Source: Crossiella cryophila
Lineage (GTDB): Bacteria; Actinomycetota; Actinomycetes; Mycobacteriales; Pseudonocardiaceae
NCBI RefSeq assembly: GCF_014204915.1
Contig: NZ_JACHMH010000001.1
Location: forward strand, 9,895,501-9,959,500
Length of the DNA stretch: 64,000 nt
Direction: 5' to 3'
Position 1 is the stretch's first letter. Each line of letters begins with the position of its first letter. The notes beneath the pieces were generated by a model. It was not told the origin of the DNA. It was given only the letters and a program-made list of their open reading frames with translations, and did not search any database. Below, one piece after another: positions 1-64,000 of this stretch. A program made the position numbers and the translations under genes.

Positions 1-21
1 CCCCGGGCTCCGTCCCCCGCG

Positions 22-681
22 ATGCGGATCCTGGTGGCCACCGCGGCCGTGCTGGCGATCCTGATGCTCGGCGCGGCCGGTGGCCTGTTGATCAACCTGC
101 CGAGCCAGACCACGGACAGCTCGGTGCCCGCGCTGGACTCGCCGGACACCGGCTTCGCCCAGGACATGGCAGTGCACCACCTGCAGGCCGTGGAGATGGC
201 CGCGATGGTGCGCGATCGCAGCTCGGACAAGCTGATCAGGGAACTGGCCTTCGACATCGAGAGCACCCAGCTCGAACAGGTCGGCCGGATGAAGGGCTGG
301 CTGGCGCTGTGGGGGCACCCCGAGCAGTCGCCCAGCGGCAAGTACATGGAGTGGATGAAGGACGCGCCTGCCGGGCACGGGCACAAGCCGGTGCAGCCCG
401 GTCAGTCGCCCGGGATCTACACCATGCCGGGCATGGCCACCCAGGAGGACCTGTCCAAGCTGCGCAGGCTCAACGGCGTGGAGTTCGAGGTGTACTTCCT
501 CCAGCTCATGCGGCGGCACCACATCGGCGGCGCGGAGATGGCCAACTACGGCCGCAAGAACGCCAAGCTCGCGGTGGTGCGCAACCTGGCGGAGAACATC
601 CTCAAGGCCCAGCACTCCGAGCTGGACGTGCTGGACCTGCGCCTGGTCGAGCGCAACGCGGAGCCACTGCCGCCGAACTGA
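22..681 (+). CDS. DUF305 family exported protein
   Basis: 219-residue protein with an N-terminal hydrophobic segment (about residues 4-27) that should anchor or export it. The rest carries the DUF305 signature: two four-helix-like repeats with His/Met patches, MAVHHLQAVEMAAM near residue 50 and LMRRHHIGGAEMANYG near residue 165. The family includes the cyanobacterial copper-binding protein CopM, so periplasmic or surface metal binding is plausible but inferred. It lacks the lipobox seen in its paralogue at 35006. The gene begins 21 bases into the window, so its upstream context is unseen and an earlier start cannot be excluded. Confidence 0.85.
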   Translation: MRILVATAAVLAILMLGAAGGLLINLPSQTTDSSVPALDSPDTGFAQDMAVHHLQAVEMAAMVRDRSSDKLIRELAFDIESTQLEQVGRMKGWLALWGHPEQSPSGKYMEWMKDAPAGHGHKPVQPGQSPGIYTMPGMATQEDLSKLRRLNGVEFEVYFLQLMRRHHIGGAEMANYGRKNAKLAVVRNLAENILKAQHSELDVLDLRLVERNAEPLPPN

Positions 682-768
682 CCGCTCGGCAAGGACCACC
701 CGAGCGGCGACCTGCGCGCATTACCCGCCGGTAGTACCGTCGGGTAATCCGACGGCAGGGGGTCAGCG

Positions 769-2682
769 ATGACCGCAGTGGATCCAGCCCGCACGACCGA
801 GCGCGAGGCCCGTCAGGTAGCGGAGCAGGCGCGCGAGACGCAGTGGCGCAAACCCAGCTTCGGCAAGGAGCTGTTCCTCGGGCGGCTACGCCTGGAACTG
901 ATCCACCCGCATCCGCAGGGCGATGAGCTGACCCGCCGCCGCGGTGAGGAGTTCCTCACCCGGCTGCGGGCCTTCTGCGCCAGCGAGATCGACGGCGCCC
1001 GGATCGAGCGCGAGGCGAAGATCCCGGACGAGGTCTTCGACGGGCTGCGCCGGATCGGCGCGCTGGGCATGAAGATCGACCCGGAGTACGGCGGGCTCGG
1101 GCTGTCCCAGGTCTACTACAACAAGGCGCTGATGCTGGTCGGCTCGGTCAGCCCGGCCATCGGCGCGCTGTTGTCCGCGCACCAGTCGATCGGGGTGCCG
1201 CAGCCGCTCAAGCAGTTCGGCACGCCGGAGCAGAAGCGCAAGTACCTGCCGCGCTGCGCGAGCACCGACATCACCGCCTTCCTGCTCACCGAACCGGATG
1301 TGGGCAGCGACCCGGCCCGGCTGGCCACCACGGCCACCCCGACCGAGGACGGCGGCTACCTGCTCGACGGCGTGAAGTTGTGGACCACCAACGGTGTTGT
1401 CGCCGATCTGCTGGTGGTGATGGCCCGGGTGCCCAAGTCCGAGGGACGGCGCGGCGGGATCACCGCGTTCGTGGTGGAGGGCAACGCCGAGGGCGTCACC
1501 GTTGAGCGGCGCAACGCGTTCATGGGGTTGCGCGGGCTGGAGAACGGGGTCACCCGGTTCCACCAGGTCAAGGTGCCTGCCGAGGATCGGATCGGCGAGG
1601 AGGGGCAGGGTCTCAAGATCGCCCTGACCACGCTGAACACCGGCAGGCTCTCGCTGCCCGCGATGTGCGCCGGCGCGGCCAAGTGGTGCCTGAAGATCGC
1701 TCGGGAGTGGGCGGCGGAGCGGGTGCAGTGGGGCCGTCCGGTCGGCGAGCACGAGGCGGTGTCGAGCAAGATCGCCTTCATCGCGGCCACCGCGTTCGCG
1801 CTGGAGGCGGTGCTGGACCTGTCCAGCGAGATGGCCGATGAGGAACGCAACGACATCCGGATCGAGGCCGCGCTGGCCAAGCTGTACGGGTCGGAGCTGG
1901 CCTGGCTGGTCGCGGACGAGCTGGTGCAGATCCGCGGCGGCCGCGGCTACGAGACGGCCGAGTCGCTGGCCGCCCGCGGCGAACGCGGCGTGCCTGCCGA
2001 ACAGATCCTGCGCGACCTGCGGATCAACCGGATCTTCGAGGGCTCCACCGAGATCATGCACCTGCTGATCGCCCGCGAGGCGGTGGACGCGCACCTGTCG
2101 GTGGCAGGCGACATCATCGACCCGGACGCCGACACCGGCCGCAAGGTCAAGGCCGCGGCCAGGGCCGGGGCGTTCTACGCGAAGTGGCTGCCCACGCTGA
2201 CCGTGGGCAAGGGCCAGCTGCCCGGCGGCTTCACCGAGTTCGGCCCGCTGGCCACGCACCTGCGGTTCGTGGAACGGGCCAGCCGGAAGTTGGCCAGGCA
2301 GACCTTCTACGCGATGTCCCGCTGGCAGGGGAAGATGGAGCGCAAGCAGGTCTTCCTCGGCCGGATCGTGGACATCGGCGCGGAACTGTTCGCCATCAGC
2401 GCCACCTGTGTGCGCGCCCAGTGGCTGGACACCCCCGCCGCCCGCGACCTGGCCGACGCCTTCAGCCGCCAGGCCAGGGTGCGGGTCGACGAGCTGTTCA
2501 CCCGCCTGTGGACCAACACCGACGACTCCGACTCCCGCCTGGCCCGCCAGATCCTCGCCGGCGACCACACCTGGCTGGAGGAGGGCATCCTCGACCCCTC
2601 CCTACCCGGCGCCTGGATCGCCGACGCGACCCCAGGCCCGTCCGAGTCCAAAAACGTCCACCGCCACCCCGGCCAAACCTGA
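769..2682 (+). CDS. Acyl-CoA dehydrogenase (long, FadE-like)
   Basis: 637-residue acyl-CoA dehydrogenase, a flavoprotein catalysing alpha,beta-dehydrogenation of acyl-CoA thioesters in the cytosol. Visible family features are the N-terminal helical domain, FAD-contact motif LLTEPDVGSDPARL near residue 170, WTTNG in the central beta domain, and the C-terminal motif IFEGSTEIMHLLIAREAV near residue 430. It is about 200 residues longer than a standard enzyme; the tail after residue 440 and an N-terminal extension resemble the long mycobacterial FadE type. The substrate cannot be read from the sequence. It is followed by a 568-base gap holding repeats. Confidence 0.93.
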   Translation: MTAVDPARTTEREARQVAEQARETQWRKPSFGKELFLGRLRLELIHPHPQGDELTRRRGEEFLTRLRAFCASEIDGARIEREAKIPDEVFDGLRRIGALGMKIDPEYGGLGLSQVYYNKALMLVGSVSPAIGALLSAHQSIGVPQPLKQFGTPEQKRKYLPRCASTDITAFLLTEPDVGSDPARLATTATPTEDGGYLLDGVKLWTTNGVVADLLVVMARVPKSEGRRGGITAFVVEGNAEGVTVERRNAFMGLRGLENGVTRFHQVKVPAEDRIGEEGQGLKIALTTLNTGRLSLPAMCAGAAKWCLKIAREWAAERVQWGRPVGEHEAVSSKIAFIAATAFALEAVLDLSSEMADEERNDIRIEAALAKLYGSELAWLVADELVQIRGGRGYETAESLAARGERGVPAEQILRDLRINRIFEGSTEIMHLLIAREAVDAHLSVAGDIIDPDADTGRKVKAAARAGAFYAKWLPTLTVGKGQLPGGFTEFGPLATHLRFVERASRKLARQTFYAMSRWQGKMERKQVFLGRIVDIGAELFAISATCVRAQWLDTPAARDLADAFSRQARVRVDELFTRLWTNTDDSDSRLARQILAGDHTWLEEGILDPSLPGAWIADATPGPSESKNVHRHPGQT

Positions 2683-2746
2683 CCCCGCACTGCCCGGCCC
2701 CGGCTATCCAGCCGGGGCCGGGCACGGCGAGCCAGAAGCCGCCCGG

Positions 2747-2831
2747 CGTGTTGGCCGTTGTGGGACGGTGTGTTGGCCGAACTGGGCGGTGTGTTGGCCG
2801 TTCTCGTACGCCACGTTGGCCGATCCGGGAC
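2747..2831 (-). repeat. 22-bp repeat array, left arm (4 units)
   Basis: Four tandem units marked by TTGGCC boxes at about 2753, 2775, 2796 and 2818 (spacing 22, 21, 22). Between boxes lies a GTAC or GGAC core. The orientation is T-rich (GTGTTGGCC), the mirror of the array at 3072. One full unit at 2791-2812 is the exact reverse complement of 3151-3172. Confidence 0.9.
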
Positions 2832-3071
2832 CTGGGTGGGCAACTCCCGCGCCTCAGGCTGGGTCACCCTCGCCCTCCGCCGCCGCCCCGCACCGCACCG
2901 CCCAGCTCCGGGCCGGGCCGGGCCGGGCCAACCACGCTCCGACCCGCCTCGCCCCGATCCGTCCTAAGCCGCGCCGCACCACGCCGCACCACGCTGCGCC
3001 GCACCGGCGGATGGGCACCAAGCGGCAGGCCAGCCCACTCCAGCTCCCGCCCCTCCCCCACAGGCATCCCA

Positions 3072-3176
3072 CCCCAGCCAACCCACCGTCCCAGAACAGC
3101 CAACACGGCGTACCAGAACGGCCAACACGGCGTACCAGAACGGCCAACACGGCGTACGAGAACGGCCAACACGCGG
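3072..3176 (+). repeat. 22-bp repeat array, right arm (5 units)
   Basis: Five tandem units with (A/G)GCCAAC boxes at about 3076, 3098, 3120, 3142 and 3164, an exact 22-base period. Units alternate a GGCC core and a GTAC core. The two most conserved units differ only at a C or G following GTAC. With the left arm at 2747 it could fold into a long stem around a spacer of about 240 bases. Confidence 0.92.
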
Positions 3177-3183
3177 GGGTGGG

Positions 3184-3238
3184 TTGACAGGGGGGACGTG
3201 GCGTCGTTTTATAACGGTGTCATGTAACACTGTCATGG
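3184..3238 (+). promoter_or_regulatory. Promoter with overlapping operator-like dyad
   Basis: TTGACA at 3184-3189 is followed, 18 bases later, by an AT-rich TTTATA/TATAAC stretch at 3208-3215. This is a good sigma-70-type promoter for the membrane protein at 3252. The imperfect palindrome GTGTCATGTAACAC at 3217-3230 and a second TGTCATG at 3231 overlap the likely start of transcription, suggesting repressor control, perhaps TetR type (inference). Confidence 0.6.
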
Positions 3239-3251
3239 AACGGGTGGCGGG

Positions 3252-3680
3252 ATGCAGGGGTTGCAGTTGTCGGCGGCTGGTCAGTACGTCGGTGGGGTGA
3301 TGTTGTTGAGCATCGTCACCATTGAGTTCGGGGGGTGGTTTCTGACCAGGGTGGTTACCGGGCGAGTGCCCATGACGGAGTTCCAGCGGGGGTTCGCCAG
3401 GGCTGGGCACGCGCATGCGGGGGTGCTGGTCAGCCTGGGGTTGCTGGGGTTGTTGTTCGCTGAGGCGACTGGGTTGTCCGGGGTGCTGGGGTGGGTGGCC
3501 CGGTTGGGCACGCCGGTGGGGGCGATCTTGATTTCGGCGGGGTTCTTCTTCTCCTCCATGGGTGCGGGGCGTACTCGGCCCAACCGGTTGATATCGCTGG
3601 TCTGGGTGGGGGCGGTGGCGCTGGCCGCGGGGGTGGTGACACTGGGTGTCGGGTTGTTGATCTCGGCTCCGGCCGCCTGA
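3252..3680 (+). CDS. Four-helix integral membrane protein, unknown function
   Basis: 142-residue protein with four predicted membrane helices at about residues 15-35, 55-72, 84-102 and 115-137. A conserved-looking GHAHAG motif lies near residue 55, at the start of the second helix, and could bind a metal or haem, but I do not recognise the family. It has its own promoter with an operator-like dyad, and a GGTGGCGGG sequence lies just upstream of the ATG. It ends 35 bases before the peroxiredoxin gene and may be co-transcribed with it. Confidence 0.75.
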   Translation: MQGLQLSAAGQYVGGVMLLSIVTIEFGGWFLTRVVTGRVPMTEFQRGFARAGHAHAGVLVSLGLLGLLFAEATGLSGVLGWVARLGTPVGAILISAGFFFSSMGAGRTRPNRLISLVWVGAVALAAGVVTLGVGLLISAPAA

Positions 3681-3715
3681 TCGGGCTGTCGGGGCGATCC
3701 TCTAGCGTCGGCGGC

Positions 3716-4189
3716 ATGACCGAGTCCCCCCGCCTCGCCCCCGGCGACCCCGCCCCCGAGTTCACCCTGCCCGACGCCGATGAGAAGCCCGTGTCACTGT
3801 CGGACTTCCGTGGACAGCACGTGATCGTCTACTTCTACCCGGCCGCCGGCACCCCCGGCTGCAGCAAGCAGTCCTGCGATTTCCGGGACAACCTGGCCGA
3901 ACTGAACGAGGCCGGCTACACCGTGCTCGGCATCTCCCCTGACAAGCCCGCGAAGCTGGCCAAGGTCAGGGACGAGCAGGAGCTGACCTTCCCGCTGCTG
4001 TCCGATCCGGACCGCTCGGTGCTGGCCGCCTGGGGCGCCTTCGGCGAGAAGATGATGTACGGCAAGACCGTCACGGGCGTGATCCGCTCGACCTTCGTGG
4101 TCGACCCGGACGGCAAGATCGCCACCGCCCAGTACAACGTGCGCGCCACCGGACACGTGGCCAAGCTCCGCAAGGATCTGCGCGTCTGA
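3716..4189 (+). CDS. bcp: Thiol peroxiredoxin, BCP family
   Basis: 157-residue thioredoxin-dependent peroxiredoxin that reduces hydroperoxides. The fold runs from APGDPAPEFTLPDADEK through a YFYPAAGTPGCSKQSCDF active site. The peroxidatic cysteine is C49 and the resolving C54 sits five residues on, the atypical 2-Cys arrangement of bacterioferritin co-migratory proteins. The start is the ATG giving the normal family length; an upstream in-frame extension is GC-rich and unlike the family. Confidence 0.93.
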   Translation: MTESPRLAPGDPAPEFTLPDADEKPVSLSDFRGQHVIVYFYPAAGTPGCSKQSCDFRDNLAELNEAGYTVLGISPDKPAKLAKVRDEQELTFPLLSDPDRSVLAAWGAFGEKMMYGKTVTGVIRSTFVVDPDGKIATAQYNVRATGHVAKLRKDLRV

Positions 4190-4290
4190 GCCAAAACTGA
4201 AGATCTTCCCCGCGGTGCAACCTGATCCACACGGCCTGGCCTACGCCGAACCCAGCTCGAAAGTTGCCTGAGCACTGAGCCAACTTCGTT

Positions 4291-5232
4291 GTGGGGCAAC
4301 GGCGTAGACCACTCGTGAGGAACTCCGTGGTGGCGATGGCCAGCGTGTTCGTGGTGTGCGCGGCCGGCCTGCTCTCCATCCACCTGCTCAGCGGACCCGG
4401 TCAGGCCGGTCCGCCGTCGCCGACCACCCAGGTCGAGGTGACCAGCGCCGGGCTGCCGCCCAGTGCCGCCGACGAGCCCGCGCCGACCTCCGTGGTCGCC
4501 CCGGACCCGGACAAACCCAAGGGCGACAAGCGACCCCCCGCCGACCTGGGCAGCGCGGTGGCCAGGGCGGTGCGGGCGGGCGGCAGTGCCTCCGGGGTCG
4601 GTGTGCTGGTGCTGGACACCGGCAACTGGCGGGAGCTGGCCGCCGCCGACGCGGACCGGCAGTTCCGGTCGGCCTCGCTGGTGAAGCTGCTGATCGCGAT
4701 CGACGCCATGCAGTCCGGGGTGTCCAGCAACTCCGAACTGCGCACCATGCTCGCGGCCAGCCACGACGGGATCGCCAACCAGCTCTGGGTGGAGACCGGC
4801 GGCAACGCCATGGTGCAGCGGCAGGCCAGGAAGATCGGGCTGAGCAGGACCGCGCCGCCGCTGGACCCGATGCACTGGGGCGACACCAAGGTCACCGCGC
4901 GGGACATGGGCAAGGTGTACCGGCACGTGCTCACCGAGCTGCCCAAAACCCAGCGGGAGGTGATCGTCGGCGCGCTGGCCGCGGCGCCGAAGCTGGCCGC
5001 GGACGGGTTCGACCAGCACTTCGGCATCCCCTACGGACTGCCCGAGGTGCAGTGGGCGATCAAGCAGGGCTGGGCGCAGGGCCGGGCCGGGGTCGACCTG
5101 CACACCAGCGGGCTGCTGGCCGAGCGGTCCAGGGTGGTGGTGCTGCTGAGCACGCACGCGCCGGGCACCGGGTACTCGCGCGCGGCCAAGTCGCTGACCG
5201 CGGGCGCGGCTGAGCTGGGTGGCCTGTTCTGA
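4291..5232 (+). CDS. Exported serine hydrolase, beta-lactamase-like fold
   Basis: 313-residue protein with an N-terminal membrane or signal segment (about residues 10-32), a Pro-rich linker to about residue 85, and a C-terminal domain resembling class A beta-lactamases. The clearest motif is FRSASLVKLLIAIDAM near residue 128, an SxxK active-site motif (SLVK) at the head of a helix. Other motifs such as SDN and KTG are not obvious, so it may be a catalytically altered penicillin-recognising relative rather than a resistance enzyme. Such proteins are common in actinomycetes as lipoproteins or secreted proteins. It starts at GTG. Confidence 0.75.
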   Translation: MGQRRRPLVRNSVVAMASVFVVCAAGLLSIHLLSGPGQAGPPSPTTQVEVTSAGLPPSAADEPAPTSVVAPDPDKPKGDKRPPADLGSAVARAVRAGGSASGVGVLVLDTGNWRELAAADADRQFRSASLVKLLIAIDAMQSGVSSNSELRTMLAASHDGIANQLWVETGGNAMVQRQARKIGLSRTAPPLDPMHWGDTKVTARDMGKVYRHVLTELPKTQREVIVGALAAAPKLAADGFDQHFGIPYGLPEVQWAIKQGWAQGRAGVDLHTSGLLAERSRVVVLLSTHAPGTGYSRAAKSLTAGAAELGGLF

Positions 5233-5370
5233 ATCGACCACTTTTCCGGTTCTGCTAGCCTTGAGGTATTCACAGGACCAACTGACAGGGTGATATACCG
5301 TGCGTGGCGCATTGACGCCGCCCGGCGTCGGCATCTTCGGCGGCTTCGACCAGAGGGTTGTCAGGGTTCA

Positions 5371-5450
5371 TTTCCCAGCTCGCGGTGGTTGATCAGGCAC
5401 GCCCCTGACCAGGGGATTCGCCTTCACCTCACCCCTACCTGGGAATTGTC
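5371..5450 (+). promoter_or_regulatory. Structured 5' leader that can hide the SMR gene's ribosome site
   Basis: TTCCCAG at 5372-5378 is complementary to CTGGGAA at 5439-5445, and the latter contains the ribosome binding site of the SMR gene starting at 5451. Between them lies a perfect hairpin CCCCTG-AC-CAGGGG (5402-5415). The long pairing would occlude translation, so this leader looks like a translational control element. I cannot match it to a known riboswitch class by eye. Confidence 0.5.
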
Positions 5451-5783
5451 ATGCTCAAATGGGCTTTGCTCGCGCTTGCCATTGTTTTCGAAGTTTTCGC
5501 CACTCTGATGCTCAAATACTCCAACGGCTTCACCCGGTTGTGGCCCACGGTCGGCCTGGTCTGCGGCTACGCACTGGCCTTCTACCTGGAGGCGCAGGTG
5601 ATCCGGCTCGGCGTGCCGGTCGGGGTCACCTACGCGATCTGGGCCGGCAGCGGGATCGTGCTGGTCGCGGTGGCCGGGAAGGTGCTGTTCGCGGACGCGG
5701 TGAACGGGCTCACGCTGGCCGGGATCGGCCTGATCGTGGCGGGGGTGCTGGTGGTGCAGGTCTCGACCAGCCTCGCGCACTGA
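5451..5783 (+). CDS. Small multidrug resistance (SMR) efflux protein
   Basis: 110-residue four-helix membrane protein of the EmrE/Mmr type that exchanges protons for cationic drugs as a dimer. The essential membrane glutamate is E14 (IVFEVFATLMLKYS). NGFTRLWP after helix 1 and VTYAIWAGSGIV in helix 3 match EmrE closely, favouring the drug-exporting Qac subtype over the guanidinium exporters. The ribosome site is CTGGGAA, six bases before ATG. The 218 bases upstream hold no gene but a possible regulatory leader. Confidence 0.93.
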   Translation: MLKWALLALAIVFEVFATLMLKYSNGFTRLWPTVGLVCGYALAFYLEAQVIRLGVPVGVTYAIWAGSGIVLVAVAGKVLFADAVNGLTLAGIGLIVAGVLVVQVSTSLAH

Positions 5784-5820
5784 CGCGCGGTGGGGGGCGG
5801 CGCCGCGGGCGGCGTGGCGA

Positions 5821-5858
5821 GGTGGTGGGGGCGGGGCGACTGCCTCACCCCCACCACC
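5821..5858. terminator. Bidirectional terminator hairpin
   Basis: GGTGGTGGGGG at 5821-5831 pairs perfectly with CCCCCACCACC at 5848-5858 over 11 bp with a 16-base loop. It lies between the convergent SMR and rdgB genes. There is no strong T-run. Confidence 0.65.
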
Positions 5859-5866
5859 CCAACTGC

Positions 5867-6466
5867 TCAGCCCAGTGCGCGCAGGTGCGGCACCAGCAGG
5901 CGGATCGCGCGGCCGCGGTGCGAGTCGGCGTCCTTCTCCGCGGGGCTCAGCTCCGCCGAGGTCCGGGTCTCGCCCTCGGGCACGAAGATCGGGTCGTAGC
6001 CGAAGCCGTTGGTCCCGTGCTGGGCGCGCAGCAGCGTGCCCCGCCATTCCCCGCGCAGCACCACCGGTTCCGCACCGGGCACGACCAGTGCCAGTGCGCA
6101 GACGAAGGCCGCGCCGCGGCGCTCGTCCGGGGTGTCGCCGAGCTGGTTCAGCACCAGGTCCAGGTTGGCCTGGTCGTCGCCGTGCTTGCCGGACCAGCGG
6201 GCGGAGAGCACGCCGGGCATGCCGTTGAGCGCGTCCACCGCGATACCCGAATCGTCCGCGATGGACGGCAGGCCGGTCGCGGCTGCCGCGTCCACGGCCT
6301 TGGCCACGGCGTTGTCCTCGAAGGTCGCGCCGGTCTCGGGGGCCTCCGGGAAGTCAGGGACCTCGTCCAGGCCGATGATCTCGATGCCGTCGAGCTGCTC
6401 GGCGGCCACGATCCGGCGGAGTTCGGCCAGTTTCTTGGCGTTGCGGCTGGCCAGCAGGACCCTCAT
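5867..6466 (-). CDS. rdgB: XTP/dITP pyrophosphatase (RdgB/HAM1)
   Basis: 199-residue house-cleaning enzyme that hydrolyses dITP, XTP and related non-canonical nucleotides to monophosphates. It opens with [17 protein letters not shown] (SxNxxK triphosphate-binding motif); [11 protein letters not shown] and [18 protein letters not shown] follow, then [12 protein letters not shown] and the C-terminal SHRGRA motif. The ATG at 6466 overlaps the rph stop codon as ATGA, so the two are translationally coupled. This rph-rdgB pair is conserved in actinobacteria. Confidence 0.95.
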
Positions 6467-7218
6467 GCCTTCTTGCCCTCCGGCAGCGTGCCCGGGTATG
6501 GCAGTTCCAGCGCCTCGGCCTGCAGGCGGCACAGGTCGGCCACCCCGGCCAGGGCCAGGTCGAGCATCTTGTCCAGGGTGGAGCGGGCGAAGGTGGCGCC
6601 CTCGCCGGTGCCCTGCACCTCGACCAGGGTGCCCGCGTCGGTGGCCACCACGTTCATGTCGACCTCGGCGCGGGAGTCCTCCTCATACGGCAGGTCCAGC
6701 CGCACCCGCCCGTCCACCACACCCACGCTGACCGCGGCGATCTGGCAGGACAGCGGCTTCGGGTCGGCCAGCTTGCCTGCCGCGCCCAGCCAGGTGATCG
6801 CGTCGGCCAGTGCCACGTAGGCGCCGGTGATCGCCGCGGTGCGGGTGCCGCCGTCGGCCTGGATGACATCGCAGTCGATCACGATGGTGTTCTCGCCAAG
6901 CGCGGACAGGTCGATGCAGGTGCGCAGCGAGCGGCCGATCAGCCTGCTGATCTCGTGCGTGCGCCCGCCGACCCTGCCCTTGATGGACTCCCGGTCGCTG
7001 CGGCTGTGCGTTGCCGAGGGCAGCATCGCGTACTCGGCGGTCACCCAGCCCAGTCCGGACCCGGAGCGCCACCGCGGCACCCCCTCGGACACGCTGGCCG
7101 CGCAGAGCACCCGGGTCTTGCCGAACTCCACCAGCACCGAACCCGCCGGCCAGTCCTGGTAACCCCGGGTGATCTTGATGTCCCGCAGGGTCTCGTCGTT
7201 TCTGCCATCGATGCGCAC
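6463..7218 (-). CDS. rph: Ribonuclease PH
   Basis: 251-residue phosphorolytic 3'-5' exoribonuclease that trims tRNA 3' ends. Motifs visible are [19 protein letters not shown] at the start, [34 protein letters not shown] and a C-terminal [20 protein letters not shown]. The start is GTG at 7218 (or 7221) because the family begins about here; sequence further upstream encodes nothing family-like. It shares a short divergent promoter region with the DUF2231 gene at 7281. Confidence 0.94.
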
Positions 7219-7280
7219 CACGGCGGTTAGCCTAACTACTTCACTGAACCGCGCCGGAGCGGCCGTCGTATGGAGAGAAC

Positions 7281-7775
7281 ATGGACCTGACCACCGTCGA
7301 CGGCGTGCCCTTGCACCCCTTGGTAGTGCATGCCGTGGTGGTCCTGCTTCCACTGGCCGCGCTGGGCGCCCTGCTGATCGCGATCCGGCCTGCCTGGCGG
7401 CGCCGGTTCGGCTGGCCGGTGCTCGGACTCACGCTGGCCGGGGTGGCCTCGGTCCCGGTCGCCCAGTTCAGCGGGCGCGAGCTGAAGCACGCGATCGGCG
7501 TGCGCAACCCGCTGATCGAGCAGCACAGCGACCTGGGCAACCAGCTGCTGCCCTACGCGCTGGCCTTCGGCGTGCTGATGGTCCTGTTCCTGGTGGCAGG
7601 CCGGAAAGCCGACCAGCAGGCCGAGGCCGGCACGGCGCCCGCGACCTGGCGGCGGGTGGCGGTGGCGGCCGCCGTACTGGTCGCCGCGGCCGGGGTCGCG
7701 AGCACCGTGCAGGTGGTGCGGATCGGGCACAGTGGCGCGACCGCGGTGTGGAACGGGGTGGGGACGAGCCGCTGA
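7281..7775 (+). CDS. DUF2231 membrane protein
   Basis: 164-residue protein with four hydrophobic helices (about residues 14-35, 44-62, 92-109 and 128-146). The N-terminal [19 protein letters not shown] is the hallmark of DUF2231, whose conserved His residues suggest haem or metal binding in the membrane. Its function is unknown. It is transcribed against the surrounding housekeeping genes and interrupts the conserved rph-to-phosphodiesterase order, so it looks like a lineage-specific insertion. GGAGAG lies upstream of the ATG. Confidence 0.85.
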
Positions 7776-7778
7776 GGC

Positions 7779-8555
7779 TCAGCCGACCTGGTAGGTCGCG
7801 CCGGGGAAGGCCAGGTCGACCTCGCCGGGGAAGGCCGAGCGGGCCTCGGTGGCCATCTGCTGGCGGTCCGCCCACGGTGGCACGTGCGTGACCACCAGCC
7901 TGCGCACCCCGGCCACCGCCGCCAACTGCCCGGCCTCCAGTCCGGACAGGTGCAGGTCGGGCGGGTGGGCCTCGGGCTCGTGCGGCCAGCAGGCCTCGGC
8001 CAGCAGCAGATCGGCCGACTCGGCCAGCTTGCGCAGGGCCTCACACGGGCCGGAGTCGCCGGTGTAGGCCAGCGTGCGGCCGTCGGTGGTGAGCCGGAAA
8101 CCGAAGGCCTCACAGGGATGCGCGACCTGTTCCACGGTCAGCTCGAACGGTCCGATGTGGACAGTCCCGGGGGTGAGCCGGTGGAACTCGTAGACATCGC
8201 TGAGGTCGGTCTCGCCGCGTTCGGCCTCACTCGGCGCGTACGCCGCGGCCAGGCGGGTGGCCGCCTCGCTCGGCGCGTACACCGGCAGCCGCCTCGCCCT
8301 GGTGTCATAGGGCGGGTCCGGGTGGTACCGGCGCAGCACGGTGAGCGCGGAGAAGTCCGCGCAGTGGTCCGGGTGCAGGTGGGAGAGCACCAGCGCGTCC
8401 AGGCCGAACGGGTCGCCATGCCGCTGGAGCGCCCCGAGCACCCCGTTGCCAAGATCCAGGAGCAGGCGGAACCCGTCGGCCTCCACCAGGTATCCGGAAG
8501 CAGGCGAGTCAGCGCTGGGCAGGCTGCCGGAACAGCCGAGAACGGTCAGTAGCAC
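7779..8555 (-). CDS. MBL-fold phosphodiesterase, Rv1339-like
   Basis: 258-residue metallo-beta-lactamase-fold hydrolase. LTVLGCSGSLP at the start and LSHLHPDHCADF (HxHxDH metal site) near residue 60 define the ribonuclease Z/phosphodiesterase branch; a C-terminal VVTHVPPWAD supplies a further metal His. Position next to murI and rph matches M. tuberculosis Rv1339, reported as an atypical cyclic nucleotide phosphodiesterase. That activity is likely here but inferred from synteny and family. Confidence 0.88.
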   Translation of the reverse strand: MLLTVLGCSGSLPSADSPASGYLVEADGFRLLLDLGNGVLGALQRHGDPFGLDALVLSHLHPDHCADFSALTVLRRYHPDPPYDTRARRLPVYAPSEAATRLAAAYAPSEAERGETDLSDVYEFHRLTPGTVHIGPFELTVEQVAHPCEAFGFRLTTDGRTLAYTGDSGPCEALRKLAESADLLLAEACWPHEPEAHPPDLHLSGLEAGQLAAVAGVRRLVVTHVPPWADRQQMATEARSAFPGEVDLAFPGATYQVG

Positions 8556-8559
8556 CGGA

Positions 8560-9381
8560 TCAGCCTGGCATGGGAGACGATCTCGGAACAGCGCCCGTCA
8601 TGACGGTACCGAGCTGCGGACCGAGGAAGCGGCGGGCCAGTCTGGCGAACGGCTCGGCCGGACCGGTTGCGGTGAAGGAGTGCTCGACCTCGGCGCCGTC
8701 GTCCTGGCGCAGCAGATCGGACTCGGTGAGCACCCGGACCACGTCCTTCGCGGTCTCCTCCGCGCTGGAGACCAGCGTCACCGCGTCGCCCATGGCGAGC
8801 TGGATCACGCCGGTGAGCAGCGGGTAGTGCGTGCAGCCGAGCACCAGGGTGTCCACCTCGGCGCGCTGCAACGGTTCCAGGTAGGACTGGGCCAGCCCGA
8901 GCACCTGGCGGCCGGAGGTGATGCCGCGCTCCACGAAGTCCACGAACCGGGGGCAGGCCACGCTGGTCACGCTGATGTCCGGGGCGGCGGCGAAGGCGTC
9001 CTCGTAGGCACGGGAGGTGATGGTGGCCTTGGTGCCGATCACGCCGATCCGGCCGGTGCGGGTGGTGGCCACCGCACGGCGCACCGCGGGCCGCAGCACC
9101 TCGATCACCGGGATGTCGTAGCGCTCGCGGGCGTCGTGCAGACAGGCCGCTGTGGCCGTGTTGCACGCGATGACCAGCAGCTTCACCCCGCTCTCCACCA
9201 GCGAGTCGGTGATGGCCAGCGAATGGTCGCGCACCTGGGCGATGGTCAGCGGGCCGTAGGGCCCGTTCCCGGTGTCGCCCACGTAACGCAGCCGCTCGGC
9301 CGGAAGCTGGTCCAGCATCGCGCGGGCCACGGTCAGCCCGCCGACGCCGGAGTCGAAGATCCCGATGGGCGCGGTGCTCAC
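8560..9381 (-). CDS. murI: Glutamate racemase
   Basis: 273-residue enzyme interconverting L- and D-glutamate for peptidoglycan. It has [16 protein letters not shown] at the N terminus, the first catalytic cysteine in [12 protein letters not shown] and the second in [11 protein letters not shown]. The gene is four bases from the phosphodiesterase start and follows the rhomboid gene, as in mycobacteria. Confidence 0.96.
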
Positions 9382-9388
9382 GCCCTGA

Positions 9389-10039
9389 TCATGCCAGGCC
9401 GCTCCCGGCCGGCCGTCGGCTCGCCCGGCCGGACAGCCAGCCCGCGACCACCCCGGCCACCGCGCCGAAGAGGTGGCCCTGCCAGGACACCCCCGGCGTG
9501 CCGGGCAGCACGCCCCAGAGCAGGTAGCCGTAGAAGAAGAACAGCACCACGGCCAGCAGGATCGGCAGCGCCCGGCGCACGAAGATGCCGCGCACCAGCA
9601 GGAAGGTCAGCCAGCCGAAGATCAGCCCGGACGCGCCGAGGTGGATCGAGCCGGACTCGCCGGTCAGCCAGGTGCCCAGCCCGCCCACGATCCAGACGGT
9701 GGCGGTGACCGCGACGAACTGCCGCAGCCCACCGGCGAAGCAGAGGAAACCGAGCACCAGCAACGGCACCGTGTTCGCGGCCAGGTGGTCCCAGCCCAGG
9801 TGCAGCAGCGGGGCCCACAGCACGCCGTCCAGCCCGGACCACTCGCGCGGCACGATGCCGCCGAGGTCCAGCGCGTGCCCGAAGATGGCGTCGATCAGCT
9901 CCAGCAGGTACAGCAGGGCGGCGAAGCCGAGGATGACGATGGCAGCCTGCTTGGGCTGCGCCGGGAAGATCCGGCCGGAGTCATCACGCGGAGGCGTGGG
10001 CACGGGTAGCGGCTGCACGTCTTCGAGGCTACTGGCCAC
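9389..10039 (-). CDS. Rhomboid-family intramembrane serine protease
   Basis: 216-residue six-helix membrane protein. The catalytic serine lies in [10 protein letters not shown] (GxSG) near residue 139 and the catalytic His in [12 protein letters not shown] near residue 190. [14 protein letters not shown] supplies the HxxxN-type oxyanion residues in an earlier helix. It corresponds by position to Rv1337 of M. tuberculosis. Substrates are unknown. The stop lies seven bases from murI, so it is probably in the same operon. Confidence 0.92.
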
Positions 10040-10081
10040 AGACGGTGCTCACCTCGGGGTTTCCCCGGATATGGTGCCGTC

Positions 10082-10948
10082 ATGGCTGATCGACACGCCG
10101 AGATCGCGGTGGCGGGCCCCGCTGAGCTGGGCGAGGGCCCCACCTGGGACGCGGGCTCCGAGACGTTGCTGTGGGTGGACATCCTGGGGCAGCGGGTGCA
10201 CCGGTACGACCCCAGGACCGGGAGCAACGAGTCGCTGGAGGTGCCGCAGCACGTGGGGGCGGCCAAGCCGCGGTCCCAGGGCGGGCTGGTGCTGAACCTG
10301 GCCGAGGGCATCGCGTTGCTGGACGCGGACGGGGTCGGGCGGAACTGGCTGGTCTACTGGGCGCGCGAGGGGGTGCGCGGCAACGACGCGGCGGTGGACC
10401 CGATGGGGCGGCTGTGGGCGGGCACCATGCGCTACGACACCGCCACCGGCGGCGGCTGGCTGGCCAGGGTCAACGGGGACGGCGCGGCCAAGGTGGTGCT
10501 GGACTCGGTGACGATCAGCAACGGGCTCGGCTGGAGCCCGGACGAGAAGCTCATGTACTACGTGGACACCCCGACCGGGCGGCTGGACGTCTTCGACTAC
10601 GACCGGGATTCCGGCGAGATCACCAACCGGCGCACCGTGGCCGAGGTGGACCGGGGTTCGCCGGACGGGCTGTGCGTGGACGCGGCGGGCTGCGTGTGGG
10701 TGGCGCTGTGGGGCGGCTGGGCGGTGCGCCGCTACACCCCGGACGGGCGGCTGGACGCCGAGTACGAGATGCCGGTGGCCAACCCGACCGCGCCCTGCTT
10801 CGGCGGGCCCAGGTTCGAGGACCTGTACGTGACCTCGGCCCGGGTCGGACTGTCCGAGCAGCAGCTCGCGGCGCAGCCGGACGCGGGCGCGTTGTTCGTG
10901 CTGCCCGGGGTCGGCTCGGGGCTGCCCAGCGCGGTGTTCACCGGCTGA
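10082..10948 (+). CDS. SMP-30/gluconolactonase family protein
   Basis: 288-residue six-bladed beta-propeller of the SMP-30 (senescence marker/gluconolactonase) family, expected to hydrolyse sugar lactones using one bound divalent metal. Visible signatures are LGEGPTWDAGSETLLWVDILG at the start (metal Glu), GNDAAVDPMGRLWAGTM, ISNGLGWSPDEKLMYYVDT and GSPDGLCVDAAGCVWVALWGGW. It lies on the plus strand between cysM and rhomboid, breaking an otherwise conserved minus-strand block, so it is probably an insertion. Confidence 0.92.
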   Translation: MADRHAEIAVAGPAELGEGPTWDAGSETLLWVDILGQRVHRYDPRTGSNESLEVPQHVGAAKPRSQGGLVLNLAEGIALLDADGVGRNWLVYWAREGVRGNDAAVDPMGRLWAGTMRYDTATGGGWLARVNGDGAAKVVLDSVTISNGLGWSPDEKLMYYVDTPTGRLDVFDYDRDSGEITNRRTVAEVDRGSPDGLCVDAAGCVWVALWGGWAVRRYTPDGRLDAEYEMPVANPTAPCFGGPRFEDLYVTSARVGLSEQQLAAQPDAGALFVLPGVGSGLPSAVFTG

Positions 10949-10964
10949 GCAGCCCGCGGCACAA

Positions 10965-12180
<1,216 letters not shown>

Positions 12181-12198
12181 TGCTGACAACTCCTTTTA

Positions 12199-12211
12199 GT
12201 CCACTGTGGAC
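12199..12211. repeat. GTCCACTGTGGAC palindrome, copy 1
   Basis: Perfect 6-bp inverted repeat around one base, located a few bases upstream of the cysO ribosome binding site, between mec and cysO. One of five perfect copies in the window. Confidence 0.85.
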
Positions 12212-12245
12212 ACAAAACAGACAGACGGGATCGCGAGCCGACGGC

Positions 12246-12710
12246 TCAGCGCGAGTCCGGCACGTCGTCCTTGCCGGTGTTGGCGAACATGTAGGACTCG
12301 ACGACCTCGACCGGCTCCTCGGTCACCACACCGTCCACGATCCGGTACGAGCGCAGCTCGTGCACCTCGGGGTCGCGGGTGGAGACCAGCACGTAGTGCG
12401 CGTCCGGCTCGGAGGCGAAGGAGATGTCGGTGCGCGAGGGGTATGCCTCGGTCGCGGTGTGCGAGTGGTAGATGACCACCGGCTCCTCGTCCGCGGCGTC
12501 CATCGCCCGCCACACCCGCAGCTGCTCGCCGGAGTCGAACCGGTAGAAGGTGGGCGAACGCTCGGCGTTGACCATCTCGATGAAGCGTTCCGGCCGGTCG
12601 GACCCGGCTGGGCCGGCGATCACCCCACACGCCTCGTCCGGGTGGTCCCGGCGGGCGTGTTCGACCATCGCGTCCGCGAGGTCCTGTCGAATCACCAGCA
12701 CGCCGACCAT
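12246..12710 (-). CDS. mec: JAMM metallopeptidase Mec (CysO-cysteine hydrolase)
   Basis: 154-residue zinc peptidase releasing cysteine from the CysO-Cys adduct. The JAMM motif is intact: IYHSHTATEAYPSRTD (HxH, then Ser and Asp) with an upstream catalytic Glu in DEACGVIAG. The sequence is close to M. tuberculosis Mec throughout (DSGEQLRVWRAMDAADEEP, AHYVLVSTRDP). The ATG at 12710 matches the family start; an upstream in-frame ATG would overlap the preceding gene. It has a short C-terminal tail beyond the mycobacterial protein. Confidence 0.94.
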   Translation of the reverse strand: MVGVLVIRQDLADAMVEHARRDHPDEACGVIAGPAGSDRPERFIEMVNAERSPTFYRFDSGEQLRVWRAMDAADEEPVVIYHSHTATEAYPSRTDISFASEPDAHYVLVSTRDPEVHELRSYRIVDGVVTEEPVEVVESYMFANTGKDDVPDSR

Positions 12711-12735
12711 CCTAAATGACCGTGGGAACCCCTTC

Positions 12736-13323
12736 TCAGGATTTGGGAGCAGGTCCATCAGCCGGGAGGCAGACCGGGTGACCGGCGGCCTCGATGGCGG
12801 CGTCGATGGCCGGGAACGCGGCCCGGACCAGCAGATGCTGCATATGGCCGCAGAACGCGGCGATCTGCCCGTTCCGGCCGGAGGCCGCCGAACGGCGGCG
12901 GTGCCCCAGGTAGCAGAGCCGGACCTGGGACAGCACCGCGATCCATCGGCTCAGCTCCTCACCGCTCAACCGCACCGGCACGCCCGCGACCAGTCCGGTG
13001 TCGACCCGGTCGGCGGCGTGCAGGATCTCCCGGCGCAGCCACGGCTCGTGGTGCTCGCGGAACCGCCCGGCCGCCGGCTCCTGGTCGTAGCCGTCCGGCA
13101 GCAGGTCGTGCAGACCGCGGCGCGCGGGCAGCCGGGACCGGCGCGGGCGGCCCAGCGGCCTGTGCGCGGTGGTCCAGCGCTTCTCCCTGGACTCGATCAG
13201 CCAGCGCAGCAGGTTGAGGCCGATGCCCAGCTCGACCACGGCGTGCTCGTCCAGCACCAGCACGGCCGCCCCGCCCTCGGCGGTGACCGTGACGCACTCG
13301 TGAGTGGGCGCGGGAACGGACAT
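12736..13323 (-). CDS. DUF2017-like protein (second, divergent copy)
   Basis: 195-residue cytosolic protein. Its C-terminal half (RLSGEELSRWIAVLSQVRLCYLGHR, then HMQHLLVRAAFPAI) resembles DUF2017, the family represented by 14583-15164, but it is diverged. Its ATG overlaps the stop of the ClpS-like gene upstream (TGATG), so the two are coupled just as clpS and DUF2017 are at 15161-15164. DUF2017 function is unknown; the constant pairing suggests it works with ClpS. Assignment rests on by-eye similarity plus context. Confidence 0.65.
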   Translation of the reverse strand: MSVPAPTHECVTVTAEGGAAVLVLDEHAVVELGIGLNLLRWLIESREKRWTTAHRPLGRPRRSRLPARRGLHDLLPDGYDQEPAAGRFREHHEPWLRREILHAADRVDTGLVAGVPVRLSGEELSRWIAVLSQVRLCYLGHRRRSAASGRNGQIAAFCGHMQHLLVRAAFPAIDAAIEAAGHPVCLPADGPAPKS

Positions 13324-13553
13324 CACTGGGTCACCGCCACGGTCGCGTCGATCCCGTGGAAGTGCATCTGGGCCACCACGCGCTCGGCCTCGTCCGCCGA
13401 GGTGTAGCAGGCGACCTCGGCTTTGCCCTCGTTGTGCACCAGCAGCATCAGTCGCACCGCTTCCTCCGGCGCGATCCGGCACACCTCGGCGAGCGCGTAG
13501 GCGACCACGCTCATCTGGGTGGCCTTGTCGTCGTGCAGGACTACCGGGAACAT
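13323..13553 (-). CDS. ClpS-like adaptor (second, divergent copy)
   Basis: 76-residue protein covering just the ClpS core: VVLHDDKATQMSVVAYALAE followed by EEAVRLMLLVHNEGKAEVACY and a final beta strand. ClpS recognises N-end-rule substrates and hands them to ClpC/ClpA. This copy has HDD where the main copy (15161) has NDP, and lacks the N-terminal tail that in ClpS enters the ClpA/C ring, so substrate choice or delivery may differ. It starts seven bases after the P1 peptidase gene and is coupled to the following DUF2017-like gene. Confidence 0.8.
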   Translation of the reverse strand: MFPVVLHDDKATQMSVVAYALAEVCRIAPEEAVRLMLLVHNEGKAEVACYTSADEAERVVAQMHFHGIDATVAVTQ

Positions 13554-13560
13554 GCGCGGA

Positions 13561-14586
13561 CTATAGGAGCGCCGAGGGGAACACGTCCCGGAAAGCGGGC
13601 AATCCCGGGATCCCGGTGGCCGCCAGCACGGCGTGCGTGATCGCCCGGGAGACCACGTCCGCGGCCACCCCGCACAGCTCGTCCAGCGCGCCGGCCCGGC
13701 CCGCGTCGCCGAAGATCGCGTCCGCGGCGACCAGCTCGCGCTTGGCGGTGGACAGGGCGAAGAAGGTGTCGCCGTCGAACATCGAGTGCGCCGGGCGGAC
13801 CGCGCGGGCCAGGCCGTCGTGCGCGACCACGGCCAGGCGGCGGCATTCGGCCTTGCTCAGGGTGGCGTCGGTGGCGATGACGCCGATGGTGGTGTTGAGC
13901 TTGCTGGCCGGGAACTCCGGGCTGACCGCGGCGAGTTCGCGCTGGTCAGGGGCTCGCAGGCGGAACTCCTCGGCCAGGCCGAGCTGGGTGGCCCAGGGCA
14001 GGCCGGTGGGGGCGAGCACGTCGCCGTGCGGGTTGGCTGCGACCAGGGCGCCCACGGTGGTGCCGTCGGGCAGCACCGCGCTGGCCGTGCCAAGGCCGCC
14101 CTTGAGCCAGCCCGCCTGGGCTCCCGCGCCCGCGCCGACGGTGCCCTGTTCGATCGGGCCGTCGGTGGCCGCGGCGCAGGCCAGTGCGCCGAACTCGGCG
14201 TCCGGGCGGTTGCCCCAGGTGTTGTGCCACAGGTCGAACAGCACCGCGGCCGGGACGATCGGCACCACCTGCTCCGGGCCGGGGCCGACCGGGAAGCCCT
14301 GGTGGGCGGCCGCCAGGTGTCGCATCACGCCGTCCGCGGCGGCCAGGCCGTAGGCACTGCCGCCGGAGAGGCAGATCGCGTTGACCCGCTGGACCAGGTG
14401 CGAGGGGTCCAGCAGGTCGGTCTCCCTGGTGCCGGGGCCGCCGCCGCGCACGTCCACCGCGCCCACCGCGCCGTCGGGGGCCAGCACCACCGTGGTCCCG
14501 GTGGCCCAGCCCGCGCCGAGGCGGTGGTGCTGCCCGACCAGCAGGCCGGGCACGTCGGTGAGCGCGTTGCGCACCCCGGCGATCAT
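13561..14586 (-). CDS. P1 family (DmpA/BapA-type) self-processing peptidase
   Basis: 341-residue N-terminal-nucleophile aminopeptidase homologue. It begins [20 protein letters not shown] and has CLSGGSAYGLAAADGVM. The presumed autocleavage site is Asn-Thr in SKLNTTIGVIATDA near residue 240, which would free Thr as the nucleophile. Members cleave N-terminal or beta-amino acids from peptides. ATG at 14586 overlaps the DUF2017 stop as ATGA. The order clpS, DUF2017, P1 peptidase parallels Rv1331-Rv1333. Confidence 0.92.
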   Translation of the reverse strand: MIAGVRNALTDVPGLLVGQHHRLGAGWATGTTVVLAPDGAVGAVDVRGGGPGTRETDLLDPSHLVQRVNAICLSGGSAYGLAAADGVMRHLAAAHQGFPVGPGPEQVVPIVPAAVLFDLWHNTWGNRPDAEFGALACAAATDGPIEQGTVGAGAGAQAGWLKGGLGTASAVLPDGTTVGALVAANPHGDVLAPTGLPWATQLGLAEEFRLRAPDQRELAAVSPEFPASKLNTTIGVIATDATLSKAECRRLAVVAHDGLARAVRPAHSMFDGDTFFALSTAKRELVAADAIFGDAGRAGALDELCGVAADVVSRAITHAVLAATGIPGLPAFRDVFPSALL

Positions 14587-15164
14587 TCCTCGTCGTCGCC
14601 GGAGAGGGTGGCGATCAGCGTGTCCTGCACCCAGGTCAGCCATTGGTAGACGCCCATGTGCGCGGACCGGGTGTCGTCGGTCTCGCCCTCCAGCGGCTCC
14701 TCAGGGGTGTCCTCGCTGATGTCCAGCGCGGTGCCCAGGGCCAGCCGGACGTCGTTGATCGCGGACAGCCAGGCCTCGGCCTGCTCCTCGCTCAGCGCGG
14801 CCACGCCACCATCACGCGGGCAGGTGGTCAGCACCACCTCGGCCACCCCGGTCTTGGCCTCCAGCAACTGCGGCTCGTAGATCGAGCGCAGCGCGGCGGC
14901 CGAGTCGGCGTCGGCGGGCGGCAGGTCGCCGTCCTCGTCACCGCGGTGGAAGTCGGGCAGCAGCCGGGCGACGATTCGGTTGTCCGGCGGGGTGGACGGA
15001 CCGGTGCGGATGCCGGTGATCAGGGCCAGCTCGTCCTGGGGCGCCTCATCGGCGCGCTCCTCGAGCATCTCCTTGATCTGGCTGACCATGCCGCGCAGCA
15101 CCGCGGCCTCCTGCTGGGTCAGCTCGGCGACGAGCTGGCCGCCGTCGCGGCGCCAGCCGATCAC
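14583..15164 (-). CDS. DUF2017 family protein
   Basis: 193-residue acidic cytosolic protein of unknown function. It contains [23 protein letters not shown] near the start and a C-terminal [24 protein letters not shown] segment typical of DUF2017 (Rv1332 in M. tuberculosis). Its GTG start overlaps the clpS stop, and its stop overlaps the P1 peptidase start, so three genes are translationally chained. Confidence 0.88.
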
Positions 15165-15460
15165 GTGTCACGCTGCATGGTCGCCCACAGGCCGGCGGCA
15201 TGCAGTTTGGCCACGTCGGCCTCGCACTTCTCCTTGTCCCCTGAAGACACGATCGCCTTCCCCTTGTGGTGCACGTCGAGCATCAGCTTGGTCGCCTTGT
15301 CGCGACTGAAACCGAACAGTTTCTGGAGGACATAGGTCACGTAGGACATCAGGTTCACCGGGTCGTTCCAGACCACGGTCATCCAGGGCCGGTCAGCGGC
15401 GACGGTTTCGTCGCTGGTGGGCTCGACCTCTGTCCTCTCCAGCTCCAGGGGCATGGACAT
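15161..15460 (-). CDS. clpS: ATP-dependent Clp protease adaptor ClpS
   Basis: 99-residue adaptor that delivers N-degron substrates to the ClpC1P1P2 protease. It has a flexible N-terminal tail to residue 25, then [19 protein letters not shown], the actinobacterial form of the N-degron pocket, and [12 protein letters not shown] with the conserved His. It heads the operon clpS-DUF2017-P1 peptidase and is divergent from pncB. Confidence 0.94.
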
Positions 15461-15539
15461 GACTCCATGGTGTCATGAGCCACTGGAGCGGCGCAGCGAA
15501 GGAGCCCCGTTCGGGGAGGACGCGGACTACGGTGATCAC

Positions 15540-16841
15540 ATGACGGCCGCGGACCGTGCGGAGAGCACCGCGTTGCTCACCGACCACTACGAACTCACCA
15601 TGCTCGCCGGAGCGCTGCGCAACGGCACCGCCGAACGGCGCTGCGTGTTCGAGCTGTTCGCCCGCCGACTGCCCAACGGGCGCCGGTATGGCGTGGTGGC
15701 GGGCATCGGACGGCTGCTCGACGCGATCGAGAAGTTCCGCTTCAACGACGCCGAGATCCACCGGTTACGGGACTCCGGCGTGGTGGACGAGGACACCCTC
15801 GGCTGGCTGGCCGACTACCGCTTCGGCGGCGACATCCTCGGCTACCCCGAGGGCGAGCTGTACTTCCCCGGCTCCCCTGTGCTCACCGTCACATCCGGCT
15901 TCGGTGAGGGCGTGCTGCTGGAGACGCTCGCGCTGTCCATCCTCAACCACGACTGCGCGGTGGCCTCGGCCGCGGCGCGGATGGTGTCGGCGGCCAACGG
16001 GCGCGGGCTGATCGAGATGGGCACCCGGCGCACGCACGAGGAGGCCGCGGTGGCCGCGGCCCGGTGCGCCTACCTGGCCGGGTTCACCGCCACCTCCAAC
16101 CTGGAGGCCGGTCGCCGCTACGGCATCCCCACCGCCGGGACCTGCGCGCACGCCTTCACCCTGCTGCACGACTCCGAAGAGGACGCCTTCCGCGCCCAGG
16201 TCGAGGCGCTGGGCGTGCACACCACCCTGCTGGTGGACACCTACGACATCACCAAGGGCATCAAGACCGCGGTCGAGGTCGCGGGCAGCGAACTGGGCGC
16301 GGTGCGGATCGACTCCGGCGACCTGGGCGTGCTGGCCCGGCAGGCCCGCACCCAGCTGGACGAGCTGGGCGCGCCGGCCACCCGGATCGTGGTCTCCGGC
16401 GACCTGGACGAGTACGCCATCGCCGCGCTGCGGGCCGAGCCGGTGGACGCCTACGGGGTGGGCACCTCGCTGGTCACCGGCTCCGGCGCGCCGACCGCCG
16501 GCATGGTCTACAAGCTGGTCGAGGTCGAGGGCCGCCCGGTGGCCAAGCGCAGCTCGCACAAGGAGTCCAGGGGCGGGCAGAAGGCCGCGCTGCGGCGGCA
16601 CAAGCCGACCGGCACCGCGACCGAGGAGGTCGTCTACCGGCTGGCGGGCGAGCAGCCGGAGCGGCTGGACGGCGATGTCGAGCTGCAGATCCCCCTGGTG
16701 CGCGCTGGACAGCGGGCCGGGGACCTGCCCACCCTGGAGGACGGCCGCGAACGGCTGCGTCAGGCGTTGGTCAGCGTGCCGTGGGAGGGCCTGGCGCTGT
16801 CCCAGGGCGAATCGGCCATCCGCACCTCGTTCCTGCCGTAG
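15540..16841 (+). CDS. pncB: Nicotinate phosphoribosyltransferase
   Basis: 433-residue enzyme of NAD salvage, making nicotinate mononucleotide from nicotinate and PRPP. ALLTDHYELTMLAGAL at the start, FELFARRLPNGRRYGVVAGI, MGTRRTHEEAAVAAARCAYLAGFTATSN and a VRIDSGDLGVLARQ phosphate-binding region are family signatures. ATG at 15540 is the family start. It is followed after 12 bases by a nicotinamidase gene, forming a complete two-step salvage operon. Its position beside clpS is as in mycobacteria (pncB1). Confidence 0.95.
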   Translation: MTAADRAESTALLTDHYELTMLAGALRNGTAERRCVFELFARRLPNGRRYGVVAGIGRLLDAIEKFRFNDAEIHRLRDSGVVDEDTLGWLADYRFGGDILGYPEGELYFPGSPVLTVTSGFGEGVLLETLALSILNHDCAVASAAARMVSAANGRGLIEMGTRRTHEEAAVAAARCAYLAGFTATSNLEAGRRYGIPTAGTCAHAFTLLHDSEEDAFRAQVEALGVHTTLLVDTYDITKGIKTAVEVAGSELGAVRIDSGDLGVLARQARTQLDELGAPATRIVVSGDLDEYAIAALRAEPVDAYGVGTSLVTGSGAPTAGMVYKLVEVEGRPVAKRSSHKESRGGQKAALRRHKPTGTATEEVVYRLAGEQPERLDGDVELQIPLVRAGQRAGDLPTLEDGRERLRQALVSVPWEGLALSQGESAIRTSFLP

Positions 16842-16853
16842 GAGGCACTGGAC

Positions 16854-17423
16854 ATGGCCAACGCGCTGATCATCGTGGACGTGCAGAACGACTTCTGCGA
16901 GGGCGGTTCGCTCGCGGTCGCCGGTGGGGCCGCGGTGGCCGCGGCGATCTCCCGGCACGCCCGCGAGCAGGAGTACGACTTCGTGGTGGCGACCAGGGAC
17001 TACCACATCGATCCCGGGCCGCATTTCAGCGAGACGCCGGACTTCGTGGACTCCTGGCCGGTGCACTGCGTGGCCGGCACCGCCGGCGCGTCCTTCCACC
17101 CGGAGCTGGACGTCACCCCGGTGCGGGCGGTGTTCTCCAAGGGCGCCTACGCCGCGGCCTACTCCGGTTTCGAGGGTGCGGGCACCGGCGGCGAATCACT
17201 GGCCGACTGGCTGCGGGCGCGCGGGGTGGACCGGGTGGACGTGGTGGGCATCGCCACCGACCACTGCGTGCGGGCCACCGCGCTGGACGCCCGGCAGGCC
17301 GGGCTGGCGACCAGGGTGCTGCTGGAGCTGACCGCGGGCGTGGCCAGGCCGACCGTGGAGATCGCGCTCAGCCAGCTGGGTGCGGCCGGGGTCGAGCTGG
17401 TCGGCGAACCGACTGTGGCATAA
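16854..17423 (+). CDS. pncA: Nicotinamidase (PncA-type isochorismatase-fold hydrolase)
   Basis: 189-residue amidase converting nicotinamide to nicotinate, the substrate of the adjacent PncB. The catalytic triad D9, K96 and C138 and the metal ligands D49, H51, H57 and H71 all fall at positions expected for PncA (motifs IIVDVQNDF, TRDYHIDPGPHF, FSKGAY, IATDHCVRAT). GGAGG precedes the ATG. Confidence 0.93.
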   Translation: MANALIIVDVQNDFCEGGSLAVAGGAAVAAAISRHAREQEYDFVVATRDYHIDPGPHFSETPDFVDSWPVHCVAGTAGASFHPELDVTPVRAVFSKGAYAAAYSGFEGAGTGGESLADWLRARGVDRVDVVGIATDHCVRATALDARQAGLATRVLLELTAGVARPTVEIALSQLGAAGVELVGEPTVA

Positions 17424-17429
17424 GGGTTC

Positions 17430-17467
17430 GGGTGTGCCGTCCCGCTCCCACCCGGGACGGCACACCC
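17430..17467. terminator. Strong bidirectional terminator
   Basis: A perfect 15-bp stem: GGGTGTGCCGTCCCG (17430-17444) pairs with 17453-17467 across an eight-base loop. It sits between convergent pncA and the exported protein gene at 17482. Confidence 0.85.
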
Positions 17468-17481
17468 GGCCCTGCGCCGGA

Positions 17482-18141
17482 CTACCAGGTCGGCTTGCAG
17501 GCGGTGACGCCCACGTTGATCGTGCCGCCGATGTCGCCGTAGCCGTCCTGCGGGTCGAGCACGATCCGCATGGCGGTCAACGAGATCGCGCCCTGACCGT
17601 CGGTCTCGGACTTGTTCACGATGATCTTGGCCACCGGCGGCTTGGTGGAGTTCTTGCCCGGCACCATCACCACGTGCCCGGACGGCACCGGGTTGGGCAG
17701 GCTGAACCCGCTGTAGCCGCCGAGCTTGAACCCGGCCTGGGTGCCGTTCTCGGTGGACTTGCAGGTCGCCTCGAAGGTCTTCACCCGGATCAGCCGCCTG
17801 CCGTATTCGGTCGTGTTGAACAGGTTCAGCTCGAACTTGTTGCCCTTGACCAGGATGTTGGCGTCGCCGTTGGGTTCCTTGTTGCAGGCCGTGGTGCCCG
17901 CGCCGAAGCTCACGCCGGGGTAGGTCACGCCGGGCGTGGTGCCCGTGCTCTGCCCGTCCACATCACAGCCGATGATCGGCCCGGAGCTGGACGGGTTCGC
18001 GCCCTGCACGTTCACCGAGCCCAGCTCGGCGGTGCCCTGGTCGCCGAGATCAGCGGCATAGGCGGGCGAGAGGCCCGCGCTGAGTGCCATGGCGATGGCC
18101 GCGCCCACAACACCGATCCGGTACGCACTTCTCGCGTGCAT
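17482..18141 (-). CDS. Exported protein, unknown function
   Basis: 219-residue protein with a clear Sec signal peptide (about residues 1-30, ending SPAYAAD). The mature part is rich in Gly, Ser, Asn and beta-strand pattern, with GPIIGCDVDGQ, ACNKEPNGDANI and FEATCKSTENGT containing widely spaced cysteines that could form disulfides; it ends VGVTACKPTW. It resembles actinobacterial choice-of-anchor-type surface proteins, but I cannot name a family with confidence. The ATG at 18141 has AAAGGGG upstream. Its long upstream region carries a perfect inverted repeat. Confidence 0.75.
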   Translation of the reverse strand: MHARSAYRIGVVGAAIAMALSAGLSPAYAADLGDQGTAELGSVNVQGANPSSSGPIIGCDVDGQSTGTTPGVTYPGVSFGAGTTACNKEPNGDANILVKGNKFELNLFNTTEYGRRLIRVKTFEATCKSTENGTQAGFKLGGYSGFSLPNPVPSGHVVMVPGKNSTKPPVAKIIVNKSETDGQGAISLTAMRIVLDPQDGYGDIGGTINVGVTACKPTW

Positions 18142-18246
18142 GCCGTCACCCCTTTTCCTGTACCCGTGTGAGCCCGGGTGGCCGGGTGTCGGCCACCTGG
18201 GTCGCGCCCACGGTTCATTCATCGACAGCGCGTGGTTGATTGGTAG

Positions 18247-18314
18247 CCACATCGGACTCCGCCACCCGTTCGAGAAGGTCAAATAACCCGACCGAGGAGT
18301 AAGGTCCGATGTGG
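18247..18314. promoter_or_regulatory. Spaced perfect inverted repeat upstream of exported protein gene
   Basis: CCACATCGGAC (18247-18257) recurs in reverse complement at 18304-18314, 46 bases apart. It lies about 105-170 bases upstream of the start at 18141. It could be a pair of operator sites bound by one regulator, or a cruciform; function unknown. Confidence 0.45.
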
Positions 18315-18363
18315 ACACTCAGCGTTGCCAACGTCGCAGGTCAGTGGCTACGGCGTGGTCCCC

Positions 18364-18630
18364 TCACGCGCTCGCCTTGGTGACCGCGGTGGGCACCCGC
18401 AACCGACGGCAGCCCAGCACCACATATCCCCTGACCACCCGGGGCGTGGGCTCCACACAGCCGCTCAGCACGACCTGACAGCCCATCGGCGGGAACCCGG
18501 CCTCGCGGGCCAGCCACAGCGCGTGCTGCCGCGCCCTGGCCAGCGCCTCCCTGCGGTTCTCCCCGAACCCGTTGCCCACGAAGGCCGCCACCAGCGTGGT
18601 GGGTCGTCTTGATCTTCTCGTCAGGTGCAT
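18364..18630 (-). CDS. Small cysteine protein, family member without signal peptide (A)
   Basis: 88-residue protein with a helix-strand-strand pattern. It contains FVGNGFGENRREALARARQ, then AGFPPMGCQVVLSGC and GYVVLGCRR with three cysteines. There is no signal peptide. It is closely similar to the 19463 protein and more distantly to the four exported neighbours. The ATG follows GAGGGAGAG. Function unknown; it is the last gene of a six-gene run on this strand. Confidence 0.8.
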   Translation of the reverse strand: MHLTRRSRRPTTLVAAFVGNGFGENRREALARARQHALWLAREAGFPPMGCQVVLSGCVEPTPRVVRGYVVLGCRRLRVPTAVTKASA

Positions 18631-18728
18631 CGCGCTCTCCCTCAATCGCGTCCACCTCAGTTGATGCCCCTGGGCGGCGGCTCCGGCGCTGCGGACCGGA
18701 GCCACCGCCCAGGGAGTTCACCGCCGGC

Positions 18729-19058
18729 TCAGCGGGTGCAGCTGATCACCACGTTGGCGGTGAAGTAACCGGCCCCGTGCGGGTTGATCCGGCTGTAGGT
18801 GGTCACGCACTGGCTCTCCACGTAGCCCTGCAGCGCGGCGGAGTGCAGGGCGTAGTCCATCGCCTGCTTGAGCGCCTTCTTGCCCGAGCCGATGGCCGAG
18901 CCCGAACCGCTGAAGATCTGCGTCTCCAGCGTGCCGGCCTCGCTCGCGGCGACCGGGGCGGCGTTGAGGGCGGGTGCGGCCTGCGCCGCGACCGGGGCCA
19001 GCATCGCCAGACCGGCGAAGGTCGCGGCCAGCACACCTCGTCGAACCATGGAACCCAT
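18729..19058 (-). CDS. Small exported cysteine protein (tandem copy 2)
   Basis: 109-residue protein with a Sec signal peptide (VRRGVLAATFAGLAMLAPVAAQA). The mature domain is LETQIFSGSGS, a helix (KKALKQAMDYALHSAALQGY), SQCVTTYS and a final ANVVISCTR. The two cysteines bracket the last strands and probably form a disulfide. It is a near-identical tandem copy of 19107-19436, offset by 378 bases and including the ribosome site. Function unknown. Confidence 0.85.
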   Translation of the reverse strand: MGSMVRRGVLAATFAGLAMLAPVAAQAAPALNAAPVAASEAGTLETQIFSGSGSAIGSGKKALKQAMDYALHSAALQGYVESQCVTTYSRINPHGAGYFTANVVISCTR

Positions 19059-19106
19059 TGCTTGTCTCTCCCCTGTTCGTTCCGGACCGACGTAGTCGCG
19101 CCTACG

Positions 19107-19436
19107 TCAGCGGGTACAGCTGATGACCACGTTGGCGCTGAAGTAGCCCGCGCCGTGCGAGTGGGTCCGGCTGTAGGTGGTCACGCACTGGCTCTCCACG
19201 TAGCCCTGCAGCGCGGCGGCGTGCAGGGCGTAGTCCATCGCCTGCCGCAGGGCCCGCTTGGGCGAGCCGCCCGCGGAACCCGAACCGCTGAAGATCTGCG
19301 TCTCCAGCGCGCCGGCCTCGCTCGCGGCGACCGGAGCGGAGTGGGCGGCGGGTGCGGCCTGCGCCGCCACCGGGGCCAGCATCGCCAGACCGGCGAAGGT
19401 CGCGGCCAGCACACCCCGTCGAACCATGGAACCCAT
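19107..19436 (-). CDS. Small exported cysteine protein (tandem copy 1)
   Basis: 109-residue exported protein nearly identical to its neighbour at 18729: same signal peptide, same SGSGS, AMDYALHAAALQGYVESQC and ANVVISCTR. Differences cluster around residues 30-36 and 60-66, and in the loop SRTHSHGAGYF versus SRINPHGAGYF. The ATG at 19436 corresponds to the duplicate's start; the longer reading frame upstream overlaps the preceding gene and is unlikely. Function unknown. Confidence 0.85.
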   Translation of the reverse strand: MGSMVRRGVLAATFAGLAMLAPVAAQAAPAAHSAPVAASEAGALETQIFSGSGSAGGSPKRALRQAMDYALHAAALQGYVESQCVTTYSRTHSHGAGYFSANVVISCTR

Positions 19437-19462
19437 TGCTTGTCTCTTTTCTGGTTCTGGAC

Positions 19463-19720
19463 TCACGCACTCCTGCCCAGCTGGGCGAAGGAGTTCCTCG
19501 ACTGACGACAGCCGAGCACGACATATCCGGCGACCACCCGGTTCACGGGCTCCGCGCAACCGCTCAGCACGACCTCGCACCGCTCGGACGGGAAACCCGC
19601 GGTCCTGGCCTGGAACAACGCGTTCTGCCGCGCCCTGGCCAGCGCTTCACGGCGGTTCTCCCCGAACCCGTTCCCGATGAAGGCCGCGACCAGCGAAGGC
19701 CGTCCGCGACCGTTGTTCAT
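19463..19720 (-). CDS. Small cysteine protein, family member without signal peptide (B)
   Basis: 85-residue protein without a signal peptide. FIGNGFGENRREALARARQ, AGFPSERCEVVLSGC and GYVVLGCR are almost the same as in 18364-18630. Its ATG overlaps the stop of the exported gene 19717-20013 as ATGA, so an exported and a non-exported member are made from one coupled message. Function unknown; a cytosolic partner or antagonist of the exported protein is one possibility. Confidence 0.82.
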   Translation of the reverse strand: MNNGRGRPSLVAAFIGNGFGENRREALARARQNALFQARTAGFPSERCEVVLSGCAEPVNRVVAGYVVLGCRQSRNSFAQLGRSA

Positions 19721-20013
19721 CGCTGGCAGAAGACGTTCGCGGTGCCGAACCAGAGGCCGATGACGCTGCTCGGCCTGGTGCTGGAGCTGTGCAGGTAGCA
19801 CTGCGAACGCTGGAAACCGGCCGAGACCGCCTGGCTGAAGGCGAAGTTCGCCGCACTGGCGACGGCGCCGCCCGGGGTGGTGTTCTGCGCGGTCGCGGTG
19901 AACATGCGGGTCTCCCGCACCGACGTCGTCCCGGCGTCGGCGGCGAGTGCAGGCGCGGCGGCGCTCAGCACGGCGCCGGTGGCCAGCACGGCGGCACACA
20001 GCAACTTCTTCAT
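19717..20013 (-). CDS. Small exported cysteine protein (C)
   Basis: 98-residue protein with signal peptide MKKLLCAAVLATGAVLSAAA. The mature domain has TRMFTATAQN, a helix ending FSQAVSAGFQRSQC and a final TANVFCQR, the same layout as the other exported members. It has a GGGGGAAC ribosome site. It follows two strong hairpins in the 325-base gap behind 20339-20620. Function unknown. Confidence 0.82.
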   Translation of the reverse strand: MKKLLCAAVLATGAVLSAAAPALAADAGTTSVRETRMFTATAQNTTPGGAVASAANFAFSQAVSAGFQRSQCYLHSSSTRPSSVIGLWFGTANVFCQR

Positions 20014-20073
20014 GGTTGTTCCCCCTGCGTTTCTTCAAGACCGCCGACCCCACCGGCCGACGGAGAAAGGGCC

Positions 20074-20109
20074 GGGATGGCCTCCGGTGCACACACGGGA
20101 GGCCATCCC
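20074..20109 (-). terminator. Hairpin between small exported genes (second)
   Basis: GGGATGGCCTCC at 20074-20085 pairs perfectly with 20098-20109 (12 bp, 12-base loop). On the minus strand it is followed by GGCCCTTTC. It is a likely terminator or processing hairpin. Confidence 0.6.
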
Positions 20110-20214
20110 GCTGAACGCCTGGCCGGGGCGGCACCCGACCGACAGGTTTCGCTGGGGGGCGTGAACGCCACCGATCGACGGCGGCCAGCGCCGGGCCAGA
20201 CGTTCGTGAAAGGG

Positions 20215-20253
20215 CCGCCGGGGCGTCCGACTGGGGGGCGCACGCCCCGGCGG
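20215..20253 (-). terminator. Hairpin between small exported genes (first)
   Basis: CCGCCGGGGCGT at 20215-20226 pairs perfectly with ACGCCCCGGCGG at 20242-20253 (12 bp, 15-base loop). On the minus strand GGCCCTTTC follows, as at the second hairpin. It lies about 85 bases after the stop of 20339-20620. Confidence 0.6.
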
Positions 20254-20338
20254 CGGTGTCCTCACGGTTTCGACCAGGACCGGCATCCCCCCTGTGGTAG
20301 CCGGCCACGCGGGTCAACGCGTGAGGAGTCTGGTCAAC

Positions 20339-20620
20339 TCAGATGCATGCCACGACCGCGTGGCCCTCCCAGTACGGGGGCAGCAGCGGCTGCGCGCTGT
20401 ACTGGGTCAGGTGGCAGCGCGAGGCGGTGTAGCCGCCGGCCGCCGCCGCCCGGAAAGCGTTGTTCTGGGCCTTCTGGATGGCCTCCTCGCGCTGTTGCGC
20501 CAGGCTGCGACCCTCGAAGCTGGCCGCGAGCGCCGAGGTCCCACCGACCTCGGCGGCCTGTGCGGCCGGGGCGAACCCCAGCGCGGCAGCCACCACGAGC
20601 ACTCCTGCGAGCTTCCGCAT
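20339..20620 (-). CDS. Small exported cysteine protein (D)
   Basis: 93-residue protein with a signal peptide (MRKLAGVLVVAAALGFAPAAQA). The mature part is LAASFEGRS, helix EEAIQKAQNNAFRAAAAGGY, then TASRCHLTQYS and a final HAVVACI. This is the most diverged member of the six. It has a GGGGGAG ribosome site. It is the gene closest to, and divergent from, the EspR-like regulator, so it may be the most directly controlled. Function unknown. Confidence 0.8.
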   Translation of the reverse strand: MRKLAGVLVVAAALGFAPAAQAAEVGGTSALAASFEGRSLAQQREEAIQKAQNNAFRAAAAGGYTASRCHLTQYSAQPLLPPYWEGHAVVACI

Positions 20621-20801
20621 GTCTCCCCCTGCTCGTCAGCCTTGGTCGACTGACTTCCCCTTGGTCATTCATCTCAGCTAACGTTGCCTGGACACAAGTT
20701 AGACCCGCATGACACGGGCTGTCAACTGACGTGGATGAGTTCCCTCCAACTCGTTCACTTCAGTTGATGCCCGCCGGACTTCCACACCCACAGAGGCGCA
20801 G
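20621..20801. promoter_or_regulatory. Divergent promoter region with nested palindromes
   Basis: TCAACTGA (20722-20729) is mirrored by TCAGTTGA (20760-20767). Inside this pair, GAGTT and AACTC flank CCCTCC near 20736-20751. A further CTAAC/GTTAG pair lies near 20678-20702. These are candidate operators between the small exported gene (minus) and the EspR-like regulator (plus), possibly for autoregulation. Confidence 0.5.
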
Positions 20802-21248
20802 ATGACCGACGAGCAGGACCGCCAGCCAGAAGCCGGCACGCTCGCCGAACGGATCGACCACCTTTTCCAGGTGATCCGTCGCCCCAACGGCGAGCAGCAC
20901 AGCCATGAAGAGGTAGCGAAGGCCTGCCGGGACAGCACCGGTGAGACCTTCTCCGCGACCTACCTCTGGCAACTGCGCACCGGCCGCAGGGACAACCCGA
21001 CCAAGCGGCACCTGGAGGCCCTGGCCGGTTTCTTCCAGGTGCCACCGGCTTATTTCTTCGACGACGAACAGGGGGCCGCGATCGCCAAAGAGCTGGAGAT
21101 ACTCGGTGCGCTACGCAACAGCGCGGTGCGCGATGTGGCACTGCGCGCGGTGAACCTCTCCGAGGAGGGCCTTGGCACGATCACCGACATCATCGATGCT
21201 ATTGCACGCAGGGAGGCGCAACGGGGCGAAAGCGAGGGTGCTCGCTGA
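20802..21248 (+). CDS. EspR-like XRE-family DNA-binding regulator
   Basis: 148-residue protein: an N-terminal helix-turn-helix (about residues 12-85: AERIDHLFQVIRRPNGEQHSHEEV, then TYLWQLRTGRRDNPTKRHLEAL) and FFQVPPAYFFDDE before a C-terminal helical dimerisation region. This resembles mycobacterial EspR, a nucleoid-associated regulator of secretion genes, in length and in the YLxQLRxGxRxNP and FFxxxxxYFxDDE motifs. It is the first gene of a likely operon with the ImmA-like protease and the membrane protein. Confidence 0.85.
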   Translation: MTDEQDRQPEAGTLAERIDHLFQVIRRPNGEQHSHEEVAKACRDSTGETFSATYLWQLRTGRRDNPTKRHLEALAGFFQVPPAYFFDDEQGAAIAKELEILGALRNSAVRDVALRAVNLSEEGLGTITDIIDAIARREAQRGESEGAR

Positions 21249-21264
21249 CGCCAAGGGGAGAGAC

Positions 21265-21768
21265 GTGCGGTACTCGCGAAACGCGCTGTGGCGGCGCTGC
21301 GCTCAGCTGGTGTCCACTGTGGACATTCCAGAGCCATTCGACGTGCCGCTGCTGGTCGAGTCGCTGGCGGCCAAACGGGGTCGGCCGATCGAGCTGATCC
21401 CGTTGGCCGCCAGGCCGAACACGCCGTGCGGGGTGCTGGCCGCCACCGACCGGGCGGACTACGTCTTCTACTCCGTGGACACCTCGCCACTGCACCAGGA
21501 GCACATCCTGTTGCACGAGCTGGGCCATTTGCTCTGCGGCCACGCGGGTGACGGCGAACTGCACGAGACGGTGGCCCAGCTGCTGATGCCGAACCTGCCG
21601 GTGGAGCTGGTGCGCCGGGTGCTGGGCCGGACGGGCTACGCGCAGGAGCAGGAGCAGGAGGCCGAACTGGTGGCCTCGCTGATCATGCACCGGGCCCGGC
21701 GGGCGCGACCGGCGCCGGTCAGCGGCGAACTGGAACGGCTGCGTTCGGCGTTCGGACCGGGGGTCTGA
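21265..21768 (+). CDS. ImmA/IrrE-type metalloprotease
   Basis: 167-residue protein with HEXXH zinc motif LLHELGHLLCGH near the middle and a downstream Glu-rich helix (EQEQEAELVASLIM) likely to supply the third ligand. ImmA/IrrE proteases cleave XRE-type repressors to relieve repression, so the neighbouring EspR-like protein is the natural candidate substrate (inference). The GTG start at 21265 has GGGGAGA upstream. A GTCCACTGTGGAC palindrome lies within the gene at 21312. Confidence 0.87.
   Translation: MRYSRNALWRRCAQLVSTVDIPEPFDVPLLVESLAAKRGRPIELIPLAARPNTPCGVLAATDRADYVFYSVDTSPLHQEHILLHELGHLLCGHAGDGELHETVAQLLMPNLPVELVRRVLGRTGYAQEQEQEAELVASLIMHRARRARPAPVSGELERLRSAFGPGV
21312..21324. repeat. 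GTCCACTGTGGAC palindrome, copy 2
   Basis: A perfect copy inside the ImmA-like coding sequence, encoding the VSTVDI segment. Confidence 0.8.
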
Positions 21769-21769
21769 G

Positions 21770-22948
21770 GTGATCAGTTACATCAGTGCCGGACTGCTGG
21801 TGCTGATCAGCGTGGGCAAGTTGCTGGCCAGCAGGGGCGGACCGCCCAGCCCCGGCATGCGCTACCTGATCGGCTTCTTCCTGAGCCTGGCCGCCGGCCT
21901 GGTCATCGCGGCCGATCCGACCACCCCGCTGATCATGGCGATCGAGCCGTTCCCGCTGACCGGACGGCTGGTGTCCAACGCCTGCCAGATGCTGGCGGTG
22001 CACTTCCTGGTCCGGCTGGCCCGCTCCACCCAGACCCCGGAGCCGCGGACCAGGTTGTGGCCGCTGCTGCTGTGCTGGCTGGCGATGACCGGGCTGATGC
22101 TGCACCTGACCCAGAAGCTGCCGGAGTACATCGCCAACGGCGGCACGGACCTGGCCTTCTACCCGAGCGTGGCCGGCTATCAGGCGGTGCTGGTCGGGTA
22201 CGGGGTGACCTGCCTGGTGATGTTCACCAGGGTGATCATCAAGCACGCCCGGCAGTGCCCGCCCGGCACCTTCCGCACCGGTCTGCGGATGATCGGGCTG
22301 GCCGGGGTGACCACGGTGGTGTGGGGGCTGGCGGCCGGACTGCCCTCGGTGTGGCTGGTGCTCTTCCGCACCGAACTGGGTTTGTTCATGCCGCTGGCCC
22401 GCGCGCTCGGGCTGGTGGTGGCGCTGCTGTGGGTGGTGGGCGCGGTGCTGACCACCTGGCAGGGCGTGCTGGAGCGGCCGCGCCGGTGGCTGGCGGCCTA
22501 TCGCGGCTACCGGGCGGTGACGCCGCTGTGGTCGGTGCTGGTGCGCGCGCTGCCGGGGATCGTGCTGGCCTCGCCGCCGGGCTGGCCGGTGCGGATCGAG
22601 TTCGCGCTGTACCGGCGGCTGATCGAGATCAGGGACGCCTTCCTGACCCTGCGCGCGCAGGTGCCGCCGGAGGTGCCGGACTGGGTGCGCGCGGCGGCCC
22701 GGCGGCACGGGGTGGCCGCGGTGCCCGCGGTGCTGGCCGCGGCCGAACTGGCCGCGGCGCTGGCCGTGCGGGAGACCGGCCAGCGCTGGCCGCAACCGGC
22801 GGTGGACACGGCCGCGTCGACGGCCAGCATCGAGGCCGAGACGGCCTGGCTGACCGAGGTCTCGGCCGCCTTCGCCGACTCGCCGGTTGTAGCCGAGGTC
22901 AGGGCCCGCGCCGGAGCGACCTACGTCACAACGGCCGAAGCCGCCTGA
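21770..22948 (+). CDS. Seven-helix membrane protein with DUF6545-like tail (MAB_1171c type)
   Basis: 392-residue protein: seven hydrophobic helices over residues 1-235, then a cytosolic helical domain (YRRLIEIRDAFLTLR near residue 285, ending with an Ala-rich region). This architecture is annotated in actinobacteria as MAB_1171c family putative transporter with a DUF6545 tail; transport has not been shown as far as I know. Its GTG start is one base after the ImmA-like stop, so it is co-translated. It could be the membrane sensor that signals to the protease-regulator pair. Confidence 0.82.
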   Translation: MISYISAGLLVLISVGKLLASRGGPPSPGMRYLIGFFLSLAAGLVIAADPTTPLIMAIEPFPLTGRLVSNACQMLAVHFLVRLARSTQTPEPRTRLWPLLLCWLAMTGLMLHLTQKLPEYIANGGTDLAFYPSVAGYQAVLVGYGVTCLVMFTRVIIKHARQCPPGTFRTGLRMIGLAGVTTVVWGLAAGLPSVWLVLFRTELGLFMPLARALGLVVALLWVVGAVLTTWQGVLERPRRWLAAYRGYRAVTPLWSVLVRALPGIVLASPPGWPVRIEFALYRRLIEIRDAFLTLRAQVPPEVPDWVRAAARRHGVAAVPAVLAAAELAAALAVRETGQRWPQPAVDTAASTASIEAETAWLTEVSAAFADSPVVAEVRARAGATYVTTAEAA

Positions 22949-23035
22949 TTTTTGTAGGTCTCCGACAATTTCGCCCGGGTCCGCGCCGAGTTAGGGTCAG
23001 CGGGCAAGAGATCCCACGTCTCCTGGAGGTCACGG

Positions 23036-23608
23036 GTGTCCGTGCTCACCGTCTCACCGCAGCGCCGGGTCCTGGCCGACCTGGTGCCCGGCGCCCTGGT
23101 CCGCGATATCGCGCTGGTGCTCGGCGGCGCCGCGCTGACCGGCCTGGCCGCGCAGATCGCGGTGCCCATCCCGGGCAGCCCGGTGCCGGTGACCGCCCAG
23201 ACCTTCGCCGCCCTGCTGGTGGGCGCGACCCTGGGCTGGCAGCGCGGCGCGCTGTCCATGCTGGTCTACCTGCTGGCCGGCCTGGCAGGCGTGCCCTGGC
23301 ACACCAGCGCGGGCTCGGCCACCATCGGCTACATCGTCGGCTTCGTACTGGCAGGCGCCCTGGTCGGCGCGCTGGCCCAGCGCGGCGGCGACCGCACCCC
23401 ACTGCGCACCGCGGGCACCATGCTGCTGGGCAACGCGGTGATCTACGCCGTCGGCGTGCCCTGGCTGATGCTCGCGGCCGACTTCACCGTGTCCGAGGCC
23501 CTGGTCAAGGGCCTGCTGCCGTTCCTGATCGGCGACCTGGTCAAGACCGCCCTCGCCGCCGGGCTGCTGCCGGCCGCCTGGGCGCTGGTGGGTCGTCGCG
23601 ACTCCTGA
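23036..23608 (+). CDS. bioY: Biotin transporter S-component BioY
   Basis: 190-residue six-helix substrate-binding component of an ECF-type biotin importer. Visible motifs are ALTGLAAQIAVPIPGSPVPVTAQTFAAL in the first helices, GWQRGALSMLVYLLAGLAGVP, and LLPFLIGDLVKTALAAGLLP near the end. No A or T components lie beside it, so it acts alone or with shared modules elsewhere. It starts at GTG with GGAGG upstream. A strong terminator follows. Confidence 0.93.
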   Translation: MSVLTVSPQRRVLADLVPGALVRDIALVLGGAALTGLAAQIAVPIPGSPVPVTAQTFAALLVGATLGWQRGALSMLVYLLAGLAGVPWHTSAGSATIGYIVGFVLAGALVGALAQRGGDRTPLRTAGTMLLGNAVIYAVGVPWLMLAADFTVSEALVKGLLPFLIGDLVKTALAAGLLPAAWALVGRRDS

Positions 23609-23624
23609 TCTCCGCCTGGAGTGA

Positions 23625-23653
23625 AAGGCCCCCGGTCGCCACCCGGGGGCCTT
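23625..23653 (+). terminator. Terminator after bioY
   Basis: AAGGCCCCCGG pairs with CCGGGGGCCTT over 11 bp with an eight-base loop, directly downstream of bioY. Confidence 0.8.
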
Positions 23654-23679
23654 CGGCGTCTTACCGCCACACTGGAGGC

Positions 23680-23889
23680 GTGATCGCCGACCCCGCAATC
23701 ATCAGCTTCCGGCCAGACGCGGAGACCCATGTGGCACCGCACGAGCTGATGCGGGCCAGCCATACCGACCGCAGCACGGTGATCCGGCGCGCGATTGCGC
23801 TGGCCGCGCACGAAGTGGCGGCCAGCGACAGTGACCGTGCCGAACTGAGCACGGTGCGGGCGGAGTTGGCAGACCTGTGCCCCTGGTGA
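23680..23889 (+). CDS. Small ribbon-helix-helix-like protein
   Basis: 69-residue protein starting at GTG with CTGGAGG upstream. The middle, TDRSTVIRRAIALAAHEVA, resembles the SxxxVIRxAI helix of ribbon-helix-helix DNA-binding proteins (ParD/CopG antitoxins). No toxin gene follows, so a stand-alone regulator or orphan antitoxin is possible. Small size makes the call tentative. Confidence 0.5.
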   Translation: MIADPAIISFRPDAETHVAPHELMRASHTDRSTVIRRAIALAAHEVAASDSDRAELSTVRAELADLCPW

Positions 23890-23930
23890 TTCAGCCGGGC
23901 GTGTGCCCTCGGGAAGCTCCCGCAGCCGCC

Positions 23931-23971
23931 GAGTGTTTGCCGATGTCGTACGCCTGATTGGCCGTTGTGGA
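23931..23971 (-). repeat. 22-bp repeat array, left arm (degenerate, 2 units)
   Basis: T-rich orientation: boxes TGCC at about 23938 and GGCC at 23960, 22 bases apart, with a CGTACG core between them. It faces the array at 24012. Confidence 0.75.
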
Positions 23972-24011
23972 CGCGAGAATCCGAGGCACGCCAGCCCTGT
24001 CGTACCGGTAG

Positions 24012-24068
24012 ACCCAAACCTGCGTACCACTTTGGCCAACGTGGCGTACGAGTTCGGCCAACACTCCG
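24012..24068 (+). repeat. 22-bp repeat array, right arm (2-3 units)
   Basis: GGCCAAC boxes at about 24034 and 24056 (22 bases) with a degenerate third at 24012. It lies just before the stop of the convergent GH3 gene and mirrors the array at 23931. Confidence 0.82.
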
Positions 24069-24072
24069 GGGG

Positions 24073-26538
24073 TCAGTGCACGGTGACCACCGCGGTCAGC
24101 GGCAGGTCCCGGCTGCTGCGCCCGATCTCGGCCAGGTAGCTGCCGTGTTCCCGGACCCAGTCGCCGCGCTGCTCGTCGTAGACGGCGAAGGCCTTGGCCG
24201 CCAAGGCGATCTCCACCTCCACCGTCTCCCCCGGGCCGGCCTCGGCCACCGCGAACCCGGCCAGCACCCGGGGTGGGCGGTCGTAGCGGCTGGCGTGCCG
24301 GCCCAGGTAGACCTGGACGATCTCGCGGCCGGGGCGGGTGCCGGTGTTGGTCAGGGTGACCCGGACCGGGACGGGCTCGCCGGTGTGCAGGGTGGCGGCG
24401 GAGATCGCGGGGGTGGCCTGCGCGGCCACGTAGTCCCAGGTGGTGTAGCCCAGGCCGTGGCCGAAGCAGAAGGCCGGGTCCAGGCGGTGCTGGTCGTAGG
24501 CGCGGTAGCCGATCAGCAGGCCCTCGGCGTAGTGCAGCACGCCCTCGGTGGGGGTGGTGTCCAGGACCGGGGCCTGTTCGGCCGTGCGCGGGAAGGTGGT
24601 GGGCAGGCGGCCGCCGGGTTCGGCCCGGCCGTGCAGCACGTCGGCCAGGGCGTGACCGGCTTCCTGGCCGGGGAACCAGGTGTAGAGGATCGCGGCGACC
24701 TCGTCGGCCCAGGGCATCAGCACCGGTGAGCCCGCGTTGACCACGACCACGGTGCGTGGGTTGGCCGCGGCGACCCGGCGGATCAGCTCGTCCTGGCCTG
24801 GCGGGAGTTCCAGGGTGGTGCGGTCGTGCGACTCGCTCTCCAGGTCGGCGTTGGTGCCGACCACGACCACCGCCACCTCGGCCGCCGCGGCCTGCCGGAC
24901 CGCCTCGGCCAGCTCGGCCTCGGCGTCCCGGCCGGGGGCGCGGTGGGTGAGGCCGCAACGCAGGTAGCCGTGTGGGGCGGCGATCGGCAGGTGCGCCACC
25001 ACCAGTTCCACCGGAGTGTCCACATCGGACAGTTCGATGGCGCCGAGCTGCTCGGTGATGTTGTCGAAGCTGTCCACCAGGCTGCCCCAGCCCGCGCGCA
25101 CCGGTTCGACGATCCGCTGCCCGGCCACGGTGAGGCTGGTCGGGCCGAGCGCGGTGACGCCGAAGGTGTGCGTGCCCGCGACCCGCGGCCGGTAGTGCGC
25201 GCGCATGGTCACCTGGAGGTCGGCCCGGCGCCATTGCTGTTCGGGCAGGCCGAGCCAGGCCAGCCGGGCGGTCTCCCGGTGCTCGCTGCCCAGGAACTCG
25301 CCGTCCGTGGTGCGGTACTCGACCCGGAAGCCGGGTTCGCCGGTCTCCGGGTCGGTGCAGTCGGCCAGGTTGATCAGCGGTTGCCGACCGCCGGGCCGGA
25401 CGCCCTCGACCGGGTCCAGGCCGAGGCCCTGTGCGAAGCTGACCACCCGGCGCGGGGACAGGTCGGCGCTGCCGCCGCCGCGGGTGGCGGTGTGCGCGGC
25501 GTTCGGGCCGATCAGCGCGATCCGGGTGCCCTCGGCCAGTGGCAGCAGGGCGTTCTCGTTGCGCAGCAGCACCATGCCGCGGGTGGCGGCCTCGCGCAGC
25601 AGGTCGGTCTGCACGGCCGAGCCGACCGGGTAGGGGCTGGTCACCTCGGGCACCGGGAAGCCGTCCAGCACACCGGTCTCGGCGGCCAGCCTGAGCAACC
25701 GCAAGACCTTGTCGTCGATCTCGGACTCGGGTACCTCGCCGGCGCGCACGGCCTGGACGAGCTGCTCGCCCCACGGGCCGTCCGGGCCCGGCATGACCAG
25801 GTCCAGGCCGCCGGTTGCCGAGTCGGCGGTGCTGCGGGCGGCGGTCCAGTCCGAGACGATCGGGCCCTGGAAGCCCCATTCGCCCTTGAGCACGCCGACC
25901 TGGAGCGGGTGGTTCTCGGTCATCGTGGTGCCGCGCACCGCGTTGTAGGCGGCCATCACCACCTTGACCCCGCCTGCCCGCACCACCGCCTCGAACGGGG
26001 CCAGGTACAGCTCGCGCAGCGCGCGTTCGGCCAGGTCCACGCTGAGGGTGAAGCGCTGGTTCTCCGAGTCGTTGGCCACGAAGTGCTTGGCGCAGGCCGC
26101 GACCCCGCCCGCCTGCACCCCGCGCACGTAGGCCAGGCCGATCTCGCTGACCAGCAGCGGATCCTCGGAGAAGCACTCGAAGTGACGGCCGCCCAGCGGG
26201 CTGCGGTGCAGGTTGATGGTGGGCGCGAGCAGCACCTGGGCGCCCTTGGCCCTGGTCTCCTCGGCCAGCAGCAGGCCGATCCGGTGCACCAGCGCGGTGT
26301 CCCAGGTGGCGGCCAGCGCGGTCGGGCTGGGGGTGTGCGCGGAGGGGTCGCGCTCGTCGAAGTGGGTGCCGCGGGCGCCTGCCGGGCCGTCGGTCATCAC
26401 CAGGCGACGCAGGCCGATCCTGGGCTCGGCGGGCAGGCCCCAGGCGTCGGCGCCGGTGAGCAGGCGGATTTTGCCGGGTAGGTCGAGTGCGCCGATCAGG
26501 GCCTTCAGCCGGTCCTCGATTGTGTCGGCGCTGCTCAT
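24073..26538 (-). CDS. Glycoside hydrolase family 3 beta-glycosidase with PA14-like insert
   Basis: 821-residue cytosolic enzyme (no signal peptide). The N-terminal GH3 barrel carries GGRHFECFSEDPLL, CAKHFVANDSENQR and the nucleophile Asp in GPIVSDWTAA near residue 235. The second domain follows with RNENALLPLAEGTRIALIGPNA. A PA14-like carbohydrate-binding insert lies at about residues 400-540 (AHYRPRVAGTHTFGVTALG). It ends with a fibronectin-III-like domain. Intracellular GH3 enzymes with PA14 usually cleave imported beta-linked disaccharides or glycosides. ATG at 26538 has GGAGGAG upstream. Confidence 0.93.
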   Translation of the reverse strand: MSSADTIEDRLKALIGALDLPGKIRLLTGADAWGLPAEPRIGLRRLVMTDGPAGARGTHFDERDPSAHTPSPTALAATWDTALVHRIGLLLAEETRAKGAQVLLAPTINLHRSPLGGRHFECFSEDPLLVSEIGLAYVRGVQAGGVAACAKHFVANDSENQRFTLSVDLAERALRELYLAPFEAVVRAGGVKVVMAAYNAVRGTTMTENHPLQVGVLKGEWGFQGPIVSDWTAARSTADSATGGLDLVMPGPDGPWGEQLVQAVRAGEVPESEIDDKVLRLLRLAAETGVLDGFPVPEVTSPYPVGSAVQTDLLREAATRGMVLLRNENALLPLAEGTRIALIGPNAAHTATRGGGSADLSPRRVVSFAQGLGLDPVEGVRPGGRQPLINLADCTDPETGEPGFRVEYRTTDGEFLGSEHRETARLAWLGLPEQQWRRADLQVTMRAHYRPRVAGTHTFGVTALGPTSLTVAGQRIVEPVRAGWGSLVDSFDNITEQLGAIELSDVDTPVELVVAHLPIAAPHGYLRCGLTHRAPGRDAEAELAEAVRQAAAAEVAVVVVGTNADLESESHDRTTLELPPGQDELIRRVAAANPRTVVVVNAGSPVLMPWADEVAAILYTWFPGQEAGHALADVLHGRAEPGGRLPTTFPRTAEQAPVLDTTPTEGVLHYAEGLLIGYRAYDQHRLDPAFCFGHGLGYTTWDYVAAQATPAISAATLHTGEPVPVRVTLTNTGTRPGREIVQVYLGRHASRYDRPPRVLAGFAVAEAGPGETVEVEIALAAKAFAVYDEQRGDWVREHGSYLAEIGRSSRDLPLTAVVTVH

Positions 26539-26629
26539 CCAGGCTCCTCCAGACATCGTTGTACTGGCTGCGACACCACCGTATCGCCGGAGGACGGGCT
26601 TGTCGGCGGCGCGCGGTAGCGTTCTTCGC

Positions 26630-28708
26630 GTGCCCGAAGCCCTCACCCTGCAGCAGAACCTGACCACGGTCCCGGACGTCCGCACGCTGCTGTCCGCGGC
26701 CGTCGGCGGCGTGGGCGGCACCGAACGGCCAGGTCAGGTGGACATGGCCGAGGCGGTGGCCAAGGCGATCCGCACCGGCGAGCACCTGGCCGTGCAGGCG
26801 GGCACCGGCACCGGGAAGTCCCTGGCCTACCTGGTGCCCTCGGTGCACCACGCGGTCGCCGAGGCGGCCACCGTGGTGATCTCCACCGCCACCATCGCGT
26901 TGCAGCGCCAGCTGGTCGACCGGGATCTGCCTAGGCTGGCCAAGACGCTCAAGCCGTTGCTGGGCCGGGAACCCACCTTCGCCATCCTCAAGGGGCGGCG
27001 GAACTACCTGTGCATGCAGCGGGTGCACACCGGCGCGCCGGATGAGCCCGAGGAGCAGGCGCTGTTCGACCCGTTCGCGGTCTCCGCGCTGGGCAGGCAC
27101 GTCAAGCGGTTGCACGAGTGGTCATCGGAGACCGAGACCGGCGACCGGGACGAGCTGGTGCCCGGCGTGCCGGACCAGGCGTGGCGGCAGGTGTCGGTGA
27201 CCGCGAAGGAGTGCGTTGGCGCGGCCAAGTGCCCGATCGGCCAGGACTGCTTCGCCGAGCGGGCCCGCGCCGAGGCCGGGCGGGCCGATGTGGTGGTCAC
27301 CAACCACGCGCTGCTGGCCATCGACGCGCTGGAGGGCTACAAGGTCCTGCCCGAACACGACGTGGTGGTCGTGGACGAGGCGCACGACCTGGTCGACCGG
27401 GTCACCTCGGTGGCCACCGCCGAGCTGACCAGCACCGCCATCGCGGTGGCCGCCCGGCGCTGCGGCCGCCTGGTGGAACAGGACATCGCCGACGCGCTGC
27501 TGGAGGCCGCGGACAACCTGTCGCTGACCCTGCAGGAGCTGGAACCGGGCCGGATCGACCAGTTGCCGCAGGTGCTGGGCGGCGCGCTGGCCGCGGTGCG
27601 CAACGCCGCGCACGCCTGCATCAGCGCGATGGGCCCGGAACGCAAGGAGGACATCGAGGGCACCGCGGCACGCAAGCTGGCGCTCTCGGTGCTGGACGAG
27701 GTGCACGACACCGCGGTCCGGCTGCTGGCCGCCTTCGAGGCCGAGCCGGACAAGCGGCACGACGTGGTCTGGCTGGCCGGTGATTTCGGCGAGTTCAACC
27801 GGGCCCCCTCGCTGCGGGTGGCCCCGCTGGGGGTGGGCGGCCTGCTCCGCGAACGCCTCTTCGCCCAGCGCACGGTCATCCTGACCTCGGCCACCCTGGC
27901 CCTCGGCGGCAGCTTCGACACCCTGGCCAGGCAATGGGGCCTGTCCGGCAACGGAAAACCCGCCTCCGACCCGGACGCCCCCGCCGACCGCAAGGCCGAT
28001 GGCACCGCCACCGACAAGGCCCCACCGTCCACTTCAGACAGTCCAGAGTGGACAGGCATGGACGTGGGCTCGCCCTTCGAGCACCGCTCCAGCGGCATCC
28101 TCTACGTGGCCAAGCACCTGCCCTCCCCCGGCCGCGACGGCCTGGCCGAGGCCTACCTGGACGAGCTGACCGGCCTGGTGGAGGCCGCGGGTGGCCGGAC
28201 CCTCGGCCTGTTCTCCTCGATGCGCGCGGCCAAACAGGCCAGCGAGGCCCTGCGCGAGCGGGTCAAGTTCCCGATCCTGTGCCAGGGCGAGGACGCGACC
28301 AGCCAGCTGGTGAAGAAGTTCGCCGAGGACGTGCAGACGTGTTTGTTCGGCACGCTGTCGCTGTGGCAGGGGGTGGACGTGCCGGGCCCCGCGCTGCAAC
28401 TGGTGGTGATGGACCGGATCCCGTTCCCCCGCCCGGACGACCCACTGGCCTCGGCCCGGCAGCGCGCGGTGCAGGCCAGGGGCGGCAACGGCTTCCTGAC
28501 CGTGGCAGGCACGCACGCGGCCCTGCTGCTGGCCCAGGGCGCGGGGCGGTTGCTGCGGTCCAACGACGACAAGGGCGTGATCGCGGTACTGGACTCCCGG
28601 CTGGTGACGGCCCGGTACGGCGGTTTCCTGCGTGCCTCGCTGCCGCCGTTCTGGATGACCACCGATCCCGAGGTGGTCAAGGCCGCGCTCAAGCGGATCG
28701 ACACCTGA
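26630..28708 (+). CDS. dinG: DinG-family ATP-dependent helicase
   Basis: 692-residue superfamily 2 iron-sulfur helicase. Walker A is in QAGTGTGKSLAYLVP and the DEAH box in VVVDEAHDLVDR. The iron-sulfur cluster cysteines are in RRNYLCMQRV and KECVGAAKCPIGQDCF. The C terminus has LFGTLSLWQGVDVPG and LAQGAGRLLRS. Expected role is resolving R-loops or other DNA structures. GTG at 26630 gives the family start. In mycobacteria dinG lies next to pncB; here they are about 9.2 kb apart. Confidence 0.93.
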   Translation: MPEALTLQQNLTTVPDVRTLLSAAVGGVGGTERPGQVDMAEAVAKAIRTGEHLAVQAGTGTGKSLAYLVPSVHHAVAEAATVVISTATIALQRQLVDRDLPRLAKTLKPLLGREPTFAILKGRRNYLCMQRVHTGAPDEPEEQALFDPFAVSALGRHVKRLHEWSSETETGDRDELVPGVPDQAWRQVSVTAKECVGAAKCPIGQDCFAERARAEAGRADVVVTNHALLAIDALEGYKVLPEHDVVVVDEAHDLVDRVTSVATAELTSTAIAVAARRCGRLVEQDIADALLEAADNLSLTLQELEPGRIDQLPQVLGGALAAVRNAAHACISAMGPERKEDIEGTAARKLALSVLDEVHDTAVRLLAAFEAEPDKRHDVVWLAGDFGEFNRAPSLRVAPLGVGGLLRERLFAQRTVILTSATLALGGSFDTLARQWGLSGNGKPASDPDAPADRKADGTATDKAPPSTSDSPEWTGMDVGSPFEHRSSGILYVAKHLPSPGRDGLAEAYLDELTGLVEAAGGRTLGLFSSMRAAKQASEALRERVKFPILCQGEDATSQLVKKFAEDVQTCLFGTLSLWQGVDVPGPALQLVVMDRIPFPRPDDPLASARQRAVQARGGNGFLTVAGTHAALLLAQGAGRLLRSNDDKGVIAVLDSRLVTARYGGFLRASLPPFWMTTDPEVVKAALKRIDT

Positions 28709-28727
28709 GCGCGGCTCGTCCGCAGGA

Positions 28728-29225
28728 TCAGACCTTCACCTTGACCGACACGGTCGCGCCGCGGCTCAGGTCCTCGTAGGCGCGCTTGCGGTCCACGCCG
28801 ATGTACCAGGTCTGCTGCCCCTCGAAGGTGCCGCCGAGCACGACCTCCTTGACCGCGCCCTCGCCGGGCAGGCGCTTGGGGCCGCGGTAGGTGTCCTGGG
28901 TCCAGTTGTAGCAGGAGACGATGACCCGGATGAAGGCGTTGCCCTTGATGGCGATCGGGTCGCCGCTGCCGTCCTGGGTGGGCCGCTCGCCGGCCGGGAG
29001 GTAGGTGATGTTCTTGTCGGTGACCGCGGCCGAGTAGGTGAAGGCGACCCCGACGCCGGTGCTGTCAGCCGAGGTGACGGCCTTCTTCAGCACCACCGGC
29101 GTGCAGGCCACCGCCCCGGGAGTGGCCGCGGCGGCCGCCGGGGCGAGCACGGCGCCCAGCGCGAGCAGGGCAGCGCCGGTGCCGGCGAGGCGGCTAAAAC
29201 CGTTGCGGGAGAGCACCTTCGACAT
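28728..29225 (-). CDS. Exported protein, unknown function
   Basis: 165-residue protein with a signal peptide (SRLAGTGAALLALGAVLAPAAAAA). The mature part is a single beta-rich domain with two cysteines (AVACTPVV and VIVSCYNWTQD) and GTFEGQQTWYIGVDRKRAYE. I do not recognise the family. ATG at 29225 has AAAGGACC upstream. It is divergent from the Nudix gene, with a short palindrome between them. Confidence 0.72.
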   Translation of the reverse strand: MSKVLSRNGFSRLAGTGAALLALGAVLAPAAAAATPGAVACTPVVLKKAVTSADSTGVGVAFTYSAAVTDKNITYLPAGERPTQDGSGDPIAIKGNAFIRVIVSCYNWTQDTYRGPKRLPGEGAVKEVVLGGTFEGQQTWYIGVDRKRAYEDLSRGATVSVKVKV

Positions 29226-29293
29226 CGAGGTCCTTTCGAGATCGGCGGCCCGGATGACCACCCGTCAGACACCGACTACATCAGAAGATCGTC

Positions 29294-29308
29294 GGTGAAT
29301 TCTTCACC
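29294..29308. promoter_or_regulatory. Palindrome in divergent promoter region
   Basis: GGTGAATTCTTCACC is a 6-bp inverted repeat with a three-base centre in the 128-base gap between the exported protein and Nudix genes. It is a plausible operator. Confidence 0.45.
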
Positions 29309-29353
29309 TCACAGAAATAGTGATCGGGAACTCTTCGGGTTAGGGTCGAGGTC

Positions 29354-29851
29354 ATGGGGGACACACCACCGCGCATCCGGCTGAGCGCACGACTCCTGGT
29401 CCTCGACGAGCAGGACCGGATCCTGTTGTTCCACAACCGCTACGGCCGGACGAACGAACGAACCTGCTGGTCCACCCCTGGCGGCGGGGTCAACGACGGC
29501 GAGCCGCTGGCCGAGGCCGCGGCGCGGGAACTCCGCGAGGAGACCGGACTGCGGGTCACCGCGGCCGAGGTCGGCCCGGTGGTCGCGACCACCTCTGGCA
29601 GGTGGACCTACAGCCGGACCCCGACCCTGGCCACCGAGTACTACTTCCACCTGCGGGTGCCCGCCTTCACCGTGGACACCACGGCCCAGGAGGCAGGCGA
29701 GCTGTCGCACCTGCTCGGGCACCGGTGGTGGCCGGTGGCGGAACTGGGGTCGATTCCCGCGCAGGTGCTGCCGATCGGACTGGCGGAGCTGTTGCGGGCA
29801 CTGGAGAACGGGCCGCCGGTGGAGCCGATCACGTTGACCTGGTTCGGCTAA
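29354..29851 (+). CDS. Nudix hydrolase
   Basis: 165-residue enzyme with a complete Nudix box: Gly-Gly-Gly at STPGGGVNDGE followed by AARELREETGL (GX5EX7REUXEEXGU). Nudix enzymes hydrolyse nucleoside diphosphates linked to other moieties; the substrate is not evident. The C terminus has RWWPVAEL, common in ADP-ribose or NTP type members. It is followed after six bases by the GNAT gene. Confidence 0.92.
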   Translation: MGDTPPRIRLSARLLVLDEQDRILLFHNRYGRTNERTCWSTPGGGVNDGEPLAEAAARELREETGLRVTAAEVGPVVATTSGRWTYSRTPTLATEYYFHLRVPAFTVDTTAQEAGELSHLLGHRWWPVAELGSIPAQVLPIGLAELLRALENGPPVEPITLTWFG

Positions 29852-29857
29852 GAACGT

Positions 29858-30475
29858 ATGCGGTCGGCCGGTCCGGTCGGCGAGGATCGGCGGGTGCCGA
29901 TTCTTGTGGAACCCGCGCTACCCACCGGTCACCTGCGCGACCGGCCCCAGCCCCGGCTGTCCATCGACGACGAACTGACCCTGCGCCCCTGGCAGGCCGG
30001 GGACGCCGAGGCGGTCCGGACCGCCTTCGGCTGTCCGGAGATCCAGCGCTGGCACGTGCGGCGGATCGACACCGCCGCCGAGGCCCTGGACTGGATCGAG
30101 GGCTGGGGCCCGCGCTGGCTGGCGGATCGGGACGTCAGCTGGGCCGTGGTGGGGCCGGCTGACGAGGTGCTGGGGCAGGCCGGGTTCCGGGGGCTGGACC
30201 TGGTGGACGCGACCGCGGAGGTGTCCTACTGGGTGCTGCCCTCGGCGCGTGGGCGTGGGGTGGCGGTGCGGGCGGCCAGGGCGGTGGTCGGGTGGAGTTT
30301 TGCCGAGCTGGGGCTGGCCCGGCTGGGGTTGCGGCATTCCACCGCGAACCTGGGCTCCTGCCGGGTGGCGGAGCGGGCCGGGTTCGCCCTCGAAGGGACG
30401 TTGCGCAGTGCGGCGCGGCACGCCGACGGGCGGCATGACATGCACCTGCACGCGGTGGTCAGTGCGGCCAGCTGA
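29858..30475 (+). CDS. GNAT family N-acetyltransferase
   Basis: 205-residue acetyltransferase of the RimJ/RimL-like branch: ELTLRPWQAGDAEAV at the start of the fold, VSYWVLPSARGRGVAVRAARAVVGW (acetyl-CoA pyrophosphate loop) and LRHSTANLGSCRVAERAGFALEGTLR. A GTG at 29894 with GAGG upstream is an alternative start. The 3' end overlaps the convergent gene by 17 bases. The substrate is unknown. Confidence 0.9.
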   Translation: MRSAGPVGEDRRVPILVEPALPTGHLRDRPQPRLSIDDELTLRPWQAGDAEAVRTAFGCPEIQRWHVRRIDTAAEALDWIEGWGPRWLADRDVSWAVVGPADEVLGQAGFRGLDLVDATAEVSYWVLPSARGRGVAVRAARAVVGWSFAELGLARLGLRHSTANLGSCRVAERAGFALEGTLRSAARHADGRHDMHLHAVVSAAS

Positions 30476-31214
30476 ACAGCACCGTGACGGTGCCGGGGGC
30501 GACCTCGGTGAAGCCGGCGTCGCGGACCGCGGCCACCCGGCGTTCCCGCCAGGCGGTGGCCGGGTTGGGGCCGGGGTGCAGTTTGGCCCAGTCGGCGCGG
30601 GTGGCGGTGCGGACGGCGCAGGCGTAGCCCTGGTCTGACCAGCGGGCCAGGTCCGCCGGGGGCAGCAGGGCGGCGCCGATCATGGTGGCGTGGCCGACCT
30701 GGGCGGCGGCCTTGCCGACGGTCATCTCCACCTCGGGGTTGAGCCACAGCACGGGGCGGTCGTCCGGGGGTGGGCCCGGGGTGTCGTCGGGGAGTTCGCT
30801 GCCGGAGATCTGCAGGCGGGACAACACCTTCGGCGATTCCGCGACCAGGCCGGGGACCAGGGCGCGGACCTGCGCGCCCTGGTGGGACACGGTGATGCCG
30901 GGGAGTTCCTGGACGGCGTCCCAGTGCGCGCCGCGGGCGCGGCGGGAGACCTTGCGGATGCGGTTGTCCAGCCACAGCCGGATCTCCTCGTGCCATTCCC
31001 CCTCGGGCTCGGCCTCGGGGGCCAGGCAGACGGCGAGTGACGCGGTCGCGGCGGCTTCCAGCAATGCGGTGCGCGGGGCGGGGTCCTGGCGTTCGATGCG
31101 TAGGACCAACGGCATGGCTCGGACCGTCGCCGGGTCCTCGTCGCTGGTGTCCACTGTGGACTGGGCTGGTAGCCCTAGCCAGGTGGCGTAGCGGGCGGCC
31201 AGGGGTTCGAGCAT
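30459..31214 (-). CDS. Peptidyl-tRNA hydrolase PTH2-type protein
   Basis: 251-residue protein. The C-terminal third has the PTH2 signature: PVLWLNPEVEMTVGKAAAQVGHATMIGA and WSDQGYACAVRTATRADWAKL. The N-terminal 130 residues are a lineage-specific domain. PTH2 enzymes recycle peptidyl-tRNA; activity here is inferred. It begins one base after the serB stop, so the two are co-translated. A GTCCACTGTGGAC copy lies near its 5' end. Confidence 0.83.
   Translation of the reverse strand: MLEPLAARYATWLGLPAQSTVDTSDEDPATVRAMPLVLRIERQDPAPRTALLEAAATASLAVCLAPEAEPEGEWHEEIRLWLDNRIRKVSRRARGAHWDAVQELPGITVSHQGAQVRALVPGLVAESPKVLSRLQISGSELPDDTPGPPPDDRPVLWLNPEVEMTVGKAAAQVGHATMIGAALLPPADLARWSDQGYACAVRTATRADWAKLHPGPNPATAWRERRVAAVRDAGFTEVAPGTVTVLFSWPH
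31149..31161. repeat. GTCCACTGTGGAC palindrome, copy 3
   Basis: A perfect copy inside the PTH2-type coding sequence near its N terminus. Confidence 0.8.
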
Positions 31215-31215
31215 G

Positions 31216-32463
<1,248 letters not shown>

Positions 32464-32499
32464 TCAGTCGACGGCGTCCTGCTCGATGCCCTGGCCGGA

Positions 32500-32545
32500 A
32501 AAGAGACGAGCCCCACAGCCGCCGGTGCGGTGGCTGTGGGGCTCC
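32500..32545 (-). terminator. Terminator between ctaD and serB
   Basis: AGCCCCACAGCC (32509-32520) pairs perfectly with 32532-32543 and, read on the minus strand after ctaD, is followed by CGTCTCTTTTCC. This is a 12-bp stem with a T-containing tail. Confidence 0.82.
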
Positions 32546-32586
32546 TCGTCGAGCCTTGCTACCCGGGCTCACCCGGGTTGATCAGC

Positions 32587-34383
32587 TCAGCGTGATTTCG
32601 GGTCGTCGCCGTGCTGCTCCGGCGGCTGGGTGGCGTTGGCCGCGACCTGCGAGGGTGCGGCAGGAGCCTCCTTGACCGCGACGGCGCCGTGCTTCTCCCG
32701 GTGCTTCTTGCCGACCTCGGCCTCGGCCCGCATCCGCTCCACCATGTGCGGGTAGTGCAGCTCGAAGGCCGGGCGCTCGGAGCGGATCCGGGGCAGCTCG
32801 GTGAAGTTGTGCCGCGGCGGCGGGCAGGAGGTCGCCCACTCCAGCGAGTTGCCGTAGCCCCACGGGTCGTCGACCTTGACGACCTCGCCGTAGCGGTAGC
32901 TCTTGAACACGTTCCAGATGAACGGCAGCGTGGACGCGCCGAGCAGGTACGCGCCGATCGTGGAGATCGAGTTGAGCGTGGTGAAACCGTCGCTTGGCAG
33001 GTAGTCGGCGTAGCGGCGCGGCATGCCCTCGTTGCCCAGCCAGTGCTGGACCAGGAAGGTCAGGTGGAAACCGATGAAGGTCGTCCAGAAGTGCAGCTTG
33101 CCGAGCTTCTCATCCAGCAGGCGCCCGGTCATCTTCGGGAACCAGAAGTAGATGCCGGCGAAGGTCGCGAAGGCGATCGTGCCGTAGAGCACGTAGTGGA
33201 AGTGCGCCACCACGAAGTAGGTGTCCGACACGTGGAAGTCGATCGCGGGCGCGGCCAGCAGCACGCCGGTGAGGCCACCGAAGAGGAAGGTGATGATGAA
33301 GCCCACCGAGAACAGCATCGGCGTCTCGAACGTCAACTGACCGCGCCACATGGTGCCGATCCAGTTGAAGAACTTGATGCCGGTGGGCACCGCGATCAGG
33401 AACGTGGTGAAGGCGAAGAAGGGCAGCAGCACCGCGCCGGTGGCGTACATGTGGTGCGCCCACACCGTCACCGACAGCGCGGCGATGGTGATGGTGGCCC
33501 AGATCAGCGCCTTGTAACCGAAGATCGGCTTCCGGCTGAACACCGGGAAGATCTCCGAGACGATGCCGAAGAACGGCAGCGCGACGATGTAGACCTCGGG
33601 GTGGCCGAAGAACCAGAACAGGTGCTGCCAGAGGATCACGCCGCCGTTGGCCGGGTCGAAGACGTGCGCACCCAGGTGCCGGTCGGCCAGCAGGCCGAGC
33701 AGCGCGGCGGTCAGGATCGGGAAGGCCATCAGCACGAGCAGGCTGGTGACCAGGATGTTCCAGGTGAACACCGGCATCCGCCACATGGTCATGCCGGGCG
33801 CGCGCAGGCACAGCACCGTGGTGATCATGTTGACGCCGCCGAGGATGGTGCCCAGACCGGAGACCACCAGACCGGAGATCCACAGGTCGGCGCCGATGCC
33901 GGGCGAGTGGATCGCGTTGGACAGCGGCGTGTAGGCGAACCAGCCGAAGTCGGCCGCGCCACCGGGGGTGATGAAGCCGGCCACCACGGTGAGGCCGCCG
34001 AAGAGGTAAAGCCAGTACGAGAAGGCGTTCAACCGGGGGAACGCCACATCCGGGGAGCCGATCTGCAACGGCAGGATGTAGTTGGCGAACCCGAACAGGA
34101 TCGGCGTCGCGTAGAGCAACAGCATGATCGTGCCGTGCATGGTGAACATCTGGTTGTACTGCTCCTGCGAGAGGATCTGCATCCCCGGCAGGGCGAGTTC
34201 GGTGCGGATCAGCAGGGCCATCACGCCACCGACCATGAAGAAGGCCATGGACGTGACGAGGTACAGAATGCCGATCTGCTTGTGGTCCGTGGTGCGGAGC
34301 ATCCGCAGCAGGAACGAACCCTTGACCGTCTGACGCGTCGGGAACGGACGCGTGGCGATCGGCTGAGGGGCTACGGCCGTCAC
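32587..34383 (-). CDS. ctaD: Cytochrome c oxidase subunit I
   Basis: 598-residue, 12-helix haem-copper oxidase subunit of the aa3 terminal oxidase. Copper and haem ligands are in [32 protein letters not shown] (His-Tyr crosslink), [10 protein letters not shown] and [13 protein letters not shown]. It has a hydrophilic C-terminal tail of about 50 residues. The GTG start has GGAGG six bases upstream. The other oxidase genes are not in the window, as usual for actinobacteria where ctaD stands near serB. Confidence 0.97.
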
Positions 34384-34537
34384 GGTGCCTCCTGCACTGG
34401 CCTGTTGACCTGGTAATCACCTGCACTTGCCTGACCGCGGGCATGCGTAGGCAGACCGCGCATGGGAATCGTAGACCGCGAGCCCCGCCAGGGCTCGGTC
34501 GGGCTGGCAGGTTGCGTTGTGACGTTAGGCTGGTGGG

Positions 34538-34951
34538 GTGACCACGGCGCTCCGACCACGCCCGATGCGGGTACTGGGCCTGGCTCTGCTCGTGTTCACG
34601 GTGAGTTTCAGCGTGCTGGTGATGCACCAGGTCACCCATCCGAGTCACGGCTCGCACCAACCGGGGACGGTCGCGCACGAGCACCACGGCTCCGGCCTGG
34701 TGACCGTCTCGGCCCCGGCGGCAGCGCCCGCGGAACACCCGGTGCCCGGTGGGCACGACTCGATGCTGCACCTCTGCCTCGGCCTGATCGTCACGGTGGC
34801 CGGGCTGCTCGCGCTGGCCCTGCTGGGCTGGCTGCGCCGCGATCCGGCGGCCGCCCTGGACGGACTGGCCGCGCGGCTGGTCCGGCTGGTCCCGCGCGGA
34901 CCACCGCCCAAGCTCTTCGACCTCGACACCCTCGGCGTGCTCCGACTCTGA
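34538..34951 (+). CDS. DUF6153-like His-rich membrane protein
   Basis: 137-residue protein with an N-terminal membrane helix (VLGLALLVFTVSFSVLVM), an extracellular His-rich loop (HQVTHPSHGSHQP, HEHHGSG) and a second helix near residues 80-102. The His content suggests metal binding. It precedes a DUF305 lipoprotein by 54 bases, an arrangement seen in actinobacteria, so a joint role in copper or other metal handling is plausible but inferred. Confidence 0.75.
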   Translation: MTTALRPRPMRVLGLALLVFTVSFSVLVMHQVTHPSHGSHQPGTVAHEHHGSGLVTVSAPAAAPAEHPVPGGHDSMLHLCLGLIVTVAGLLALALLGWLRRDPAAALDGLAARLVRLVPRGPPPKLFDLDTLGVLRL

Positions 34952-35005
34952 CCGGACCGGGTTGCCCCATCCAGTCATATTCGTAGGCATTCGAGGAGAT
35001 TTGTC

Positions 35006-35602
35006 ATGCGCGAGAACAAGCTGGTCCTGGCCGGTCTGGGTGTGCTCACCGCGATCACGCTCTCGGCCTGTGGCGGCGGGGCGTCGGCCGGGCACGACGA
35101 CGGGCACGCGGGCGGTCACCCGGCCACCAGCGCCCCGGCGGCCAACGCCGGGCACAACGCGGCCGACATCACCTTCGCCCAGGGCATGATCCCGCACCAC
35201 CAGCAGGCCCTGGACATGAGCAAGCTGGTGCCCAGCCGCACCGACAACGCCAAGGTGCGCGACCTGGCCAAGCGGATCCAGGACGGGCAGCAGCCGGAGA
35301 TCGACAAGATGACCGGCTGGCTGAAGTCCTGGAACGCCCCGCTCCAGCCCGAGCACGGGGCTGACCACGGCGCGCACGGGATGATGTCGGCCGAGCAGAT
35401 GACCCAGCTGCAGGCCGCGAGCAAGGCCGACTTCGACAAGCGCTGGCTGACCATGATGGTCGAGCACCACCGCGGCGCGGTCGTGATGGCCAAGGCCGAG
35501 CTGGCCCAGGGTCAGTCGGCCGAGGCCAAGCACCTGGCCGAGGAGGTCATCTCCGCGCAGGAGAAGGAGATCGCGGAGATGACCGGCCTGCTCAAGGGCT
35601 GA
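35006..35602 (+). CDS. DUF305 lipoprotein
   Basis: 198-residue lipoprotein with lipobox TLSACGGG (acylated Cys22) and a His-rich segment (GHDDGHAGGH). The DUF305 repeats are ITFAQGMIPHHQQALDMSK and MTMMVEHHRGAVVMAKAEL, with paired His and Met suited to copper binding as in CopM. It is a paralogue of 22-681. It probably works with the His-rich membrane protein upstream. The 3' end overlaps the convergent lepB by 11 bases. Confidence 0.9.
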   Translation: MRENKLVLAGLGVLTAITLSACGGGASAGHDDGHAGGHPATSAPAANAGHNAADITFAQGMIPHHQQALDMSKLVPSRTDNAKVRDLAKRIQDGQQPEIDKMTGWLKSWNAPLQPEHGADHGAHGMMSAEQMTQLQAASKADFDKRWLTMMVEHHRGAVVMAKAELAQGQSAEAKHLAEEVISAQEKEIAEMTGLLKG

Positions 35603-36380
35603 GCACCGGCTGCCGTCGTCGGCGCCGCCAGGCCAGCGCGCCGACGACGGCCAGCCACAGCAGGGTGATGATCACCAGCAGCGCCCCGGTCACGATGGTC
35701 CAGAACGCGTACCGGTAGCCATAGTCGGTGGCCGCGGCCCCGGCCAGTCCGGCGTCGGTGAACACCGGGCTCGGCGAGACCTGCCGCACGCCCTCGCCCG
35801 GGGTGACCACCGCGACCACCACGGCCTTGATCGCGCTGCGCGGCACCGAGCCCTTGAACTCGTTGTCCAGGTAGGCGCGGGAATCACGGGAGTTGCCGCG
35901 GTAGTCGCCGAGCAGCAGCATCCGGTCCTGCGGCACCCGCACGGTGAACCGCTGCGGCTGATGCTTGCCGCCGGTGGCCGGATCGTCGGTGCGCAGGTAG
36001 GTCTCGGTGATGGTGCGACCGTTGACCTGCAACCGGCCGTCCAGATCGCAGCAGATCACGCTGTCGCCGCCAATGCCGACCACCCGTTTGACCAGCTGCT
36101 CGCCGGGTTCCCGGCCGGGCCAGCCACTCTCGTTCGGGTCGAAGACCACCACGTCCCCGCGCTGTACCGAGGCGCCGCCGTCGGTCACCGGCCTGGTGAT
36201 CGCCCGCTTGCCGGTGGCCAGGGTGTTCTCCATCGAGGAGGTCTCCACCCGGAACCGGTCATAGCGGTTGGCCAGCACGCCGATGCCGACGAAGGCCAGC
36301 ACCAGGCCCAGCACGCAGATCACCAGCGGCAGCCGCCAGCCCGCCCGGACCGGCGAAGTCTCGTCCTCGTTGCCGGTCAT
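35592..36380 (-). CDS. lepB: Signal peptidase I
   Basis: 262-residue membrane protease that removes Sec signal peptides. The catalytic serine is in VETSSMENTLATG and the lysine in QLVKRVVGIGGDSV; LLLGDYRGNSRDSR is the third family box. It has one N-terminal helix and an additional C-terminal helix (TIVTGALLVIITLLWLAVVG) followed by Arg-rich residues. It is next to two LAxTG surface protein genes, whose precursors it could process. Confidence 0.93.
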   Translation of the reverse strand: MTGNEDETSPVRAGWRLPLVICVLGLVLAFVGIGVLANRYDRFRVETSSMENTLATGKRAITRPVTDGGASVQRGDVVVFDPNESGWPGREPGEQLVKRVVGIGGDSVICCDLDGRLQVNGRTITETYLRTDDPATGGKHQPQRFTVRVPQDRMLLLGDYRGNSRDSRAYLDNEFKGSVPRSAIKAVVVAVVTPGEGVRQVSPSPVFTDAGLAGAAATDYGYRYAFWTIVTGALLVIITLLWLAVVGALAWRRRRRQPVLSP

Positions 36381-36398
36381 CCCGGTCCCTTCCCGGCC

Positions 36399-37091
36399 TC
36401 AGCCGCGGCGACGGAGCAGGCGTGGCACGAACAGCGCCGCCGCGCCGAGCAGGATCAGCCCGGCCGCCAGCGGGATCAGCCAGCCGCCGTCGAAGCCGGT
36501 GGTGGCCAGGCCGGGGCTGCTGGTGCTGGTCACCGGCGGCGGGGTGGCGCTGACCGGGGTCTGGCTCGGGCTCGACGACGTGCTGGTGGTGCTCGTCGTC
36601 GTCGGGCGCGTGGTGGTGCTGCTCGTGGTCGTCCTCGTCGTCGTGCTGGTGGTCGTGGTGCTCGTGCTGGTGGGCGGGGTCTTGCTCCCGCAGGCGAACC
36701 AGTTCGTGGTCAGCGCGGGTTTCTGCGGCTGGGCGGGCGATTCCAGTGGCGCGTGCAGCCGCGGCCACGGCAGTGCGGTGAACGCGGAGGCTGGATAGAT
36801 GTTGTAGCCGGGTCCGCCCTGGATCACGACCCCCGTGAGGGTGACACCCGGATCGACCGCGGTGACGGTGAGGTACCGGGAGTCCCTGGTGACGGTGACG
36901 TCGACCTGCTCGCCCTTGAGCCCGGTCGCCGCGCACCCGGTGGCCACCCCGGCGGCCGGGGTGGCGCGTTCGTCGCCGGACCAGGGGATCTGCGGGTCCG
37001 CGCCGGCGGCGCCCGCCGCCCCGAGCCAGGTGGTGAGGACCACGGCGGCCAGGGCGGCGGCGCGGCGGAGGGCGGGCGCGAGGGCGTGCAT
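36399..37091 (-). CDS. Sortase-anchored (LAxTG) surface protein 1
   Basis: 230-residue protein: signal peptide, a domain of about 100 residues containing VVIQGGPGYNIYPASAFTALPWPRLHAPL, a Ser/Thr-rich stalk, then the sorting signal LATTG with a membrane helix and RRR tail. LAxTG is the motif recognised by class E sortases of high-GC actinobacteria. The domain is shared with the neighbour at 37215; no sortase gene lies in the window. Confidence 0.85.
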   Translation of the reverse strand: MHALAPALRRAAALAAVVLTTWLGAAGAAGADPQIPWSGDERATPAAGVATGCAATGLKGEQVDVTVTRDSRYLTVTAVDPGVTLTGVVIQGGPGYNIYPASAFTALPWPRLHAPLESPAQPQKPALTTNWFACGSKTPPTSTSTTTTSTTTRTTTSSTTTRPTTTSTTSTSSSPSQTPVSATPPPVTSTSSPGLATTGFDGGWLIPLAAGLILLGAAALFVPRLLRRRG

Positions 37092-37214
37092 CAGCGAGGG
37101 CTCCTGCTCAAGACGGTGAGGGTTGAATCCAACAGTCCCATCGCCGCCGGAACAGCACTCGCTACCTGCTCGTTAGCCGTTCGTTGTGTGCACCGCGCAA
37201 CGCTGCCACCCGAT

Positions 37215-37934
37215 TCAGCGACTACGCCGGGTACGCAGCCGGGTCATCCCGAGCACCAGTCCGCCCGCGAACACCAGTGCGGCGCCCAGCCCGATCAGCC
37301 AGCCGCCGTCGAAGCCGGTGTTGGCCAGGTCGTCGTCATCAGCCACCGGGACCGGGACCGGCGTGCTGGTCGGCGCGGTGGTCCGCGGTGTGGTCGCGGC
37401 GGTGGAGGTACTGGTCGTGCCGCCGCCGCTGGTCGTCGTGGCGGTGGTGCTCGCGGTGCTGCTGCCCGGTTTGGTGGTGGCCGAACTCGAGTACGGCTTG
37501 GTGGTGGTGCTGGTGGTCGGCTTGGTGGTGGTCTGGGTCTGGCCGCAGGCGAACCAGTGGCTGATCTCCGGGATGTTGCCGTTCTGGCCGACCAGCGGGG
37601 AATGCAGGCCCGGCCAGGGCAGCAGGCCGAGGTTGGCGGGCAGGTACACGTTGTAGCCGGGGCCGCCCTTGACCACGATGCCGGTGACGGTCAGGCCCAG
37701 CGGCACGCCGGTGATGGTGAGGTGGCTGCCGGTGGCGATGTTCACCGTGAGCTGCCCGGTGATGAGCTGGCCGGGCAGGTTGGCGTGCGCGCAGGTGGTG
37801 GCGTTGCCGGGGAAGGCGGTGGCCCTCGGGTCACCGGCGGAGGTCGCTGTCGGCTGCGCGGCGGCCGAGCCTAGGAGACCGGCGGAGAGCAGCAGCGTCA
37901 GGGCGAGCAGACGGGAGAGGGTGGTGGGACGCAT
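37215..37934 (-). CDS. Sortase-anchored (LAxTG) surface protein 2
   Basis: 239-residue paralogue of 36399: signal peptide, VVKGGPGYNVYLPANLGLLPWPGLHSPL, HWFACGQ, Thr-rich stalk, LANTG sorting signal, helix and Arg tail. ATG at 37934 gives a proper signal peptide. Function unknown; the Thr-rich stalks are typical of wall-spanning, possibly glycosylated, proteins. Confidence 0.85.
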   Translation of the reverse strand: MRPTTLSRLLALTLLLSAGLLGSAAAQPTATSAGDPRATAFPGNATTCAHANLPGQLITGQLTVNIATGSHLTITGVPLGLTVTGIVVKGGPGYNVYLPANLGLLPWPGLHSPLVGQNGNIPEISHWFACGQTQTTTKPTTSTTTKPYSSSATTKPGSSTASTTATTTSGGGTTSTSTAATTPRTTAPTSTPVPVPVADDDDLANTGFDGGWLIGLGAALVFAGGLVLGMTRLRTRRSR

Positions 37935-38052
37935 GGCCACTGCTCCAGGGGAGGTCGGGATCGGCGCCTGATCCTGCGCTCTGAACAGGGCTTTTTCACC
38001 CGGCTGACACCCAGCTCTTGGCCAGGTCGTGGCCAATTCGTGGCAAATCCGC

Positions 38053-39093
38053 TCAGCGGACCTCTGCCAGCGAGCGCACCGCGCCCTCGGCCAGGTACAG
38101 CGTGTAGTTGACCGAGGCCACCGGGTAGGTCTGCCGCTGGGTGTCCTTGGGCGGCGCGATGGTCTCGCTCTGGCTGAGCAGGGTGTGCGTGGCCGGGTCG
38201 ATGACCAGCTCCCGGCGCAGGTCCGGCGAGCTGCCGTAGACCAGTGCGCGGCCTGCCCGGCCGAGTCGGTCGGTGGCCGGGGTCTCGGCGACCTCGGCGG
38301 ACCTGGTGGCCACCGTCCAGGCGGCGGCGCGCTGTTGCGGGGTGGCGCCGATGGCCAGCAGCAGCTCGACGGCGTACCGGAGCCGTTCCCACCTGGTCAC
38401 CGTGCCCTCGAACTGCTTCTGCCCGTTCTGCCGGATCCGCTGGGTCAGCTCGTCGAACTGGGTGGTCAGCTCCTCGGCGGTGGTGCCGAACTCGGTGACC
38501 GGGCGGCCGCCGACCTGGTCGGTGGGCAGCAGGTTGATGGTCTGGTAGTCCAGCCCGCTGGCCTCGGGATCGGTGCGGCGGCTCACGTTCGGCACGGTGC
38601 GGTCCTCCGGCCGCAGCCGCAGGCCGAGGTTCTTGCCGGTGTTGTCGGCCAGCCAGTTCGCGCACAGGCCGCGGTTGTCCACCGGGGCACAGCTGAGCAC
38701 CTGGTGTGGTTCGAGTTTGGCCCGGATCGACCGCGGATCGCCGAGTTCGGCCCACAGTTCGGCGGTGTCCCGGATCTCCGCGGTGATGTCCACGAAGTCG
38801 CCGCCCAGGTGCCTGGTGCTGACGTACTGGTGGCCGGTGATCACCCTGCGGTAGCCGATATGCCCTGGCGCGGGCGATATCTGCACCGGAGTGTCCGGAG
38901 TGGACGGTTGCAGCAACGCGGGCACGGTGGCGGCCGCGCCAAGGCCCAGCACGGTGACCGCGGCCACCGCCAGCCAGGCGAACCGGGACCGTTTCGGCTG
39001 TCCACTGTGGACTGCTTCTTCGTCGGCCACCCGCAGCAGCCCGTCCAGCATCCGCTGTTCCAGCGGGCTCAACGGTTCCCGGTCCTGGCTCAT
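38053..39093 (-). CDS. CU044_5270-type membrane protein, sigma factor partner
   Basis: 346-residue protein with a short cytosolic N terminus, one membrane helix (FAWLAVAAVTVLGLGAAATVPALL, residues about 38-61) and a large exported domain. It matches the actinobacterial family annotated CU044_5270, typically encoded beside ECF sigma factors. Its ATG overlaps the sigma gene stop, so it is likely co-translated and may act as an anti-sigma or sensor (inference). It holds GTCCACTGTGGAC copy 4. Confidence 0.82.
   Translation of the reverse strand: MSQDREPLSPLEQRMLDGLLRVADEEAVHSGQPKRSRFAWLAVAAVTVLGLGAAATVPALLQPSTPDTPVQISPAPGHIGYRRVITGHQYVSTRHLGGDFVDITAEIRDTAELWAELGDPRSIRAKLEPHQVLSCAPVDNRGLCANWLADNTGKNLGLRLRPEDRTVPNVSRRTDPEASGLDYQTINLLPTDQVGGRPVTEFGTTAEELTTQFDELTQRIRQNGQKQFEGTVTRWERLRYAVELLLAIGATPQQRAAAWTVATRSAEVAETPATDRLGRAGRALVYGSSPDLRRELVIDPATHTLLSQSETIAPPKDTQRQTYPVASVNYTLYLAEGAVRSLAEVR
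39000..39012. repeat. GTCCACTGTGGAC palindrome, copy 4
   Basis: A perfect copy inside the sigma-partner gene, upstream of its membrane helix codons. Confidence 0.8.
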
Positions 39094-39662
39094 AGTGAGC
39101 CCACCAGCGCGAGCACCGGATCGGGCAGCGCGGCGCGGAGTTTGCGGCGGGCCCTGGCCAGGCGCATCCGGGCCGCGGCCGGGGCGATGCCGAGCACCGA
39201 TCCGGCCTCGGCCGCGCTCAGTCCGTCCATCGCGACCAGCAGGAACAGCTCGCGTTCGGCCGGGCTGAGCGCGTCGACGGCGTGTTGCAGCAGTTCGGCG
39301 CTGCGCGCGGCGTCGATCCGCCCGGCCAGTTCGCCGTGGTCCTCCGGGCTCAGTTCGCGGCGGCCGTAGACCCGCTGCAACGCCCTGGCCTCACGGCCCC
39401 TGGACCGGCCGTGCGCGGCGATCAGGGTGGCCGCGATACCGAACAGCCAGGCCCTCGGCGTGCCGCGAGCCGGGTCGTAGCGGCCTGCGGTGCGGATGAC
39501 CTCGAGGAACACCGCCGCCACCAGGTCGGCGGCGTCGGTCGGGTTACCGAGCCTGCGCCCGGCGTAACCGAGCAGGGCACGCACGTGCCGACGGTACAGC
39601 TCGGCCAGCGCTTCCCGGTCGTGGCCGATGCGCGGCACCAGGTCCTCGTCCTCCGCCATCAC
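39090..39662 (-). CDS. ECF RNA polymerase sigma factor (SigE-like)
   Basis: 190-residue sigma factor. Region 2 (ALAELYRRHVRALLGYAGRRLGN, DAADLVAAVFLEVIR, PRAWLFGIAATLIAAHGR) is joined to region 4 (ALSPAERELFLLVAMDGLSAAEAGSVLGI, RMRLARARRKLRAAL). Coupling to the membrane partner downstream suggests a regulated stress or envelope response. It shares a divergent promoter region with the L,D-transpeptidase, a possible target. Confidence 0.93.
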   Translation of the reverse strand: MMAEDEDLVPRIGHDREALAELYRRHVRALLGYAGRRLGNPTDAADLVAAVFLEVIRTAGRYDPARGTPRAWLFGIAATLIAAHGRSRGREARALQRVYGRRELSPEDHGELAGRIDAARSAELLQHAVDALSPAERELFLLVAMDGLSAAEAGSVLGIAPAAARMRLARARRKLRAALPDPVLALVGSL

Positions 39663-39760
39663 GACCGGAATACGCCGAAGTCACCCGGTTGGTTGCCCAG
39701 GGAATGTTGCGCTGCCGACCGCATCGGCCAAGCACTGATGAACGAACCTTTCGGAAAGGC

Positions 39761-40534
39761 GTGAGGACTGTGGGCGGACGCGGGCGATACCTGGTCGGTG
39801 CGTTGCTGGCGGCGGCGGTCGGCGGGACGGGCGTGGCCGCCTACACCGTGCTGACCCCGCAGGGTCCGGTGACCGTGGCGGAACAGCCGGTGACCGTGCA
39901 GCCGCAGGCCGCGCCGGTGCCGGTGAACGAGGTCGCGCCGCCGCCGGCCGCCCCGCTGGCCGAGGGCGCGCGCGGGCCCGAGGTGCTCGCGGCGCAGAAG
40001 GTGCTGGCCGATCAGGGCTACCAGGTGCGCGAGGTGAACGGCGTCTTCGACACCGAGACGCGGCACGCGGTGATCGCCTTCCAGAAGGTGCACGAGCTGG
40101 AGCGGACCGGGATCATCGAGGCCGCCACCGCGGCCGCGCTGCGGCACCCGGTGCGGCCGGTTCCCCAGGCCCGCAAGGGTTTCCGGGTCGAGGTGGACCT
40201 GGCCAAGCAGGTCACCTACTTCCTGGACGGCAACGGCGCGATCGAGCGCGTCTACGACTCCTCCACCGGCCGGGACCAGCCGGGCAAGCACACCCCGACC
40301 GGGGAGTTCACCGTCACCCGGCAGATCAACGGCTGGCGCTACGCCCGGCTCGGCCCGATGTGGCGGCCCTCCTACATCGGCCAGGGTGGCAGCGACCAGG
40401 GAATCGCCTTCCACGGCGGGGAACCGGTGGAGACCTGGCCTGCCAGCAACGGTTGTATCCGGATGACCGATCCGAGTGTCAACGAGACGTTCGCGCTGCT
40501 GCGAGTGGGTACGAAGGTGCTCGTGCACCCGTGA
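39761..40534 (+). CDS. L,D-transpeptidase (YkuD) with peptidoglycan-binding domain
   Basis: 257-residue exported enzyme that forms 3-3 crosslinks in peptidoglycan. Order: N-terminal helix, Pro-rich linker, PG_binding_1 domain (GPEVLAAQKVLADQGYQV, TRHAVIAFQKVHEL), then YkuD with the catalytic cysteine in WPASNGCIRM and upstream IAFHGGEP. GTG at 39761 follows GGAAAGG; GTG at 39770 is an alternative. It precedes the Pls-type gene by 114 bases. Confidence 0.92.
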   Translation: MRTVGGRGRYLVGALLAAAVGGTGVAAYTVLTPQGPVTVAEQPVTVQPQAAPVPVNEVAPPPAAPLAEGARGPEVLAAQKVLADQGYQVREVNGVFDTETRHAVIAFQKVHELERTGIIEAATAAALRHPVRPVPQARKGFRVEVDLAKQVTYFLDGNGAIERVYDSSTGRDQPGKHTPTGEFTVTRQINGWRYARLGPMWRPSYIGQGGSDQGIAFHGGEPVETWPASNGCIRMTDPSVNETFALLRVGTKVLVHP

Positions 40535-40648
40535 GTTGAGCCACGACTGAGTGGTTTGCCGTGCGGTTGTTCACTTTTCCTGGGTATGGTGTCCGTTTGG
40601 CGTTGGCCTGTCCGGCGTTGAGACACCTACTTCCCGGAAGGGCCGGAG

Positions 40649-43600
40649 TTGACCGCAGTCGACGAGTCCTTGTTCGCCCCCACGACTATTCCTTTGGTGC
40701 CAGCCGTTTTCCGCGCTGGTGCGACCCCGGCTGAGCGGACTCTGCTCGACATCCTCAACACCACGGCCCGTCGGCACCCCACCGCCCCCGCGGTGGACGA
40801 CGGCAGCACCACCCTGACCTACCGCGCCCTGCTCGCCGAGGTCGAGTCGGTGCGGCAACGCCTTGCCGCACACGGCATCGGCCGCGGCGACCGGGTCGGC
40901 GTGCGCATTCCTTCGGGTACGAACGAGTTGTACGTGGGCATCCTCGGCGTGCTCGCCGCGGGCGCGGCCTACGTGCCGGTGGACGCGGAGGATCCGGACG
41001 AACGGGCCGAACTGGTCTTCGGCGAGGCCGTGGTCTGCGCGGTGCTCGGCGCGAACGGCACGCTGACCCCGCACGCCACCCCCGGCGGCTCGGTGGGCGC
41101 GCCGACCCTGGACGACGACGCCTGGATCATCTTCACCTCCGGCTCCACCGGCAAGCCAAAGGGCGTCGCGGTCAGCCACCGCAGTGCGGCCGCCTTCGTC
41201 GACGCCGAGGCCGGGCTGTTCCTCACCGAGGAGCCGATCGGGCCCGGCGACCGGGTGCTGGCCGGGCTGTCGGTGGCCTTCGACGCCTCCTGCGAGGAGA
41301 TGTGGCTGGCCTGGCGGCACGGGGCCTGCCTGGTCAGCGCGCCGCGCTCGCTGGTGCGCACCGGCATGGACCTGGGCCCGTGGCTGGTCCGCAACGAGAT
41401 CACCGTGGTCTCCACCGTGCCCACGCTGGCCGCGCTGTGGCCAGCGGAATGCCTGGACGACGTGCGGCTGCTCATCTTCGGCGGCGAGGCATGCCCGCCG
41501 GAGTTGGCCGAGCGGGTCGCGGTCGAGGGCCGCGAGGTCTGGAACACCTACGGGCCGACCGAGGCCACCGTGGTCGCCTGCGCCGCCCCGCTGACCGGCA
41601 CCCCGCCGGTGCGGATCGGCCTGCCGCTGGACGGCTGGGAGCTGGCCGTGGTGGACGCGGCCGGACAGGTCGTGGCGATGGGCGAGACCGGCGAGCTGGT
41701 GATCGGCGGGGTCGGCCTGGCCAGGTACCTGGACCCGGCCAAGGACGCGGAAAAGTACGCGCCGCTGCCCGCGCTCGGCTGGGACCGCGCCTACCGCAGT
41801 GGCGACCTGGTGCGCGCCGAGGCCGAGGGCCTGCTGTTCCTCGGCCGGGCCGACGAGCAGGTCAAGCTCGGCGGACGGCGGATCGAACTGGGCGAGGTGG
41901 ACGCGGCCCTGCAGGCCCTGCCCGGCATCGCCGGTGCGGCCGCCGCGGTACGCAACACCAAGGGCGGCAACCAGATCCTGGTCGGCTACCTCGCACTCGC
42001 TTCGGCTGAGGAGCCCTTCGACAAAGCCGCGGCCTTGGAGCGCCTGCGTTCCGCGCTGCCCGCGGCGCTGGTGCCGCTGCTGGCCGTGGTCGACACGCTG
42101 CCCACCCGCACCTCCGGCAAGGTCGACCGCGACGCGCTGCCCTGGCCGCTGACCACCGACGAACTCCCCGGCGCCGCACCGCAGCTGGCAGGCACCCAGG
42201 CGTGGCTGGCCGAGCAGTGGACCGAGATCCTCGGCCTGCCGCCGGAGTCCGCCGACGCCGACTTCTTCGCCAGCGGCGGCGGCAGCCTGGCCGCCGCGCA
42301 ACTCATCTCGCTGGTGCGGCGCAGTTACCCGGGCAGCTCGGTGAGCGACCTCTACCAGCACTCCACCCTGGCCCAGCTGGCCGCCCGGCTGGACGAGCTG
42401 GGTGCCGAGGAAGCCACCGTGCGGGTGGTCAAGTCGACCCCGCGCCGGGCCTCGCTGGTGCAGCTGCTGGTGCTGCTGCCGCTGCTGACCCTGGTCGGCC
42501 TGCGCTGGATCGTCGCGCTGGCCGCGCTGAACAACGTGCTCAACCTGTTCGGCTCCTACACCTGGGCGCCCACCATCTCCTGGTGGTGGGTTGGCGCCGG
42601 CGCGGCGCTGCTGTTCAGCCCGCCGGGACGGATCGCCATCGCCGCCGGTGGTGCGCGGATCCTGTTGCGCCGCCTGCGTCCTGGCAGCTACCCACGTGGT
42701 GGCAGCGTGCACCTGCGGCTGTGGGCCGCCGACCGGCTGGCCGTGCTCAGCGGCGCGGGCAAGCTCTCCGGCGGCTGGATCACCACCTACGCCAAGGCGC
42801 TGGGCGTGCGGATCGGCGCGGACGTGGACCTGCACGCCGCTCCCCCGGTGACCGGCATGCTCAAGCTGGGCAAGGGTTGTGCGGTGGAGCCCGAGGTCGA
42901 CTTGGCCGGGCACTGGCTGGACGGCGACGTGGTGCACGTGGGCCGGATCCGGATCGGCGCAGGCGCGGTGATCGGCTCGCGCAGCACGGTCTTCCCCGGC
43001 GCGCGGATCGGCAAGCGGGCCGAGATCGCCGCCGGTTCGGTGGTGCGTGGCTCGGTGCCCGCGGGTCAGCACTGGGGCGGCGTGCCGGCCACCCGGTCCA
43101 GCAAGCCCAAGAGCAAGCGGCCCAACAAGACCGCCGCGCGCAGCCGCCGCTGGTCCTTCCTCTACGGCAGCACCTCGCTCGGCCTTGACCTGCTGCCGGT
43201 GCTGGCCGTGCTGCCCGCGATCGCGCTGCTGGGCTGGTTCGTGGCTGACGACACCACGCTGTCCGGGGCGATCGGCAGCGCGTTGCTGGCCGCGCCGCTG
43301 GCCGCGATCGCCTACCTGGCGACCACCGCGTTGTTCGTGCTGGTCGGGGTGCGGTTGTTCAGCCTGGGGCTGCACGCCGGATACCACCCGGTGCACGGCC
43401 GGATCGCCTGGCAGGCCTGGACCGTGGAGCGGTTGATGAACCACTCCAGGTCCGCGTTGTTCCCCTTCTACGCCAGCCTGTTCACCCCGGTCTGGCTGCG
43501 GATGCTGGGCATGAAGGTGGGCCGCCGTGTGGAGGCGTCCACCGTGCTCGCACTGCCCTCGCTGACCACGGTGGCCGATGGCGCGTTCCTGGCCGATGAC

Positions 43601-44548
43601 ACCATGGTCGGCTCCTACGAACTCGGCGGCGGCTGGCTGCGCATCGACGAGGTGCGCATCGGCAAACGCGCCTTCCTCGGCAACTCCGGGATGACCGCGC
43701 CTGGCCGTTCGGTGCCCAACCGCGGCCTGGTCGGCGTGCTCTCCGCGGCGCCGAAGCGGGCCAAGGCGGGCAGCTCCTACCTGGGCATGCCGCCGATCAA
43801 ACTGCCGCGCAACACCGAGAAGCGCGATGAGGGCCGTACCTTCGCCCCGCCGCGCCGCCTGGTGCTGGCCCGCGCGCTGGTCGAGCTGTGCCGGGTGATC
43901 CCGGTGATGGCCACCGTCGCGCTGGCCGTGCTCACCCTGGCCGCCTTCGAGGTCGTCGCCGCGCAGGCGGGCTTCGGGATGGCGCTGCTGGTCAGCGGCC
44001 TGGTGCTGTTCGGGGCCGGGGTGCTGGCCTGTGTGGTCTCCAGTGCCGCGAAGTGGGTGCTGGTCGGGCGGTTCCGCGCGGTGGAGCACCCGCTGTGGAG
44101 TTCCTTCGTGTGGCGTAACGAGCTGGCCGACACCTTCGTCGAGGTGCTCGCGGTGCCCTGGCTGGCCGGTGCGGTCGGCGGCACCCCGCTGATGAACCTG
44201 TGGCTGCGCTCGCTGGGCGCCAGCGTGGGCAAGGGCGTCTGGTGCGAGACCTACTGGCTGCCCGAGGCCGACCTGGTCAGCCTGGGCGCCGGCGCCAGTG
44301 TGAACCGCGGCTGCGTGGTGCAGACACACCTGTTCCACGACCGGATCATGCGGATGGACGTGGTCACCCTGGCCGCCGGTTCGACCATGGGCCCGCACGG
44401 CATCGTGCTGCCCGGGGCCACCGTCGGCGCGGGCGCCACCGTCGGACCCGGCTCGCTGGTGATGCGCGGCGAGACCGTCCCGGCCGACACCCGCTGGCTG
44501 GGCAACCCGATCGCCGCCTGGCAGCCGGAAGGATCCCGCCGAGGGTGA
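40649..44548 (+). CDS. Pls/PosA-type membrane polyamino-acid synthetase
   Basis: 1299-residue integral membrane NRPS. An adenylation domain (residues about 35-500: FTSGSTGKPKGV, NTYGPTEATV, YRSGDLVR, TRTSGKVDRDAL) is followed by a carrier domain with phosphopantetheine Ser546 in GGGSL. Then come membrane helix pairs alternating with three hexapeptide-rich acyltransferase-like domains (near residues 765-805, 955-1050 and 1185-1290). This is the architecture and length of epsilon-poly-L-lysine synthetase. The by-eye specificity code is DAESIGTVVK, close to the lysine code I recall for BacB. It starts at TTG with GGAAGGG upstream. The product is probably a cationic isopeptide polymer. Confidence 0.92.
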   Translation: MTAVDESLFAPTTIPLVPAVFRAGATPAERTLLDILNTTARRHPTAPAVDDGSTTLTYRALLAEVESVRQRLAAHGIGRGDRVGVRIPSGTNELYVGILGVLAAGAAYVPVDAEDPDERAELVFGEAVVCAVLGANGTLTPHATPGGSVGAPTLDDDAWIIFTSGSTGKPKGVAVSHRSAAAFVDAEAGLFLTEEPIGPGDRVLAGLSVAFDASCEEMWLAWRHGACLVSAPRSLVRTGMDLGPWLVRNEITVVSTVPTLAALWPAECLDDVRLLIFGGEACPPELAERVAVEGREVWNTYGPTEATVVACAAPLTGTPPVRIGLPLDGWELAVVDAAGQVVAMGETGELVIGGVGLARYLDPAKDAEKYAPLPALGWDRAYRSGDLVRAEAEGLLFLGRADEQVKLGGRRIELGEVDAALQALPGIAGAAAAVRNTKGGNQILVGYLALASAEEPFDKAAALERLRSALPAALVPLLAVVDTLPTRTSGKVDRDALPWPLTTDELPGAAPQLAGTQAWLAEQWTEILGLPPESADADFFASGGGSLAAAQLISLVRRSYPGSSVSDLYQHSTLAQLAARLDELGAEEATVRVVKSTPRRASLVQLLVLLPLLTLVGLRWIVALAALNNVLNLFGSYTWAPTISWWWVGAGAALLFSPPGRIAIAAGGARILLRRLRPGSYPRGGSVHLRLWAADRLAVLSGAGKLSGGWITTYAKALGVRIGADVDLHAAPPVTGMLKLGKGCAVEPEVDLAGHWLDGDVVHVGRIRIGAGAVIGSRSTVFPGARIGKRAEIAAGSVVRGSVPAGQHWGGVPATRSSKPKSKRPNKTAARSRRWSFLYGSTSLGLDLLPVLAVLPAIALLGWFVADDTTLSGAIGSALLAAPLAAIAYLATTALFVLVGVRLFSLGLHAGYHPVHGRIAWQAWTVERLMNHSRSALFPFYASLFTPVWLRMLGMKVGRRVEASTVLALPSLTTVADGAFLADDTMVGSYELGGGWLRIDEVRIGKRAFLGNSGMTAPGRSVPNRGLVGVLSAAPKRAKAGSSYLGMPPIKLPRNTEKRDEGRTFAPPRRLVLARALVELCRVIPVMATVALAVLTLAAFEVVAAQAGFGMALLVSGLVLFGAGVLACVVSSAAKWVLVGRFRAVEHPLWSSFVWRNELADTFVEVLAVPWLAGAVGGTPLMNLWLRSLGASVGKGVWCETYWLPEADLVSLGAGASVNRGCVVQTHLFHDRIMRMDVVTLAAGSTMGPHGIVLPGATVGAGATVGPGSLVMRGETVPADTRWLGNPIAAWQPEGSRRG

Positions 44549-45834
44549 ACCACCAGCCCTACTTCCCCCACCACGGCAACGAGGGGTACCGGGTCCGGCA
44601 CTACGACCTGGACCTGGACTACCGCCCCAACTCGCACCGGCTGACCGGCCGGGCCAGCGTGATCGCGGTCGCCGAGCAGGCGCTGCCGTCGATCGTGCTG
44701 GACTTCGGCCGGTTCCGGGTGGACCGGGTGCTCGTGGACGGCAAGCGGCCGGCCAAGTGGTCGCACGCCAACGGCAAGCTCCGGCTGCGCCCGGCCAGGC
44801 CGCTGGCCCCTGGCGCGGAGTTCACCGTGGAGGTCCGCTACGCCGGTCCGCCGCATCCGGTGCGCAGCGCGTTCGGCGAGATCGGCTGGGACCAGCTCAC
44901 CGACGGCGCCATCGTGGCCAGCCAGCCCACCGGCGCGCCGAGCTGGTTCCCGTGCGATGACCGCCCCGGATCCAAGGCCACCTACCGGATCGCGGTGACC
45001 GCGCCCAGCGAGTACACCGTCTTCGCCAACGGCAGGCTGCGCTCGGTCAAGGAGCACGGCGGCAGCGCCACCTGGGTGCACCACCAGTCCGCGCCGATGC
45101 CCAGCTACCTCGCCACCGTCCAAATCGGACGGTACGAGATCCTGGAGCTGCCAGGGCCGGTGCACCAGCCCGCCGGGGTGCCCGCGGCGCTGGAATCGTT
45201 GTTCCGGCACGACTTCGCGCGTCAGCCGGAGATGCTGCGGGTGTTCCAGGAGCTGTTCGGCCCTTACCCGTTCGAGGAATACGCGGTGGTGGTCGCCGAC
45301 GACGAGCTGGACGTGCCGATCGAGGCGCAGGGCCTGTCCGTGTTCGGCCGCAACCATCTGGACGGCCGACGCGGGCACGAACGCCTGGTGGCGCACGAGC
45401 TGGCGCACCAGTGGTTCGGCAACAGCCTCACCCTGGCCGACTGGCGGGACATCTGGCTGCACGAGGGTTTCGCCTGCTACGCGGAATGGCTGTGGTTCGA
45501 GTTCGCCGACGGGGTGCCCGCATCCGTGCCGGCGCAACGGTTCATGCGCAAGCTGGCCGGACTGCCACAGGACCTGGTGATCGGTGATCCCGGCCCGGCC
45601 CGGATGTTCGACGACCAGGTGTACGACCGGGGCGCGCTGACCCTGCACACGCTGCGGCGGCACATCGGCGATCCGGCGTTCTTCAAGCTGCTCAAGGAAT
45701 GGACCGCCACCCACCGGCACGGCTCGGTGCGCACCGCGGACTTCATCGCGCTGGCCCAGCGGCACTGCGCGCACCCGCTGGACGGGTTGTTCCGCAAGTG
45801 GCTGTTCGAACCGGCGCTGCCCCCGGCGGTGTGA
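44545..45834 (+). CDS. M1 family metallopeptidase, coupled to Pls-type synthetase
   Basis: 429-residue zinc aminopeptidase-fold protein with HELAHQWFGN (H284, H288) and third ligand E307 in WLHEGFACY, exactly 18 residues on. It consists of the N-terminal beta domain and catalytic domain without the C-terminal helical domain of large M1 enzymes. There is no signal peptide. Its GTG overlaps the synthetase stop as GTGA. By analogy with polylysine-degrading enzymes encoded beside pls, it may trim or degrade the polymer for self-protection (inference). Confidence 0.9.
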   Translation: MNHQPYFPHHGNEGYRVRHYDLDLDYRPNSHRLTGRASVIAVAEQALPSIVLDFGRFRVDRVLVDGKRPAKWSHANGKLRLRPARPLAPGAEFTVEVRYAGPPHPVRSAFGEIGWDQLTDGAIVASQPTGAPSWFPCDDRPGSKATYRIAVTAPSEYTVFANGRLRSVKEHGGSATWVHHQSAPMPSYLATVQIGRYEILELPGPVHQPAGVPAALESLFRHDFARQPEMLRVFQELFGPYPFEEYAVVVADDELDVPIEAQGLSVFGRNHLDGRRGHERLVAHELAHQWFGNSLTLADWRDIWLHEGFACYAEWLWFEFADGVPASVPAQRFMRKLAGLPQDLVIGDPGPARMFDDQVYDRGALTLHTLRRHIGDPAFFKLLKEWTATHRHGSVRTADFIALAQRHCAHPLDGLFRKWLFEPALPPAV

Positions 45835-45858
45835 GCCGGGGGCAGGAGCAGGCGCGGA

Positions 45859-46440
45859 TCAGAACGCGATCCGGCGGACCCGGTGCGGGGCGGTCAGCCC
45901 GAAGAAGCGCACCCGGTGCCCGGTGGCCGCGGTCAGGCCGCGATCGCCGTTGGCCTCGATGATCTCGATCTTGTTGTTGTCCCGGTTGAGGCCAAGGTAG
46001 ATCATCACGTGGTCGTACTGGCCGTCGTTGCCCCAGTCGTAGAAGAGCAGGTCACCAGGCTTGCGGCTGCCGTCGTTGACGATCGTGCCGAGGTTCTTGC
46101 CGTAGAAGTCGGCGTTGTGGTCGCCCGGGTTGCGGCCTGCCTTGGCCAGCGCGTGGTGCACCAGGCCGGAGCAGTCGAAACCGGCGCCGGTGCTGTTGTT
46201 GCACCTGGAGTCGGGGGTGCCGAAGGTGGGGCCGTTCTCGTTGCCGCCGCCCCAGCAGTAGGACAGCCCGTGCTGGGTGACCGCGGCCTCGGTGAACGCC
46301 CTGGCCCGGCCAGGGTCCTGCCACGGGTAGTGCGGTCCGGCGGCGGCCGAGGGGGCCAGGCCGACGGCCAGCGAACCGGCGGCGGCGAAGGCGAGCAGGG
46401 CGACGGTGAACCGGCGCAGCACAGCGTGAACTCGGGACAT
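45859..46440 (-). CDS. Exported NlpC/P60 peptidoglycan hydrolase
   Basis: 193-residue protein with signal peptide (VALLAFAAAGSLAVGLAPSAAA) and a single NlpC/P60 domain. The catalytic cysteine is in GAGFDCSGLVHHAL and the His in QYDHVMIYLG. Extra cysteines (LSYCWGG, DSRCNN) may form a disulfide. It should cleave peptidoglycan stem peptides. A strong operator-like palindrome lies in its promoter region. Confidence 0.9.
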   Translation of the reverse strand: MSRVHAVLRRFTVALLAFAAAGSLAVGLAPSAAAGPHYPWQDPGRARAFTEAAVTQHGLSYCWGGGNENGPTFGTPDSRCNNSTGAGFDCSGLVHHALAKAGRNPGDHNADFYGKNLGTIVNDGSRKPGDLLFYDWGNDGQYDHVMIYLGLNRDNNKIEIIEANGDRGLTAATGHRVRFFGLTAPHRVRRIAF

Positions 46441-46534
46441 GACTGGCACCTCACAAGCGGAATGTCCGGCGGGACAACGGGTATGACGTCGTGCTCGCCG
46501 GTGGCCACCGCGAACGAGGGCAACGCTACGAGTT

Positions 46535-46550
46535 ACTACGATTTCGTAGT
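46535..46550. promoter_or_regulatory. MarR-like operator upstream of NlpC/P60 gene
   Basis: ACTACGATTTCGTAGT is a 7-bp inverted repeat with a two-base centre. It lies about 95 bases upstream of the NlpC/P60 start and just beyond the 3' end of the MarR gene. Half-site TACGA occurs again at 46528. It is a plausible binding site for the adjacent MarR protein. Confidence 0.6.
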
Positions 46551-46581
46551 ATCGGCCAAATGGCGCAACTCGTGCGAGTGA

Positions 46582-47145
46582 CTACTTCCGCCGCGGGGCA
46601 GCTTCCTCAGCCAGGCGCGCGCGGCGGGGCGCCGGGCCGAGGCTCTGTTCCAGCACGAACATCAGCCTCCGCAGCAGGTGCTCCAGCTCGGCCAGTTCGG
46701 TCGGGCCCAGCGGGCTGATCGCCTCCCGCTCCCGTCGGGCCTGTTCGGTGACCACGGAAAGGAAGATCCGCTGGCCTTCCGCGGTCAGCTCGGCCGGGGT
46801 GGAGCGGCGGTCGTTTCCGCTGACCGAGCGGATGATCAGCCCGGCCTTCTGCAGGCGTTCCAGGCGGCTGGTGATCGTGGTGGCCGGGCTGAGCGTGCCG
46901 GCGGCGAGCTGGGTCGGGGTGAGCTGATGCGGCGGGCCGACCCAGTACAGCCGGGCCAGGATCTCGTAGTCGGCCGAGCTGAGCCCCTGCGGCGCGGCGC
47001 ATTCCGCGGCCAGTCGTTCCAGGTAGCGGCTGGCCAGGTGCAGCCGGTCGACCACGCCCTCCACGGCGGGGTCGAGGCCGGGGATGACCTTCGCCCACTC
47101 GGGCACCCCGGAGTCGGTCTCATCAGGCGGCGGCGTGTTCGTCAC
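46582..47145 (-). CDS. MarR family transcriptional regulator
   Basis: 187-residue winged-helix regulator: LSSADYEILARLYWVGPPHQLTPTQLA, then TTITSRLERLQKAGLIIRS (recognition helix) and the wing GNDRRSTPAELTAEG. GTG at 47145 gives the family start. It is divergent from the polyglutamate hydrolase-like gene (37 bases between starts) and upstream of the NlpC/P60 gene on the same strand, so either could be its target. Confidence 0.9.
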   Translation of the reverse strand: MTNTPPPDETDSGVPEWAKVIPGLDPAVEGVVDRLHLASRYLERLAAECAAPQGLSSADYEILARLYWVGPPHQLTPTQLAAGTLSPATTITSRLERLQKAGLIIRSVSGNDRRSTPAELTAEGQRIFLSVVTEQARREREAISPLGPTELAELEHLLRRLMFVLEQSLGPAPRRARLAEEAAPRRK

Positions 47146-47182
47146 CCGGCCGACCCTAGCTCGCTGACGCAGAATGGCCGGT

Positions 47183-47992
47183 ATGAGCACCGCGAGCAGG
47201 AGAACCTTCCTCAGCCTGGCGGCCGCGACCGCGATCCCGGTCCTGGCCGCCCGGCCCGCGCCGGCGGCGGACAAGTACCCGTCCAACACCGCGCTCTACG
47301 CCGACCCTGATCTGGTGGAGGGCATCGACTACGCCCGCCGGTACCGCAGGCCGGAACGCTTCGACGACGACCTGCGGCAGCGGTTTCCGTTCCCGGACAC
47401 CGCGATCCTGGCCCCGCACGGCGGCGGGATCGAGGGCGGCACCTCCGAGCTGTGCCACGCCATCGGCGGCTACCACCCCGGCACCCTGGAACCCACGCCG
47501 GCGGACGGGCCGCGGTATGACCTGTGGATGTTCGAGGGCATCCGCCCCGCCGACAACAGCGAACTGCACGTGACCTCCGCGCACTGCGACGATCCGGTGG
47601 CGCGGGCGCTGGCCGGTGGCGCGCGGCGGGCGCTGGGCGTGCACGGCTGCTCCCCCGCCCAGCTCGGCCTGCCTGCCGGGGCGCGGGCGGTGCTGGTCGG
47701 CGGGCGGGACGACCCGCTCCGGCAGGCACTGCTGAACCGGTTGGCGGCGGCCGGTTTCCAGGCCGTGGACGGGGTGGGCCACCCGACGCTGTCCGGGCGG
47801 GATCCGGAGAACATCGCCAACCGCACGCTCAGCGGTGGCGGCGGCCAGCTCGAACTCACCACCGGCCTGCGGGATGCCATGTTCGGCACCAACACCCGGC
47901 CGGAACGCCGGTACACCACCACGCAGGTCTTCTGGGACTTCGTCTCCGCCGTCCGGGTGGCGATCGCGGATGTGGCGTTGACCTCCAGTTAG
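47183..47992 (+). CDS. Poly-gamma-glutamate hydrolase-like exported protein
   Basis: 269-residue protein with a Tat-type signal (SRRTFLSLAAA). The mature domain has the phage PghP/DUF867 signature ILAPHGGGIEGGTSELCHAI with zinc-binding His and Glu, LHVTSAHCDDP, and GVHGCSP. Related enzymes cut gamma-glutamyl polymers. ATG at 47183 is preferred to one nine bases upstream because it begins the twin-arginine signal directly. It lies near the Pls-type polymer genes. Confidence 0.85.
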   Translation: MSTASRRTFLSLAAATAIPVLAARPAPAADKYPSNTALYADPDLVEGIDYARRYRRPERFDDDLRQRFPFPDTAILAPHGGGIEGGTSELCHAIGGYHPGTLEPTPADGPRYDLWMFEGIRPADNSELHVTSAHCDDPVARALAGGARRALGVHGCSPAQLGLPAGARAVLVGGRDDPLRQALLNRLAAAGFQAVDGVGHPTLSGRDPENIANRTLSGGGGQLELTTGLRDAMFGTNTRPERRYTTTQVFWDFVSAVRVAIADVALTSS

Positions 47993-48014
47993 GTGGAGAT
48001 TCTAACTTCGTTGT

Positions 48015-48398
48015 ATGGCAATCGAACTGAACCACACCATCGTCCACGCCACCGACAAGAAGGTCGCGGCGGAGTTCCTCACCGGGCTGCTCGGACTGCC
48101 GGACGCCGTGCCGTTCGGGCCTTTCCTGGCGGTGGAACTGTCCAATCAGGTCACGCTCGACTACCTGGACGTCGAGGGCACCCCTGTTCCCAACCACTAC
48201 GCGTTCATGATCAGCGAGACCGAGTTCGACGAGATCTACGGCCGGATCACCGAGCGCGGCCTGGACCACTGGGCCGACCCGACGCAGACCCGGCCGAATG
48301 AGATCAACACCAACGACGGCGGGCGCGGGGTGTACTTCCTCGGGCCGGACGGGCACGTGCTGGAGATCATCACCCGCCCGTACGGCAGCGGGGAGTGA
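48015..48398 (+). CDS. VOC superfamily (glyoxalase-like) protein
   Basis: 127-residue single-module vicinal-oxygen-chelate protein: IELNHTIVHATDKKVAAEFLTGLLGL at the start (metal His) and GGRGVYFLGPDGHVLEIITRPYG at the end (metal Glu). It could be a glyoxalase, dioxygenase or resistance protein; the substrate is not evident. Confidence 0.88.
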   Translation: MAIELNHTIVHATDKKVAAEFLTGLLGLPDAVPFGPFLAVELSNQVTLDYLDVEGTPVPNHYAFMISETEFDEIYGRITERGLDHWADPTQTRPNEINTNDGGRGVYFLGPDGHVLEIITRPYGSGE

Positions 48399-48482
48399 CC
48401 GGCTCGCAACCGATCGTAGCCTGCACAGTATCTTCACACTCTCTCCGCCCCCTCTCCATGGCCGCCGCCTAGGGTCAGCGCC

Positions 48483-49169
48483 ATGGCAGGGGAAACGCAC
48501 CGGGTGCTGGTGGTCGAGGACGAGTTGACCATCGCCAGCTCCATCGCGGTCCGGCTGCGGGCCGAGGGCTTCGCGGTGGAGCTGGCGCACGACGGGCCGG
48601 CCGCGGTGGCCAAGGCCGCCGAGCTGGACCCGGACCTGGTGGTGCTGGACATCATGCTGCCCGGCTTCGACGGGCTGGAGGTGTGCAGGCGGATCCAGGC
48701 CAGGCGCGCGGTGCCGGTGCTGATGCTCACCGCGCGGGACGACGAGACCGACCTGCTGGTCGGGCTGGCCGTCGGCGCGGATGACTACCTGACCAAACCG
48801 TTCTCCATCCGGGAGCTGGCCGCCCGGGTGCACGCGCTGCTCCGGCGGGTGGAACGGGCCGCGCAGGCCCGCACCGCCGGGGTGACGCTGCGGGTGGGGG
48901 ACCTCGAGATCGACCCGGTGGAACGGCGGGTGCACCGGGCCGGGACCGAGGTCCACCTCACCCCGACCGAGTTCGAGCTGCTGACCAGGCTGGCCGAGCG
49001 GCCGCGTGCGGTGCTGCCCCGCGAGCAACTGCTCGCCGAGGTGTGGGGCTTCGCCGGACCGGCGGCCACCCGCACCGTGGACAGTCACGTGAAAGCGTTG
49101 CGGCGCAAGCTCGGCAGCGATGTGATCCGCACCGTGCACGGTATCGGCTACGCGCTGGAGACGCCGTGA
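48483..49169 (+). CDS. OmpR-family response regulator
   Basis: 228-residue regulator: receiver domain with phospho-acceptor D56 in LVVLDIMLPGFDG and acidic pair E12-D13; a C-terminal winged helix with LTPTEFELLTRLAERPRAVLPREQLL and TRTVDSHVKALRRKLG. Its stop overlaps the start of the histidine kinase gene, which is its cognate sensor. Confidence 0.95.
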   Translation: MAGETHRVLVVEDELTIASSIAVRLRAEGFAVELAHDGPAAVAKAAELDPDLVVLDIMLPGFDGLEVCRRIQARRAVPVLMLTARDDETDLLVGLAVGADDYLTKPFSIRELAARVHALLRRVERAAQARTAGVTLRVGDLEIDPVERRVHRAGTEVHLTPTEFELLTRLAERPRAVLPREQLLAEVWGFAGPAATRTVDSHVKALRRKLGSDVIRTVHGIGYALETP

Positions 49170-50209
49170 GAAAGCTGCGGCGGTGGGCGAACGCGGTCTG
49201 GGACGTGCTGCCCAGACCACTGGACCCGGTGCGCTCCATCAAGCTCAAGCTGGGCCTGCTGGTCATCGGGTCGGTGACGGTGGCGATGGCCTTCTTCTGG
49301 TGGCAGATCGGCTGGATCCCGCCGCGCACCACCTTCACCGCGCTGCTCGGCGCGCTGCTGGCCTCCCAGCTGATCGCGCACGGGATGACCAAACCGTTGC
49401 GGGACATGACCTCGGCCGCGATCGGCATGGCCGCCGGGGACTACCGCAAGCGGGTGCGGGCCACCTCCAAGGACGAGGTGGGCCAGCTCGCCACCGCGTT
49501 CAACCAGATGGCCGCGGACCTGGGCGCCGCCGATCAGCAGCGCCGGGACCTGATCGCGAACGTCTCGCACGAGCTGCGCACGCCGATCACCGCGTTGCGC
49601 GCGGTGCTGGAGAACGTGGTGGACGGGGTCACCCAGCCCGACTCGGCCACCATGCACACCGCGCTGGCGCAGACCGAACGCCTCGGCCTGCTGGTCACCG
49701 AACTGCTGGACCTGTCCCGGATCGACGCGGGGGCGCTCACCCTGGACAAGGAGCACTGCGCGCTGGCGCCGATGCTGGCCCAGGCGGTGGCCGAGACCGA
49801 GGTGATGACCGCGGTGGCCGGGCGCGGGGTGCGGTTCACCATGGCGGTGGACCCGCCGGCGGCCGTGGTGCTGGCCGACCAGGGCAGGCTGCACCAGGTG
49901 CTGGTGAACCTGCTGGACAACGCGGCCCGGCACGGTCCGCCCGGCGGACGGGTGTGGATCAGTGCCAGCGCCGGGCCGGAATCGGTGGTGCTGGAGGTCC
50001 GCGATGAGGGGCCGGGTATCCCGCCTGCCGAGCGGGACCGGGTGTTCGAGCGGTTCACCAGGGGGGAACGGGCCGGCGGTGGCGGGACCGGGCTGGGCCT
50101 GGCCATCGCGCGCTGGGTGGTGGATCTGCACGGCGGGACGATTTCCGCGACCGGACCGGAGACCGGGGGCTGCCGGATCCGGGTGACGTTGCCGAACTTG
50201 GCTGACTGA
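49166..50209 (+). CDS. Sensor histidine kinase
   Basis: 347-residue kinase with two membrane helices (about residues 28-45 and 52-70) joined by almost no extracellular loop, a HAMP domain, the H-box in IANVSHELRTPITALR, N-box LLDNAARHG and G-boxes DEGPGIPP and GTGLGLAIA. The lack of an extracellular sensor domain implies it senses the membrane or a partner protein. GTG overlaps the regulator's stop (GTGA). Confidence 0.94.
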   Translation: MRKLRRWANAVWDVLPRPLDPVRSIKLKLGLLVIGSVTVAMAFFWWQIGWIPPRTTFTALLGALLASQLIAHGMTKPLRDMTSAAIGMAAGDYRKRVRATSKDEVGQLATAFNQMAADLGAADQQRRDLIANVSHELRTPITALRAVLENVVDGVTQPDSATMHTALAQTERLGLLVTELLDLSRIDAGALTLDKEHCALAPMLAQAVAETEVMTAVAGRGVRFTMAVDPPAAVVLADQGRLHQVLVNLLDNAARHGPPGGRVWISASAGPESVVLEVRDEGPGIPPAERDRVFERFTRGERAGGGGTGLGLAIARWVVDLHGGTISATGPETGGCRIRVTLPNLAD

Positions 50210-50276
50210 CTGGGTTTTCGCACTTGCCGGGCCACGGATGTGGTCGGGCCGATGGCTGCTGCCTTGAGGATGAGGG

Positions 50277-51959
50277 ATGAACGGGAAAGCACACGACGGG
50301 TGGGACCAGGCCGCCAAGGGCGCCCAGGAACCGGAAGCCACTGCGGAACCGGAAACCGCCGCGGGCACAACGGATCCGGACGTCCCGGCCGAGGAGGACG
50401 CCCCGGCTGAGCCCGCGGAGGCCGAGTCGGCGTCCGGCAACGGCCAAGACGGTGTACCAGAACGGCCAACACTCGCGACGGGGGTGGTGGCCGCGGCGGC
50501 GCCGGTGTTCGCGGCGGTGCCGCCGCGGCCGTACGCGCCGGGGGCGGTGGTGCTGGCGGCGGTCGGGGTGGGGCTGTTCGGAGCGTTCGCGTTGCCGTTG
50601 GACCGGCCGGGGATCGGCTGGGGGCTGGTCGGGCTGGTGCTGGCGGTGGCCGTGTGGCTGGTCGCGCGGCGGGACGGCGAGGTCGAGCTGTCGGCAGGGG
50701 AACGGGTATTGCGGGTGGGCTGGGGGTCGCTGGCGATCGGGTTGCTGGCGATCGGGGCGGTGCGGGACGCGCCATGGCTGTTCGTGTTGTGCGTGCTCGG
50801 CGCGGGGGTGGCCGGGTCACTGGCGGCCGGCGGCGGGAAGTCGTTCTTCAGCCTGTTCGCGGGGGCGTTCTCGGTGCCGATCACCGCGCTGGTGCGGCTG
50901 GACTGGGTGATCCGAGGGGCCGCCGCGCTGCGGGTGCGCGGCAGCAGGGGGCGGATGCTGGTGTCGGTGGTCGTCTCGGTGCTGCTGCTGCTGGTCTTCG
51001 GCGCGTTGTTCGCCGGGGCGGACGCCTCCTTCGCCGCGCTGATCTCCGTGGCACTGCCCACTGTGGACGGTCCGGCCATCGTGCGCGGCGGATTCGTGTT
51101 CTGGGTGCTGCTGTTCGGCACCGCGGGGGCCTGCCTGGTGGCGGTCAAGGGCGCGCCCAAGGCGGCCGAGCGCTCGCCGCGCACGATCGCGCTGCTGGAG
51201 TGGGCACTGCCGGTGGGGGTGCTGGTACTGCTCTTCGGCGGGTTCGTCACGGTGCAGCTGGCGGCGTTGTTCGGCGGCGACCAGTACGTGCGGCAGACCG
51301 CCGGACTGACCTACGCCGAGCACGCCCGCGGCGGGTTCTGGCAGCTCAGCGCGGTCAGCGTGCTCACCCTCGCGGTGATCGGCCTGGCCACCCGGTGGGC
51401 GCCGAAGGACACCGTGGCACAGCGGCTGTGGCTGCGGGTGCTGCTCGGCGCGCTGTCCGTGCTGACCCTGGTGATCGTGGCCTCCTCGATCAGCCGGATC
51501 CTGACCTACCAGGAGGTCTACGGCGCCACCGTGCTGCGCCTGCTGGTGCTGACCTGCGAGCTGTGGATCGGCTTCGTCTACCTGGTGGTGCTGGCCGCCG
51601 GGGTCCGGCTGCGCGGGTCCTGGGTGCCCCGGATCATGGTCACCTCCGCGCTGACCGTCCTTTTCGGACTCTCGGTGGCGAACCCGGAACACATTGTGGC
51701 GGAAGGGAACATGGCCAAGGTGTCCCGGCTGGACGCGTGGTACCTGGCGGAGATGTCGGCCGACGCGGTGCCGGTACTGGACCGGCTGCCCGAACCCATG
51801 CGCAGCTGCGTGCTCGGGCCGATCAGCCGCAACCTGACCGCCGACCCGAGCTGGCGGGACTGGAACGCGGCCAGGTCGAGTGCCAGGGAGCTGCTCGCCC
51901 GGCGGCCGCTGGAGTCGCTAGGCGACTGCGACAGCCGGGGCCTGCCGCGGCCCTACTGA
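50277..51959 (+). CDS. DUF4153/DUF4173 polytopic membrane protein
   Basis: 560-residue protein: an acidic disordered N-terminal tail (to about residue 65), then about 12 membrane helices containing LTYAEHARGGFWQLS near residue 350, typical of DUF4153/4173. Function unknown. The tail contains one and a half units of the 22-bp DNA repeat, translated as NGQDGVPERPT. The 3' end overlaps the convergent DUF2306 gene by 42 bases. Confidence 0.88.
   Translation: MNGKAHDGWDQAAKGAQEPEATAEPETAAGTTDPDVPAEEDAPAEPAEAESASGNGQDGVPERPTLATGVVAAAAPVFAAVPPRPYAPGAVVLAAVGVGLFGAFALPLDRPGIGWGLVGLVLAVAVWLVARRDGEVELSAGERVLRVGWGSLAIGLLAIGAVRDAPWLFVLCVLGAGVAGSLAAGGGKSFFSLFAGAFSVPITALVRLDWVIRGAAALRVRGSRGRMLVSVVVSVLLLLVFGALFAGADASFAALISVALPTVDGPAIVRGGFVFWVLLFGTAGACLVAVKGAPKAAERSPRTIALLEWALPVGVLVLLFGGFVTVQLAALFGGDQYVRQTAGLTYAEHARGGFWQLSAVSVLTLAVIGLATRWAPKDTVAQRLWLRVLLGALSVLTLVIVASSISRILTYQEVYGATVLRLLVLTCELWIGFVYLVVLAAGVRLRGSWVPRIMVTSALTVLFGLSVANPEHIVAEGNMAKVSRLDAWYLAEMSADAVPVLDRLPEPMRSCVLGPISRNLTADPSWRDWNAARSSARELLARRPLESLGDCDSRGLPRPY
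50438..50472 (+). repeat. 22-bp repeat unit inside a coding sequence
   Basis: Two GGCCAA boxes at about 50442 and 50464 (22 bases) flank GGTGTACCAGAAC, the same unit as in the intergenic arrays. It lies in frame within the disordered N terminus of the DUF4153/4173 protein. Confidence 0.85.
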
Positions 51960-52655
51960 GCGCTTCTTCCTGCGCTGCAACCACCATTCGGCGGCCAGCA
52001 GGGTCACCGTCCAGCCAAGCCAGGCGGTCAGACCGGAGACCGCCTGGCTGAGCGCGACCACGCTGCCGCCGAAGGTGGTCTCCAGCTGCGGTTCCAGCCA
52101 CAGCCCGACCGGGATGCCCCACAACCGGTTGGTGATGATCGACATGGTCAGCGCGAAGCTGCGGATCATCCACTTGCGGTGCTCGCCGAAGCGGCGCTGC
52201 CGGGCCGCGTGCACCGCGGCGGCGGTGAAGCCCAGCCACAGCACCGCCAGGATCACGTTGCTCACCTGGTTGATCGGCCCGAACGGGCTGTTCGCGCCGA
52301 CGATGAAGCCGCTGATGCCCGCCGGGAGCACCCCGACGAAGACGTAGACCCGGCCAAGGTACTTGTGCGCCAACGGATACCGCTGCCGGAACCACGGCCA
52401 CACCTGCAGGCTGCCGGTGATCATCGCGATCGAGGCGAGCAGCACGTGCGCCACCAGCAGCGGGTAGTGCCAGCTCGCGCCACCGGGCGCGGGCACCCGG
52501 GACTGGGCCGGGTCGAAGGTCAGGTAGCGCGGCAGGGAGAACGCCAGGAACACCGCCACCAGCAGGAACAGCGGGGCCACCCATGGCCGTCGCCACCACC
52601 GCGTCCCGGCCGGTTCCCGTTGCGCCGTCAGGATGTCCGTCATCGTCTCCCCCAT
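51918..52655 (-). CDS. DUF2306 membrane protein
   Basis: 245-residue protein with about seven membrane helices, including HYPLLVAHVLLASIAMITGSLQVWPWFR and HKYLGRVYVFVGVLPAGISG, signatures of DUF2306. The spaced His residues (HYP, AHV, HKY, EHRKW) hint at haem or metal binding. An in-frame ATG at 52643 with GGGGGAG upstream is an alternative start. Function unknown. Confidence 0.87.
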   Translation of the reverse strand: MGETMTDILTAQREPAGTRWWRRPWVAPLFLLVAVFLAFSLPRYLTFDPAQSRVPAPGGASWHYPLLVAHVLLASIAMITGSLQVWPWFRQRYPLAHKYLGRVYVFVGVLPAGISGFIVGANSPFGPINQVSNVILAVLWLGFTAAAVHAARQRRFGEHRKWMIRSFALTMSIITNRLWGIPVGLWLEPQLETTFGGSVVALSQAVSGLTAWLGWTVTLLAAEWWLQRRKKRSVGPRQAPAVAVA

Positions 52656-52754
52656 GCCTTGCCTACTCGGTCAAGGGAGACGTTAGGCAGCGCGCGGCCG
52701 GGATCCGATGGCGTCAGGCCGTGCATTTCAAGGTGGGCAAAGCCCTACCGCCGA

Positions 52755-54305
52755 TCAGCCCGTCCGATCGGGCAGATCCTCCGCACCGGTGATCAGCATG
52801 CCGTCGGAGAACACCTCGTACCGGCCGCGCCCGGCCCGCTTCGCCTGGTACATGGCCACATCCGCGCGCCGCATCAGGTCGGCGGCATCGGCGGTGCCGC
52901 GCGGGCTGAGCGCGATGCCGATGCTGGCGTTGACCCGCAGCTGCCGCCCGGCGATGAGCATCGGCTCGGCCAGCGCGTGCAGGATCCGTTGCGCCACCAG
53001 CACCGCGTCCTCGGTGTTCTCCACCCCGGTGAGCAGCACCGCGAACTCGTCCCCGCCCAGCCGGGCGGCCACATCGGAGCTGCGCAGCTGGGCCTTGAGC
53101 CGGTCCGCGGTGCAGATCAACAGGTTGTCGCCGGCCGCGTGGCCCAGGGTGTCGTTGACCGCCTTGAACCGGTCCAGGTCCACGAACAGCACCGCCACCC
53201 GGTCCGGCCCGGCGGTCAGCGGGGTGGCCTGGGTGAGCAGCTGGGAGAGCTGGTCCAGGAACAGGCCGCGGCTGGCCAGTCCGGTCAGCGAGTCGTGGAA
53301 GGCCCTGCGCATCTGCTCGACCGTGTTGGCGTCGGTGAGAGCCAGGCTGACGTGCTCGGCGAAGGAGCGCAGCATCTGCACGTCGGCGCTGGCGTAGCGG
53401 CGGGTGGCCTGGCCGGAGCCGATCAGCAGGCTGCCGGCCACCTCCCCGCTGTCATAGACCGGGGCGGCCATCGCCGCGCGCAGCCGCCCGTTGGTCAGCC
53501 GGTGCAGCAGCGCGGCCTCCGGCAGCCGCCCGTACCGCACCACCACGTCCTCCACCAGCACCGCCTCGCCGGCCGCCCCGGTCTCCACCAGCCGCACCCC
53601 GGAGCGCTGTTCCTGCTGGTCAGGGCGCAGGCCGACACTGGCGGCCAGCCGCAGTTCGTCCGGCTCGGCCGAATCCCGCAGCCACAGCCCGACAATGCCC
53701 GCGCCGAGCAGGTCAGCGGCCGCGTTGGTGATCATGTCCAGGATCTGCGGCAGCGGGCGACGGCGGGAGATGGCCCGCTGCACCTCGAACAGGTGCTCCA
53801 TCAGCCGTTGCCGCTGGCGCAGGGTGGCCACCAGTTCGGCGTTCTCCGCGGCCTGCCGTTCGCTGCGCTCGCGCATGGCGTGCTCGGCCTGCAGCGTGCG
53901 CAGCATGGTCAGGGTCAGTTCCAGCAGCCGGGCCATGCCGCGCATGAGGTGGCGTTCCTCGACCGAGAACTCCTCCGCCCAGCGGGCCAGCACCAGGTGC
54001 CCGGGGTGACTGCCACCCCAGCCGGTGGACACCGCGTGCGTGCGGCCGAGGCCAGGCACCTCCAGGTGCGCCCGCTCCTGCCTGGTCACCTCCAGCAGGT
54101 CGGCCACCGGCACCGCCCCGGCCGGGAAGCCGATGCAGGCGGTCACCTCGCTGCCGAAGACCACCGCGGCCACCTCGGCCTCCAGGGCCTGGGCGGCCCG
54201 TTCCACCGCGCCGTGCACCGCCGAGTCCTCGTCGGGGTAGGCGGAGACGACGGCCAGCAGTTCCAGTAGCTGCTGGCCGTGCAGGGCCTCGAGGGAATCC
54301 GCCAT
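52755..54305 (-). CDS. GAF-GGDEF diguanylate cyclase
   Basis: 516-residue cytosolic protein: an N-terminal region with a coiled-coil-like stretch (residues about 100-165), a GAF-like domain (about 175-330), and a C-terminal GGDEF domain (about 350-500) with the intact motif RLGGDEFAVL. The preceding segment has VLFVDLDRFKAVNDTLGH, so it should make cyclic di-GMP. No EAL domain is present. Its ATG overlaps the FIST gene stop, so the two are translationally coupled and probably form one signalling unit. Confidence 0.92.
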   Translation of the reverse strand: MADSLEALHGQQLLELLAVVSAYPDEDSAVHGAVERAAQALEAEVAAVVFGSEVTACIGFPAGAVPVADLLEVTRQERAHLEVPGLGRTHAVSTGWGGSHPGHLVLARWAEEFSVEERHLMRGMARLLELTLTMLRTLQAEHAMRERSERQAAENAELVATLRQRQRLMEHLFEVQRAISRRRPLPQILDMITNAAADLLGAGIVGLWLRDSAEPDELRLAASVGLRPDQQEQRSGVRLVETGAAGEAVLVEDVVVRYGRLPEAALLHRLTNGRLRAAMAAPVYDSGEVAGSLLIGSGQATRRYASADVQMLRSFAEHVSLALTDANTVEQMRRAFHDSLTGLASRGLFLDQLSQLLTQATPLTAGPDRVAVLFVDLDRFKAVNDTLGHAAGDNLLICTADRLKAQLRSSDVAARLGGDEFAVLLTGVENTEDAVLVAQRILHALAEPMLIAGRQLRVNASIGIALSPRGTADAADLMRRADVAMYQAKRAGRGRYEVFSDGMLITGAEDLPDRTG

Positions 54306-55504
54306 CAGCCGAGCGCCAGCACCGCGAGAGTCTGGTTGTGGAACCCGTCGATCCCGCGCACCCGCGCGATCTCGCCCGAGGTGTGGAACCCACCGAAGGG
54401 CTTGCCCGCGCAGCGCCCGGCGAAGGTCTCGTTCTCCCGGCGGGTGCCGTCCTGACCGAGCACCGGCAGCAAGGCGCTGCAGCTGAAGGTGAGCAGCCCC
54501 AACGGTTCCGTGCCGCCCAGCCCGTCGATGGCCTCCGCGCATGCCTCGTCGGCCGCGGCCAGGATGGACTGCTCGTCCCCGCACATCGCCCAGGTCAGGC
54601 AGCCGTGGTCGATCGCGCTGCCACCGCTGATGGTCCGCCCGGCCAGGTCGAAGCCGGTGGCCAGGTTGCGCGGCTGCACCCCGCTGCGCCGCTGCACACC
54701 CAGCGGGCGGGGCAGCGCGAACCGGGTGAACTCGGTCGCGTCGATGTAGGCCTCCGGTGGTGCGCCCAGCCGGTCCAGGTAGACGTCCATGGCCGGGCGG
54801 TCGTCGAGCGTGTACACCCTGCCGTCCCCGGTGCTGGTGACGATCATCGGGTCGCCGAACTTGCGCCAGCCGTGCTTGACCGAGACCGACAACGGCCCGG
54901 CCGAGGCGATGGTGGCCGCCACCACCGCGTCGGTGTGCACCTTGCCGTCGTGGAAGAGGAAGGTGCTGGCGACGAGTCCCCGGCGGGTGTCCCGTTGCTC
55001 GGCCGCCGCGCCACCGACCATCGGCACACCGGCGCCGAGCACGCCGTAACAACCACGCAGGATCGACTCCTGCTCGCGCACCAGGCTGTCGGTGAGCAGC
55101 AACATCACCTTGTTGGGCAGTCCCGAGGCATCCTCGGCCGCCGCGGCCACCTCGGCCCCGGCCACCCGCTGCCGCCCGGCCACCCCCTCGGCGACCGCGG
55201 TGGTCACCGAGAAACCCGGCCCACCCAAGGCGATCGCCACGATGGACCCGCCCCGCGAGCCACTGGGACTGATCTCCCCCCTGGACGAACACCCGATCAC
55301 CGGCACCCCAGGAGCGGCCATGGCCAGCCCCTCGGCCACCTGCGCCGGGTCGTAGGCCACGGAGGCGAAGACCAGCAACAGCCGGGCATCCTCGCCGTTG
55401 AGCGCACCCGAGGCGGCCCGGAATGCCGCGATGGCGGCATCCGGCCCCGCGGCCGAGCCCACGCCCAGCCAGCGGCCATCGGCCCCGACGCCGTTTCCGC
55501 TCAT
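54305..55504 (-). CDS. FIST domain sensor protein
   Basis: 399-residue cytosolic protein made of FIST-N (about residues 30-230, VPVIGCSSRGEISPSG) and FIST-C (about 240-385, GLLTFSCSALLPVLG and PFGGFHTSGEIA). FIST domains are predicted to bind small ligands such as amino acids and are usually linked to signalling outputs. Coupling to the GGDEF gene fits a ligand-controlled cyclic di-GMP module. Confidence 0.92.
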   Translation of the reverse strand: MSGNGVGADGRWLGVGSAAGPDAAIAAFRAASGALNGEDARLLLVFASVAYDPAQVAEGLAMAAPGVPVIGCSSRGEISPSGSRGGSIVAIALGGPGFSVTTAVAEGVAGRQRVAGAEVAAAAEDASGLPNKVMLLLTDSLVREQESILRGCYGVLGAGVPMVGGAAAEQRDTRRGLVASTFLFHDGKVHTDAVVAATIASAGPLSVSVKHGWRKFGDPMIVTSTGDGRVYTLDDRPAMDVYLDRLGAPPEAYIDATEFTRFALPRPLGVQRRSGVQPRNLATGFDLAGRTISGGSAIDHGCLTWAMCGDEQSILAAADEACAEAIDGLGGTEPLGLLTFSCSALLPVLGQDGTRRENETFAGRCAGKPFGGFHTSGEIARVRGIDGFHNQTLAVLALG

Positions 55505-55699
55505 TCACCCCTCCAGCCGGTGAGTCCGGTACCAAAGTAGTGGCAGCCCGGCGTCACCACCATGAGGCGCGAGTATCCGACACCCGCTCGCGTAGTTCCG
55601 GAGTCATCGGAGGTGTGAGCCGGTGACCGATTTTGGACAACGTTGCGCGCCGCAACCGGAATCGTCCGGGTGTCCACTGTGGACACTGGTGGGCCGGGC
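55505..55699. other. Intergenic region upstream of FIST gene
   Basis: No gene seen. It presumably holds the FIST promoter on the minus strand, and it contains GTCCACTGTGGAC copy 5. Confidence 0.5.
55672..55684. repeat. GTCCACTGTGGAC palindrome, copy 5
   Basis: A perfect copy in the intergenic space between the FIST and small-protein genes; with flanks it extends to TGTCCACTGTGGACA. Confidence 0.85.
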
Positions 55700-55933
55700 T
55701 CAGAACAGCTCGGCCGTCCACGCCCAGTCACCGGGCTGCTCGCGCAGCACGCGGAAGACCACCCCGATCGCCGCCCGCATGGTCCTCGAATCCGTGCGGC
55801 CCCCCTGCCCCGGCTCAGTGCCGTTCACCACGAGGGTCCGCCAGTCCCTGGTCCGCTCGACGTCGATCACGTCAGCCAGTGTGCGCACCAGGGAAGATGC
55901 GTGCCCGCCACGCATGCGCCACCCCCGCCCCAC
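55700..55933 (-). CDS. Small protein, unknown function
   Basis: Up to 77 residues; an internal ATG (residue 7) is also possible. LADVIDVERTRDWRTLVVNG and MRAAIGVVFRVLREQPGDWAW look like a real folded sequence rather than antisense noise, with a DUF-like mix of charged and hydrophobic residues. No family recognised. It is divergent from the lanthipeptide regulator. Confidence 0.45.
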   Translation of the reverse strand: MGRGWRMRGGHASSLVRTLADVIDVERTRDWRTLVVNGTEPGQGGRTDSRTMRAAIGVVFRVLREQPGDWAWTAELF

Positions 55934-55975
55934 CGCGCACGCTCAATCCACCCCCACCCGGACGGAGTGAGCGCG

Positions 55976-56518
55976 ATGCCCTTGCGGGACCTCGGTTTCA
56001 GCGCGGCGGCCGAAGCCGTCTACCGCGCCCTCCTGGACAACCCCGACGCCAGCACCGACCACCTCTCCTGGCTGGCCAACACCCCGCTCGGGCCGGTCCT
56101 GGACGCCCTGCTGGACCTCGGCGTCCTCCGCCCCGACCCGGACACCCCCTGCGGCCTGACCCCGCTCAACCCCGCCACCGCCCTGGCCGAACTCATCGGC
56201 CGGGTCGAACAGGACCTGCTCCGCCGGCACCGCCGCGCCGGGGACACCCGGGCCGAACTCCCCGAACTCATCGCCCGCTACCAGCCCACCGCCGCCGACG
56301 TGCTGCCCGGCGAGCCGCTCAGCGAGGTCGACCGGCGAGTCCTCGAACTGCTGGCCTCCGGGATCACCGATGAGGCGGCGGCCAGGGTGGTCGGGTTCTC
56401 GGTTCGGCAGTTGCGGCGGCGGGTGGCGGCGTTGATGGCGCGGCTGGAGGCGGCCAGCCGGTTCGAGGCGGGGGTGGCGGCGGCCCGGCGGGGGTGGGTG
56501 CGGGCGGCAGGAAGGTGA
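55976..56518 (+). CDS. TrmB/LuxR-like transcriptional regulator (lanthipeptide locus)
   Basis: 180-residue protein: an N-terminal TrmB-like helix-turn-helix (FSAAAEAVYRALLDNPDAST, then LGPVLDALLDLGVL) and a C-terminal LuxR-type helix-turn-helix (LSEVDRRVLELLASGITDEAAARVVGFSVRQLRRRV). ATG at 55976 has GGAG eight bases upstream. It lies 88 bases before lanM, with a perfect 16-bp palindrome between them, so it is the likely pathway-specific regulator. Confidence 0.85.
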   Translation: MPLRDLGFSAAAEAVYRALLDNPDASTDHLSWLANTPLGPVLDALLDLGVLRPDPDTPCGLTPLNPATALAELIGRVEQDLLRRHRRAGDTRAELPELIARYQPTAADVLPGEPLSEVDRRVLELLASGITDEAAARVVGFSVRQLRRRVAALMARLEAASRFEAGVAAARRGWVRAAGR

Positions 56519-56527
56519 CATCGCGCT

Positions 56528-56543
56528 GGTCAGGTACCTGACC
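56528..56543. promoter_or_regulatory. Perfect 16-bp palindrome upstream of lanM
   Basis: GGTCAGGTACCTGACC, with a further half-site CCAGGTC at 56548-56554, lies 64 bases before the LanM start. It is a candidate operator for one of the two regulators in the locus. Confidence 0.65.
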
Positions 56544-56606
56544 TACCCAGGTCGGCGGAAATGTGCGTGCTTCCTACCCATGACTACGTGGTGATGGGGT
56601 GGCAGC

Positions 56607-59588
56607 GTGTCCGCTGTGCCCGACGCCACCCGCCACACCCGCCCCGAGGTCCTCCTGGACCCGAGCTGGTGGGCGCCCGCCCTCGCCCTGCACGAGCGGG
56701 CCGAGCACGGCGTGCCGGCGGGCCCCGGCAACCGGCCGCGGCACTGGGACCAGGACGGACTCGATGCCGCGTTCACCCTCCGGCTGGCCGAACTGAACCT
56801 CACCATGGACGCGGCCCAGGCACTGCGCACCGAGCCCGCCGCCGAACTGGCCGCGCGGATCCGCAAGCCGGACTGGGCGGCGACCGCCGAGACCGCGGTG
56901 CGGATCTCGGCCACCCTCACCGGCTCCTCGGCCGAGGGCCTGGACTGGCGGGACGCGCTGGCCCGGCCGCTGCGGCCGTTCGTGCTCGACGCCGCGGACC
57001 AGGTGGCCGCCGGCGCCGCCACGCTGTCCACCAGCGCCCTGGACCTGACCGGGATCGCGGACAGCTTCAGCCGCACGCTGTCCCGCCGCCTGCTCGCCAT
57101 CGCGGCCCGCACCCTGGTCGGCGAGCTGCACCGCCGCCGCACCGCCGGGCGGCTGCACGGCGCGGACGGCCGGGCCCGGTTCACCGATTTCGCCCACCAG
57201 CTCACCGACGCCACCGGCCTGGCCGAGCTGATCACCGACTACCCGGTGCTGGCCCGGCTGCTCGCCCAGACCAGTACGAACGCCGCCGAGGCCACCGTGG
57301 AGCTGCTCGCCCGGCTCAGCGCCGACCACGCCGAGCTGGTCGCCACCCTCTTCCAGGGCACCGACCCCGGTCCGCTGGTGGAGATCGAGGCGGGCAAGGG
57401 CGATCCGCACCGCGGCGGGCGCTCGGCCACCCTGCTGCGCTTCGCCGACCGGCGGCAACTGGTCTACAAGCCGAGGGACCTGGGCGCGCACCTGCTGCTC
57501 GGCCGCCTGCTGGACTGGACCGAGAGCCACCTGCCCGGCCTTGGCCTGCGTGCCGTGCCCACCATCGCCAAGGACGGCTACGGCTGGTCCGCCTACCTGC
57601 CCGGCGCGCCGGTGCACAGCCAGGCCGAGGCGGCCGAGTTCTACCGCAGGCAGGGCGCGCTGCTGGCCCTGTTGCACGCGGTGCAGGCCACCGACATCCA
57701 CTGCGAGAACCTGATCGCCGACGGCGGCACCCCGGTGCTGGTCGACCTGGAGACGCTGTTCCACCCCGACCTCACCGGCGCGCCCGGCACCGGCGACCCG
57801 GCCGCGGACGCGCTCACCGCCTCGGTGCACCGGACCGCGTTGCTGCCGCTGATCGTGGTCGGCGAACAGGGCGCGCTGGACATGTCCGGGCTCGGCGGCG
57901 ACGGCGGCCGCACCGCCCCTGGCAGCGTGGTGGACTGGGCCGAACCGGGCACCGACTCGATGCGCCTGATCCGGGCCGCCAAGACCTTCGACGGCGCCCG
58001 CAACCGGCCGGTGCTGGACGGTCGCGCGATCGACCCCGGCGAGCACGAGACCGCGCTGCTGGAGGGGTTCCGGCTGGTCTACGACGTGATCAGCGCGCAC
58101 GGGGACGAGCTGGCCGCGCTGGCGGAGTCCGCGGCCGACCTGCCGCTGCGCGTGGTCACCCGCCCCACCTGGACCTACTCCACCCTGCTGGACGAGACCA
58201 CCCATCCCGGCGTGCTGCGCGACGCCCTGGACCGGGACCGGGCGCTGTCCGTGCTGTGGTCCGGCCGGTCGCACCCGGTGCTGGCCCAGCTGCTGCCGCA
58301 CGAGCTGACCGACCTGTGGGCCGGGGACGTGCCGCTGTTCACCAGCGCCCCCGGCGGCGGCGAGATCCGCACCGCGGCGGGCAAACCGCTCGGCGTGCCG
58401 CTGGGCCGGACCGGACTGGCCGCCGCGCTGGCCGCGATCGACCGCTTCGGCGAGGTGGACCGGCAGGACCAGGAGTGGATCATCTCCGCCGCGCTGGCCA
58501 CCCGGCAGCCCGCCGGTGATCACCAGGACGCGACCCCGCTGCCCGGCCCGCGCACCGGCAGCGCCGCCGAACCGGACCGGCTGCTCGCCGCCGCCTCCGC
58601 GGTGGCCGACCAGATCGTGGCCCGCGGCATCCCCGGCGGCGACCGGGTCAACTGGCTCGGCCTGGAACTCGTGGACGACCGGCAGTGGCTGATGCTGCCC
58701 ATGGGCGCCGGCCTGGCCACCGGGCACATCGGGGTGGCGCTGTTCCTGGCCCAGCTCGCCGAGGCCACCGGCGTGACCCGCTACGCCGACACCGCCCGCC
58801 GCGCCCTGCGCGGGGTGCCCGGACTGCTCGCCGCGCTGGAGCGCTCGCCCCGGCTGCGGGACGCGGTCGGCTGCGGCGGCACCCAGGGCCTCGGCGGCAT
58901 CGCCTACGGCCTGGCCCGGCTCTCCGTGCTGCTGGCCGAGGACACCCTGCGCGCCGGCGCGGAGACCGCGGTCGGACTGGCCGGGGCCGCCGCCACCGCG
59001 GGCGCCGACCCGAGCTGGGCGACCGGCACCGCGGGCTGCCTGACCGCGATGCGCGCCGTGCACACGATCACCGGACTGCCCGCCGCGCGGGCCCTGGCCG
59101 AGGGCTGCGCCGCGCACCTGGCGCACTGCCTGGACCAGGACCTGGCGCTGCCCGGCGGGTTCGCCAACGGTTTCGCCGGACTGGCCTGGGCACTCGCCCA
59201 GGACGGCCGGCGTCCTGACCTCGCGGCCGAGGCCACGCGCCGGTCCTCGGCCGCGGGGCCCGGCTGGTGCGCGGGCGCCGCCGGGCTCGCACTGGCCACC
59301 GGCGACCTCGGCGACCTCGCCGACCACCCCGTCCTGCGCGATCTCAGCCTCTGCCACGGCGAGCTGGGCGTGCAGGAGACCTTGACCGTGCTGGACGGCC
59401 CCCAGGCCGCCCGCCGACGCCGCGCCGGACAGCTGCTCGACGCCCTGCACCGGCTCGGTCCCACCTGCGGCGCACCAGCCGGTGTGCCCACCCCCGGCCT
59501 GTTCAACGGGCTCGCCGGGATCGGCTACGGCCTGCTCCGCCTCGCCTGCCCCGAACAGGTCCCATCGGTCCTGTTGCTCCAAAGCTGA
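56607..59588 (+). CDS. lanM: Class II lanthipeptide synthetase LanM
   Basis: 993-residue bifunctional enzyme that phosphorylates and dehydrates Ser/Thr and then cyclises them with Cys. The N-terminal dehydratase has LVYKPRDLGAHLLLG (K288), TDIHCENLIADGG and VLVDLETLFHP. The C-terminal LanC-like cyclase (from about residue 640) has MGAGLATGHIGVALFLA and the zinc ligands C888 (GWCAGAAG), C916 and H917 (CHGELG), so both activities look intact. GTG start with GGGGT upstream. The precursor gene lies 42 bases downstream. Confidence 0.96.
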   Translation: MSAVPDATRHTRPEVLLDPSWWAPALALHERAEHGVPAGPGNRPRHWDQDGLDAAFTLRLAELNLTMDAAQALRTEPAAELAARIRKPDWAATAETAVRISATLTGSSAEGLDWRDALARPLRPFVLDAADQVAAGAATLSTSALDLTGIADSFSRTLSRRLLAIAARTLVGELHRRRTAGRLHGADGRARFTDFAHQLTDATGLAELITDYPVLARLLAQTSTNAAEATVELLARLSADHAELVATLFQGTDPGPLVEIEAGKGDPHRGGRSATLLRFADRRQLVYKPRDLGAHLLLGRLLDWTESHLPGLGLRAVPTIAKDGYGWSAYLPGAPVHSQAEAAEFYRRQGALLALLHAVQATDIHCENLIADGGTPVLVDLETLFHPDLTGAPGTGDPAADALTASVHRTALLPLIVVGEQGALDMSGLGGDGGRTAPGSVVDWAEPGTDSMRLIRAAKTFDGARNRPVLDGRAIDPGEHETALLEGFRLVYDVISAHGDELAALAESAADLPLRVVTRPTWTYSTLLDETTHPGVLRDALDRDRALSVLWSGRSHPVLAQLLPHELTDLWAGDVPLFTSAPGGGEIRTAAGKPLGVPLGRTGLAAALAAIDRFGEVDRQDQEWIISAALATRQPAGDHQDATPLPGPRTGSAAEPDRLLAAASAVADQIVARGIPGGDRVNWLGLELVDDRQWLMLPMGAGLATGHIGVALFLAQLAEATGVTRYADTARRALRGVPGLLAALERSPRLRDAVGCGGTQGLGGIAYGLARLSVLLAEDTLRAGAETAVGLAGAAATAGADPSWATGTAGCLTAMRAVHTITGLPAARALAEGCAAHLAHCLDQDLALPGGFANGFAGLAWALAQDGRRPDLAAEATRRSSAAGPGWCAGAAGLALATGDLGDLADHPVLRDLSLCHGELGVQETLTVLDGPQAARRRRAGQLLDALHRLGPTCGAPAGVPTPGLFNGLAGIGYGLLRLACPEQVPSVLLLQS

Positions 59589-59629
59589 TCCGACCCCCAG
59601 TGGATACCCCGATGACAGGAGAAACTCCC

Positions 59630-59857
59630 TTGTCGAAGCACATCCAGACCCCCGAGCTGCACGACTTCACCGAGCCGGTCGGCGCCCTGCGGCTGCTGCC
59701 CGAACTGAACTTCGGCGCCCGCGCGGTCGCGCTGACCCGGCTCGCGCTGCCGGTCGGTCTGCTCGCCGTCGGCTTCTTCGGCAGCGCCGCGGGCGCGCCG
59801 GTGGACGAGAGCACCGCGGCCGGGATCACCACCTGCTGCCCGCCGGTGACCCTCTGA
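59630..59857 (+). CDS. lanA: Lanthipeptide precursor peptide (LanA)
   Basis: 75-residue candidate precursor directly after lanM. The start is TTG at 59630: AGGAG lies eight bases upstream, while the in-frame ATG at 59612 lacks a good ribosome site. The N terminus SKHIQTPELHDFTEPVGAL is leader-like; a hydrophobic segment follows (residues 38-57, LALPVGLLAVGFFGSAAGAP); the C terminus STAAGITTCCPPVTL supplies Ser/Thr and two adjacent cysteines for one or two rings. The leader cleavage site is unknown. It was identified from position, size and composition. Confidence 0.82.
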   Translation: MSKHIQTPELHDFTEPVGALRLLPELNFGARAVALTRLALPVGLLAVGFFGSAAGAPVDESTAAGITTCCPPVTL

Positions 59858-59882
59858 TCCCAGCACTGCCCAAGCGGGCAGC

Positions 59883-59923
59883 CGAACGGCCAGTCGGGTC
59901 ACGGGACCTGACTGGCCTTTCGG
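59883..59923 (+). terminator. Long hairpin between lanA and the LuxR regulator gene
   Basis: CCGAA-C-GGCCAGTC-G-GGTC pairs with GACC-T-GACTGGCC-T-TTCGG, a stem of about 17 paired bases with small bulges. No T-run follows. It could terminate or attenuate the lanA transcript. The inner part also resembles the palindrome upstream of lanM. Confidence 0.65.
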
Positions 59924-59943
59924 CAGCGGCTAATGTCCGCTGA

Positions 59944-62835
59944 GTGCGGCACCGTTCGTCGATCCTGATCGGTCGGGACACCGAGCTACAGGCCGTGATG
60001 GCCGTTCTTGCAGCGGCCCGCGCCGGACGCGGCGGCGCTGTCTTCCTGGTGGGCGAGAGCGGCATGGGCAAGTCCCGGCTGGCCGCCGCGATAGCCGAAT
60101 CGGCCTACTCCGCCGGGATGAGCCTGATGCGCGGACGGGCCAGCGCGATCGACCCGATGGCCCCGTTCCGGCCGCTCACCGAGGCGCTGCTCTCGCTGCT
60201 GCGCTCCGAGGACGTGCAACCGGCCGCGCTGGGCCCGTACGGCCCGGTGCTCGGCCGCCTGCTGCCCGGCTGGGGCGACGGCGGCAGCCGGGAGGGCGAT
60301 TCACTGGTCATCCTGGCCGAGGCGGTGCTGCGGCTGACCGGGCTGGTCGGCCGGGACCGCGGTTGCCTGCTGGCCCTGGACGACCTGCAGCACGCCGACG
60401 CGGAGACGCTCGCCGTGCTGGAGTACCTGATCGACAACCTGGACCTGCAGCCCACCCTGCTGCTCGGCGCGATCAGGGACGAGCCGTGCGCGGCGCTGCG
60501 GATCGCCCGCGCCGCCGCCCAGCGCGGTCAGTGCGTGCTGATCGAGCTGAACCAGCTGGACCGGGCCGGACTCGCCGCGCTGGCCGCCTCCTGCCTGGAC
60601 GTGGCCGCGGTGCCGCCCGCCGTCACCGACCTGCTGTGGGCGGGCAGCGGCGGCAACCCGTTCATGATCGAGGAGCTGGTGGCCAGCATGGCCGAGGGCG
60701 GCCTGATCACCGCCACCGGCGGCGTGGTCAGCATCGCCGAGGAACTGCCAGCCACCCTGCCCACCACCGTCTCCAGGGCGCTGGCCCAGCGGGTCGAGGC
60801 GCTCAGCCCGCAGGCCCGCGACCTGCTCACGGTGGCCGCCGTGCTCGGCCAGCGCTTCCCGCTCACCGTGGTGCAGCGGGTCACCGGCCTGTCCGACCGG
60901 GAACTGCTCAGCCTGCTGCACGGCGACCTGGCCGCCCAGCTGGTCGCGCCGGATGAGACCACCGCGGACTGGTACGCCTTCCACCACCAGCTCAGCCGGG
61001 AGGCGGTGCTGGCCCAGATCGACAAGTCGGCCAGGGCCGAACTGGCCGCCACGCTGGCCGACGCGGTCGAGCAGGTCCATCCCGGCCTGCCCGACGCCTG
61101 GTGCCAGGTGGCCGCCACCCTGCGCCGCGCGGCCGGTCAGCACGGCGCGGCCGGCCGGCTCTACACCGAGGTCGGCAAGCGCGCGCTGGCCCAGGGCGCG
61201 GCAGGCTCCGCGGTCGCCCTGCTGGACCAGGCGTGGGAACTGCTCCGGCACGACGAGGCCGCCAGCCGGGCCAACGCACTGGAGCTGCTCGTGCACGCCT
61301 TGGCCGAGGCGGGCGAGGTGGAACGCGCGCTGGACTCGGTGGCCATCCTGGACCAGGTCGGCGGCCTGGACCCGCGCCGTCGCGCGCACCTGCACACCCG
61401 GCTGGGCTGGGCCGCCGCGGTGGCGGGCCGGTCCGCGGACGGGATCGTGCAGGTCGAGGCGGCCCGCGCGCTGCTCGGCCCGGACCCGGCCGCCGAGGAC
61501 ACCGCGCCGATCGACGTGGTCGCCGCGCACCTGGCCCTGGACATCCCCGGCCCCAGCCAGCTGGCCACCGCCGAACGCCTGGCCCGGCAGGCCGCCGAGG
61601 TGGCCGAGACGGTGCCGCTGCCGGTGGTGGCCTGCCAGGCCTGGCAGCTACTCGGCGCGATCACCCGGCATCGCGACCCGGAGGAGGCCACCGCCTGCCT
61701 GGAACGGGCCCGCTCGGTCGCGGTCCGGCATCAGCTGCCGATCTGGGAGATCCACGCGCTGATCCGCCTCGGCAACGACGACGCCCTGCGCACGGGTGCC
61801 CTGGACCGCCTGGAACACACCCGCGAACTGGCCTCGGCCGCGGGTGCGATCACCGCCCGCTACCAGGCCGAGGCGAGCATCGCGCTGCACTCCATCCTGC
61901 GCGGCGAGTTCGACACCGCCCGCACCCTCATCGACGGCGTCCTGCCGGCCACCACCCGGCTGAAACTCCTGGAAACCACCCAGTACGTGCTGCTGCTGCG
62001 CGCGGTGCTGGCCGGCCACCAGGGCCGCCGCCGCGAACTGGACGAGGCCCTGGCCGAGTTCCGCGCCTGGCACGGCGACCCGGCCCTGCACGCCCCCCGC
62101 ATCCACGGTCTGGCAGGCAGCTTCTGCGCGCTGCTGGAGGAGGATCGCCCGCGCGCGCTGGTCGAACTCGCCCGCGCCCTGGACGGCGAGGACGGCGAGA
62201 GTTCGGTCTTCCACCTCTCCGGCAGGCACGGCCTGCACCTGCTGCTCACCGTGCTGTGCGGCCAGACCGGCCGCGCCGCCTACGAGGAACTCGCCGCCAA
62301 CCCGGCGGGCGGCCTGCGCTGGGACCGCCAGTTCGCCTGCTTCGCCAGGGCGGTGCTGCTGGGCCGGGAGGGTCGCGGGGAGGAGGCGGCCGAGGCGGTC
62401 TTCGAGGCGCTGCGGGTCGGGCAGCCGTATGAGATGAGCAGGCACCTGGGGCTGCGGCTGGTCGGCGAGGAGGCGTTGCGCGCGGGCTGGGGCGAGCCGG
62501 TGGACTGGCTGCGTACGGCGGAGAGTTACTTCCACCGGCTGGAGGGGTCCTCGGTCGCCGGTGCCTGCCGGGCGTTGTTGCGCAAGGCAGGCGTGCGGGT
62601 CTCCCAGCACCGCGAGGGTGCGGGCGGCATCCCACCCGGCCTGCGCTCAGTCGGGGTGACCGTACGCGAGTTCGAGGTACTGCGACTGCTGGTCGGCCGC
62701 CTGGGCAACCGAGAAATCGCGGAGCGGCTGCATCTGTCGCCACGCACGGTGGAACGGCACGTCTCCAACCTGATCACCAAAACCGGCCTGCCCAACCGAA
62801 TCGCCCTCAGCGAGTACGCGGCTGACCTGGACTAG
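59944..62835 (+). CDS. Large ATP-binding LuxR-family (LAL) regulator
   Basis: 963-residue regulator: N-terminal STAND-type ATPase with Walker A in GESGMGKSRLAA and Walker B in CLLALDDLQHADAET, a long TPR-like helical region (about residues 390-860), and a C-terminal LuxR helix-turn-helix (VTVREFEVLRLLVGRLGNREIAERLHLSPRTVERHV). It starts at GTG. Such regulators often activate biosynthetic clusters; here it follows the lanthipeptide precursor and is probably part of the locus. Confidence 0.93.
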   Translation: MRHRSSILIGRDTELQAVMAVLAAARAGRGGAVFLVGESGMGKSRLAAAIAESAYSAGMSLMRGRASAIDPMAPFRPLTEALLSLLRSEDVQPAALGPYGPVLGRLLPGWGDGGSREGDSLVILAEAVLRLTGLVGRDRGCLLALDDLQHADAETLAVLEYLIDNLDLQPTLLLGAIRDEPCAALRIARAAAQRGQCVLIELNQLDRAGLAALAASCLDVAAVPPAVTDLLWAGSGGNPFMIEELVASMAEGGLITATGGVVSIAEELPATLPTTVSRALAQRVEALSPQARDLLTVAAVLGQRFPLTVVQRVTGLSDRELLSLLHGDLAAQLVAPDETTADWYAFHHQLSREAVLAQIDKSARAELAATLADAVEQVHPGLPDAWCQVAATLRRAAGQHGAAGRLYTEVGKRALAQGAAGSAVALLDQAWELLRHDEAASRANALELLVHALAEAGEVERALDSVAILDQVGGLDPRRRAHLHTRLGWAAAVAGRSADGIVQVEAARALLGPDPAAEDTAPIDVVAAHLALDIPGPSQLATAERLARQAAEVAETVPLPVVACQAWQLLGAITRHRDPEEATACLERARSVAVRHQLPIWEIHALIRLGNDDALRTGALDRLEHTRELASAAGAITARYQAEASIALHSILRGEFDTARTLIDGVLPATTRLKLLETTQYVLLLRAVLAGHQGRRRELDEALAEFRAWHGDPALHAPRIHGLAGSFCALLEEDRPRALVELARALDGEDGESSVFHLSGRHGLHLLLTVLCGQTGRAAYEELAANPAGGLRWDRQFACFARAVLLGREGRGEEAAEAVFEALRVGQPYEMSRHLGLRLVGEEALRAGWGEPVDWLRTAESYFHRLEGSSVAGACRALLRKAGVRVSQHREGAGGIPPGLRSVGVTVREFEVLRLLVGRLGNREIAERLHLSPRTVERHVSNLITKTGLPNRIALSEYAADLD

Positions 62836-62848
62836 CTCTCCCCGATCG

Positions 62849-62912
62849 GCGTGTTGGCCGTTGTCGTACGGTGTGTTGGCCGTTGTTGTACGGCGTGTTG
62901 GCTGTTGTGGGA
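62849..62912 (-). repeat. 22-bp repeat array, left arm (3 units)
   Basis: T-rich orientation with GGC(C/T) boxes at about 62856, 62878 and 62900, exact 22-base period. It begins within 25 bases of the LuxR gene stop and faces the array at 63021. Confidence 0.9.
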
Positions 62913-63020
62913 CAAGAGCGAAGATCAAGAGCAGCGAGCAGTGCTCTTACGGTTCCCCATCCCCGCTCCCCGCTTCGGGCTCCGCCCACCCACCCCAACG
63001 GCCACCGCCTCCCCCGCCTG

Positions 63021-63104
63021 CAACGGCCAACACACCGTCCCACAACGGCCAACGTGGCGTACCAAACCGGCCAACATGGCGTACAAGTTCGGCCAACACG
63101 CCGG
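63021..63104 (+). repeat. 22-bp repeat array, right arm (4 units)
   Basis: GGCCAAC boxes at 63025, 63047, 63069 and 63091, exact 22-base period. About 30 bases around the first unit are the exact reverse complement of the first unit at 2747, about 60 kb away. It ends 11 bases before the stop of the convergent SUMF1-like gene. Confidence 0.92.
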
Positions 63105-63114
63105 AGCTGGGGGG

Positions 63115-63906
63115 CTAGATGGGGAGGACGGCTCGGATGAAGAGGGGGCGGTTGCCTGCGGGGGCGCCTCGGAAGGCGGGGGCGTGGGCCAGGCGGGCCT
63201 CGAACCAGGGGCCTTCGCCTGGGGCGCAGGCGCCCAGGGTGAGGGTGGGGTCGGTGGTCAGTTCTGGTTCGTCGGGGTGGTGGGCTATGCGGAGGCCGAA
63301 GAGGTTGGGCACGCTGGGGTCGACGGTGTTGGCGCTGCTGGGGAAGCGGTCGCCCCAGGGGAACAGGGAGCGGGCGCCGCAGGCGGCGGCGTGTTCCCAC
63401 TCGTCGGCGGCTGGTAAGCGCTGGCCGAGGGCGGCGAGTTCGGCCGCCACCTCGGCGTGGCCGCGGGAACCGGCGGCGACCGCCTCGACCGCGACCAGCA
63501 GGGGTGGCAGCTCGACCACTCTCGGGCGGGTGGTGCGGCGGGCCAGGCGGGCGCGGATCTCGGTGAGGTCGGCGTCGGCGAACTCCGGTTCGTACGGGGT
63601 GCTGCGCACTGGTTCGGCGGCGGGGGACAGCGCGTCCTCATCGCCGAGGAAGGAGGCCATCTCCTCCTCGCTCGGCGTCCAGCCGCGCTCGTCGAAGCCC
63701 AGTGGCACCGGGCCGCCGGGGACCAGCGCGAAGTCCCGGCCCGCCACGTCGAAGACGGCGACCGGCGCGCCACGCCCGGCGTAGGTGTAGCGGAAGACCT
63801 CCCGCACGCCGACGCCGTGCCGCGCGGCCACGTCCTCGGCCACCCGGCGGGCGGCGGGGACGTCCAGGGCGGGCCAGCCGGCCGCGGTCAGTTCATGCGG
63901 TGCCAC
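63115..63906 (-). CDS. SUMF1/formylglycine-generating-enzyme-like protein
   Basis: 263-residue cytosolic protein. The C-terminal half has LPAADEWEHAAACGARSLFPWGDRFP, the LPTEAEWEYAAR...YPWGD signature of the SUMF1/FGE fold (also found in EgtB-like and non-catalytic members). The copper-binding cysteine pair of true formylglycine-generating enzymes is not evident, so sulfatase activation is unlikely. The N-terminal half is unrecognised. Convergent with the LAL regulator across the repeat arrays. Confidence 0.7.
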   Translation of the reverse strand: MAPHELTAAGWPALDVPAARRVAEDVAARHGVGVREVFRYTYAGRGAPVAVFDVAGRDFALVPGGPVPLGFDERGWTPSEEEMASFLGDEDALSPAAEPVRSTPYEPEFADADLTEIRARLARRTTRPRVVELPPLLVAVEAVAAGSRGHAEVAAELAALGQRLPAADEWEHAAACGARSLFPWGDRFPSSANTVDPSVPNLFGLRIAHHPDEPELTTDPTLTLGACAPGEGPWFEARLAHAPAFRGAPAGNRPLFIRAVLPI

Positions 63907-64000
63907 GCCGGACAGTGTGCCGTTCCGCGCGCCCGGACTGAAGATCCAGGAATCCGAGCGTGATCTGCACGCCTGAGCACTGCGGAGGGTGACCGGTGAT

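Follow-up and report, generated by a model that had tools for sequence, protein, structure and literature searches.

An EspR-like regulatory cassette with a membrane protein and its predicted regulon of small two-cysteine proteins in Crossiella cryophila

The divergent gene clusters

The window analysed here is a 64,000-nt stretch of the genome of Crossiella cryophila, a bacterium of soil. All coordinates are positions within it, apart from 6.738 Mb, which is a genome position. Six small minus-strand genes, designated p1 to p6, are transcribed divergently from three plus-strand genes designated R, I and M.

18364..18630, minus strand: p1, 88 aa, two-Cys family member without a signal peptide (AF2 model)
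18729..19058, minus strand: p2, 109 aa, secreted small family member (AF2 model)
19107..19436, minus strand: p3, secreted small family member, near-duplicate of p2
19463..19720, minus strand: p4, family member without a signal peptide, paralogue of p1
19717..20013, minus strand: p5, 98 aa, secreted small family member
20339..20620, minus strand: p6, 93 aa, secreted small family member, first gene of the cluster
20802..21248, plus strand: R, 148 aa, EspR-family DNA-binding protein matching PDB 3qf3
21265..21768, plus strand: I, 167 aa, M78/ImmA-IrrE-like metallopeptidase with an HELGH motif
21770..22948, plus strand: M, 392 aa, membrane protein of the MAB_1171c family (DUF6545)

R aligns to EspR (PDB 3qf3) over residues 12-138 of its 148 with an E-value of 5.3e-20, a homology that spans the helix-turn-helix and the C-terminal dimerisation domain and agrees with an earlier sequence-only note that had called R EspR-like. 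The GTG start of I was set by comparison with the sister genome L037. Of 128 I proteins, a set in which some loci are counted twice, 126 have the HExxH motif; the two exceptions are one collapsed cassette seen twice. E.E[AV]E follows downstream in 122 of the 128. The I protein of the window falls 0.2 bits below the Pfam M78 cut-off and is absent from the genome-wide matches to that model. M matches NF042915 over residues 6-368 (176.7 bits against a cut-off of 100); we know of no sensory domain in this protein.

A family of small two-cysteine proteins

The six minus-strand genes form one unnamed family, as the earlier note had proposed, and a sequence test ruled out chance resemblance among them. 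One Phe and two Cys are invariant in the family, and Sec-type signal peptides, judged by eye, are carried by four of the six proteins (p2, p3, p5 and p6). At the nucleotide level p3 resembles p2 (90% identity over 300 nt) and p4 resembles p1 (79% over 200 nt), and the start of p4 overlaps the stop of p5. The common fold that had also been proposed is borne out by prediction for the two members modelled, p2 (pLDDT 93.5) and p1 (pLDDT 84.2), both of which AF2 renders as beta-alpha-beta-beta.

Pfam and NCBIfam give nothing over cut-off for the family, and PADLOC has no match for the five small proteins scanned (all except p3). Against PDB sequences, a family profile finds only designed repeats and other proteins at E-values of at least 0.009, and Foldseek returns no significant match to the fold. 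The fold lists contain dodecin, RcsF, DUF74, FlgT and SIMPL-like chains with similar scores, and it could be argued from the first of these that the family consists of flavin-binding or storage proteins of the dodecin type. This is very improbable. Neither six proteins of the window (searched to an E-value of 1) nor 30 members of the family (searched to 0.1) match the dodecin sequence profile, and the family differs from dodecin, RcsF and DUF74 in its two invariant cysteines and in the signal peptides on most members. A dodecin identity was rejected as a likeness in fold only, one that RcsF, DUF74, FlgT and SIMPL-like chains share to a similar degree.

Operators and a predicted regulon

Half-sites of the motif TCAACTGANGTGNA lie in the promoter region shared by p6 and R, and also before most related R genes. 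The sites of the window and the inferred promoter of the small genes are as follows.

20668..20681, minus strand: operator half-site TTAGCTGAGATGAA, roughly +8 to +21 relative to the inferred start of small-gene transcription
20696..20725, minus strand: inferred small-gene promoter (TTGACA, 18 bp, TAACTT)
20722..20735, plus strand: operator half-site TCAACTGACGTGGA, which overlaps the -35 element inferred for the small genes
20754..20767, minus strand: operator half-site TCAACTGAAGTGAA, inverted partner of 20722..20735, 32 bp start to start
18651..18664, minus strand: half-site TCAACTGAGGTGGA, before p1
20334..20347, plus strand: weak half-site TCAACTCAGATGCA with two mismatches, at the p6 stop

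With up to three mismatches, TCAACTGANGTGNA is found in 48 of 56 R upstream regions against 41 of 567 controls. The enrichment persists with one R per 80%-identity cluster (27/37 against 55/533 controls), where the reversed motif occurs at 9 of the 37 representatives; 10 of the 37 have no half-site. The half-site before p1 belongs to a 32-nt stretch that repeats the main operator at 84% and stands 20 nt from the p1 start codon, too short a distance for a promoter, while the weak half-site at the p6 stop recurs in L037.

The inferred small-gene promoter has a poor -10 (TAACTT) and was not called in a stricter consensus scan; a terminator scan found none. Among R genes that accompany the small family, 22 of 23 distinct upstream regions (their sequences being related) have a promoter-like pair at the operator; the counts are 40 of 101 for other R upstream regions and 40 of 1472 for control upstream regions. 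Counted per 80% cluster, the figures are 2/2 for the small-family group and 20/35 for the others. Just two such clusters take in all the R genes of the small-family group, so their shared layout represents few independent cases.

Searching the 10-Mb genome with the extended site TYAGCTGAGATGAATGA (up to three mismatches) gives six matches. Only two have fewer than three mismatches, and both are exact. One is in the window promoter, at the half-site 20668..20681 with its extension; the other is at 6.738 Mb, where a secreted operon lies 3.18 Mb from the window. This second operon has a similar layout and encodes a lectin, a small-family member and a similar Cys protein. Five further genomes yield 12 operator matches (up to two mismatches, places assigned by hand), of which 11 fall at a cassette or before small secreted genes, two of the 11 preceding an 81-aa protein outside the family profile. 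Operators precede unlinked small-protein operons in three genomes, and at the locus L115 the region upstream of the leader gene carries operator sites. Three family members in cassette-bearing genomes have no operator, so R is not the controller of the whole family, and that broader proposal was discarded. A narrower R regulon, comprising the small genes of the window and the 6.738-Mb operon, is well supported as a prediction from sequence, and the shared control suggested in the earlier note can be inferred from the conserved operators here and in trans.

These sites bear on two ways of reading the locus. R and I might be a toxin-antitoxin or self-regulating pair, with the small genes as passengers of a shared promoter; XRE/metallopeptidase pairs are often termed toxin-antitoxin systems (PMC10538038, in the part available), and 69 of 80 named R loci have no small genes. 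The operators at unlinked small-protein operons in three genomes, together with joint inheritance of the two parts through about ten gene neighbourhoods, make this improbable. The second concerns the sign of regulation. R could activate the small genes as EspR does espACD, in which case I would switch secretion off by removing R. The available text on EspR describes positive as well as negative action (PMC3315491), and one half-site lies 5' of the -35 with another overlapping it, places that activators also use. The half-site at about +8 to +21, and the paired sites around the promoter that recur at trans operons, are of a kind typical of repression, and the studied COG2856/XRE pairs are described, in the portion of PMC7907104 available, as repressor-inactivating. 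We regard activation as possible and rather unlikely.

Distribution and descent

Strong matches to the small family, which spans ten genera, occur at 27 loci. In 22 of them the small genes are divergent to R; of the other five, two retain I-M or a remnant of M, and the operator is present at the remaining three. The R-I cassettes with small genes form a single clade in the R+I tree (100/98), and 0 of 500 shuffles gave a value as low. The clade occupies about ten gene neighbourhoods. Streptosporangium has both cassette and small genes, and its cassette groups with that of Crossiella.

The small genes might be ordinary neighbours held in place by common descent, and within Crossiella the three loci compared are indeed syntenic, with eight shared flanking genes per pair. 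Beyond Crossiella, shared flanking genes occur in only two pairs among the 14 units compared, and the variety of neighbourhoods, the Streptosporangium case, the operators common to the loci and the trans sites all speak against this reading, which is hardly credible. On sequence grounds the association of the small genes with R-I-M is more than mere proximity, and the cassettes that carry them appear to have a single origin; horizontal transfer of the cassette is likely. The earlier note had named unrelated folds, or homologues never found near the cassette, as refuting its proposal; both were looked for and the proposal was not refuted. The note did not pick up the operators or the operon at 6.738 Mb, nor the single origin of the cassettes and their likely transfer.

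A general rule by which R-I-M faces a secreted gene was ruled out by counts of signals in neighbours. Neighbours were called for 77 named loci, and 34 of them are divergent and 43 same-strand (one of the latter, L152, is miscalled and really faces small genes). A crude signal call was obtained for 15 of the 34 divergent neighbours, ten of them small-family members, leaving 5 of 24 outside the family, and for 4 of the 43 same-strand neighbours; the background is 72/489. At two separately fetched loci, the cassette faces I36 inhibitors.

The dN/dS ratio is below 1 in 17 of 18 comparisons, that is, for all values computed; p2 against L037 gave no value. In the comparison with L039, ratios are loose (0.68 to 0.82) for M and the secreted genes and tight (0.16 to 0.26) for R, I and p4, a contrast that is no more than suggestive.

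A proposed switch

We hold with moderate confidence that R-I-M is a portable switch with the six small genes as its output, R repressing and I relieving. R would bind the TCAACTGANGTGNA half-sites over the -35 and just 3' of the small-gene promoter, most likely repressing its own operon along with the small genes, and would act likewise on the secreted operon 3.18 Mb away. When M perceives something at the envelope, the zinc peptidase I would be activated, directly or indirectly, and would cleave or otherwise inactivate R. Small two-Cys proteins, of which four in six are exported, would then be made in a burst together with the lectin, until newly made R shuts the genes off. It is plausible that I cleaves R, that M senses a signal and that derepression follows. 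Among characterised pairs, IrrE cleaves DdrO (PMC7907104) and CapP cleaves CapH (PMC10904395), while in Rir/Crh a COG2856 protein inactivates the repressor without cleavage (PMC7907104), as far as the parts of these papers available describe.

A bolder and doubtful proposal is that a mobile, membrane-gated EspR-ImmA switch deploys a fast-diversifying two-Cys arsenal and a lectin against neighbours or predators, with the signal-less p1 and p4 protecting the producer from within the cytoplasm. If true, no earlier EspR-type system relieved by a protease is described in the literature searched, and the small proteins would make up a new class of secreted bacterial effector. The locus offers a testable regulon of two promoters in the whole genome. 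Most related cassettes share its operator, and its membrane partner is conserved, so that triggering of the switch is directly testable. It also places an unnamed small secreted family under a likely regulator.

Comparison with known systems

In Mycobacterium tuberculosis, EspR (Rv3849), to which R is homologous over residues 12-138, likewise sits on spaced inverted half-sites at its own promoter. Its consensus, TTTGC[TC][GA] in the text available (PMC3315491), differs from TCAACTGANGTGNA; the latter is the motif enriched before R genes, and TTTGC is absent by eye from the R upstream region of the window. Sites of EspR number in the hundreds, against two predicted loci for R, and R, unlike EspR, is encoded with a protease and a membrane protein. 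The virulence analogy drawn in the earlier note is not supported, given the genus Crossiella, the Sec-type signals judged by eye and the differing motif; none of the genes examined here points to a virulence or ESX role.

The MAB_1171c family, which M matches, is called a putative transporter; here M is encoded with R and I. In the one study found, a mutant is reported to have reduced biofilm and was put through drug-sensitivity tests, and the part of that study available does not mention partner genes (PMC8707978). The literature search, covering papers available in part, found no account of an R-I-M cassette.

Close parallels are also the COG2856/XRE derepression pairs, among them IrrE/DdrO, CapP/CapH and ImmA/ImmR. 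As in these, an XRE regulator adjoins an M78-like peptidase, which carries HExxH and, further downstream, a Glu-rich motif. In PADLOC, CapH was the sole model matched among the eight proteins scanned (all but p3), by R and weakly (E 7.6e-5); I has no match, to CapP or otherwise, so the two are not both recognised as a CapP/CapH pair. R-I-M departs from the known pairs in its conserved third gene M and in its output, small secreted proteins in place of DNA repair, phage or CBASS genes. The kind of system is a known one, an XRE/COG2856 derepression pair, and what is new is a variant with an undescribed secreted family as its apparent output.

Organization of the locus

The host genome is a single contig of 10.06 Mb, and the genes under discussion are arranged in the window as follows.

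20620 down to 18364, minus strand: six genes, in the order p6-p5-p4-p3-p2-p1, for small two-Cys proteins of one unnamed, mostly secreted family
20802-21248, plus strand: R, an EspR homologue
21265-21768, plus strand: I, an M78-like metallopeptidase with HELGH
21770-22948, plus strand: M, a MAB_1171c/DUF6545 membrane protein

Only 16 bases separate R from I, and 1 base separates I from M. Among the small genes, p2 and p3 are duplicates (90% over 300 nt), as are p1 and p4 (79% over 200 nt). The stretch from p2 to p1 contains an inverted repeat of 19 nt, almost perfect (18668-18714), which may be a terminator lacking a T run. I scores slightly below Pfam's M78 cut-off, yet has HELGH; it is not among the matches listed in a genome-wide scan with that model. 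The cassette is also carried by another genome of the genus (G001). Beyond p1, a 219-aa secreted protein (17482-18141, minus strand) without a match in Pfam or NCBIfam is present in all five Crossiella loci mapped. It is retained in Crossiella sp. SN42 (L047, L196) despite a deletion that collapsed cassette and small genes into one fused R-I reading frame and left only a remnant of p1. Farther along the window lies a LanM type 2 lanthipeptide synthetase gene (56607-59588, plus strand; NCBIfam TIGR03897, E 3.4e-185); the gene after it encodes 963 aa, and the C terminus of its product is of LuxR type.

Relatives of the cassette

Since R relatives are present in 75 of 150 related genomes, and profiles built here find three further R-I-M sets in the host genome (L125, L126, L128), the triad itself is common; the special feature is its pairing with this small family. 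Other sets have other neighbors. An LPMO_10 enzyme gene adjoins one of the host's own cassettes on the same strand (L126 3746-4375), and I36 peptidase inhibitors lie divergent to R-I-M at two separately fetched loci (L052 7706-8119; L056 7553-7960). In Micromonospora, Paractinoplanes and Microtetraspora, the divergent gene encodes a conserved peptide of 71-74 aa with a Gly/Ala-rich C-terminal half (L194, L197, L201, L203, L208); the one tested had no Pfam match over cut-off. In many Amycolatopsis genomes, R-I-M lies downstream of, and in the same orientation as, an apparent mutM (L164, L169, L171-L176, L178-L182, L184-L187, L189-L193, L195, L198, L210), immediately preceded in the three maps seen by what is presumably rnc.

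Putative operator half-sites and inferred promoter

A 23-base site occurs twice, ahead of p1 and ahead of p6 (chance expectation 0.00); the latter copy has a third half-site facing it. With up to one mismatch, TCAACTGANGTGNANGNG occurs four times genome-wide, three of them in this region. With up to three, TCAACTGANGTGNA, a motif derived from this window, is found upstream of 48/56 R genes versus 41/567 control genes; when each cluster at 80% identity contributes a single R, the counts are 27/37 and 55/533, and 9/37 for the backwards motif. In 25 of 32 upstream regions of small-family-linked R genes (23 distinct), the half-sites run minus, plus, minus or have an additional plus; across clusters, the minus, plus, minus order occurs in only 6 of 37.

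A promoter-like pair on the small-gene strand, defined as TTGACA with one mismatch allowed and a -10-like hexamer after 16-19 bases, is present in 22/23 distinct small-family R upstreams, 40/101 others and 40/1472 controls (by cluster, 2/2 and 20/35 for the first two). In the window, the middle half-site is overlapped by TTGACA, and TAACTT serves as the putative -10; under a stricter promoter scan, this small-gene promoter is rejected.

Sites beyond the cassette

Allowing three mismatches, TYAGCTGAGATGAATGA has six matches in the host genome, four with three mismatches and two exact, the latter at the R/p6 promoter and at a promoter at 6.738 Mb. The second precedes three genes, all with signal peptides by eye:

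6.738 Mb operon: 103-aa protein whose C-terminal Ala-rich two-Cys stretch resembles the small family; the profile does not match
6.738 Mb operon: ricin-B lectin (Pfam E 2.6e-20)
6.738 Mb operon: 95-aa small-family member

Across five other genomes, with up to two mismatches and positions compared by hand, 11 of 12 matches lie at the cassette or ahead of small secreted genes, and one genome has no match. All five matches in G283 and all four in G292 are at the cassette or precede small secreted genes unlinked to it; each of these two genomes has one match ahead of an 81-aa protein that lacks a profile match.

Gene calls are available for 17 unlinked family loci. Five of them have sites (L100, L101, L106, L107, L115), all in G000, G283 and G292, genomes that carry a small-family cassette; the other 12, three of them in cassette-bearing genomes, have none. 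Other genes in the unlinked loci, taken as comparison, have sites in 8/169 cases. Of the four unlinked loci without a gene call (L108, L111, L122, L124), the scan covered the first three: L108 and L122 have no site and L111 has one weak, distant site. In L115 (G283, 4618-5236), operator-like half-sites lie upstream of another unlinked family gene pair. Within the same bacterial family, members of a wider branch of the small secreted proteins are encoded at places with no R match nearby (L108-L123). The small-family profiles are biased toward cassette-linked members, and the search scored 15 candidates per genome. Genes in fetched loci were called with a simple script, which placed the leader gene wrongly in at least one case (L115); signal peptides were assigned by a crude rule or by eye, and some loci entered the set twice, from different sources.

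Function and regulation

Predicted export of most members, duplication, rapid divergence and a lectin in the same putative regulon would be compatible with the small proteins acting on the cell surface or outside it, for example in antagonism, inhibition or adhesion. Lacking signal peptides, p1 and p4 could protect the producer. Such protection would not be general, since both proteins of each Amycolatopsis pair inspected by eye carry signal peptides.

The conserved, co-encoded membrane protein M suggests that the signal comes from the envelope, where M would detect it. Relative to the fetched locus L039, dN/dS is 0.68-0.82 for M and the secreted genes, which evolve fast, compared with 0.16-0.26 for the slowly evolving R, I and p4. 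As L039 also holds two M genes, M may determine what is sensed.

Relative to the inferred start, putative sites lie near -35 and from about +8 to +21, a promoter geometry suggesting that R acts as a repressor of the small-gene promoter. Less probably, R activates the small genes, given its EspR kinship: PMC3315491 describes EspR as looping DNA between spaced sites, by which it is thought to control its own promoter, and as acting both positively and negatively. If R is a repressor, its M78-like neighbor I suggests relief by proteolysis, for which IrrE/DdrO (PMC7907104) and CapP/CapH (PMC10904395) provide precedents.
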